Both the position numbers and the translations under genes were made by a program. This document shows, in pieces, positions 1-36,768 of a stretch of 36,768 nucleotides of DNA. Below the pieces are notes generated by a model that saw only the letters and a program-made list of their open reading frames with translations, was not told the origin of the DNA and ran no database searches. How positions within the stretch are numbered: the first letter of the stretch is position 1; each line of letters starts with the position of its first letter. Source of the DNA: Actinomycetota bacterium (GTDB taxonomy: Bacteria; Actinomycetota; Actinomycetes; S36-B12; UBA5976); the NCBI GenBank assembly GCA_009918005.1, contig RGDC01000004.1, positions 1 to 36,768 on the forward strand, given 5' to 3'.

Positions 1-1209
1 GCTCTGCACGGTATGAAAAAGGGAATCAAGGACTTTGTTGCACCGCAAGGATTATTTGAAGATCTTGGATTGAAATACATCGGTCCCATTGATGGGCACA
101 AAATTGCTGACATGGAATTTGCTTTCCAGCGAGCTCGAGATTTTGGTGGACCGGTAATCGTCCATGTCATAACCGAAAAAGGTCATGGCTACAAGCCGGC
201 TGAGACTGATGAAGCCGATCGCTTCCATGCAGTAGGTGTAGTCGATCCTGATACTGGTAAGCCGCTTACAAAAGCAGTAAAGTCTTGGACTTCCGTTTTC
301 TCACAAGAGCTTGTGGCCATTGGTGGCGAGCGCCAAGATGTCGTAGCAATCACGGCGGCAATGCTTGGACCAACTGGACTTGATTCTTTTGCTGATGTGT
401 TCCCAGAACGAACATTTGATGTTGGAATTGCCGAGCAACATGCCGTAACAAGCGCAGTAGGTATGGCACATGCCGGATTACATCCTGTGATTGCGATTTA
501 TGCCACCTTCTTGAATCGTGCTATTGACCAAGTGATTATGGATGCTGCACTACATGGCGCTGGTGTCACATTCGCACTCGATCGCTCTGGTATTACCGGG
601 GATGATGGTGCAAGTCATAACGGCATGTGGGACATGGCGCTATTACGGGTAGTTCCAGGTCTTGAATTGTTTGCTCCTCGTGATGGAGCCCGCTTAGTTG
701 CTGCGTTGCGCAATTGTGTGGATAAGTCTGATCACCCGACAGTGATTAGATTTTCGAAAGGTGCAATTCCAGATGATATTCCTGCAGTTCAGTCACTTGG
801 CTTTGCGGATTTATTAATTTCAACGCAAAACCCAGACGTAACCATAGTTTCAATTGGTGGAATGGCCAGCCAAGCTCTGGTTGCAGCCAAAACTCTGCAA
901 GAGCGCGGATTCGCAGTTGAAGTTATTGATCCGATTCAGGTTTTACCAGTAGCGCCAGGTCTGATTGAGTACTTAGCTCAGCGCGAATTTATTGTCACCA
1001 TAGAAGATGGCCTAGTTGACGGTGGAATAGGTGAAGCCATCGGCAGCGCACTTCGCGCAGCTAAGGCAGTCACCAGCGTTACTTCACTTGGTATCCCAAA
1101 GCAGTTCTTAAATCATGCTTCTCGAAAATCAATCTTGCATAAATTGCATCTTGATGCGCAGGGGATAGCCGAAACTATTGAGCAGGGTCTAAAGACGGCA
1201 GTTCGCTAG
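1..1209 (+). CDS. dxs: 1-deoxy-D-xylulose-5-phosphate synthase, C-terminal part (5' truncated by window edge)
   Basis: Frame is open from base 1 (ALHGMKKGIKDFVAPQGLFEDLGLKYIGPIDGH...). Transketolase-like motifs: TFDVGIAEQHAVTSAVGMA, DRSGITGDDGASHNGMWDMALLR. Confidence 0.96.
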   Translation, partial: ALHGMKKGIKDFVAPQGLFEDLGLKYIGPIDGHKIADMEFAFQRARDFGGPVIVHVITEKGHGYKPAETDEADRFHAVGVVDPDTGKPLTKAVKSWTSVFSQELVAIGGERQDVVAITAAMLGPTGLDSFADVFPERTFDVGIAEQHAVTSAVGMAHAGLHPVIAIYATFLNRAIDQVIMDAALHGAGVTFALDRSGITGDDGASHNGMWDMALLRVVPGLELFAPRDGARLVAALRNCVDKSDHPTVIRFSKGAIPDDIPAVQSLGFADLLISTQNPDVTIVSIGGMASQALVAAKTLQERGFAVEVIDPIQVLPVAPGLIEYLAQREFIVTIEDGLVDGGIGEAIGSALRAAKAVTSVTSLGIPKQFLNHASRKSILHKLHLDAQGIAETIEQGLKTAVR

Positions 1210-2476
1210 CTGCCGTCTTTGGCATTTCCCAAATCGCACTCGCTAAAACTGGTCCAACAATTTCAATCTGCCATGGGCGAGCGTTGTATTTTGCTAGAAC
1301 TTGCTGAAGTTCGGCGGGCGTTTCGGGTGGCGTCCACAAAATCCGGCGAATAGTTTCGGGCGTCATCAAGTTTTCAACTGGGAGCTCAAGTTTTTCCGCA
1401 ACCAGGGAAAGTTGCGAGCGGGCAAATTCCAGTCGGCGCCAAGCTTGAGGATTTCGCACTTCCCAGTTTCTCGGTGCTGGCGGTCCAGTAACTGGCAACT
1501 TTAAAGCGGGCAATTCTTCGTCTGGCAATTTATGTGCCCGCAGCGTTGCCGAGATCCAGGTATCAGAATGGCGTTTAACATTACGAAGATGCATAAATGA
1601 CAGTGTCTTTAACTCAGATTCCTTAGTTAATCCTGAGTTTGCCAAGGTCACAATATGTGAATCTGACAAAATCCGACCAGCAGCTATGTCTTGCTCACGC
1701 GCAACGGCATCACGGGCATACCAAACTTCGCGGATTACTGCTAGCGCTCTCGGTTTGCGAATAACGTGCATTCCAGAGGTACGCCGCCATGGATCTATCC
1801 GTTCAATCGGACCAGTTGTCCGCTTCACGTGATCAAACTCTTGAATCGCCCATTCATACTTACCTGCCGACTGTAATTGCGCTTCTAGCTCTTCCCACAA
1901 TTCAATTAAGAACTCAACATCGAGAGCAGCGTAGTTCAGCCAAGACTCTGGAAGTGGGCGAGTGGACCAATCAGCTGCGCTATGTTCTTTGGCGAGTGAA
2001 AAACCAAGTTGAGTTTCGATCAACGGTCCTAGCCCCACGCGAGGCAGACCTAAGAGACGACCAGCAAGTTCGGTATCAAATACATTGGCGGTTGGTACCA
2101 ACCCAACTTCAGCCAAGCAAACTAAATCTTGTGAAGCTGCATGCAAAATCCAGTCAACACCAATTAGGGCGTCTTGCAATGAAGCCAAATTCGGAAACAA
2201 AGTTGGATCTATGAGGTGTGAGCCGGATCCCTTGCGGCGTAACTGAATCAAGTAAGCACGCTGACTGTATTTGAATCCCGAAGCGCGTTCCGCATCTAAT
2301 GCCACTGGCCCGGTTCCGCGAGCAACTGCAGACACCAAGTCGACTAGTTGTTCTGGAGTAGAAACAATTGGTGGCAAACCGTCACGAGGTTCCGTTACTG
2401 GAATGCTTTCGATTTCGACGACTTCAGGGCTGGGCTGCTCCGTCACCACAAGGGGTGAATCAATATGTTCTGACAT
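1175..2476 (-). CDS. rnd: Ribonuclease D-like 3'-5' exonuclease with HRDC domain
   Basis: DEDD exonuclease motifs (VALDAERASGF, LHAASQDLVCL, YAALDVEFLIELWEEL) and an HRDC-like C-terminus. Convergent with dxs; 3' ends overlap. Confidence 0.92.
   Translation of the reverse strand: MSEHIDSPLVVTEQPSPEVVEIESIPVTEPRDGLPPIVSTPEQLVDLVSAVARGTGPVALDAERASGFKYSQRAYLIQLRRKGSGSHLIDPTLFPNLASLQDALIGVDWILHAASQDLVCLAEVGLVPTANVFDTELAGRLLGLPRVGLGPLIETQLGFSLAKEHSAADWSTRPLPESWLNYAALDVEFLIELWEELEAQLQSAGKYEWAIQEFDHVKRTTGPIERIDPWRRTSGMHVIRKPRALAVIREVWYARDAVAREQDIAAGRILSDSHIVTLANSGLTKESELKTLSFMHLRNVKRHSDTWISATLRAHKLPDEELPALKLPVTGPPAPRNWEVRNPQAWRRLEFARSQLSLVAEKLELPVENLMTPETIRRILWTPPETPAELQQVLAKYNARPWQIEIVGPVLASAIWEMPKTAASELPSLDPAQ
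1191..1220. terminator. Perfect 11-bp inverted repeat, candidate bidirectional terminator shared by dxs and rnd
   Basis: AAAGACGGCAG-TTCGCTAG-CTGCCGTCTTT: arms 1191-1201 and 1210-1220 are exact reverse complements. The A-rich 5' and T-rich 3' ends give an AAA...TTT layout in both directions. Confidence 0.6.
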
Positions 2477-2485
2477 AAATTATTG

Positions 2486-3061
2486 TTAGCGCTTTCGAGA
2501 AAGTGCAGTAACACCTTCCGGAAGCGGAGTTAATCCGGAACACTTTTCGACAAGTGCCAGCCAAGCCTGCATGTGCTTTGAGAGATCTTCAGAATCAGGA
2601 GACCAAGAAGCTCTAATTTCTAAATCGGTTTCAGTAGATCTATCTTCTAGGCCGGCAAATGATCGGGAAACGGTTCGAGTAACTGTTCCGGATGAGTTAT
2701 GGAAAAGTGCACCAGCGTCAGTTAATGCATCAGTTAGCCAAGACCAAGCTACTTCGTCAAATAGGTCATCAGTTACCACATCAGATTCCATGGGAGCTCG
2801 CACAAATGAAACGACGCGAAATGTGCCATCCCAAGTGTCCTGTCCTTCCGGATCATGTAAAACGATAAACCGTCCAACGGCTAACTCTTCATCGTCTGAA
2901 TCGACTGCCTCAACTGCAAGCGCAATACTGTGCGGAGCTAGGCGCTGGGGAGCTGGAACTTCCTCGAGTGTGAACTCTGTACGCAGAGTTGGATTCTGCA
3001 AACTGTCTAATGCAATCTGCCAAACGTCCACGTTTGAAGCACCCACCTTAGAAGAATTCAT
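2486..3061 (-). CDS. DUF3000-like actinobacterial conserved protein
   Basis: 191 aa ORF. Overall pattern (VAPQRLAPHSIALAVEA, GRFIVLHDPEGQDTWDGTFRVVSFVRA, DEVAWSWL) resembles the DUF3000 family next to RNase D in actinobacteria. Confidence 0.75.
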   Translation of the reverse strand: MNSSKVGASNVDVWQIALDSLQNPTLRTEFTLEEVPAPQRLAPHSIALAVEAVDSDDEELAVGRFIVLHDPEGQDTWDGTFRVVSFVRAPMESDVVTDDLFDEVAWSWLTDALTDAGALFHNSSGTVTRTVSRSFAGLEDRSTETDLEIRASWSPDSEDLSKHMQAWLALVEKCSGLTPLPEGVTALSRKR

Positions 3062-3115
3062 TATTTATAAGCGTATAAACAATGTTCTAGTTGTGGGCAC
3101 AGGCGCGCGGTCAGT

Positions 3116-3121
3116 TAGGCT
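3116..3121 (+). promoter_or_regulatory. Candidate -10 box TAGGCT, 6 nt upstream of the ATG of the DMT transporter
   Basis: TAGGCT-agcggg-ATG(3128). Spacing fits a leaderless transcript. Confidence 0.45.
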
Positions 3122-3127
3122 AGCGGG

Positions 3128-3955
3128 ATGCCTATCATTCTCGCCTTGCTTTCAAGTTTGATTTGGGGCTTGGCCGATTTCCTTGGCGGAACCCTGAGCA
3201 AAAAGCGAAAAGCTATTGCGGTCATCGGAGGCTCGCAATCATTTGGATTGCTATTCGCGATTATTTTGGCGTTGGTATTTGGCTTATGGACCTGGGATTC
3301 AACCGTATGGATTAACGGAGCTATTGCTGGAGCGATGGGTTTACTTGGGCTGGTGGGATTTTATACCGCCCTTGCCACCGGGCAAATGGGGATCGTGGCA
3401 CCAATTTCGTCCCTTAGTGCCGTAGTGCCAGTAATCATCGGGTTAGTTCAGGGTGAGCGGCCAGGTACATTGCAAGTTTCGGGAATTGTCATTGCCTTGA
3501 TTGGTGTGATTCTAGCTAGTGGACCAGAGCTAAATGGCAAAGTGGATCCGCGTCCTGTTTTCCTGGCACTGTTTGCCGCTCTGACTTTTGGTTTCTGTGT
3601 TTACTTCATGGCTAAGGGTGGCCAGATCAATCCCACTATGACAATTGCTGCTATGCGCGCAACACAGGTTGGCGTTGTCCTGATTCTGGCACTGGTTTTT
3701 AGGTCATTAGGGGGACTAATTAAGAACGACATTCCGCTTTTGGCCACGATAGGTGCAACGGATGCGGGTGCAAATATCCTCTTCGCTTTTGCCGCTTCAC
3801 TTGGGTTGCTGTCGGTGGTTGCGGTACTTGGATCGCTGTATCCGATTGTGACTGTTTTGTTGGCATGGTGGATACATAAAGAGCGATTGATTCCAATTCA
3901 GTATCTTGGCATCGTAGTGACGTTTAGTGGCGTAGCCCTAATTGCGATGGGATAA
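3128..3955 (+). CDS. EamA/DMT-family multi-TM transporter
   Basis: 275 aa, about 10 hydrophobic helices, duplicated EamA-like layout (LLSSLIWGLADFLGGTLSKK; LGSLYPIVTVLLAWWIHKERL). Confidence 0.88.
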   Translation: MPIILALLSSLIWGLADFLGGTLSKKRKAIAVIGGSQSFGLLFAIILALVFGLWTWDSTVWINGAIAGAMGLLGLVGFYTALATGQMGIVAPISSLSAVVPVIIGLVQGERPGTLQVSGIVIALIGVILASGPELNGKVDPRPVFLALFAALTFGFCVYFMAKGGQINPTMTIAAMRATQVGVVLILALVFRSLGGLIKNDIPLLATIGATDAGANILFAFAASLGLLSVVAVLGSLYPIVTVLLAWWIHKERLIPIQYLGIVVTFSGVALIAMG

Positions 3956-4363
3956 CTAGGTTTCGTCGGCAATCAAGGTCATTGAGATCGAATTGATGCA
4001 GTATCGAAGATCAGTAGGAGTTTTGTAGCCTTCACCTTCAAATACGTGTCCTAAATGTGAATCACATGCTGCACATCGAATCTCAGTGCGAACCATTCCG
4101 TGGGACATGTCTTTGATTTCGGTGACCGTCTCGGCGGCTAAAGGTGTAAAGAATGAAGGCCAGCCACAGCCGCTGTGGAACTTTGCATCGCTTCGGAAAA
4201 GTTCTGCACCACAGGCTCGGCATGCATAAATGCCGTTGGTTTCGGTATCTGTGTATTCCCCAACGAACGGAGCTTCGGTTCCGGCTTCGCGCAAAACCCG
4301 ATACTCCTCAGGACTTAATTCTGCTCGCCATTGATCGTCAGACTTGATAACTTTTTCACTCAT
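3956..4363 (-). CDS. msrB: Peptide-methionine (R)-S-oxide reductase
   Basis: MsrB motifs: CRACGAELFRSDAKFHSGCGWPSF, CAACDSHLGHVFEGEG, RYCINSISM; two CxxC zinc pairs. Confidence 0.95.
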   Translation of the reverse strand: MSEKVIKSDDQWRAELSPEEYRVLREAGTEAPFVGEYTDTETNGIYACRACGAELFRSDAKFHSGCGWPSFFTPLAAETVTEIKDMSHGMVRTEIRCAACDSHLGHVFEGEGYKTPTDLRYCINSISMTLIADET

Positions 4364-4369
4364 ACCTCA

Positions 4370-4375
4370 AGGCTA
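4370..4375 (-). promoter_or_regulatory. Candidate -10 box TAGCCT, 6 nt upstream of the msrB ATG
   Basis: Minus strand reads TAGCCT-tgaggt-ATG(4363). Confidence 0.45.
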
Positions 4376-4421
4376 GAGCAATCGTGTTAGTGGTGCGAGT
4401 GCAGATCCTGTCACAAGATCC

Positions 4422-5114
4422 TCAGCGACGTAGCAACCGTTTGAATTCAAAATCTCCTGAGATTGCGGCACCAGCTTCTTCCCACGCTTTTGCACTAGGC
4501 AAAGCGTCCGGCCAAAGGGGAATGCCACCAACAGTGATGGGCGAGATCGCTAAATCATATTCATCAACAACTTGTGCTTTAAGAAGCTGCGACAGCAAAC
4601 TTGGGCCGCCCTCGCATGTGATCTTAAGGAGATTCAGACGATTAAGAGTAGAAATCAGAGTCTTAGCAAAATCTTGATCATTTTTCACGGAAACAACATC
4701 GGCCGAATCGAGCAGATTTTGCGTGGGAAGGTTATCGCCAGCATTAATAATCAATGTGCGATGTGCTCCGCCGTTGAAAAGATTTGATGTGAGATCAAAA
4801 TCTAAGCTGGCGCTAACAACCACAAGGCGAGGAACCGGTCTATCTAGAAACTCGAATTCAACTCGTTGCTTAGGTTGACGATAGTTTTCGCTGCGTGCGG
4901 TGTTAGCGCCGACGAGAACCGCATCTGAAAGTGCGCGCAATATCAACAGCAACTTTAAGTCGCTTGGACCTGTTAGATCACGAGAAGAATCACTAGGGCC
5001 AACAAAATGTCGATCTTGCGAAACGATCATGTTTGCCCGAACCCAAGCGGCTTCATTGGATTCATAATGAGCGGCGATTTCAGGAAGTAGGGCAGATTCA
5101 AGGTCTAACATCAA
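4422..5114 (-). CDS. Pyrimidine reductase-family protein (RibD C-terminal domain-like)
   Basis: RibD_C pattern: WVRANMIVSQDRHFVGPSDSSRDLTGPSD, LSDAVLVGANTARSENYR, ITCEGGPSLLSQLL. Confidence 0.85.
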   Translation of the reverse strand: MMLDLESALLPEIAAHYESNEAAWVRANMIVSQDRHFVGPSDSSRDLTGPSDLKLLLILRALSDAVLVGANTARSENYRQPKQRVEFEFLDRPVPRLVVVSASLDFDLTSNLFNGGAHRTLIINAGDNLPTQNLLDSADVVSVKNDQDFAKTLISTLNRLNLLKITCEGGPSLLSQLLKAQVVDEYDLAISPITVGGIPLWPDALPSAKAWEEAGAAISGDFEFKRLLRR

Positions 5115-5139
5115 ATTTCCTGACGCTTAAGAATGGAGA

Positions 5140-5216
5140 TGGTGGTCGATACAGGACTTGAACCTGTGACCTCTTCCATGTCAAGGAAGCGCGCTAGCCA
5201 ACTGCGCCAATCGACC
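5140..5216 (-). tRNA. tRNA-Val (GAC), CCA encoded
   Basis: RC: GGTCGATTGGCGCAGTTGGCTAGCGCGCTTCCTTGACATGGAAGAGGTCACAGGTTCAAGTCCTGTATCGACCACCA. 7-bp acceptor stem, anticodon loop TTGACAT, T-arm GGTTCAAGTCC. Confidence 0.95.
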
Positions 5217-5235
5217 GTTGTAAAACGGATGTTTA

Positions 5236-5262
5236 GTTATTCACTTGCCGGTTATTCACTTG
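5236..5262. repeat. 12-bp perfect direct repeat GTTATTCACTTG, 15-bp period, in the tRNA-Val/tRNA-Cys spacer
   Basis: GTTATTCACTTG at 5236-5247 and again at 5251-5262, separated by CCG. Confidence 0.8.
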
Positions 5263-5264
5263 TG

Positions 5265-5335
5265 AGGTGGAGACGGGATTTGAACCCGTGTACAGGGATT
5301 TGCAGTCCCTTGCCTCGCCTCTCGGCCACTCCACC
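5265..5335 (-). tRNA. tRNA-Cys (GCA)
   Basis: RC: GGTGGAGTGGCCGAGAGGCGAGGCAAGGGACTGCAAATCCCTGTACACGGGTTCAAATCCCGTCTCCACCT. Anticodon loop CTGCAAA, U73 discriminator; CCA not encoded. Confidence 0.95.
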
Positions 5336-5361
5336 GGGGTCGCCCAATGTGAGCTCTTCCG

Positions 5362-5433
5362 AGCGGATGACGGGATTCGAACCCGCGACCCTCACCTTGG
5401 CAAGGTGATGCTCTACCACTGAGCCACATCCGC
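5362..5433 (-). tRNA. tRNA-Gly (GCC)
   Basis: RC: GCGGATGTGGCTCAGTGGTAGAGCATCACCTTGCCAAGGTGAGGGTCGCGGGTTCGAATCCCGTCATCCGCT. Anticodon loop TTGCCAA; CCA not encoded. Confidence 0.95.
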
Positions 5434-5518
5434 GTACAGGCTAAGCCTGACCCCGTTACCTTAGCCCAATTACGGCATGGGTTCAAAGTCAGGCGATGAA
5501 GGTTCGTAAGGTGGAGGT

Positions 5519-6622
5519 ATGAAACAAGGCTTGCCAGTTGCAATTTTTGGCAACTCTATGGCTACAAACTTCGTTGAAGCCACATCTGATGTGAGCAAGT
5601 TGGACGACGAAGGGTGGTGGGCAGTAACTCATACTTTTGAGGGAGATTTTCAGGCATTCCGGTTTAGCGACCTGCAGCCGCTCAATTTAGAAAAGTTAGC
5701 AGCACTTGGGCACGATCTAAAACACGAAGCAATAGCAACTCATTCGTGGACATCGTCGATGACGAGGACTGAGTACGTTAATGCCGTAGATACCATTAGG
5801 CAAGACATTGCCAGAGGCTGGGTTTATCAAGCGAATCTATGTCGAGTGCTTACTACCCATCTGACCTCTGACTTAAATGTTGTAGCACTTTGGAGCTTAC
5901 TTTCACAACATAATCCTGCACCATACTTGAGTGCACTTCAGATTCCGGCTTCACTTTCTGGACTTGCCGAAGATGTGCGGGTTGTGAGTGCCTCACCAGA
6001 ATTGTTTCTGTCTCGCAAAAAGCAAACGCTTCGATCGAGTCCGATCAAGGGCACGGCTAAAGTGGCGAATGACTTACTGGAAAAAGATCAGTCGGAAAAC
6101 ATAATGATTGTTGATTTAGTCAGGAACGATCTCGGTCAAGTTTGTGAGTCTGGCTCAGTAAACGTTGTTGACCTGCTACGTCTGGAACAACATCCTGGAC
6201 TGGTTCACCTAGTTTCTGATGTCGAAGGAACTTTACCTGCAGACACTTCATGGAGCAAAATTTTTTCAGCGTTGCTGCCTCCTGGATCGGTCAGTGGCGC
6301 ACCCAAGAGCAGTGCATTAGAAGTTATTCAGCGACTCGAGAATGGTCCACGCGGAATTTATTGTGGGGGATTTGGTTGGGTAAATTCAGACGACCAAACC
6401 GCAGAACTAGCCGTTGGGATTCGTACATTTTGGCAATCAAGGACTGCGGGGTCCAACATGTTGCACTTTGGAACCGGCGCGGGCATTACGTGGGCGAGCG
6501 ACCCAGTTGGTGAATGGAATGAAACCGAATTGAAGGCTGAACGTCTTCTACAAGTTGCCGCCATGTCAGCGGAAGATTCTGTCGACCCAAATTCCGCTCC
6601 ATACTTTGCAGATCACCAATAG
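5519..6622 (+). CDS. pabB: Chorismate-binding enzyme, aminodeoxychorismate synthase component I-like
   Basis: Chorismate-binding motifs: VVSASPELFLSRKKQTLRSSPIKGTA, IMIVDLVRNDLGQVCESGSV, LLPPGSVSGAPKSSALEVI, GIYCGGFGWV. Followed directly by a pabC-like gene. Confidence 0.9.
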   Translation: MKQGLPVAIFGNSMATNFVEATSDVSKLDDEGWWAVTHTFEGDFQAFRFSDLQPLNLEKLAALGHDLKHEAIATHSWTSSMTRTEYVNAVDTIRQDIARGWVYQANLCRVLTTHLTSDLNVVALWSLLSQHNPAPYLSALQIPASLSGLAEDVRVVSASPELFLSRKKQTLRSSPIKGTAKVANDLLEKDQSENIMIVDLVRNDLGQVCESGSVNVVDLLRLEQHPGLVHLVSDVEGTLPADTSWSKIFSALLPPGSVSGAPKSSALEVIQRLENGPRGIYCGGFGWVNSDDQTAELAVGIRTFWQSRTAGSNMLHFGTGAGITWASDPVGEWNETELKAERLLQVAAMSAEDSVDPNSAPYFADHQ

Positions 6623-6623
6623 G

Positions 6624-6629
6624 TAGGCT
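6624..6629 (+). promoter_or_regulatory. Candidate -10 box TAGGCT, 7 nt upstream of the pabC GTG start
   Basis: TAGGCT-tgaacct-GTG(6637). Confidence 0.45.
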
Positions 6630-6636
6630 TGAACCT

Positions 6637-7509
6637 GTGACGATTACCCATGCGTGGATCAACGACGGACTAGCGTCAATTTCAGATGCAAAGGTTAGTG
6701 TTCTCGATCATGGCTTCACGGTCGCTGACGGGGTTTTTGAAACCTTGCTGGTAACCGAAGGCAAAGTGTTCGCACTCGATCGACATTTAGCGCGGTTGGC
6801 AAAGTCTGCAGCAGGCCTGGGAATATCTGCTCCCGATTTTCCACAAATCACAAATGCAATCTCTCAGGTACTAGCTAACAATCCGAAAATTGATTTTGGG
6901 CGACTACGCGTGACACTGACTAGCGGTACTGGACCATTGGGATCCGATCGCACTTCGACACAACCAACGCTTGTTATTGCGCTGGCCGAACAACCTACGT
7001 GGCCTAAGTCGACATCATTACTTCTCGTCCCGTGGAATCGAAATGAGAACTCACCATTGGTCGGACTGAAAACAACGTCTTATGCAGAAAATGTTTACGC
7101 ACTTGCTGCGGCCAAGAGCTATGGATTTTCAGAAGCAATTTTTTGCGATACATCCGGACGACTTTGCGAAGGTACCGGTTCGAATGTTTTCTTAGTCAAG
7201 GGTGACGAACTAGTGACTCCCTCAGAGGCAAGTGGGTTGTTACGTGGAATTACCAGAGATCTTGTCGTCGAGTTGGCGGGTGAGTCTGGGTTTACTGTTA
7301 TTGAAGAAGATGTAGATCCTAAGCAGCTATGGGAAGCGGACGAAGTATTCATTACTTCCTCAACGAGAGACATACATCCAGTATCCGAATTGGCGAAGTT
7401 AGATGCATCAGGAAATGTTGTTAATCGCCGAACACTAATTCCAGGAGTAGTTACCGAGAGACTACGTACTGCCTTTATAGCTCGAAGAATAGAGCACTTG
7501 AATCCATGA
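6637..7509 (+). CDS. pabC: Class IV aminotransferase, aminodeoxychorismate lyase-like
   Basis: Fold-type IV PLP pattern: VLDHGFTVADGVFETLLV, LKTTSYAENVYALAAAKSYGFSEAIFCDTSGRLCEGTGSNVFLV, EVFITSSTRDIHPV. Confidence 0.9.
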   Translation: MTITHAWINDGLASISDAKVSVLDHGFTVADGVFETLLVTEGKVFALDRHLARLAKSAAGLGISAPDFPQITNAISQVLANNPKIDFGRLRVTLTSGTGPLGSDRTSTQPTLVIALAEQPTWPKSTSLLLVPWNRNENSPLVGLKTTSYAENVYALAAAKSYGFSEAIFCDTSGRLCEGTGSNVFLVKGDELVTPSEASGLLRGITRDLVVELAGESGFTVIEEDVDPKQLWEADEVFITSSTRDIHPVSELAKLDASGNVVNRRTLIPGVVTERLRTAFIARRIEHLNP

Positions 7510-7967
7510 AAAGTGAAAATAAAGATACAGGTGAATCCAAGTCATTTAGCGATCGCATTTATGCCAGATACATGGGAAGGCGAAATGCGGCTCGTTCGAA
7601 CCCGGTCCTAGATGCAACTTGGCGAGGAATTATTGCGGTAGTTGGATTGACTATTGTTGGACTAGGAATCTTTTTCCTATTGTTTCCCGGACCCGGTTGG
7701 GCCGTAATCATTCTTGGTCTAATTGTCCTGGCATCTGAATATGCCTGGGCCCAGCGACTATTGAACCCGGTTCGAGAATTTTCGTCACGAATTGCGCGAA
7801 TAGTAGTCAGCCAGGAGTATCGAGCAAAACTAAGTAACGTGATATTGATTTCTACGATTATTTTTGTTGCGTTGACCTACGCATATTGGGCGAAGTGGGG
7901 CGCAACTATGCGTGGCTTTGAACCGATTTTGATTCCGATCGAGAATTTGTTCAATCTGGAAATCTAA
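7506..7967 (+). CDS. TIGR02611-like PGPGW-motif membrane protein
   Basis: 153 aa with TM segments and a FPGPGWAVIILGLIVLASEYAWAQ motif; ATGA overlap with pabC stop. Confidence 0.8.
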   Translation: MKSENKDTGESKSFSDRIYARYMGRRNAARSNPVLDATWRGIIAVVGLTIVGLGIFFLLFPGPGWAVIILGLIVLASEYAWAQRLLNPVREFSSRIARIVVSQEYRAKLSNVILISTIIFVALTYAYWAKWGATMRGFEPILIPIENLFNLEI

Positions 7968-8000
7968 CTTGAGTCCTAGACTCTCGTGAGTGCCAATATA

Positions 8001-8013
8001 TGGCCATTGGCCA
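8001..8013. repeat. Doubled palindrome TGGCCA-T-TGGCCA upstream of thrS
   Basis: Two copies of the self-palindromic hexamer TGGCCA separated by 1 nt, near the expected -35 region. Confidence 0.5.
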
Positions 8014-8022
8014 GTGTTCCCA

Positions 8023-8028
8023 TAGACT
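8023..8028 (+). promoter_or_regulatory. Candidate -10 box TAGACT, 7 nt upstream of the thrS TTG start
   Basis: TAGACT-ttaagcg-TTG(8036). Confidence 0.45.
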
Positions 8029-8035
8029 TTAAGCG

Positions 8036-10066
8036 TTGTCTTTTGAAAAGGAATTCTTCGTGCCACACGTCCTGGTCGGATCTGATCACGTCTCTACCGA
8101 GATCGAGTCAGGCGCTTGCGCGTATGACGTCGTGGGCGATAAGGCCCGCCAAGTAATCGTTGCGCGAGTGAACGGTGAGGTTGTTGATTTAAGCCATCAA
8201 CTGAAGGATGGCGATGTAGTTGAACCTATTTTGATTGACGAGCCAGTGGGCCTTTCAGTGCTTCGGCATAGTGTCGCCCACATTGTGGCCCAGGCTACCC
8301 AAGCCGTATTTGATGACGTGAAGCTTGGTATTGGCCCGCCGATTAAAGATGGCTTTTTCTACGATTTTGGCACTACTCGCACATTTACACCTGATGACTT
8401 GGTAACCATTGAGAAGAAATGTGTTGAAATTATTAACTCGGGGCAAAAGTTTGCCCGCCGTGTTACAAGTCGCGAGGCTGCCCGCTCCGAATTAGGTAAT
8501 GAACCGTTCAAGATTCGCCTCTTGGGTGACGATGAAGATGCAACCGTAATGTCGGAAGACGTCATGGAAGTTGGCGGCGGCGAGTTAACGATTTACGACA
8601 ACATTGATTTGCGAAGTGGAGAATTGCGCTGGTGCGATTTATGTCGCGGACCGCACGTTCCTGATACTCGTTATATAGATCCACGCGCAATTAAATTAAT
8701 GCGTACCTCGGCCGCTTACTGGCTAGGTGACCAAAAGAATGAATCTATGCAGCGAGTTTATGGAACCGCTTGGCCGACTAAAGACGGATTGAAGCAGTAC
8801 TTGAACATGCTTGAAGAAGCTGAGAAGCGCGATCATCGACGCCTTGGTATTGATCTCGATCTGTTTTCATTTCCAGATGAAATTGGATCAGGCTTGGCCG
8901 TCTTTCATCCAAAAGGTGGAATCATTCGCCGACAGATGGAAGATTATTCTCGAGTTCGACACGAGAATGCTGGATACCAGTTTGTATACACTCCACACAT
9001 CACCAAGGGCGCTCTGTTTGAACAGTCGGGCCACTTGGATTGGTATCGCGAAGGAATGTTCCCGGCGATGCATCTTGATGAAGAGTTACATGAAGATGGC
9101 ACAGTTAAGCGGCAAGGTCAGGACTATTACCTAAAGCCAATGAACTGCCCATTCCATAACTTGATTTATAAATCTCGCGGTCGCTCATACCGCGAGTTAC
9201 CGTTGCGTCTTTTCGAATTCGGCTCGGTCTACCGCTACGAGCGCTCGGGTGTAATTCACGGGTTGACTCGAGTGCGTGGCATGACTCAGGATGATGCACA
9301 TATTTACTGCACGCCTGAGCAAATGGGTGGCGAACTACAAAACTTATTAGGTTTCGTTTTGGATTTACTCCGTGACTATGGGCTAGATGATTTCTACCTT
9401 GAACTATCAACTAGAAATCCAGATAAATCTATTGGGACCGAAGAAGAGTGGGAGCAAGCGACGGCAGCTCTTGCGCAAGCGGCGCAACAATCAGGCCTTG
9501 AACTAGTTCCTGATCCTGGTGGTGCTGCGTTTTATGGCCCCAAGATTTCAGTGCAGGCTCGTGACGCCATTGGGCGCACCTGGCAGATGTCAACAATTCA
9601 AGTGGACTTCCAATTGCCGCAAAGATTTGAACTTGAATATCAAGCGTCAGATGGCTCCCGTAGCCGTCCGATCATGATTCACAGGGCTCTCTTTGGTTCA
9701 ATTGAACGGTTTTTCGGTGTTTTACTCGAACACTATGCGGGAGCATTCCCACCTTGGCTAGCACCAACACAAGTAGTAGGAATTCCAATTGCGGGAGCGC
9801 ACGTCGAATACCTCGAAGATGTGGCAGCTCAATTGCGAACCCAAGGAATTCGTGTCGAAGTTGATGGCTCGGATGAGCGGATGCAAAAGAAGATTCGCAC
9901 GGCCCAAACCCAAAAGGTTCCATTCATGCTTATTGCAGGTGATGAGGACATAGCAGCTGGTGCGGTGTCATTCCGGTTTCGCGATGGAACTCAGGAAAAT
10001 GCTGTTCCAATAGCAGATGCAATCAAAAAGATCGTTGAGATCGTTTCCGCGCGCGTGCAAATTTAG
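8036..10066 (+). CDS. thrS: Threonyl-tRNA synthetase
   Basis: N-terminal TGS-like region; editing-domain HSVAH and [12 protein letters not shown]; class II motifs [62 protein letters not shown]; anticodon-binding C-terminus. Start TTG 8036, or possibly GTG 8060. Confidence 0.97.
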
Positions 10067-10068
10067 CT

Positions 10069-10587
10069 ATGTCAACTGATCCACGTGGACCACAAGCTTG
10101 GGACCGACTTTGGGCACCGCACCGTAAAGAATACCTAGTGGATGAGGCTGGAAACTTTAATGCGGATACTTGTCCGTTTTGTATTGCTCAAGGAGTTTCT
10201 GATTCTGAAGGCTTAGTAGTTGTTCGCCGAACTGCTGCATTTGTTGTTATGAACAAGTATCCATATAACAGCGGACACTTGTTAGTCTGCACGAATCGCC
10301 ATGTGGCGCTTTATGACGAACTTACTGAAGAAGAAGTTCTACAAATTGGCGAACTTACCGCGCAAGGAATGCGAACGCTTAGATCTGTCGCGAAAGCAGC
10401 AGGCTTTAACATCGGATTGAATCAAGGAAACGTTGCGGGTGCCGGAATCGCTGATCACCTTCACCAGCACATCGTCCCGCGTTGGGCTGGAGATCAAAAT
10501 TTCATGCCGATTGTTGGCGGCACAAAAGTTTTACCAGAATTGATTGAACAAACTCGCTTATTGCTCTCAGAAAGTTGGAGCGATTAA
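10069..10587 (+). CDS. HIT-family hydrolase/phosphorylase (Ap4A-type)
   Basis: HIT motif HLHQHIVPRW, GHLLVCTNRHVALYDEL, and CPFC...; directly downstream of thrS as in mycobacteria. Confidence 0.92.
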   Translation: MSTDPRGPQAWDRLWAPHRKEYLVDEAGNFNADTCPFCIAQGVSDSEGLVVVRRTAAFVVMNKYPYNSGHLLVCTNRHVALYDELTEEEVLQIGELTAQGMRTLRSVAKAAGFNIGLNQGNVAGAGIADHLHQHIVPRWAGDQNFMPIVGGTKVLPELIEQTRLLLSESWSD

Positions 10588-11601
10588 AACTGCAGTTGAG
10601 TTCCGAGTCCGAATGGTCCTACCTGGGGTCAAGTTTTTTGAAGCAATCACAACTCGATTTTCCTCTTCAATTTTAATTTGTCGTTCCGCCGAATCAATGT
10701 GCTCAAGTAAGTCATTTGGTTCGTCAGATCCCCACATCCGCACAAGGCATTCGGTAATCACTATCCCAATGCGTTCGACTGCATCAGTTGCCTCACAAAC
10801 CGTTGCACCATCAGAAAGTACTGGTATCCAAACCGGTGAGAGCGTACCGAGCCAATTGCTTAAGGTATCCACTCCTATGCCGTCATCGACTGGGGTAATG
10901 GTTACTACGTCAGGGTGTGACCAAGCGGCTTCGAGTTTTGTCACGCTAATTGGCAAACCAGATTGGTGATTCTCTAAAGTCGAATCATCTAAGCCAAGGT
11001 ATGCAAGTTGATCAAACAAATCTTCTCGCGCGGAACTTGTAATTGCGATGTGTTCAGGGTCAGCGGCCTTGGTAATCCAGGTTCCTTCAACAAAGGCGTG
11101 TATCTCACTAGTAAGAATGTCGTACACACCAGTCAATGAAAGTTCATCGTCGGAATCAATCGGAAGGTATCGAACCAATAAGTCTGGTTCTAAAACTCGA
11201 CTTGAGATTGCGCAAAGTTCATCGAAGTCAGCACGTCCACCCACGACATTAAATGCCAAAATATGTCTCGGCAGCGTGGCGTCGCGCGCCAAAGCCCATA
11301 GCTCAATAATCTTTGGATCAACACCAGCTGAGCCATCTAATGAAGCGATAAACGCATCGCAAGCCTCAAGGATTCTTGGGTCGCTCTGAGATGGTCGATG
11401 CACGATTGCAACTAAATTGGGATACTTTTCAAACTTGGCAAAAGTTGAGTCGGCACTCCAGGGTTTGGCCCCCATGTTGGCGTACACCTGTGCCAAGTCT
11501 GAAGTTTCTGAAGTAATTACATAGATCAGTACGTGCGGATGCTCAGTAGGCGCGCTTTGACTCGGTAACATCGACATATCCCTACGAATAGTAGCGGCCA
11601 T
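10567..11601 (-). CDS. Degenerate EF-G/translational-GTPase G-domain-like protein without recognisable nucleotide-binding motifs; function unknown
   Basis: 344 aa. DAFIASLDGSAGVDPKIIELWALARDATLPRHILAFNVVGGRADFDELCAI resembles the EF-G block '..DGAVAV.DA.AGVEPQTE..W..A....PRI.FVNK.DR.RADF'. REDLFDQLAYLGLDDSTLENHQSGLPISVTKLEAAWSHPDVVTITPVDDGIGVDTLSNWLGTLSPV resembles the end of the EF-G G domain. No GxxxxGK[ST], DTPGH or NKxD is present. An in-frame ATG nine codons in (M9) is an alternative start. Confidence 0.65.
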   Translation of the reverse strand: MAATIRRDMSMLPSQSAPTEHPHVLIYVITSETSDLAQVYANMGAKPWSADSTFAKFEKYPNLVAIVHRPSQSDPRILEACDAFIASLDGSAGVDPKIIELWALARDATLPRHILAFNVVGGRADFDELCAISSRVLEPDLLVRYLPIDSDDELSLTGVYDILTSEIHAFVEGTWITKAADPEHIAITSSAREDLFDQLAYLGLDDSTLENHQSGLPISVTKLEAAWSHPDVVTITPVDDGIGVDTLSNWLGTLSPVWIPVLSDGATVCEATDAVERIGIVITECLVRMWGSDEPNDLLEHIDSAERQIKIEEENRVVIASKNLTPGRTIRTRNSTAVLIAPTF

Positions 11602-12237
11602 TTGGCAGCAGAGGAACTCATCGTGCTTGATAACGCGAACGCGCGTCGTTCACTGGCGCGACTTATCGACCCGATTGCAAGGGCTTTGTTGCGTCTACAC
11701 GTAACTCCAGATGGAATTACGTGGTTTGGATGTGCGGCAACGGTTGCTATCTCAATAGTTTTCTTGGCGCAGGGGAAATTCTTGGTTGGATCAATTCTTT
11801 TTGGTGCCTTCAGTTTGATCGATCTTCTAGACGGAACTATGGCTCGGATGCTGGGCACATCTGGACCTTGGGGTGCATTTTTAGATTCGACATTAGACCG
11901 GATTTCGGATTCGGCAGTCATTTGCGCCTTGATCTACTACTACGTGAACTCATCCGGCGACAATCACCAGTTGGCTGTCATCGCTGGAATAGTTTCGCTA
12001 GTAATGAGTTTGCTAACTTCTTATGCTCGAGCTAAAGCAGAGTCACTCGATGCAACTTGCACAGTTGGTATTGCAGAACGAGCTGAGCGTAATCTCATTA
12101 TCTGGATCGCTCTAGTATTCTCTGCGTTTATTGCCGACATAACCCCATATGCACTTGCCATACTTGCTGTTGCATCGACTGTCACCGTAATTCAACGAAT
12201 CCTTTTCGTCCGTAAGCAATTGGTGCGACAAGTTTGA
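11602..12237 (+). CDS. pgsA: CDP-alcohol phosphatidyltransferase, likely phosphatidylinositol-phosphate synthase
   Basis: CDP-OH-P motif DLLDGTMARMLGTSGPWGAFLDSTLDRISD (DxxDGxxAR-x8-GxxxDxxxD). Start TTG 11602, or GTG 11623 (MLDNANARRSLARL). Confidence 0.9.
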   Translation: MAAEELIVLDNANARRSLARLIDPIARALLRLHVTPDGITWFGCAATVAISIVFLAQGKFLVGSILFGAFSLIDLLDGTMARMLGTSGPWGAFLDSTLDRISDSAVICALIYYYVNSSGDNHQLAVIAGIVSLVMSLLTSYARAKAESLDATCTVGIAERAERNLIIWIALVFSAFIADITPYALAILAVASTVTVIQRILFVRKQLVRQV

Positions 12238-13142
12238 AATCGCGCCTCATTGATCTTGGGTATTGGCTTGGGTGGAACGCACTGTGGCTAATGCCAAGAC
12301 GGATTGCATTTTTCGGATTCGACAAGGCTGCACATTTTGCCTGGCGCCTAAATATCAAATCGATTAAGCAACTTGAGATGAACTTGTCCCGTGTGCTTGA
12401 TTGCACAATAAGTGATCCGCGGATTAGACCGTTAAGTTTGCAGGCAATGCAAAGTTACATGCGATATTATTGCGAAACATTTATGTTGCCTCGATGGACG
12501 GATGACCAACTACTGGATCGAGTGCAAACTGAAAACTCAGAGAATGTGCTCGATGCGCTGAAATCGGGTGGGGCGATTTTGACACTGCCACATCTAGGAA
12601 ATTGGGATTGGGCTGGAGCCTGGGCGGCGCGGCATTTTGGATCACTTTGCACGGTTGCCGAGCGATTACGTCCCGAGGGAGTGTTTCAGAAATTTCTTAA
12701 AGCTAGGGAATCTCGAGGCATTACATTAATGGCTTTAACTGGTGATGGCGGCACATATGAATTTTTGCGTGAACATGTAAATCAAGGGCGACTTGTTGCG
12801 CTGCTCGGTGATCGAGATGTGGCAAAAAGTGGAATGGGAAATCAGTTCTTTGGCCATCGCGCTTCATTACCTATTGGTGCGGCATTACTAGCGCTTGATA
12901 CTGGCCGACCATTGTTTACTTGTGCACCTTGGTATAACGGTGACAAGTTAGTGATTTCTTTCGATACTGAAATTATTTTTGATCGCAGTCCTGTGCAAGG
13001 CAGAGATCGACTGCGACGGGCACAAGAAATTACAAAGCAAATCGCCGCGAATTTCGAGCGCCATATTCGAAGTCATCCTGAAAATTGGCACCAGTTGCAG
13101 CCAGTCTGGCCAGATCTGATTTTCCAGGATGCAACATCATGA
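12234..13142 (+). CDS. Lysophospholipid/PIM acyltransferase (PatA-like, LpxL/HtrB fold)
   Basis: HX4D motif in LTLPHLGNWDWAGAWAARHFG, LVALLGDRDVAKSGMGNQFFGHRASLPIGAALLAL; located between pgsA and a pimA-like gene. Confidence 0.88.
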   Translation: MKSRLIDLGYWLGWNALWLMPRRIAFFGFDKAAHFAWRLNIKSIKQLEMNLSRVLDCTISDPRIRPLSLQAMQSYMRYYCETFMLPRWTDDQLLDRVQTENSENVLDALKSGGAILTLPHLGNWDWAGAWAARHFGSLCTVAERLRPEGVFQKFLKARESRGITLMALTGDGGTYEFLREHVNQGRLVALLGDRDVAKSGMGNQFFGHRASLPIGAALLALDTGRPLFTCAPWYNGDKLVISFDTEIIFDRSPVQGRDRLRRAQEITKQIAANFERHIRSHPENWHQLQPVWPDLIFQDATS

Positions 13143-14326
13143 GAATTGGAATCGTTTGCCCATATTCGTGGGACATCCCAGGTGGTGTAAGCGCGCATGT
13201 GGCTGATTTGGCAGAAGCGTTGATTCGCATGGGTCATTATGTAAGTGTTTTGGCACCAGCTGAGTTCGATGAGTTATTGCCTTCGTATGTTGTTTCCACC
13301 GGGAAACCGCGCGCAGTCAAGTACAACGGCTCGGTAGCGCGATTGAGCTTTGGACCGAATGCCGCCCGTAAAGTTTCCAAATGGATAGAAGACGGGGAGT
13401 TCGACGTGCTTCACGTGCACGAACCGCTGGCTCCGAGCCTCTCAGTACTGGCGTGCTGGGCTGCTAAAGGTCCGATAGTTGCGACTTGGCATTCGTCAAT
13501 GGATAGATCTCGAATGATGTTGACGTTGTCCAAACTTGCACAAACAGCTATGGAGAAAGTTTCCGCGCGAATAGCAGTAAGTGAAGCTGCTCGCGCAACA
13601 TTGATCAAACACGTTGGTGGAGATGCGGTAGTTATTCCAAATGGTGTTGACGTGTCGGCATTTGAGAATGCAAAACCAATGTTTGGCTGGCCTGGTGATA
13701 ATCAATCAATCGTTTTCTTGGGTAGAGGTGATGAGCCACGTAAAGGGTTAGCAGTTTTAGTTTCTGCTTTTCCTGAAATTCGCAAGCAGCACCCAAATGT
13801 GAGATTGCTAATTGCAGGTCCAGGTGAACCGGCTGACACCTTGAAAGTTCTTTCTCGAGAAGATCACGCAAGTGTCACAGTGCTTGGCATGGTAGCTCCT
13901 GAAGATAAAGCTAGTGTGCTTGCTTCTGGAACCATATATGTTGCGCCAAATACTGGTGGTGAATCATTTGGAATAGTTCTTCTTGAGGCAATGGCAAGTG
14001 GAACTCCAGTTGTTGCTAGTGACCTAGAAGCTTTCAAGAGGGTGCTAGATAACGAAAGAGCGGGGGCTACTTTCGAGAATGAAAATTCAATAGACCTTGC
14101 AAACGTTGTTTCCGATTTGCTTTCTAATCCTATGCGGCGCGCTGAACTAAGTACTCAAGGTAGATTGCGCGCAAATGAATTTGATTGGTCCGTGGTCGCG
14201 CAACGAATTGTCGATGTATACGAATCAGTTCGAGTGCCAGGCGTCAAAGTAGAGCCGGACTTAACCGGGCAAATGATTGGTCGACTTGGTCGCGGTCGAA
14301 TAACACCAGAAGCACGGAGTGATTAA
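13139..14326 (+). CDS. pimA: GT4 glycosyltransferase, phosphatidylinositol mannosyltransferase-like
   Basis: MRIGIVCPYSWDIPGGVSAHVADLAEAL, FDVLHVHEPLAPSLS, FGIVLLEAMASGTPVVASDLEAF. ATG 13139 overlaps the upstream stop (ATGA), so the listed ORF start at 13085 is too early. Confidence 0.9.
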   Translation: MRIGIVCPYSWDIPGGVSAHVADLAEALIRMGHYVSVLAPAEFDELLPSYVVSTGKPRAVKYNGSVARLSFGPNAARKVSKWIEDGEFDVLHVHEPLAPSLSVLACWAAKGPIVATWHSSMDRSRMMLTLSKLAQTAMEKVSARIAVSEAARATLIKHVGGDAVVIPNGVDVSAFENAKPMFGWPGDNQSIVFLGRGDEPRKGLAVLVSAFPEIRKQHPNVRLLIAGPGEPADTLKVLSREDHASVTVLGMVAPEDKASVLASGTIYVAPNTGGESFGIVLLEAMASGTPVVASDLEAFKRVLDNERAGATFENENSIDLANVVSDLLSNPMRRAELSTQGRLRANEFDWSVVAQRIVDVYESVRVPGVKVEPDLTGQMIGRLGRGRITPEARSD

Positions 14327-14868
14327 TGAGTAGTCAATCGATTGTGGTCTTAGTCGCTGTCGCGATTTCTATTTGGTATTTGTCGCAGCAGGCAGGACGC
14401 TTGGATCGGTTGCATCATCGCATTGAGGTAACTGAGCTTGCATTGCACGGCCAGCTAGTCCGACGCGGAGGAATCGTGGCCGAACTCGCTGCCGTACCTG
14501 GAATTGACCCAGCCCTTTGCGTACTTTGGGGACAGGCGGCACATGAAGTGTTGATTTTCCAAGATCTGTATTCGGCGCAACGTACTGAAGTCGAAGACGA
14601 GTTAACCAACATTTTGATCATGACAATGGATGAAACTGAAGAGATCAACGAAATTCGAAGCAACCCCCATGCTTCGGCACTACTAGATGAACTTCTGCAA
14701 GTGAGTGAACGAATCAAAATGAGCCAACAATTCCATGCCGATGCAGTGCGAGATTGCCTTGAAATCCGTGATCAACTTTTGGTGAGGACATTCCGACTGG
14801 CTGGTCGCGCAAAACTGCCTGTGCCCGTTGCCCTAGATGTCGAAATCCCACCCGCCTTGGCCGACTAG
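14326..14868 (+). CDS. Conserved membrane-anchored protein, weakly LemA-like
   Basis: 180 aa; N-terminal TM helix, then a helical LDRLHHRIEVTELALHGQLVRR...INEIRSNPHASALLDELLQVSERIKMSQQFHADAVRDCLEIR pattern. Confidence 0.55.
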   Translation: MSSQSIVVLVAVAISIWYLSQQAGRLDRLHHRIEVTELALHGQLVRRGGIVAELAAVPGIDPALCVLWGQAAHEVLIFQDLYSAQRTEVEDELTNILIMTMDETEEINEIRSNPHASALLDELLQVSERIKMSQQFHADAVRDCLEIRDQLLVRTFRLAGRAKLPVPVALDVEIPPALAD

Positions 14869-14887
14869 CAAAAAAGCCCCGGCTCGC

Positions 14888-14893
14888 TAGACT
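14888..14893 (+). promoter_or_regulatory. Candidate -10 box TAGACT upstream of pdxS
   Basis: TAGACT followed about 32 nt later by ATG 14926 with an AGAGGA Shine-Dalgarno. Confidence 0.35.
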
Positions 14894-14925
14894 TGGGGAA
14901 ACTCAAGAATTCCCAGAGGATCAAC

Positions 14926-15831
14926 ATGGCAACGGATGCAACAAACACAGGCGTTACAGGAACCACTCGCGTTAAGCGCGGTATGGCCGACATGCTCAAG
15001 GGTGGCGTCATCATGGACGTCGTTAACGTTGAGCAAGCAAAGATCGCAGAAGATGCTGGCGCAATTGCTGTGATGGCACTTGAGCGCGTTCCTGCAGACA
15101 TTCGGGCTCAGGGTGGCGTTGCTCGAATGTCTGATCCGACGATGATCGACGAAATCATAAATGCAGTTTCGATTCCAGTAATGGCCAAGGCGCGAATCGG
15201 CCATTTTGTTGAAGCTCAAGTTATCCAGAGTCTTGGTGTTGACTACATCGATGAATCTGAAGTTCTTACTCCAGCTGATTACATCAATCACATAGATAAG
15301 TGGGCCTTCACTGTTCCGTTCGTATGTGGCGCAACAAATCTTGGTGAAGCACTGCGCCGCATTAACGAAGGTGCAGCAATGATTCGCTCTAAGGGTGAAG
15401 CTGGAACCGGTGACGTATCTAATGCAACGGGTCACATCCGCACAATTAAGGGCGAGATTCGACGACTATCTTCGATGAGCAAAGACGAGCTTTATGTTGC
15501 TGCGAAAGAACTTCAGGCACCTTACGAATTGGTTTGTGAAGTAGCAGAAACAGGTGCGCTACCAGTTGTGCTCTTTACGGCCGGTGGAATTGCAACGCCT
15601 GCTGATGCAGCAATGATGATGCAACTTGGTGCTGATGGTGTATTCGTTGGTTCCGGAATTTTCAAGTCCGGTGACCCAGTTAAGCGAGCTAATGCAATCG
15701 TTCAGGCAACACTCCACTTTGATAACCCAGATGAGATCGCAAAAGCATCACGTGGCTTGGGCGAAGCGATGGTTGGTATTAACGTAGCTGACATCCCAGT
15801 GCCACACCGTCTTGCCGAGCGCGGCTGGTAG
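14926..15831 (+). CDS. pdxS: Pyridoxal 5'-phosphate synthase, lyase subunit
   Basis: [58 protein letters not shown]-type region [34 protein letters not shown]. Likely start ATG 14926 with SD. Confidence 0.97.
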
Positions 15832-15836
15832 TTGCC

Positions 15837-16442
15837 ATGTCCCCAGTAATTGGGGTTCTCGCAATCCAAGGTGACGTGCGGGAACACGCACGCTGTCTAG
15901 AGCAACTTGATGTAGATGTGCGGCTTGTCAAAACGGCGGAACAATTAAAGGGCATTGCTGGCCTAGTCATTCCTGGTGGGGAATCTACAACAATGAGTAT
16001 TCTCGCTGTGAAAAACAACCTGTTCGGACCGCTTCGCGAACTTCGCACCCAGATTCCAATGTATGGGTCATGTGCTGGATTGATTATGTTGGCTGACTCA
16101 ATAACCGACGGCAGACCAGATCAAGAGACCATTGGCGGATTAAACATCACCGCAAAACGAAATGCCTTTGGACGCCAAGTTGATTCCTTCGAAATCGATC
16201 TAAACATCGCAGCTATTGGCGACCCGGTTTATCACGCCGTATTTATTCGCGCGCCATTAGTTGAGGCGGCAAGTCCTGCTGTTGAGGTGCTAGCTGCGAT
16301 TCCTGCGGATAAATCCCTTACTGGCACTGATCAGGTCGTAGCGGTAAGGCAAAATAATCTAATGGCTACTTCTTTTCATCCCGAGATCACAGCGGATTTA
16401 AGAATTCATAAGTATTTTGTAGACATGGTGAGGTCAGCATGA
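15837..16442 (+). CDS. pdxT: Pyridoxal 5'-phosphate synthase, glutaminase subunit
   Basis: [56 protein letters not shown]. Confidence 0.96.
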
Positions 16443-17191
16443 GTGGGCATTCCAAATGGGCAACAACCAAGCACAAAAAAGCGGTAATTGATTCCCGGCG
16501 AGGAAAGTTATTCGCAAAATTGATTAAGAACATTGAAGTTGCCGCCCGGCTTGGTGGGGGAGACACTTCGGCAAACCCAACGCTTTTTGACGCAATCACC
16601 AAGGCTAAAAAGAATTCAGTCCCTAACGACAACATCGATCGTGCCGTAAAACGTGGATCTGGAGTTGAAGCAGGTGGCGCGGATTACCAAACCATCATGT
16701 ATGAAGGCTACGGTCCCAATGGTGTTGCAATCCTGATCGAATGTCTGTCCGATAATCGCAACCGGGCAGCATCTGATACTCGCGTTGCAGTCACTCGAAA
16801 TGGTGGCACCATGGCTGATCCAGGTTCAGTCTCGTACATGTTTGAGCGCAAAGGTGTAGTGATGGTGCCAGAAGGCGCATCGAACGAAGAGCAAATTATG
16901 GATGCGGTACTCGATGTCGGCGCCGAAGAAGTAAATGATCATGGTGGAAGCATTGAAATCATCAGTGATTCAAAAGACGTAGTTGCTGTCCGACAGGCGC
17001 TGCAGGCAGCCGGGATTGATTATGAATCAGCGGAATCAACTTTTGTTCCCAACATGACGGTGCCCGTGGATGCGGATACGGCGCGCAAGGTGTTTACCTT
17101 GATTGAAGCCCTAGAAGACGTCGACGATGTCCAGAATGTATTCACAAATATCGACATTTCCGATGAGGTCTTAGCTGAACTTTCGGACTAA
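16439..17191 (+). CDS. YebC/PmpR-family transcription/translation regulator
   Basis: [59 protein letters not shown]. Confidence 0.96.
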
Positions 17192-17268
17192 TTCAACGAA
17201 AAAGGCCTCAAATCCGCTGCTTTTACGAAAGTATGCCGTAGGCTTTCGAACAGATGTTCGGAGGAATC

Positions 17269-17793
17269 ATGAGAATTTTGGGAATTGACCCAGGTTTAAC
17301 GCGCTGTGGTGTTGGGATAGTTGACCTCAACTCCAACCGTCGCGCCGCCTTTGTGTCAGTTCACGTAATTCGAACCCCGAGTACAGATGATCTACCTGCA
17401 AGACTTTTGGAGCTTGAGTCTGGGTTAAATGATTTGTTTGACCAGTACCAGCCTGACGCAGTTGCAATTGAGCGCGTGTTTAGCCAACACAATGTTCGCA
17501 CTGCAATGGGCACAGCCCAAGCCAGCGCAGTTGCAATGTTGATTGCGGCACGCAATCAATTAGACGTTGCAATGTACACACCGACTGAAGTTAAAGCCGC
17601 AGTTACGGGTTATGGACGAGCAGATAAAGCGCAGATAACTTCAATGGTTACTCGATTGCTGAATCTTGCTGAGCCGCCTAAACCAGCTGACGCCGCCGAT
17701 GCACTTGCTCTCGCACTTTGTCACGCCTGGAAAGGTCATGGCAAGAGTCGAATTGCCGAACAACTTGCAAAGCAGTCAGCGGTGAGTGCCTAA
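17269..17793 (+). CDS. ruvC: Holliday junction resolvase RuvC
   Basis: MRILGIDPGLTRCGVGIVD, AIERVFSQHNVRTAMGTAQA, DAADALALALCHAW. ATG 17269 preceded by CGGAGGA. Confidence 0.97.
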   Translation: MRILGIDPGLTRCGVGIVDLNSNRRAAFVSVHVIRTPSTDDLPARLLELESGLNDLFDQYQPDAVAIERVFSQHNVRTAMGTAQASAVAMLIAARNQLDVAMYTPTEVKAAVTGYGRADKAQITSMVTRLLNLAEPPKPADAADALALALCHAWKGHGKSRIAEQLAKQSAVSA

Positions 17794-18389
17794 TGATTTC
17801 CTCATTACGCGGACCTGTCTTAGAGATCAGGTTGGATTCACTTGTCGTTGCTGTTGGTGGAGTTGGCATGACTGTTATGTGTTCCCCAGATACGATTTCT
17901 CAGGCAAGGATTGATAAAGAAATCACGTTATTTACATCATTGATTGTCCGAGAAGACTCGTTGACTTTGTTTGGCTTTTCTAATTCAGAGAATCGCGAAA
18001 TGTTTGAAGTCGTCCAGGGTGTTTCTGGGTTTGGTCCTAAGTTAGCTTTCACGATTCTTGCCTCACTTCCTGCCGATGAACTCCGGGTCGCAATCGGCAA
18101 CGAAGACGTAGCTCGCTTGAAGCAAACCCCTGGTGTAGGTGCAAAAGGTGCTCAGCGATTAGTCCTAGAACTTAAAGATCGAATCGGAACTCCTACAACG
18201 GGGGTTAAGCGAAACACAAGTAAAGAAGCGCAATGGCAGATTCAAGTTGAACAAGGTTTACTTGGCCTGGGCTGGTCACCGCGTGACGCACAGCGAGCCA
18301 TTACTGCGGTGATCGATGAAGGCGTTACGGATACTCAGGCAACACCTGAGTTACTGCGCAGAGCGTTACAAATCTTGGCCGGCGCATGA
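17793..18389 (+). CDS. ruvA: Holliday junction branch migration protein RuvA
   Basis: [80 protein letters not shown]. Start at ATG 17793, overlapping ruvC stop. Confidence 0.95.
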
Positions 18390-19411
18390 GTGATCGCATG
18401 GTTAATCCTGAAATTTCGACTGAGGAGCGAGTGGCAGATGCCGCACTGCGGCCTACTTCACTTGATGAGTTCGTTGGTCAAAAGCGCGTAAAGGACCAAT
18501 TGCAACTCGTGTTAAGTGCAGCTAAGCAGCGCAATGCAAGCGCGGATCACATACTTTTGTCGGGTCCGCCAGGATTGGGAAAAACTACTTTGGCGATGAT
18601 CGTTGCTGCTGAAGTTGGAGCGCCACTTCGAATTACTAGCGGCCCAACGATTCAACATGCAGGTGATTTAGCAAGCATTCTTTCGAGCTTGGTACCGGGT
18701 GAAGTTTTATTCTTAGATGAAATACATCGCATGTCACGAGCTGCCGAAGAGATGATGTATTTGGCGATGGAAGACTTCCGAGTCGATGTGATGGTTGGAA
18801 AGGGCCCAGGTGCAACTTCGATTCCGCTTGAGCTCCCACCATTTACTTTGGTAGGAGCAACAACAAGGGCAGGCATGTTGCCGGCGCCACTTAGAGACCG
18901 ATTCGGATTCACTGCGCACCTTGATTACTACGAACCAATTGAGCTTGAATCAATTATTTTGCGATCTGCAAAGCAACTTGGAATCTCGATTGACGCCGCC
19001 TCTGCCAGCGAATTAAGTCGAAGATCACGTGGTACACCTCGAATCGCCAACCGACTTTTGCGTAGGTCGCGTGATTACGCACAGGTGCATCACGATGGTG
19101 ACTTAAATTTGACACGAACTCAGGCCGCTTTGGAACTTTACGAAGTAGATGACCTTGGGCTAGACCGATTAGACCGCGCTGTTTTAGTTGCCTTAATTGA
19201 TAAATTCAGTGGCGGTCCAGTTGGCCTGTCGACTTTGGCATTGGCAGTTGGCGAGGAGCCAGAAACCGTAGACACAGTTTGTGAGCCGTTTTTGGTACGC
19301 GAAGGATTTATATCGAGAACCCCTCGGGGGCGAGTGGCGACTCCTGCGGCTTGGACAGCACTTGGACGGAAACTACCTAAATTGCCCAATCAACTACCCC
19401 TCGAGGACTAA
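18386..19411 (+). CDS. ruvB: Holliday junction branch migration helicase RuvB
   Basis: [76 protein letters not shown]. Confidence 0.98.
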
Positions 19412-19512
19412 CAGGCGGTCGCAGAGTCCTTAGTTTTGCCCACTAAACTTGAGGAACAACGAATTTCAACGTTGGAAATTAGTTCTGGCATCCAATACGA
19501 AAAGGCTTACAA

Positions 19513-21150
19513 GTGGCTCAGCATTACCGTCCAGGTCGGTCATTATTGATCTTCACCGTTGGCATTATCGGATTACTTGTTTGGGCCTTCTTGCCCGGCG
19601 AACGCCACACCCCGAAACTTGGGCTAGATCTCCGTGGTGGAACTCAGGTGATTTTGTCACCATCTGTAACTGCTGGCGAAACGCTGTCACAAGAACAGTT
19701 GAATCAAACTCTTTCAATTATTCGCCAACGAGTAGACGGCTTTGGTGTTGCTGAATCAGAAGTTACTATTCAGGGGACGGGCAATGGTGCAAAAATTATT
19801 GTTACTATTCCTGGCGAAACCAGTCGTACTGTAGTTGACCAACTGAAAACGACCGCGCAACTAAATTTCCGTCCAGTTTTAGCAATCGACTATGGCTCAC
19901 CACAGCCAAGTACTTCTCCAACACCGAGCGTGAGCTCCTCCGCTAGTTCGGGCGCTACGCCATCAACTAGTGCGTCACCATCAACCAGCGCATCACCAAC
20001 TACTAGTGTTACTCCCACACCAACACCATCCCCATCAGTATCGGTCGCACCGGAACTATTGGTGCCGCCGATTCAATCACCCGATGGTTCCGGTGATTTC
20101 GCCAATAGATTCTCCGCATTGGACTGCGCCAAGTCAGATATTTTAAAGGGCTCGACTGACGATCCCGCACAGTACTTAATCAGTTGCGAAAAGGATGCTT
20201 CAGTTAAGTACGCGCTAGCCCCAGCAGATTTAGTTGGTACCGACATCGACAGTGCCACAGCAGGTTTGCCACAGCAGGGTGCAGGTGGATGGCAAGTAGA
20301 ACTGCAAATGACAAGCGAAGGCGCAAAGAAGTTTGCAGATTCGACTACGAAACTTTCCGCACTTGAAAAACCAAACGATCAGTTTGCAATTGTTCTTGAT
20401 GGTGTCGTAATCAGCGCACCATCTGTGAACGAAGCGATTCTTGGTGGCTCGGCAGTAATCTCAGGTTCATTCACGGCCGACGAAGCTCGGGCGCTTGCCC
20501 AGGTGCTTAAATACGGCGCGCTTCCGGTTGCACTTGATGTGGATGAGGTTCAGCAAATTTCACCAACACTAGGAAACGATCAGCTGAAAGCAGGATTAAT
20601 AGCCGGTGGCTTTGGATTGTTGTTGGTCATTGTTTACCTACTTCTTTACTACCGAGCATTAGGTGTTATCGCAGTTATAAGTCTGGTTGCCGCGGCGGTT
20701 ATGACCTTCTTAGTTTTCGTGATCCTCGGGCGAGGTATCGGGTTCACGTTGACTTTGTCAGGTGTTGCTGGCGCTATCGTGGCGATTGGCATTACCGCAG
20801 ACTCATTCATCATTTACTTTGAGAGAATTCGCGATGAAATTCGTGAAGGCAAGCGATTGAGAGTTGCAATCGATCAAGGATGGACGCGCGCCCGTAGAAC
20901 AATTCTGGCAGCAGACTTTGTTTCATTGCTGAGTGCCGCAATCCTGTATTACTTATCAGTAGGTAGTGTTCGTGGGTTCGCGTTCACGCTCGGACTAATT
21001 ACTTTTGTCGACATAGCAGTGGCTTTCATGTTCACTCGCTCACTCGTAACCAAACTTGGTAACTCTAAATGGATGAATGCTGGTTCGTCCTGGACTGGAG
21101 TTTCGCCAACCCGACTAGGGGTCAAAGCTGCAACATCGGAGGTTAACTAA
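19513..21150 (+). CDS. secD: Protein translocase subunit SecD with Ser/Thr/Pro-rich periplasmic linker
   Basis: LGLDLRGGTQVILSP, SIIRQRVDGFGVAESEVTIQG, GVVISAPSVNEAILGGSAVISGSFT, ADSFIIYFERIRDEIREGK. GTG start with upstream AAAAGG. Confidence 0.96.
   Translation: MAQHYRPGRSLLIFTVGIIGLLVWAFLPGERHTPKLGLDLRGGTQVILSPSVTAGETLSQEQLNQTLSIIRQRVDGFGVAESEVTIQGTGNGAKIIVTIPGETSRTVVDQLKTTAQLNFRPVLAIDYGSPQPSTSPTPSVSSSASSGATPSTSASPSTSASPTTSVTPTPTPSPSVSVAPELLVPPIQSPDGSGDFANRFSALDCAKSDILKGSTDDPAQYLISCEKDASVKYALAPADLVGTDIDSATAGLPQQGAGGWQVELQMTSEGAKKFADSTTKLSALEKPNDQFAIVLDGVVISAPSVNEAILGGSAVISGSFTADEARALAQVLKYGALPVALDVDEVQQISPTLGNDQLKAGLIAGGFGLLLVIVYLLLYYRALGVIAVISLVAAAVMTFLVFVILGRGIGFTLTLSGVAGAIVAIGITADSFIIYFERIRDEIREGKRLRVAIDQGWTRARRTILAADFVSLLSAAILYYLSVGSVRGFAFTLGLITFVDIAVAFMFTRSLVTKLGNSKWMNAGSSWTGVSPTRLGVKAATSEVN
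19960..20013 (+). repeat. Three imperfect 18-bp tandem repeats in secD encoding (P-S/T-T-S-A/V-S/T)3
   Basis: ccatcaactagtgcgtca / ccatcaaccagcgcatca / ccaactactagtgttact, read as PSTSAS-PSTSAS-PTTSVT. Confidence 0.8.
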
Positions 21151-22238
21151 TGGCTAGTTTGAGTCAACTAGGCAATAGCCTTTATCGCGGTGATGTCTCG
21201 TACAACATTGTGGGACGCCGCAAGGCGTGGTACTTAGTTTCGGCAATTTTAATTGTTCTTTCAATCGCAACCTTGGGAGTTCGCGGCTTGAATCTTGGCA
21301 TCGAATTCAAGGGTGGAGCTGAATTTTCGGTCCCATTAGCCGTGGCTAATGACCAGTCAGTTTCACAAGCACGAGAGACGGTTTTGGCCGCAGGTGAAAC
21401 GCCATCCACAGTCACAATTATTGGCGGAAATAAAGTTCGAATCCAAACACCGGCTCTTTCTACTGAGGCATCCAATGCTTTAAGTGCCGCGCTAGCCAAA
21501 TCTTTTTTGGTGGATGAGGCCAACATTAAGGTTCAACTTGTTGGACCAAGTTGGGGCGATGAAGTAACAAAAAATGCATTACGAGCACTCTTGGTGTTCC
21601 TTGTGCTCGTTGCAGTATTCCTGTCCATCTATTTTGAATGGCAGATGGCCGTTGCTGCATTGATCGCCTTGGCGCACGACGTATTGATCACCGTCGGTAT
21701 TTACGCATTAAGTGGGTTTGAAGTAACTCCAGCGAGCGTGATTGGTTTCTTAACGATTTTGGGATATTCGCTCTATGACACAGTTGTGGTATTCGACAAG
21801 GTTAAAGAAAATACCAAGGGTATTCATGGGGGATCTCGAACCACATATAGTGAAGCTGCGAATCTGGCTTTGAATCAGACTTTAGTGCGAAGTATCAACA
21901 CTTCTGTAGTTGCCTTATTACCAGTACTTTCTATTTTGGTTGTAGGAGTATCTCTACTTGGGGTTGGCACACTTAACGATCTAGCACTTGCACTTTTTGT
22001 TGGCATGCTTGTCGGTACATATTCCTCAATCTTCGTTGCAACCCCATTCTTATGTCAGATGAAAGAGCGATCCGCCGAAAACATAGCTTTAGCTAAGCGG
22101 GTGCATTCGCGTCGCAAAGGTGGAGATGCTGGAGATGACGTAAAGCCAGTGGTCGCGATTGGTGCACCGATAGTTGCATCGGCTGGTCCGAGACAGCAGC
22201 AAGTCAAGAAGACTCGCTCCCGCAGATCGGGAAAGTAA
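21150..22238 (+). CDS. secF: Protein translocase subunit SecF
   Basis: GLNLGIEFKGGAEFSVPL, AHDVLITVGIYAL, FLTILGYSLYDTVVVFDKVKENTKG; basic C-terminal tail QQQVKKTRSRRSGK. Confidence 0.96.
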   Translation: MASLSQLGNSLYRGDVSYNIVGRRKAWYLVSAILIVLSIATLGVRGLNLGIEFKGGAEFSVPLAVANDQSVSQARETVLAAGETPSTVTIIGGNKVRIQTPALSTEASNALSAALAKSFLVDEANIKVQLVGPSWGDEVTKNALRALLVFLVLVAVFLSIYFEWQMAVAALIALAHDVLITVGIYALSGFEVTPASVIGFLTILGYSLYDTVVVFDKVKENTKGIHGGSRTTYSEAANLALNQTLVRSINTSVVALLPVLSILVVGVSLLGVGTLNDLALALFVGMLVGTYSSIFVATPFLCQMKERSAENIALAKRVHSRRKGGDAGDDVKPVVAIGAPIVASAGPRQQQVKKTRSRRSGK

Positions 22239-22244
22239 CTCCAA

Positions 22245-22772
22245 ATGGATCGCGCTGGAGTAACTGCCCTTATTGCGGAAATTCCTGATTACCCGTTGCC
22301 GGGCGTTGTGTTTAAAGATGTAACCCCAATTTCAGGCAACGCTGATGCGGCACATTGGGTTAACAGCGAAATCGCAGCTCACTTCTCCGATGCTGGAGTT
22401 ACCCACATAGTGGGTGTAGAGGCACGAGGATTTATCTTGGGTGCAGCGTTGGCTACGCATATGCATCTAGGTTTTATTCCGATTCGAAAAAGCGGCAAGT
22501 TACCAAGAGCAACATTTCGCGCAGAATACGAGCTTGAGTATGGCGCTGATTCTATTGAGATTCATCAGGATGCATTGTCAAAGAATGATCGCGTTCTAAT
22601 AGTTGACGATGTCCTTGCTACTGGTGGTACCGCTTGCGCAGCGATTGACCTGATTGAAGAATGTGGAGCGCAGGTGCTGGGAATTACTGTGCTTCTTAAT
22701 CTTGCATTTCTCGGTGGCAGCGACAAAGTAGCAAGTCGAGACCCACGAATCGACGTCTTCGCAGTCTTATAA
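22245..22772 (+). CDS. apt: Adenine phosphoribosyltransferase
   Basis: [35 protein letters not shown]-binding [22 protein letters not shown]. Confidence 0.96.
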
Positions 22773-22809
22773 GTTTCCAAATAGAATGTTTGGAAGCAAG
22801 GGAGGCGAA

Positions 22810-25041
22810 ATGACTACAGAATTGTCTACGGGCCTGCCACTTGCCCTAACTGAGCGGTTCCCGCAAGGACTCCAGACGCCAATTCCTGCTCAACTCCAAG
22901 AAGTTATCGATACTTTGTTGAAGTTTCACCCCGGAAGTGATGTCAGCGAAATCATCAGAGCCTTCCAGACTGCAGACTATTTGCATCGGGCGCAAAACCG
23001 TAAGTCAGGGGAGCAATACATAACACATCCAATTGCAGTTGCCGGCTTGCTTGCGGACTTAGGTATGACTTCATCCACTTTGATAGCTGCGCTTTTGCAT
23101 GACACAGTCGAAGATACTGAATACGACCTTGATCATCTCCGCAAAGATTTTGGAGATGAAGTTGCGGGATTAGTTGATGGAGTGACCAAGTTAGACAAGG
23201 TTAAGTACGGTCAAGCCTCAGCTTCTGAAACGGTTCGCAAGATGGTCGTGGCTATGGCTCGAGACATCCGAGTTTTAGTTATCAAGTTAGTTGATCGCCA
23301 GCACAACATGCGGACTCTGTCTTATCTATCGCCGGAGAAGCAGGAACAGAAGGCGCGCGAAACTTTAGAAATCTACGCTCCGCTGGCGCACCGACTTGGT
23401 ATGAACTCAGTTAAGTGGGAGCTTGAGGATTTAGCTTTTGCCTCGCTCTACCCAAAAATGAGCGATGAGATTGCCCGGTTAGTTTCGCAGCGGGCACCAG
23501 CACGCGATGAAAGTTTGCAGACCATTGTTGATTATCTAGATGCTGATCTGCTTGCAAATGATGTCAAGGCAACGGTTAGCGGCAGACCTAAGCACTTTTA
23601 CAGCATCTACCAAAAAATGATTGTGCGCGGTAGAGATTTTGATGACATTTACGACTTGATCGGCGTGCGAATATTGGTAGACAACGTCCAGGATTGCTAT
23701 GCAACGCTGGGAATAATTCATAACCGATGGAATCCAGTCCCTGGCCGATTTAAAGATTACATCGCGATGCCAAAATTCACGATGTATCAGTCCTTGCACA
23801 CCACGGTAATTGGACCAAATGGGAAGCCAGTCGAATTTCAAATTCGAACTCAAGAAATGCACCGCGCAGCCGAGTTTGGTGTTGCATCTCATTGGCGCTA
23901 CAAGCAAGACAAGGTGGCCGGCAAAGATGGCCCAGACGATCTGGGTTGGGTTCGCCAACTTCTGGATTGGCAACGTGAAACCGCCGACCCAGGAGACTTT
24001 CTAGATTCGCTTCGCGATGACTTAGGCGCCGCAGAGGTTTATGTATTCACCCCAAAGGGTGAAGTCTTGGCTTTGCCTGCTGGAAGTACACCAATTGATT
24101 TTGCCTATAGCGTGCACACCGAAGTCGGGAATAGGTGCGTGGGTTCAAGAATCAACGGCAAACTTGCCCCACTTGATACCAAGTTGACTAATGGTGACAA
24201 CGTAGAAATCATTACTAATAAGTCCGACTCTGCAGGTCCGTCTCGCGACTGGATCAATATTGTTGCGAGTGCTCGAGCTAAGTCCAAGATTAAGGCTTGG
24301 TTTTCCAAAGAACGTCGCGAAGAAGCAATTGAGACCGGCAAGGAAGCAATCGTTAGGGCTATGAAGAAAGGTGGTGTGCCACTTCGACTACTTACCAACA
24401 GCATGCTGAATACATTGGCACTGGAGTCGAACTACGCCGACGTCAGTGCACTGTATGCAGCCGTTGGTGAAGGTCATCTTGGCGCCCAAACAGTTGTAAC
24501 TCGATTGACAGCCTCACTTGGTGGTGACGAAGGGCTGATTGAAGATGCCTCAGAGCAAGTGCTGCCAAGCCGAGTCGCACATCGTCGCGATGCTAAGCCA
24601 GACCCTGGCATCACGGTTATTGGCGCTGACGACACTTGGGTCAAGCTTTCACGATGCTGCACTCCAGTCCCAGGAGATGAAGTTCTTGGATTTGTGACGC
24701 GAGGTTCAGGAATTTCAGTTCATCGAACAGATTGCGTCAATGCTGATGATCTTCGAACACAGCCAGAACGACTTGTTGAAGTAGCTTGGACACCTGGAAA
24801 GAGCAGTATTTTCCTAGTCAACATCCAAGTTGAAGCCCTAGATCGGGCACGCTTGCTGTCCGATGTTACTCGAGCGCTATCAGACCAGCATGTAAACATT
24901 TTGAATGCATCGGTTACTACTACGAAGGATCGGGTCGCGATATCTCGCTTTACATTTGAAATGGGTGACCCATCGCATTTGAACCAGGTGCTTCGGGCGG
25001 TAAAGGGAATCGATGGCGTTTACGACGTTTATCGAGTCTGA
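22810..25041 (+). CDS. rel: Bifunctional (p)ppGpp synthetase/hydrolase (RelA/SpoT family)
   Basis: HD hydrolase ([30 protein letters not shown]), synthetase ([36 protein letters not shown]), TGS ([29 protein letters not shown]), C-terminal ACT. SD GGGAGGCG supports ATG 22810. Confidence 0.96.
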
Positions 25042-25048
25042 GCAAGAG

Positions 25049-26278
25049 CTAACCTAACGTTGCTGCTCCGGAACGGGCAGCCGCAAGTAAGCCTTGAGCT
25101 TGTGCAATCTGCGCGTCAATTTTTGCTACGTCACTGGATTTGCCTGCAGCATCGGCGGCGACCTTTTGTTTTTCAAGTTTTGCAATACTGGCTTCAAATG
25201 ATGAAACTAACGAGTTGGCACGGTCAACGACTTCTGGCTTAGTGCGATGCCAGTGTTCTTCCTGCAGACTACGGATGGCGTCCTCAACAGCCTTTAGGCG
25301 ACGTTCAACTTTTTCTTTGTCGTTGCGGGGAACATGTCCGGCTTTTTCCCAGGCTTCTTGAATATCTCGCAGCGCTGCCTTTGCTGAATCCACATTTGTT
25401 ATCGGCAGCAACGCTTCAGCTTTCTTAAGCAGTTCTAATTTAACTTCAAGGTTCTTCGAGAACTCTTCGTCGCGAACGGTATTTGCGGCATTTCGACTTG
25501 CAAAGAACTTGTCTTGCGCAGCCTTAAATTCATTCCAAAGTTTTTCTTCTTGGCCCTTAGCTGCCCGGGCAGTGCTTTTCCACTCGTCCATAAGTTTCTT
25601 ATAAGCAGTAGTTGTATTGGCCCATTCCGTTGAACTGGCTAATTCTTCCGCCTTCTTAATAAGTGCCTTTTTAGCATTTACTGCTTCAGTCCGACTCGCA
25701 TCCAAAGTTGCGAAATAGGAGCGACGTGCCTTATCAAATGCAGATCTTGCATGACTGAAACGTTTCCAAAGTTCTTGTTCCTTGGCACGATCGGCATTCG
25801 GAAGTTTCTGCCACTGATCCAATAATTCTTTGTACTTCTCGCCAGTGACTTTCCAAGCGTTTGAATCCGCTAAAGATTCGGCTAGTGCAACAATTTCTTC
25901 GCGCTTGGATAGAGCAGCAGCTTTGGCTTCCGCCTTCTTGGCGCTGACTGCGGCTTTATGCTCTTCGAAACCGGCTAGCAGTGCATCTTTGCCGGCTCGA
26001 ATCTTGTCGAAGTCACCTAGGAGATTTGGGGATTCGATTGCCTTATCGATGCGGTCAATTAGCGCAGTAATCGACTCAACATTGCCTTTGCCATCCTTTA
26101 GTCGAGCTGCAGCTAGTTCGATCTCGGCAATTAGGTCGTGGTAACGCTTGGTGAAAAACTCTAAACCTTCGTTCGGTTCACCAGCCGCGTACTGGCCAAT
26201 TTTCGTGGCGCCCGATGGAGCATTTAGGAATACATTTCCTTCGTCATCTACGTAGCCAAACTCGTTTGTTGTTGTCAT
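25049..26278 (-). CDS. DUF349-domain protein
   Basis: Repeated coiled DUF349 units: KYKELLDQWQKLPNADRAKEQELWKRFSHARSAF; AYKKLMDEWKSTARAAKGQEEKLWNEFKAAQDKFF. Confidence 0.9.
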   Translation of the reverse strand: MTTTNEFGYVDDEGNVFLNAPSGATKIGQYAAGEPNEGLEFFTKRYHDLIAEIELAAARLKDGKGNVESITALIDRIDKAIESPNLLGDFDKIRAGKDALLAGFEEHKAAVSAKKAEAKAAALSKREEIVALAESLADSNAWKVTGEKYKELLDQWQKLPNADRAKEQELWKRFSHARSAFDKARRSYFATLDASRTEAVNAKKALIKKAEELASSTEWANTTTAYKKLMDEWKSTARAAKGQEEKLWNEFKAAQDKFFASRNAANTVRDEEFSKNLEVKLELLKKAEALLPITNVDSAKAALRDIQEAWEKAGHVPRNDKEKVERRLKAVEDAIRSLQEEHWHRTKPEVVDRANSLVSSFEASIAKLEKQKVAADAAGKSSDVAKIDAQIAQAQGLLAAARSGAATLG

Positions 26279-26328
26279 GACGATTCCTTTTGTTCGGGTC
26301 CCACAAGGGCTCTTGGTGTGCCATCCAA

Positions 26329-27129
26329 TTATGGCGTAGTTGAGGCCTTACTGATTACTACCGCTTGACTTGGAAGTCCATCGCTAGATCCATCTAAAAC
26401 TCCAGCAGATGCAACGTTATCTAGGACATCAAGGCCTTGCACGATCTTGCCCCATACTGAGTAATTGGGTGGAAGCGGCGAGTCTTGGTAAACCAAGAAG
26501 AATTGGCTGCCATTTGTATTAGGTCCGCTGTTCGCCATTGCAACGGTGCCGCGAGGGTAAATGTAGTTGCCATCTGAGCCAGCAGTCGGCAAATTCTCAT
26601 CCGCAAACTTAAAGCCAGGGCCACCAGTGCCATTGCCAGCTGGATCGCCGCACTGCAAAACGAAGATTCCCTGAGTAGTTAACCGATGACATGAAGTGTT
26701 GTTATAAAAACCTTGATTGGCTAGCCAAGCAATCGTCCCAACGGTTGTCGGCGCATTCGAGTCAGCAGCAAACGTTATGACACCACAATTCGTTTCTAGC
26801 GAAAATTCACTTGCCGTTGGTAGGTCAGTAGTTGCACTTCCGAAAGTTATATTGTCGGCTCTGACCTGGACAGGGTCCTGACAACCAGCAATCGGAGCAT
26901 TTGTGGAAATAGTCACTGGGGTTGGCAGGGAACTAGAACTTGCACCTGGATCTGCTACGACCTGATCAGATTTGTTGTTCTGGTTTATTACGAAACCGAG
27001 CAAGACAACAACCAAGAGACCTAGAGTTGCAAAACCTAGAAATCTGCTGCGGATCTGGCGGTGGGCACGACGTTCTTGCTGACGTGCAAATTTTGCTCGC
27101 GCTAGTTCTCGTTCACGTTTGGAAGGCAC
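26329..27129 (-). CDS. Membrane-anchored cyclophilin-type peptidyl-prolyl isomerase
   Basis: Basic N-terminus, one TM helix, Ser/Pro linker, then a cyclophilin domain (FYNNTSCHRLTTQGIFVLQCGDPAGNGTGGPGFKF, RGTVAMANSGPNTNGSQFFLVY). GTG start. Confidence 0.93.
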   Translation of the reverse strand: MPSKRERELARAKFARQQERRAHRQIRSRFLGFATLGLLVVVLLGFVINQNNKSDQVVADPGASSSSLPTPVTISTNAPIAGCQDPVQVRADNITFGSATTDLPTASEFSLETNCGVITFAADSNAPTTVGTIAWLANQGFYNNTSCHRLTTQGIFVLQCGDPAGNGTGGPGFKFADENLPTAGSDGNYIYPRGTVAMANSGPNTNGSQFFLVYQDSPLPPNYSVWGKIVQGLDVLDNVASAGVLDGSSDGLPSQAVVISKASTTP

Positions 27130-27137
27130 AATTCATC

Positions 27138-27143
27138 ATTCTA
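27138..27143 (-). promoter_or_regulatory. Candidate -10 box TAGAAT, 8 nt upstream of the cyclophilin GTG start
   Basis: Minus strand reads TAGAAT-gatgaatt-GTG(27129). Confidence 0.4.
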
Positions 27144-27208
27144 CGGTGCTCTAGAAATCAGCAAATTCGCGGTAGCCTAGGTGAATTCCGAGTTGCAGGT
27201 GCGTGGTT

Positions 27209-27898
27209 ATGTTAATTAAGAGTTTTGGCGCAGGTCCATGGCAGACCAATTGTTATGTGATAGCGCCCAGTGCCAATTCTGAGTGCATCATTATCGATCC
27301 TGGTTTAGGCAGTGCGCCAGGGATTAAAGAGATAATTTCCGAGCATAATCTCAAGCCAATCGCAACTATGTTGACCCACGGCCACATAGATCACATGTGG
27401 TCGATCTTTCCAGTGGCAACTGGTTATGGAATTCCGGCATACATACATGGCTCAGATCGATTCTTGCTAAATGATCCTGGAGCGGGAGTATCAGTGGAAA
27501 CCAAGAATGCACTTATGGAAATGATGGCAACCGATGATGTCTTTGCAGAACCAGAGGACACTAGAGAAGTTACCGATCACATGTCGATGGAATTAGCTGG
27601 ACTTGAGTTCACAGTGCTGCACGCACCTGGCCATACTCAAGGTTCCATTCTGTTTGATTTTGAAGGTGACGTTAATCATGTGTTTACTGGCGATGTGTTG
27701 TTTGCTGGTGCTATTGGGCGAACTGATTTACCAGGTAGTTCTCCGGCTGACATGGACACTTCATTGCGAAATGTTGTATTGAATCTGCCTGACTCATCGC
27801 TAGTCTTTCCGGGTCATGGACCTTCGAGCAACATGACTGTTGAAAAGAGCAGCAACGAGTATTTGCTTCGGGTTGCTAAAGGCCTCAGCGCACTATGA
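27209..27898 (+). CDS. MBL-fold metallo-hydrolase (glyoxalase II-like)
   Basis: Zn motif THGHIDHMW, LHAPGHTQGSILF, FTGDVLFAGAIGRTDLPG, FPGHGP. Start GTG 27203 or ATG 27209. Confidence 0.93.
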   Translation: MLIKSFGAGPWQTNCYVIAPSANSECIIIDPGLGSAPGIKEIISEHNLKPIATMLTHGHIDHMWSIFPVATGYGIPAYIHGSDRFLLNDPGAGVSVETKNALMEMMATDDVFAEPEDTREVTDHMSMELAGLEFTVLHAPGHTQGSILFDFEGDVNHVFTGDVLFAGAIGRTDLPGSSPADMDTSLRNVVLNLPDSSLVFPGHGPSSNMTVEKSSNEYLLRVAKGLSAL

Positions 27899-29160
27899 CT
27901 GAGTTATTCAAGGCTCCAAAGGGAACGTACGACGTAACACCACCATTTTCAGCTTTGTGGTTAGCAGTTCGTGACGCCCTCTCAACTCCGCCGCGGAATT
28001 CAGGTTACGGATACATTGAAACGCCAATTTTTGAAGACACCGCACTATTTGTTCGCGGAGTTGGCGAATCCACTGATGTGGTTTCAAAAGAGATGTACAC
28101 CTTCGAAGATAAGGGTGGTCGCAGCCTGACGCTTAAACCAGAGGGAACTGCAGGCGTTCTTCGCGCGATGTTAGAAAATCGAATGGATCGCGGTGCATTG
28201 CCTTCAAAGGTCTGGTACACCGGGCCACACTTTAGATATGAGCAGCCGCAATCTGGTCGCTACCGCCAACACACCCAGGTCGGTGTTGAAACTATAGGTT
28301 CTTCAGACCCCGCACTAGATGCTGAAGTTATTTGGATGGCACACCATGCCCAGCGAAACATTCTGGGAATGAAACAAGTACGGATTCTCGTTAATTCACT
28401 TGGATGCCACGAGTGTCGTCCAGGTTACCGACAGACCTTGGTTGAATTTTTAAACAATTGCGATTTAGACGAGGCAACTCGAGTGCGCGCTGAAATCAAT
28501 CCGCTACGAGTCCTGGATGACAAGCGCGAGGCTATACAAAGTCAGTTGAAAGACGCTCCACTAATGCCAGATCACTTGTGCTCGGCTTGCTCTGAACATC
28601 ATGAAAAAGTACTTGAGTATCTCGACGCCCTTGGCGTGGAATACGAAAAGGCTCCGAGATTAGTTCGTGGCTTGGATTACTACGTCAGAACAACATTTGA
28701 ATGTGTGCACGATGGACTCGGTGCCCAATCTGCCATTGGGGGCGGTGGCAGGTATGACGGATTGATTGAAACTTTAGGTGGCCCAGCAATTGGCGGAGTT
28801 GGTTTTGGTTTGGGTGTAGATCGAACTTGCTTGGCGGTTCAAGCTGAGGGTTTGCAGTTAGTGGATGATGCCAGCACAGATGTTTTCATGATCCCTGTCG
28901 GTAATGAAGCTGTCACCAAAATTGTTGGTTTATCGGGGCTAATCAGGGCTGCCGGAATCAATGCCGACATCGCCTACGATGGCAGGTCAATTAAGGCAGC
29001 CATGAAGAGCGCAGACCGGACTGGGGCAAAGTATGCGGTAATCATTGGTGAGGACGAAATCACAAACTCAACCGTTGTGATCAAAAACCTCGCAGATGGG
29101 TCACAGGAAAGCCTCTCCGTAGAATTACTAGTAAGCGTTTTGTTAGATCGTCTCAAATAG
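27895..29160 (+). CDS. hisS: Histidyl-tRNA synthetase
   Basis: KAPKGTYDVTPP, LTLKPEGTAGVLRAMLE, GPHFRYEQPQSGRYRQHTQVGVE, LVRGLDYYVRTTFE, IGGGGRYDGLIE, GFGLGVDR. Confidence 0.97.
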   Translation: MTELFKAPKGTYDVTPPFSALWLAVRDALSTPPRNSGYGYIETPIFEDTALFVRGVGESTDVVSKEMYTFEDKGGRSLTLKPEGTAGVLRAMLENRMDRGALPSKVWYTGPHFRYEQPQSGRYRQHTQVGVETIGSSDPALDAEVIWMAHHAQRNILGMKQVRILVNSLGCHECRPGYRQTLVEFLNNCDLDEATRVRAEINPLRVLDDKREAIQSQLKDAPLMPDHLCSACSEHHEKVLEYLDALGVEYEKAPRLVRGLDYYVRTTFECVHDGLGAQSAIGGGGRYDGLIETLGGPAIGGVGFGLGVDRTCLAVQAEGLQLVDDASTDVFMIPVGNEAVTKIVGLSGLIRAAGINADIAYDGRSIKAAMKSADRTGAKYAVIIGEDEITNSTVVIKNLADGSQESLSVELLVSVLLDRLK

Positions 29161-29179
29161 TCCAATTAAGGAACCTTGA

Positions 29180-30925
29180 ATGCTAAGAAATACCAACGCT
29201 GGCGCGCTCCGTTTAAGCGATGCCGGTTCGCAAGTAATACTGGCTGGCTGGGTTGGCAAACGCCGTGACCATGGCGGAATTGCATTTCTAGATTTACGAG
29301 ACTCTACTGGCACAGTTCAGGTGGTTGTTCGCGATGAGGCTGTAGCGGGCGAACTGCGCTCGGAGTTTTGTCTTCAGATCATTGGCACTGTCGAAGCCCG
29401 ACCAGCTGGTAACGAAAACTCCGAGATCGAAACCGGAGATATAGAAGTCATTGCCGACTCGGTAATTGTATTGAGTAAGAGTGCCCCACTACCTTTCCCA
29501 ATAGACGACGCCATCACGGTTGGTGAAGAAACTCGTTTGAAGTATCGCTACCTTGATTTACGTCGTCCAGCAGCTGGCAACATTTTGCGCATGCGAAGTA
29601 ATGTGAATCGGCTAGCGCGGGAAGTTTTGCATGATCGTAACTTTGTTGAAATTGAAACGCCAACGCTTACTCGTAGCACTCCGGAAGGTGCTCGTGACTT
29701 CTTAGTGCCAGTTCGGCTGCAGCCAGGGCATTGGTATGCCTTGCCACAGAGCCCGCAGTTATTCAAGCAATTGTTGATGGTTGGTGGCATGGAGCGCTAT
29801 TACCAGATTGCCAGATGTTACCGAGATGAAGATTTCCGCAAGGATCGGCAACCCGAATTTACTCAACTCGACATCGAAATGAGCTTTGTCGAGCAAGAAG
29901 ACATTCTCGAAGTAGGCGAAGCCATTGTGCGCAGCCTGTGGCAAGGAACTTTGAACTACAAAATTGGGGACATTCCACGCATGACTTATTTCGATGCGAT
30001 GGACAAGTATGGCTCAGATAAACCAGATTTACGATTCGACATCGAATTGTCAGATTGCACTGCATATTTCAAGAACACTGAGTTCCGGGTATTTCAAAAC
30101 GAATACGTTGGCGCAGTTGTCATGCCTGGTGGCGCCGATCAACCACGTAGGACTTTTGATGCCTGGCAGGAGTGGGCTAAGCAGCGTGGCGCCAAGGGAT
30201 TGGCTTACGTAACTTTTGAGGCTGATGGTACTCTCGGCGGACCAGTTGCAAAAAATCTCTCTGACGATGAGCGAGCAGGTTTAGCAGCACACTTAGGTGC
30301 AAAGCTAGGTGACTGTGCCTTCTTCGGAGCGGGTGAAAAATCCAACACTCAACAATTGCTTGGTGCAGTTCGACAAGAGGTTGGCGAGCGCTGTGGACTA
30401 ATTGATGACAGCCAATGGTCTTTCCTATGGATAGTTGACGCACCGATGTTTGAAAGGACTGATGATGGAGGCTGGACCGCGGTTCACCACCCATTTACAT
30501 CACCTAACTCTGATTGGGTAGACCGATTCGAAGAAGCGCCAGATCAGGCTTTGGCCTGGGCATACGACATAGTCTGCAATGGTAATGAAATCGGCGGTGG
30601 CTCGATTCGTATCCACCGTAGCGATGTGCAGGAACGAGTCTTCAGCTTGCTTGGATTAAGTGATGAAGAGGCTCGCGAGAAGTTTGGCTTTTTGCTTGAT
30701 GCGTTTGCCTATGGGCCTCCACCGCATGGCGGCATTGCATTTGGTTGGGATCGAATCTGTATGTTGCTTTCGGGCGCCACCAGCTTGCGTGACGTGATTG
30801 CGTTTCCAAAGACTGGTGCGGGCTTTGATCCACTAACTAGTGCGCCCACCCCAATCACTGATCAACAGCGACTTGAGGCTGGAATCGACGCAGATCCATT
30901 CGCTCAAGACGCTAGCGATGACTGA
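29180..30925 (+). CDS. aspS: Aspartyl-tRNA synthetase (Asp or Asp/Asn)
   Basis: [110 protein letters not shown]. Confidence 0.97.
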
Positions 30926-32237
30926 TTCTCTTTTCGATCAAGAGTCAAGTGGCTCGCCACTTGCGGTGCGAATGCGCCCGCGAACCCTTGATGAATTTGT
31001 TGGACAACGTAAAGCAATCGCAAAAGGTAGTCCACTTCACAAACTACTTCAACCAACCGACTTGGACACAAAATCATCGGTAATTTTGTGGGGTCCGCCT
31101 GGAACCGGAAAGACCACGTTGGCACAACTTATTGCGCGAGCTGGCTCTGCAAAATTCATGGAGTTGTCTGCCATTAACGCGGGTGTCAAAGATGTGCGCG
31201 AGGTTATCACTGCTGCGCAAGAGAACAAGTCGCTTTACGGAGTATCAACCGTATTGTTTGTGGATGAGGTGCATCGCTTCAATAAAACTCAACAAGATGC
31301 GCTGTTACCCGGTGTGGAGAATGGCTGGGTAACTCTCGTTGCCGCAACTACTGAAAATCCGTCATTCTCTGTCATTGCTCCACTGATGTCACGTTCGCTT
31401 TTGGTAACGCTGTCCGAGCTGGATGAAGCCGAGATTACTAATGTCATTGACCGTGCGATCTCCGATCCACGTGGCTTAAATGATTCAGTTTCGCTTGCTT
31501 CCGATGCGCTTGAGATGTTGATTCGATTGGCTGGTGGCGACGCCAGACGAGCCTTAACAGTTTTGGAAGCAGCGGCCGGAGTTGCACTCGGTAATGCTCA
31601 TTCAGAAATTTCTGTTGATGACATCAGTGCGGCTAGCGATCACAACGTCGTTCGCTATGACAAAGCTGGTGATCAGCACTACGACATCATCAGTGCCTAC
31701 ATTAAATCGATCCGTGGCTCAGACCCTGATGCTGCTCTGCATTATCTAGCCCGAATGCTCGAAGCTGGTGAGGATCCGCGCTTCATAGCCCGACGGTTAA
31801 TGATCAGTGCAAGCGAGGATATTGGATTGGCAGATAACTCAATGTTGTCGCTGGCAGTGTCGGCAGCTCAGACTGTGGTGCTAATAGGTATGCCCGAGGC
31901 TCGAATCACGCTTTCTCAAGTAACTATTGCGCTGGCTTTGGCGCCGAAATCGAACAGTGCTTACTTAGCAATTGATCACGCAATTGAAGACATCCGAAAA
32001 GGTGACATTGGAACTGTGCCCGCGCATCTTCGGGATTCTCATTATGCGCGAGCGGGAGATTTAGGTCATGGTGTCGGCTATACCTATCCGCACAATGAGC
32101 CTTCGGGAGTTAGTGAACAGAGATATTTGCCCGAGCCACTGAATCAAGCGAGGTATTACCAGCCCACAGATCGCGGTGAAGAAGTAGGTTTGCGCCAAGT
32201 TTGGAGCAAAATTCGTTCCATACTGGGTAGGGATTAA
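30918..32237 (+). CDS. rarA: Replication-associated recombination protein A (MgsA/RarA AAA+ ATPase)
   Basis: [81 protein letters not shown] 30918 fits better than the listed 30840 start, which lies inside aspS. Confidence 0.95.
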
Positions 32238-32287
32238 GCCGTTACAACGTAAGTTCGTTAGGGTTTAGGGGATACCGAACCTGGTTT

Positions 32288-32303
32288 CAAGGTATTTACC
32301 TTG
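32288..32303 (+). other. Perfect inverted repeat CAAGGTA-TT-TACCTTG in the alaS 5' region
   Basis: 7-bp arms are exact reverse complements; located between a putative TAGGGT box (32259-32264) and the alaS start. Confidence 0.5.
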
Positions 32304-32318
32304 TTGCCAAATGCATAG

Positions 32319-34997
32319 ATGAAAGAGTTGATAGCAGTGGAATCCGCTGAAATTCGATCCAGATTTTTGAACTACTTTGAGTCCAAAGGTCACACGGTCG
32401 TGCCTAGCGCCAGTCTGCTGCTTGATGATCCAACACTTTTGTTCGTCAATGCTGGCATGGTGCCATTCAAGCCATACTTCTTAGGTGAAGCAGCGCCGCC
32501 GTATCCGCGGGCTGTGTCAGCACAAAAAGTGGTGCGGACTTTAGACATTGAAGAAGTTGGCAAAACCACGCGTCATGCCTCGTTTTTTCAAATGTGTGGA
32601 AATTTTTCTTTTGGTGATTACTTCAAGGCAGATGCAATTCCGTATGCCTGGGAACTACTAACTTCACCAGTTTCAGCAGGTGGGTATGGATTTCCAGAAG
32701 ACAAACTTTGGGTCACTGTTTACTTAGATGACGATGAAAGCGTTGACATCTGGCACAAAGTTGTCGGAGTTCCAATGGAGCGCATTCAGCGCCGCGACAT
32801 GGCAGACAATTATTGGTCAATGGGTGTACCTGGTCCATGTGGTCCATGTTCCGAAATTTATTACGATCGCGGACCGGAGCACGGTCGTGAGGGTGGTCCA
32901 ATCGCAGATGAGACTCGCTATCTGGAAGTTTGGAACCTTGTCTTTATGCAGTTCGAACGCGGTGAAGGACCAGGTAAGGAGAACTTTCCAATTCTTGGTG
33001 AGCTTCCATCAAAGAGCATTGATACTGGCATGGGTCTTGAACGGATGGCTGCTTTACTTCAAGGTGTCGACAACATTTATGAAATAGACACAACTCGAAT
33101 AATTTTGGATCGAGCCAGCGAACTAAGCGGTCGCAAGTATGGTTCCGACCCCAAGGCTGACATCGCTTTACGCGTTGTGGCTGATCACGCCCGAACTTGT
33201 GCCTTCCTGATTGCCGATGGTGTTCTGCCAGGTAACGAAGGTCGCGGTTATGTGTTGCGCAGAATTTTGCGTCGCGTTGTGCGCAACATGCGATTGCTAG
33301 GAACCAACGATCCTTCTATGAAGGATCTGATTGCGGCCAGTATCACTGCGATGTCACCCCAGTATCCAGAATTGTTGAATGAGCAAGGCCGTATCATGTC
33401 TATCGCAGCTGCCGAGGAAGAAACATTTCTGAGCACACTTGAACGTGGCACCTCTATGTTCGATTTAGCAGCAGCTGATTTGAAGTCGACGAAAACGAAA
33501 GTTTTGAGCGGTGATTCTGCATTCGCACTTCATGACACATTCGGATTTCCAATTGACCTAACGCTTGAAATGGCAGCCGAGCAAGGCTTAAGTGTTGACG
33601 AAGAAGGCTTCCGCCGATTAATGCAGGAACAAAGATCGCGTGCAAAGGCTGACTCAGTGGCCCGCAAGAGTGGGGTAGCAGCAGTTACGGTTTACCGCGA
33701 GATTATGGGTAAGTCCGGTGTTACCCAATTCACTGGTTACACCGAAACTGTCACGGAAAGCACAATCACTGGACTAGTAGTGGATGGCGTTGATGTTGAT
33801 AGTGCTGCTGAAGGTGACGAAGTAGAAGTTCTCACAGACCGCACCTCGTTTTACGCCGAGGGCGGTGGCCAGCTCGCTGACCATGGCCTGATAACTCTTG
33901 GTGATGGATCAGTTGTTGAGGTTTCTGACGTGCAAACCCCGGTACCCGGACTCTACGTACATCGAGGACGGGTTATATTCGGCGCACCAACAGTCGGTGT
34001 AAGTGCGGTTACGCAAGTAGATTTGCAACGCAGGCTTGCCATTTCGCGCGCTCACACAGCAACACATATGGTTCACAAAGCCTTCCGCGAAGCCTTGGGC
34101 GAAACTGCAACTCAGATGGGTTCGGAAAATTCACCTGGTCGCTTCCGGTTTGATTTCCCAAGCGCAGGCGCGGTGCCACAATCAGTTCTCTCCGACGTTG
34201 AGTCAAGAGTTAATGAAGTTTTGTTGGACAACTTGCTAGTGACTGCAGAGTTGATGACGCAGGAACAAGCAAGGGCTACGGGTGCGATGGCATTGTTTGG
34301 CGAAAAGTATGGCGACCAAGTACGAGTCGTTAGTGTCGGAGACTGGGCACGAGAACTCTGTGGCGGCACCCATACTGAACGCTCCGGACAACTTGGAGTC
34401 ATTACCTTCTTATCTGAAAGTTCAATCGGTGCCGGTGTGCGCCGTGTTGAAGCCTTAGTAGGCGCGGATGCATATCGGTACTTGGCGCGCGAGCATCACT
34501 TGGTGGCGCAGCTTTCGGAAATGACTAAAGTAAAAGCAGAGGAGTTGCCGGAGCGAATTTCCAAAATGATGGAAAAGCTGAAAGCAGCTGAGAAAGAGAT
34601 TGCAAAGGCTCGTACCGCGGCATTGACAAGCAACATAGATTCCTTAGTTGGAGAACCAACTCGAGTTGGCGATGTTGCGCTTTACAGATTTACTGCGCCA
34701 TCAGGTACTGCAGCAGGCGATCTACGAGATTTGGTTTCCAGTGCCAAGGGCAGCATCAAAGCAACTAACTTCGTTTTAGTCGGTGCAACGATAGACGACG
34801 AAAAGGTAGCAGTAGTTGTGACCACCGATTCTGCAGCCCGAGACTCTGGCGCTTCGGCAGCAGCAGTATTAAAGGTTATGCTTCCAGCACTTGATGGTAA
34901 GGGTGGCGGTAATGCAGAAATGGCCCAAGGTGGCGGATCTGCAATCGCAAATCTTGATGCGGCATTTACGGCAGCTACCGGTGGGATTAGCAGTTAA
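32319..34997 (+). CDS. alaS: Alanyl-tRNA synthetase
   Basis: AEIRSRFLNYFESKGHTVVPSASLL, FVNAGMVPFKPYFLG, HASFFQMCGNFSFGDYFK, editing motif HTATHMVHKAFRE, CGGTHTERSGQLG. True start may be GTG 32337 (VESAEIRSRF). Confidence 0.97.
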   Translation: MKELIAVESAEIRSRFLNYFESKGHTVVPSASLLLDDPTLLFVNAGMVPFKPYFLGEAAPPYPRAVSAQKVVRTLDIEEVGKTTRHASFFQMCGNFSFGDYFKADAIPYAWELLTSPVSAGGYGFPEDKLWVTVYLDDDESVDIWHKVVGVPMERIQRRDMADNYWSMGVPGPCGPCSEIYYDRGPEHGREGGPIADETRYLEVWNLVFMQFERGEGPGKENFPILGELPSKSIDTGMGLERMAALLQGVDNIYEIDTTRIILDRASELSGRKYGSDPKADIALRVVADHARTCAFLIADGVLPGNEGRGYVLRRILRRVVRNMRLLGTNDPSMKDLIAASITAMSPQYPELLNEQGRIMSIAAAEEETFLSTLERGTSMFDLAAADLKSTKTKVLSGDSAFALHDTFGFPIDLTLEMAAEQGLSVDEEGFRRLMQEQRSRAKADSVARKSGVAAVTVYREIMGKSGVTQFTGYTETVTESTITGLVVDGVDVDSAAEGDEVEVLTDRTSFYAEGGGQLADHGLITLGDGSVVEVSDVQTPVPGLYVHRGRVIFGAPTVGVSAVTQVDLQRRLAISRAHTATHMVHKAFREALGETATQMGSENSPGRFRFDFPSAGAVPQSVLSDVESRVNEVLLDNLLVTAELMTQEQARATGAMALFGEKYGDQVRVVSVGDWARELCGGTHTERSGQLGVITFLSESSIGAGVRRVEALVGADAYRYLAREHHLVAQLSEMTKVKAEELPERISKMMEKLKAAEKEIAKARTAALTSNIDSLVGEPTRVGDVALYRFTAPSGTAAGDLRDLVSSAKGSIKATNFVLVGATIDDEKVAVVVTTDSAARDSGASAAAVLKVMLPALDGKGGGNAEMAQGGGSAIANLDAAFTAATGGISS

Positions 34998-35000
34998 CAC

Positions 35001-35456
35001 ATGGTCACAGGCGTTCGCATTGCTCTCGATGTAGGTTCAGTGCGAATTGGTGTTGCTAAATGCGATCCAGAGGGATTAATTGCTACGCCGCTTGTAACTG
35101 TTGCTGCTGGTGCGGGTGCAGTAGCTGAAATTGTTGGCTTAATTGCTGAACATAATGCAATTTGCATCTACATTGGCAAACCCACCAACTTGGCTGGAAA
35201 AGATACAGCTAGTACCTTGTCCGCTCTCGAATTAGCCCGAGATTTGGCATTACAGATAGGTGAGTTGTCAGTTTCAATTCGCTTAATTGATGAAAGATTA
35301 AGTACCGTCAGTGCACAACGCGGGCTGCATGAGGTCGGTCGAAATACCAAGCAAAGTCGTGATGCAATAGATCAAGCAGCCGCTGTGGTTATTTTGGAGC
35401 ATGCTTTGGCATCGGAAAGACATGCGGGGAATTTAGTGGGAGAGGTAGTGATTTAG
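35001..35456 (+). CDS. Putative pre-16S rRNA nuclease / RuvX (YqgF family)
   Basis: VRIALDVGSVRIGVAKCDPEGLIATPL, IYIGKPTNLAGKD, LIDERLSTVSAQ, DAIDQAAAVVILEHAL. Confidence 0.94.
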   Translation: MVTGVRIALDVGSVRIGVAKCDPEGLIATPLVTVAAGAGAVAEIVGLIAEHNAICIYIGKPTNLAGKDTASTLSALELARDLALQIGELSVSIRLIDERLSTVSAQRGLHEVGRNTKQSRDAIDQAAAVVILEHALASERHAGNLVGEVVI

Positions 35457-36569
35457 ATGAGCAACTTAGATCTCTTCAATAACGACCCAAACACTTCGCC
35501 ACAACCTTCAGGGCACAAGTCCAAAAAGAAGTCAATTAGCAAGACTTTGGTCCCATTGCTAGCGATTATTGCTGTGATCGGTTTAGTCACCCCGCAAGTG
35601 ATTTCTCGTGTTTCTGGCGCGCCGGATTACCCAGGTCCAGGCTCTGGTTCAATCCAGGTTCAAATTGAGCCGGGCGAAACTTTGGCACAGATTGGAAACA
35701 ACCTAAAGGCTATTGGCGTGGTTAAGTCTGTTGATGGGTTCATTGCGGCAGCCAATGAAAACTCGGATAGTTCCACCATCTCACCAGGTACATACAACCT
35801 GCGTCTGAAGATGAAGAGTTCAGATGCGATCTTAGCTCTGCTAGATCCAGCCAACCGCGTGGTAACAAAGGTAGTAATTCCAGAAGGAAAGCGAGTCTCC
35901 TGGACCATAAACACGCTTGCAACTGCAACTGGTCTTCCCATGGCAGATTTTGAATCGGCATTGGCGAAGGCCGTTGAATTGGGGCTACCTGGATACGCAA
36001 GTGGCAATCCAGAGGGATTCTTGTTTCCAGCGACATATGAATTTCCACCAGGAACTACTGCAGAGCAGATAATCAGCACAATGATCGAGAGATTTAACGC
36101 CGAAGCTAAAGCAATCGACTTAGAAGCACGCGCCACTCAAATGGGTCGATCTGCATATGAAATTCTTACAGTCGCATCGCTACTTGAAGTTGAGGGTCAT
36201 CCTAGGGACTTTACAAAGGTAGCTCGTGTGGTTTACAACCGACTAGCTGAGCCGATGCCACTTCAGTTTGACTCGGCCGTTAATTATGGACTGGGTAAAA
36301 CTGACGTGATTCTGACAACTGAGCAGCTCACTGTTGACACGCCATATAACGTTTACCTTCATCCAGGATTGCCACCAACACCAATCGATAGTCCAGGAAC
36401 AAAGGCGCTTGAGGCGGCTTTAAACCCAGCGTCCGGTGATTGGCTGTACTTCATCACGGTTGATTTGAACACTCAGGAGACAAAATTCACCAGGTCATAT
36501 GATGAGTTTTTGGTTTGGAAAGATCAATTCCTAGCGTTCTGTGATGCCAATCCAGGTGTGTGCTTTTAA
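35457..36569 (+). CDS. mltG: Endolytic transglycosylase MltG (YceG-like)
   Basis: N-terminal TM helix, IPEGKRVSWTINTLA, EGFLFPATYEFPPGTTAEQIISTMIERF, LTVASLLEVEGHPRDFTKVARVVYNRL, PLQFDSAVNYGLG, YNVYLHPGLPPTPIDSPG. Confidence 0.95.
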   Translation: MSNLDLFNNDPNTSPQPSGHKSKKKSISKTLVPLLAIIAVIGLVTPQVISRVSGAPDYPGPGSGSIQVQIEPGETLAQIGNNLKAIGVVKSVDGFIAAANENSDSSTISPGTYNLRLKMKSSDAILALLDPANRVVTKVVIPEGKRVSWTINTLATATGLPMADFESALAKAVELGLPGYASGNPEGFLFPATYEFPPGTTAEQIISTMIERFNAEAKAIDLEARATQMGRSAYEILTVASLLEVEGHPRDFTKVARVVYNRLAEPMPLQFDSAVNYGLGKTDVILTTEQLTVDTPYNVYLHPGLPPTPIDSPGTKALEAALNPASGDWLYFITVDLNTQETKFTRSYDEFLVWKDQFLAFCDANPGVCF

Positions 36570-36768
36570 TGAAAGCAGCAGTTCTCGGTAGCCCCATCGC
36601 GCACTCACTTTCGCCAGTGCTTCACAATGCTGCCTATAAAGCTCTCAACCTAGAGCACACATATTCCGCAGTCGAAACAAAAGAATCCGAGCTTGGGAAG
36701 TTTCTAGACACAGTTGACTCGAGCTGGCTTGGTGTTTCGCTCACCATGCCGCTTAAAGAAATTGCATT
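36569..36768 (+). CDS. aroE: Shikimate dehydrogenase, N-terminal part (3' truncated by window edge)
   Basis: MKAAVLGSPIAHSLSPVLHNAAYKALNLEHTYSAVETK...SWLGVSLTMPLKEIA. ATG overlaps the mltG TAA stop; not listed in the ORF track because it is truncated. Confidence 0.93.
   Translation, partial: MKAAVLGSPIAHSLSPVLHNAAYKALNLEHTYSAVETKESELGKFLDTVDSSWLGVSLTMPLKEIA

Follow-up and report, generated by a model that had tools for sequence, protein, structure and literature searches.

The G-prime subdomain of EF-G has been defined (PMC3150367), and its acidic region binds the L7/L12 stalk (PMC3150367); the C-terminal domain of bL12 contacts EF-G as well as other factor GTPases (PMC12548414). The EF-G2 of M. 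smegmatis binds nucleotides and shows no ribosome-dependent GTPase activity (PMC3150367). The stretch of DNA analysed here (the window) comprises 36,768 nucleotides of contig RGDC01000004.1 from an Actinomycetota bacterium, and carries an open reading frame that is a degenerate EF-G2 (FusA2), with a similarity far above chance. This gene, pseudo-EF-G2, arose in place from a full-length EF-G2 by loss of domains III-V, of the G1, G3 and G4 motifs and of part of domain II, and is under purifying selection. Comparison of sequences and gene order suggests that in small-genome actinobacteria the EF-G2 gene has been repeatedly shortened in place, with selection still preserving its product. The features of the locus, in window coordinates, are as follows.

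10069..10587, plus strand: HIT-family gene, convergent with pseudo-EF-G2, the 3' ends overlapping.
10567..11577, minus strand: pseudo-EF-G2 gene; the conserved ATG gives 336 aa, the ATG at 11601 would give 344 aa; evidence from the ORF, the conserved start and dN/dS.
10570..10824, minus strand: putative shortened domain II remnant, residues ~252-336, under relaxed constraint (pN/pS 0.26-0.58).
10912..11235, minus strand: G-prime subdomain, inserted between G4 and G5; no part is better retained across independent short forms than its first half.
10963..11058, minus strand: residues 174-205, acidic helices of G-prime, which remain negatively charged in all short clades.
11083..11247, minus strand: strongest purifying selection, residues 111-165 (pN/pS 0.02-0.09 in 11 of 14 pairs).
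11242..11256, minus strand: G4 position, AFNVV replacing (T/N)KxD.
11380..11412, minus strand: switch II (G3) position, VAIVHRPSQSD replacing VNLIDTPGYAD.
11494..11538, minus strand: P-loop (G1) position, PHVLIYVITSETSDL, the glycines and the Walker lysine gone.
11623..12237, plus strand: pgsA, divergent from pseudo-EF-G2, with 45 bp between the probable start codons.

An earlier note on this DNA had placed an open frame at 10567-11601; these coordinates were exact and the strand is minus, the plus frame of the same span containing many stops and the peptides quoted in that note occurring within the minus-strand frame. At the position of residue 9, orthologues have a conserved ATG, mostly as M-[ST]-M-L-P, so the true start is probably at 11577, giving a product of 336 aa. 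Within 11602-11623, comparison with a relative points to GTG 11623 (MLDNAN...) and not TTG 11602 as the probable start of pgsA.

The NCBIfam EF-G2 model (NF009377) matches the window protein over residues 78-224 only (E 2.8e-10), its 39.2 bits not reaching the curated cut-off of 890 bits. A Pfam search with the single window protein returned no family above cut-off; GTP_EFTU (PF00009) did not match it and weakly matched 11 of 22 orthologues (best E 8e-4), and a C-terminal match to LAL_C2 (E 0.005), which stayed under the threshold and recurred in only 2/22 orthologues, was taken as chance. Aligned with hhalign to full-length EF-G2, the 22-member same-genus alignment reached 99.5% probability (E 3e-23, 176 columns), and the profile of these orthologues retrieved EF-G structures from the PDB, with M. 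smegmatis EF-G2 (chain 9k0z) first (1.3e-10). An AlphaFold model built from the 22 same-genus sequences alone, full-length EF-G2 having been left out of the alignment, gave a pLDDT of 88.1 and a pTM of 0.86. Its top Foldseek matches were all EF-G (best E 4.5e-19, ~380 aligned columns) and included M. smegmatis EF-G2 (TM by query 0.71) and N-terminal EF-G fragments that comprise G and II (residues 1-~406; TM by target ~0.61). By model and structural search the protein thus has an EF-G-like G domain fold, as the earlier note had proposed; with EF-G and EF-G2 the best matches by profile and by Foldseek, an unrelated fold is ruled out. A viral origin was also considered, and viral contigs gave no relative of pseudo-EF-G2.

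The nucleotide-binding motifs are missing, as previously claimed: the motif search of the window protein found no GxxxxGK[ST], no D[TS]PG and no [NT]KxD. Walker A and DTPG are both carried by 29/29 full-length EF-G2 relatives and neither by any of the 35 short forms of the order; both are likewise missing from 22/22 same-genus orthologues and from 20/20 short forms examined in family f31 of another order. G4 is a weaker marker, strict [NT]KxD being kept by only 16/29 full-length relatives. The conventional GTP-binding motifs are therefore gone from the short EF-G2 descendants, as judged from their sequences. The fold is nevertheless that of a G domain, and one short form, in genome G062 (locus L067, 391 aa frame, oriented 2215-3387), is transitional, lacking domains III-V and keeping TKLD and a near P-loop, GSAGSGRSS, with the Walker lysine changed to arginine. 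A GTPase or nucleotide binder that works through non-canonical motifs is nonetheless highly improbable, the least probable of the readings considered, given the joint loss of G1, G3 and G4 in the window clade and the retention of only 0-0.07 of the conserved EF-G2 residues at switches I and II.

Retention, defined as the fraction of conserved full-length EF-G2 residues still found in the short clades, was 0.11-0.24 for G1, 0-0.06 for switch I, 0.04-0.07 for switch II, 0.30-0.45 for the interval from G3 to G4, 0.46-0.58 for the first half of G-prime, 0.28-0.41 for the G-prime helix and 0.01-0.15 for domain II. G-prime, between G4 and G5, is thus present in the window protein, as indicated by these values and by the 176 columns of the hhalign alignment. 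The mean charge of its helix is -4.5 to -5.3 in short clades versus -5.8 in full forms; the most conserved stretch is formed by the G-prime strands (residues 111-165) and not by the acidic helix itself. The earlier note had taken the protein to finish roughly where the G domain does, domains II-V apparently being absent. Domains III-V are indeed missing from the gene, but the C-terminal 85 residues are best modelled as a putative shortened, fast-evolving domain II, because Foldseek alignments include EF-G fragments spanning G and II and because two intermediates align to this region of EF-G2 (G080, 423 aa, at model positions 128-444; G047, with a second match at 411-443). In the window protein this C-terminus is short and beta-rich, with a sequence retention of only 0.15. 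A domains III-V query against the searched genomes strongly matched canonical EF-G only, with weak matches to other full-length GTPases, which rules out a split gene with III-V encoded elsewhere, a test that rests on relatives, since in the draft genome of the window itself nothing matched, even canonical EF-G.

Selection was assessed from NG86 dN/dS, which was 0.07-0.13 for same-genus pseudo-EF-G2 pairs where computable, far from 1, as compared with 0.02-0.07 for HIT and 0.05-0.10 for pgsA; synonymous sites are near saturation in many of these pairs, and the G013/G021 pair, with a dS of 0.30, gave 0.066. Constraint is tightest at the start of G-prime and relaxed in the domain II remnant; across residues 111-165 the three most divergent pairs reached a pN/pS of 0.22-0.34. 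Identity within the genus ranges from 25 to 79%, and the aligned protein of 22/22 same-genus orthologues is free of internal stops.

The gene had been regarded as extra between HIT and pgsA, and this did not hold. A full-length EF-G2 lies near pgsA in 14/14 other genomes of the class, sampled from different families, mostly directly adjoining pgsA, with HIT and thrS usually close. On this gene order, full-length EF-G2 beside pgsA is taken as the ancestral arrangement, and since it ancestrally sits there the gene is read as truncated in place, which rules out an inserted gene. Across the order, the slot between HIT and pgsA holds a full EF-G2 (29 examined), a short form (35) or nothing, and in most genomes the gap is ~2.2-3.8 kb, 0.84-1.3 kb or 2-50 bp, respectively, with exceptions of 130-155 bp in G061 and G073. 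Orthologues searched for at this locus were found as short forms in 22/22 same-genus genomes with the locus assembled; one genus mate, G017, has no short form and also no match to this pgsA. Genus g8, in the same family, has a full-length EF-G2 (G029:C153:2000-4060 and G034:C77:4346-6406, in genome coordinates) and pgsA on separate contigs, with HIT and pgsA 4 bp apart, which points to relocation or reacquisition.

A class-wide search recovered a second short form, frames of ~200 aa in family f31, whose genomes are mostly 1.2-1.9 Mb and many of them single-contig. These frames lie between HIT and pgsA in 20/20 loci fetched, which were chosen because they matched and so do not amount to a census. 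The f31 profile aligned to EF-G2 with 99.8% and to the window family with 99.6% probability, and the AlphaFold model (pLDDT 88.8) matched EF-G in Foldseek, with TM by query up to 0.79. All 20 copies are open frames, close pairs (dS ~0.1) gave a dN/dS of 0.08-0.13, and the second, helical half of G-prime is largely missing. A longer f31 form of 354 aa (L147:3866-4927, G489) also aligns, weakly, to a second region in the C-terminal part of EF-G2 (model 646-692), which may reflect an internal deletion and not a simple truncation.

In a quick tree of thrS, HIT and pgsA, with SH-aLRT support only, genomes with a short form, a full gene or an empty slot are interspersed, and a minimum of 6 changes is required to account for the label 'short'. 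G054, which has a full-length gene, clusters with G062, G089 and G058, which have short forms, and G085 (full-length) with G074 and G080 (short). Because of this interleaving, several in-place truncations are suggested, which implies, at the level of sequence, independent events that each erased G1-G3 and kept G-prime and the acidic helix. The G-prime gene tree, by contrast, unites all short forms (89/95), as a single origin would, although long branches meet there; against this stand the changes required on the locus tree and AU tests in which neither G054+G062 (p 0.34) nor G085+G074+G080 (p 0.42) is rejected. Fewer origins combined with transfer is the alternative that the gene tree would favour, and it is not preferred here.

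That the short gene is a remnant now without function, slowly decaying in shrinking genomes until it is lost, would fit the relaxed domain II, the relatives in which the gene has disappeared entirely (gaps of 2-50 bp) and the ~1 kb gaps of G053 (L102) and G065 (L095), in which no EF-G2 relative was detectable. G050, of the same genus as these two, has a full EF-G2, and their gap is perhaps a later stage of decay. A dN/dS of ~0.1, frames open in 22 same-genus and 20 f31 copies and confidently predicted folds nonetheless make a dead remnant very unlikely; with the constraint on G-prime, they agree with the earlier view of a retained pseudo-GTPase.

It is proposed that G-prime is the working part, its EF-G counterpart carrying the acidic region that binds the C-terminal domain of the bL12 stalk. 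Pseudo-EF-G2 would then dock on this stalk, or on another ligand of G-prime, without a GTP cycle; because it lacks domains III-V it could not enter the decoding site, and its effect would be that of a competitor, buffer or tether when factors are recruited, not that of a translocase. That the in-place EF-G2 descendant is such a nucleotide-independent, putative bL12-docking protein is given an even chance. G-prime could, however, have been retained for fold stability instead of bL12 binding, its acidic helix is less conserved in identity (0.28-0.41) than its strands, and the f31 forms mostly lack its helical second half. The same descent might instead have led to a role unrelated to the stalk, the protein serving another partner as a structural scaffold or regulator; one such role could lie in membrane-lipid synthesis, beside pgsA. 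In its favour are the divergent arrangement with pgsA, with just 45 bp between the two in the window, the fast divergence within the genus and the placement of the strongest conservation in the G-prime strands rather than in the acidic helix alone, but adjacency to pgsA says little on function because it was inherited from full-length EF-G2, and every short clade has kept its G-prime helix acidic; such a role is considered possible, if well short of evenly likely. Returning to stalk docking, the broader proposal that streamlined actinobacteria, probably abundant in fresh water, have repeatedly made nucleotide-free regulators of factor recruitment from EF-G2, through loss of nearly all except a putative stalk-docking G-prime, is held tentatively, at somewhat less than an even chance.

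The locus amounts to a natural, repeated deletion experiment on EF-G2, which has left G-prime standing on a dead G domain. Should G-prime prove to be the useful part, these proteins would offer a small, testable object for the question of EF-G2 function in actinobacteria and a handle on how cells tune factor competition for the bL12 stalk. A literature search, without most subscription papers, found no paper on the pseudo-EF-G2 protein and no repeatedly reduced pseudo-GTPase of bacterial translational GTPase descent. With EF-G2/FusA2 (EFG II, NF009377), pseudo-EF-G2 shares descent, the pgsA-side locus, the G fold, G-prime and, putatively, the start of domain II, but it is without G1, G3 and G4 and without domains III-V, is less than half the length and scores 39 bits against 890. 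M. smegmatis EF-G2 (MsmEFG2; 70S complex 9k0z) belongs to the same subfamily and has the highest TM by query among the solved matches listed; unlike pseudo-EF-G2, it retains the full length (709-residue chain) and can still bind nucleotides. Among other EF-G paralogues, ribosome protection proteins of the TetM/TetO type, mitochondrial EF-G2/RRF2 and RF3 share the EF-G-like G domain, with weak profile or fold matches, and are full-length GTPases. Pseudo-GTPases are known from eukaryotic families, and with pseudo-GTPases generally pseudo-EF-G2 has in common a G fold devoid of nucleotide motifs and probably kept for non-catalytic work.
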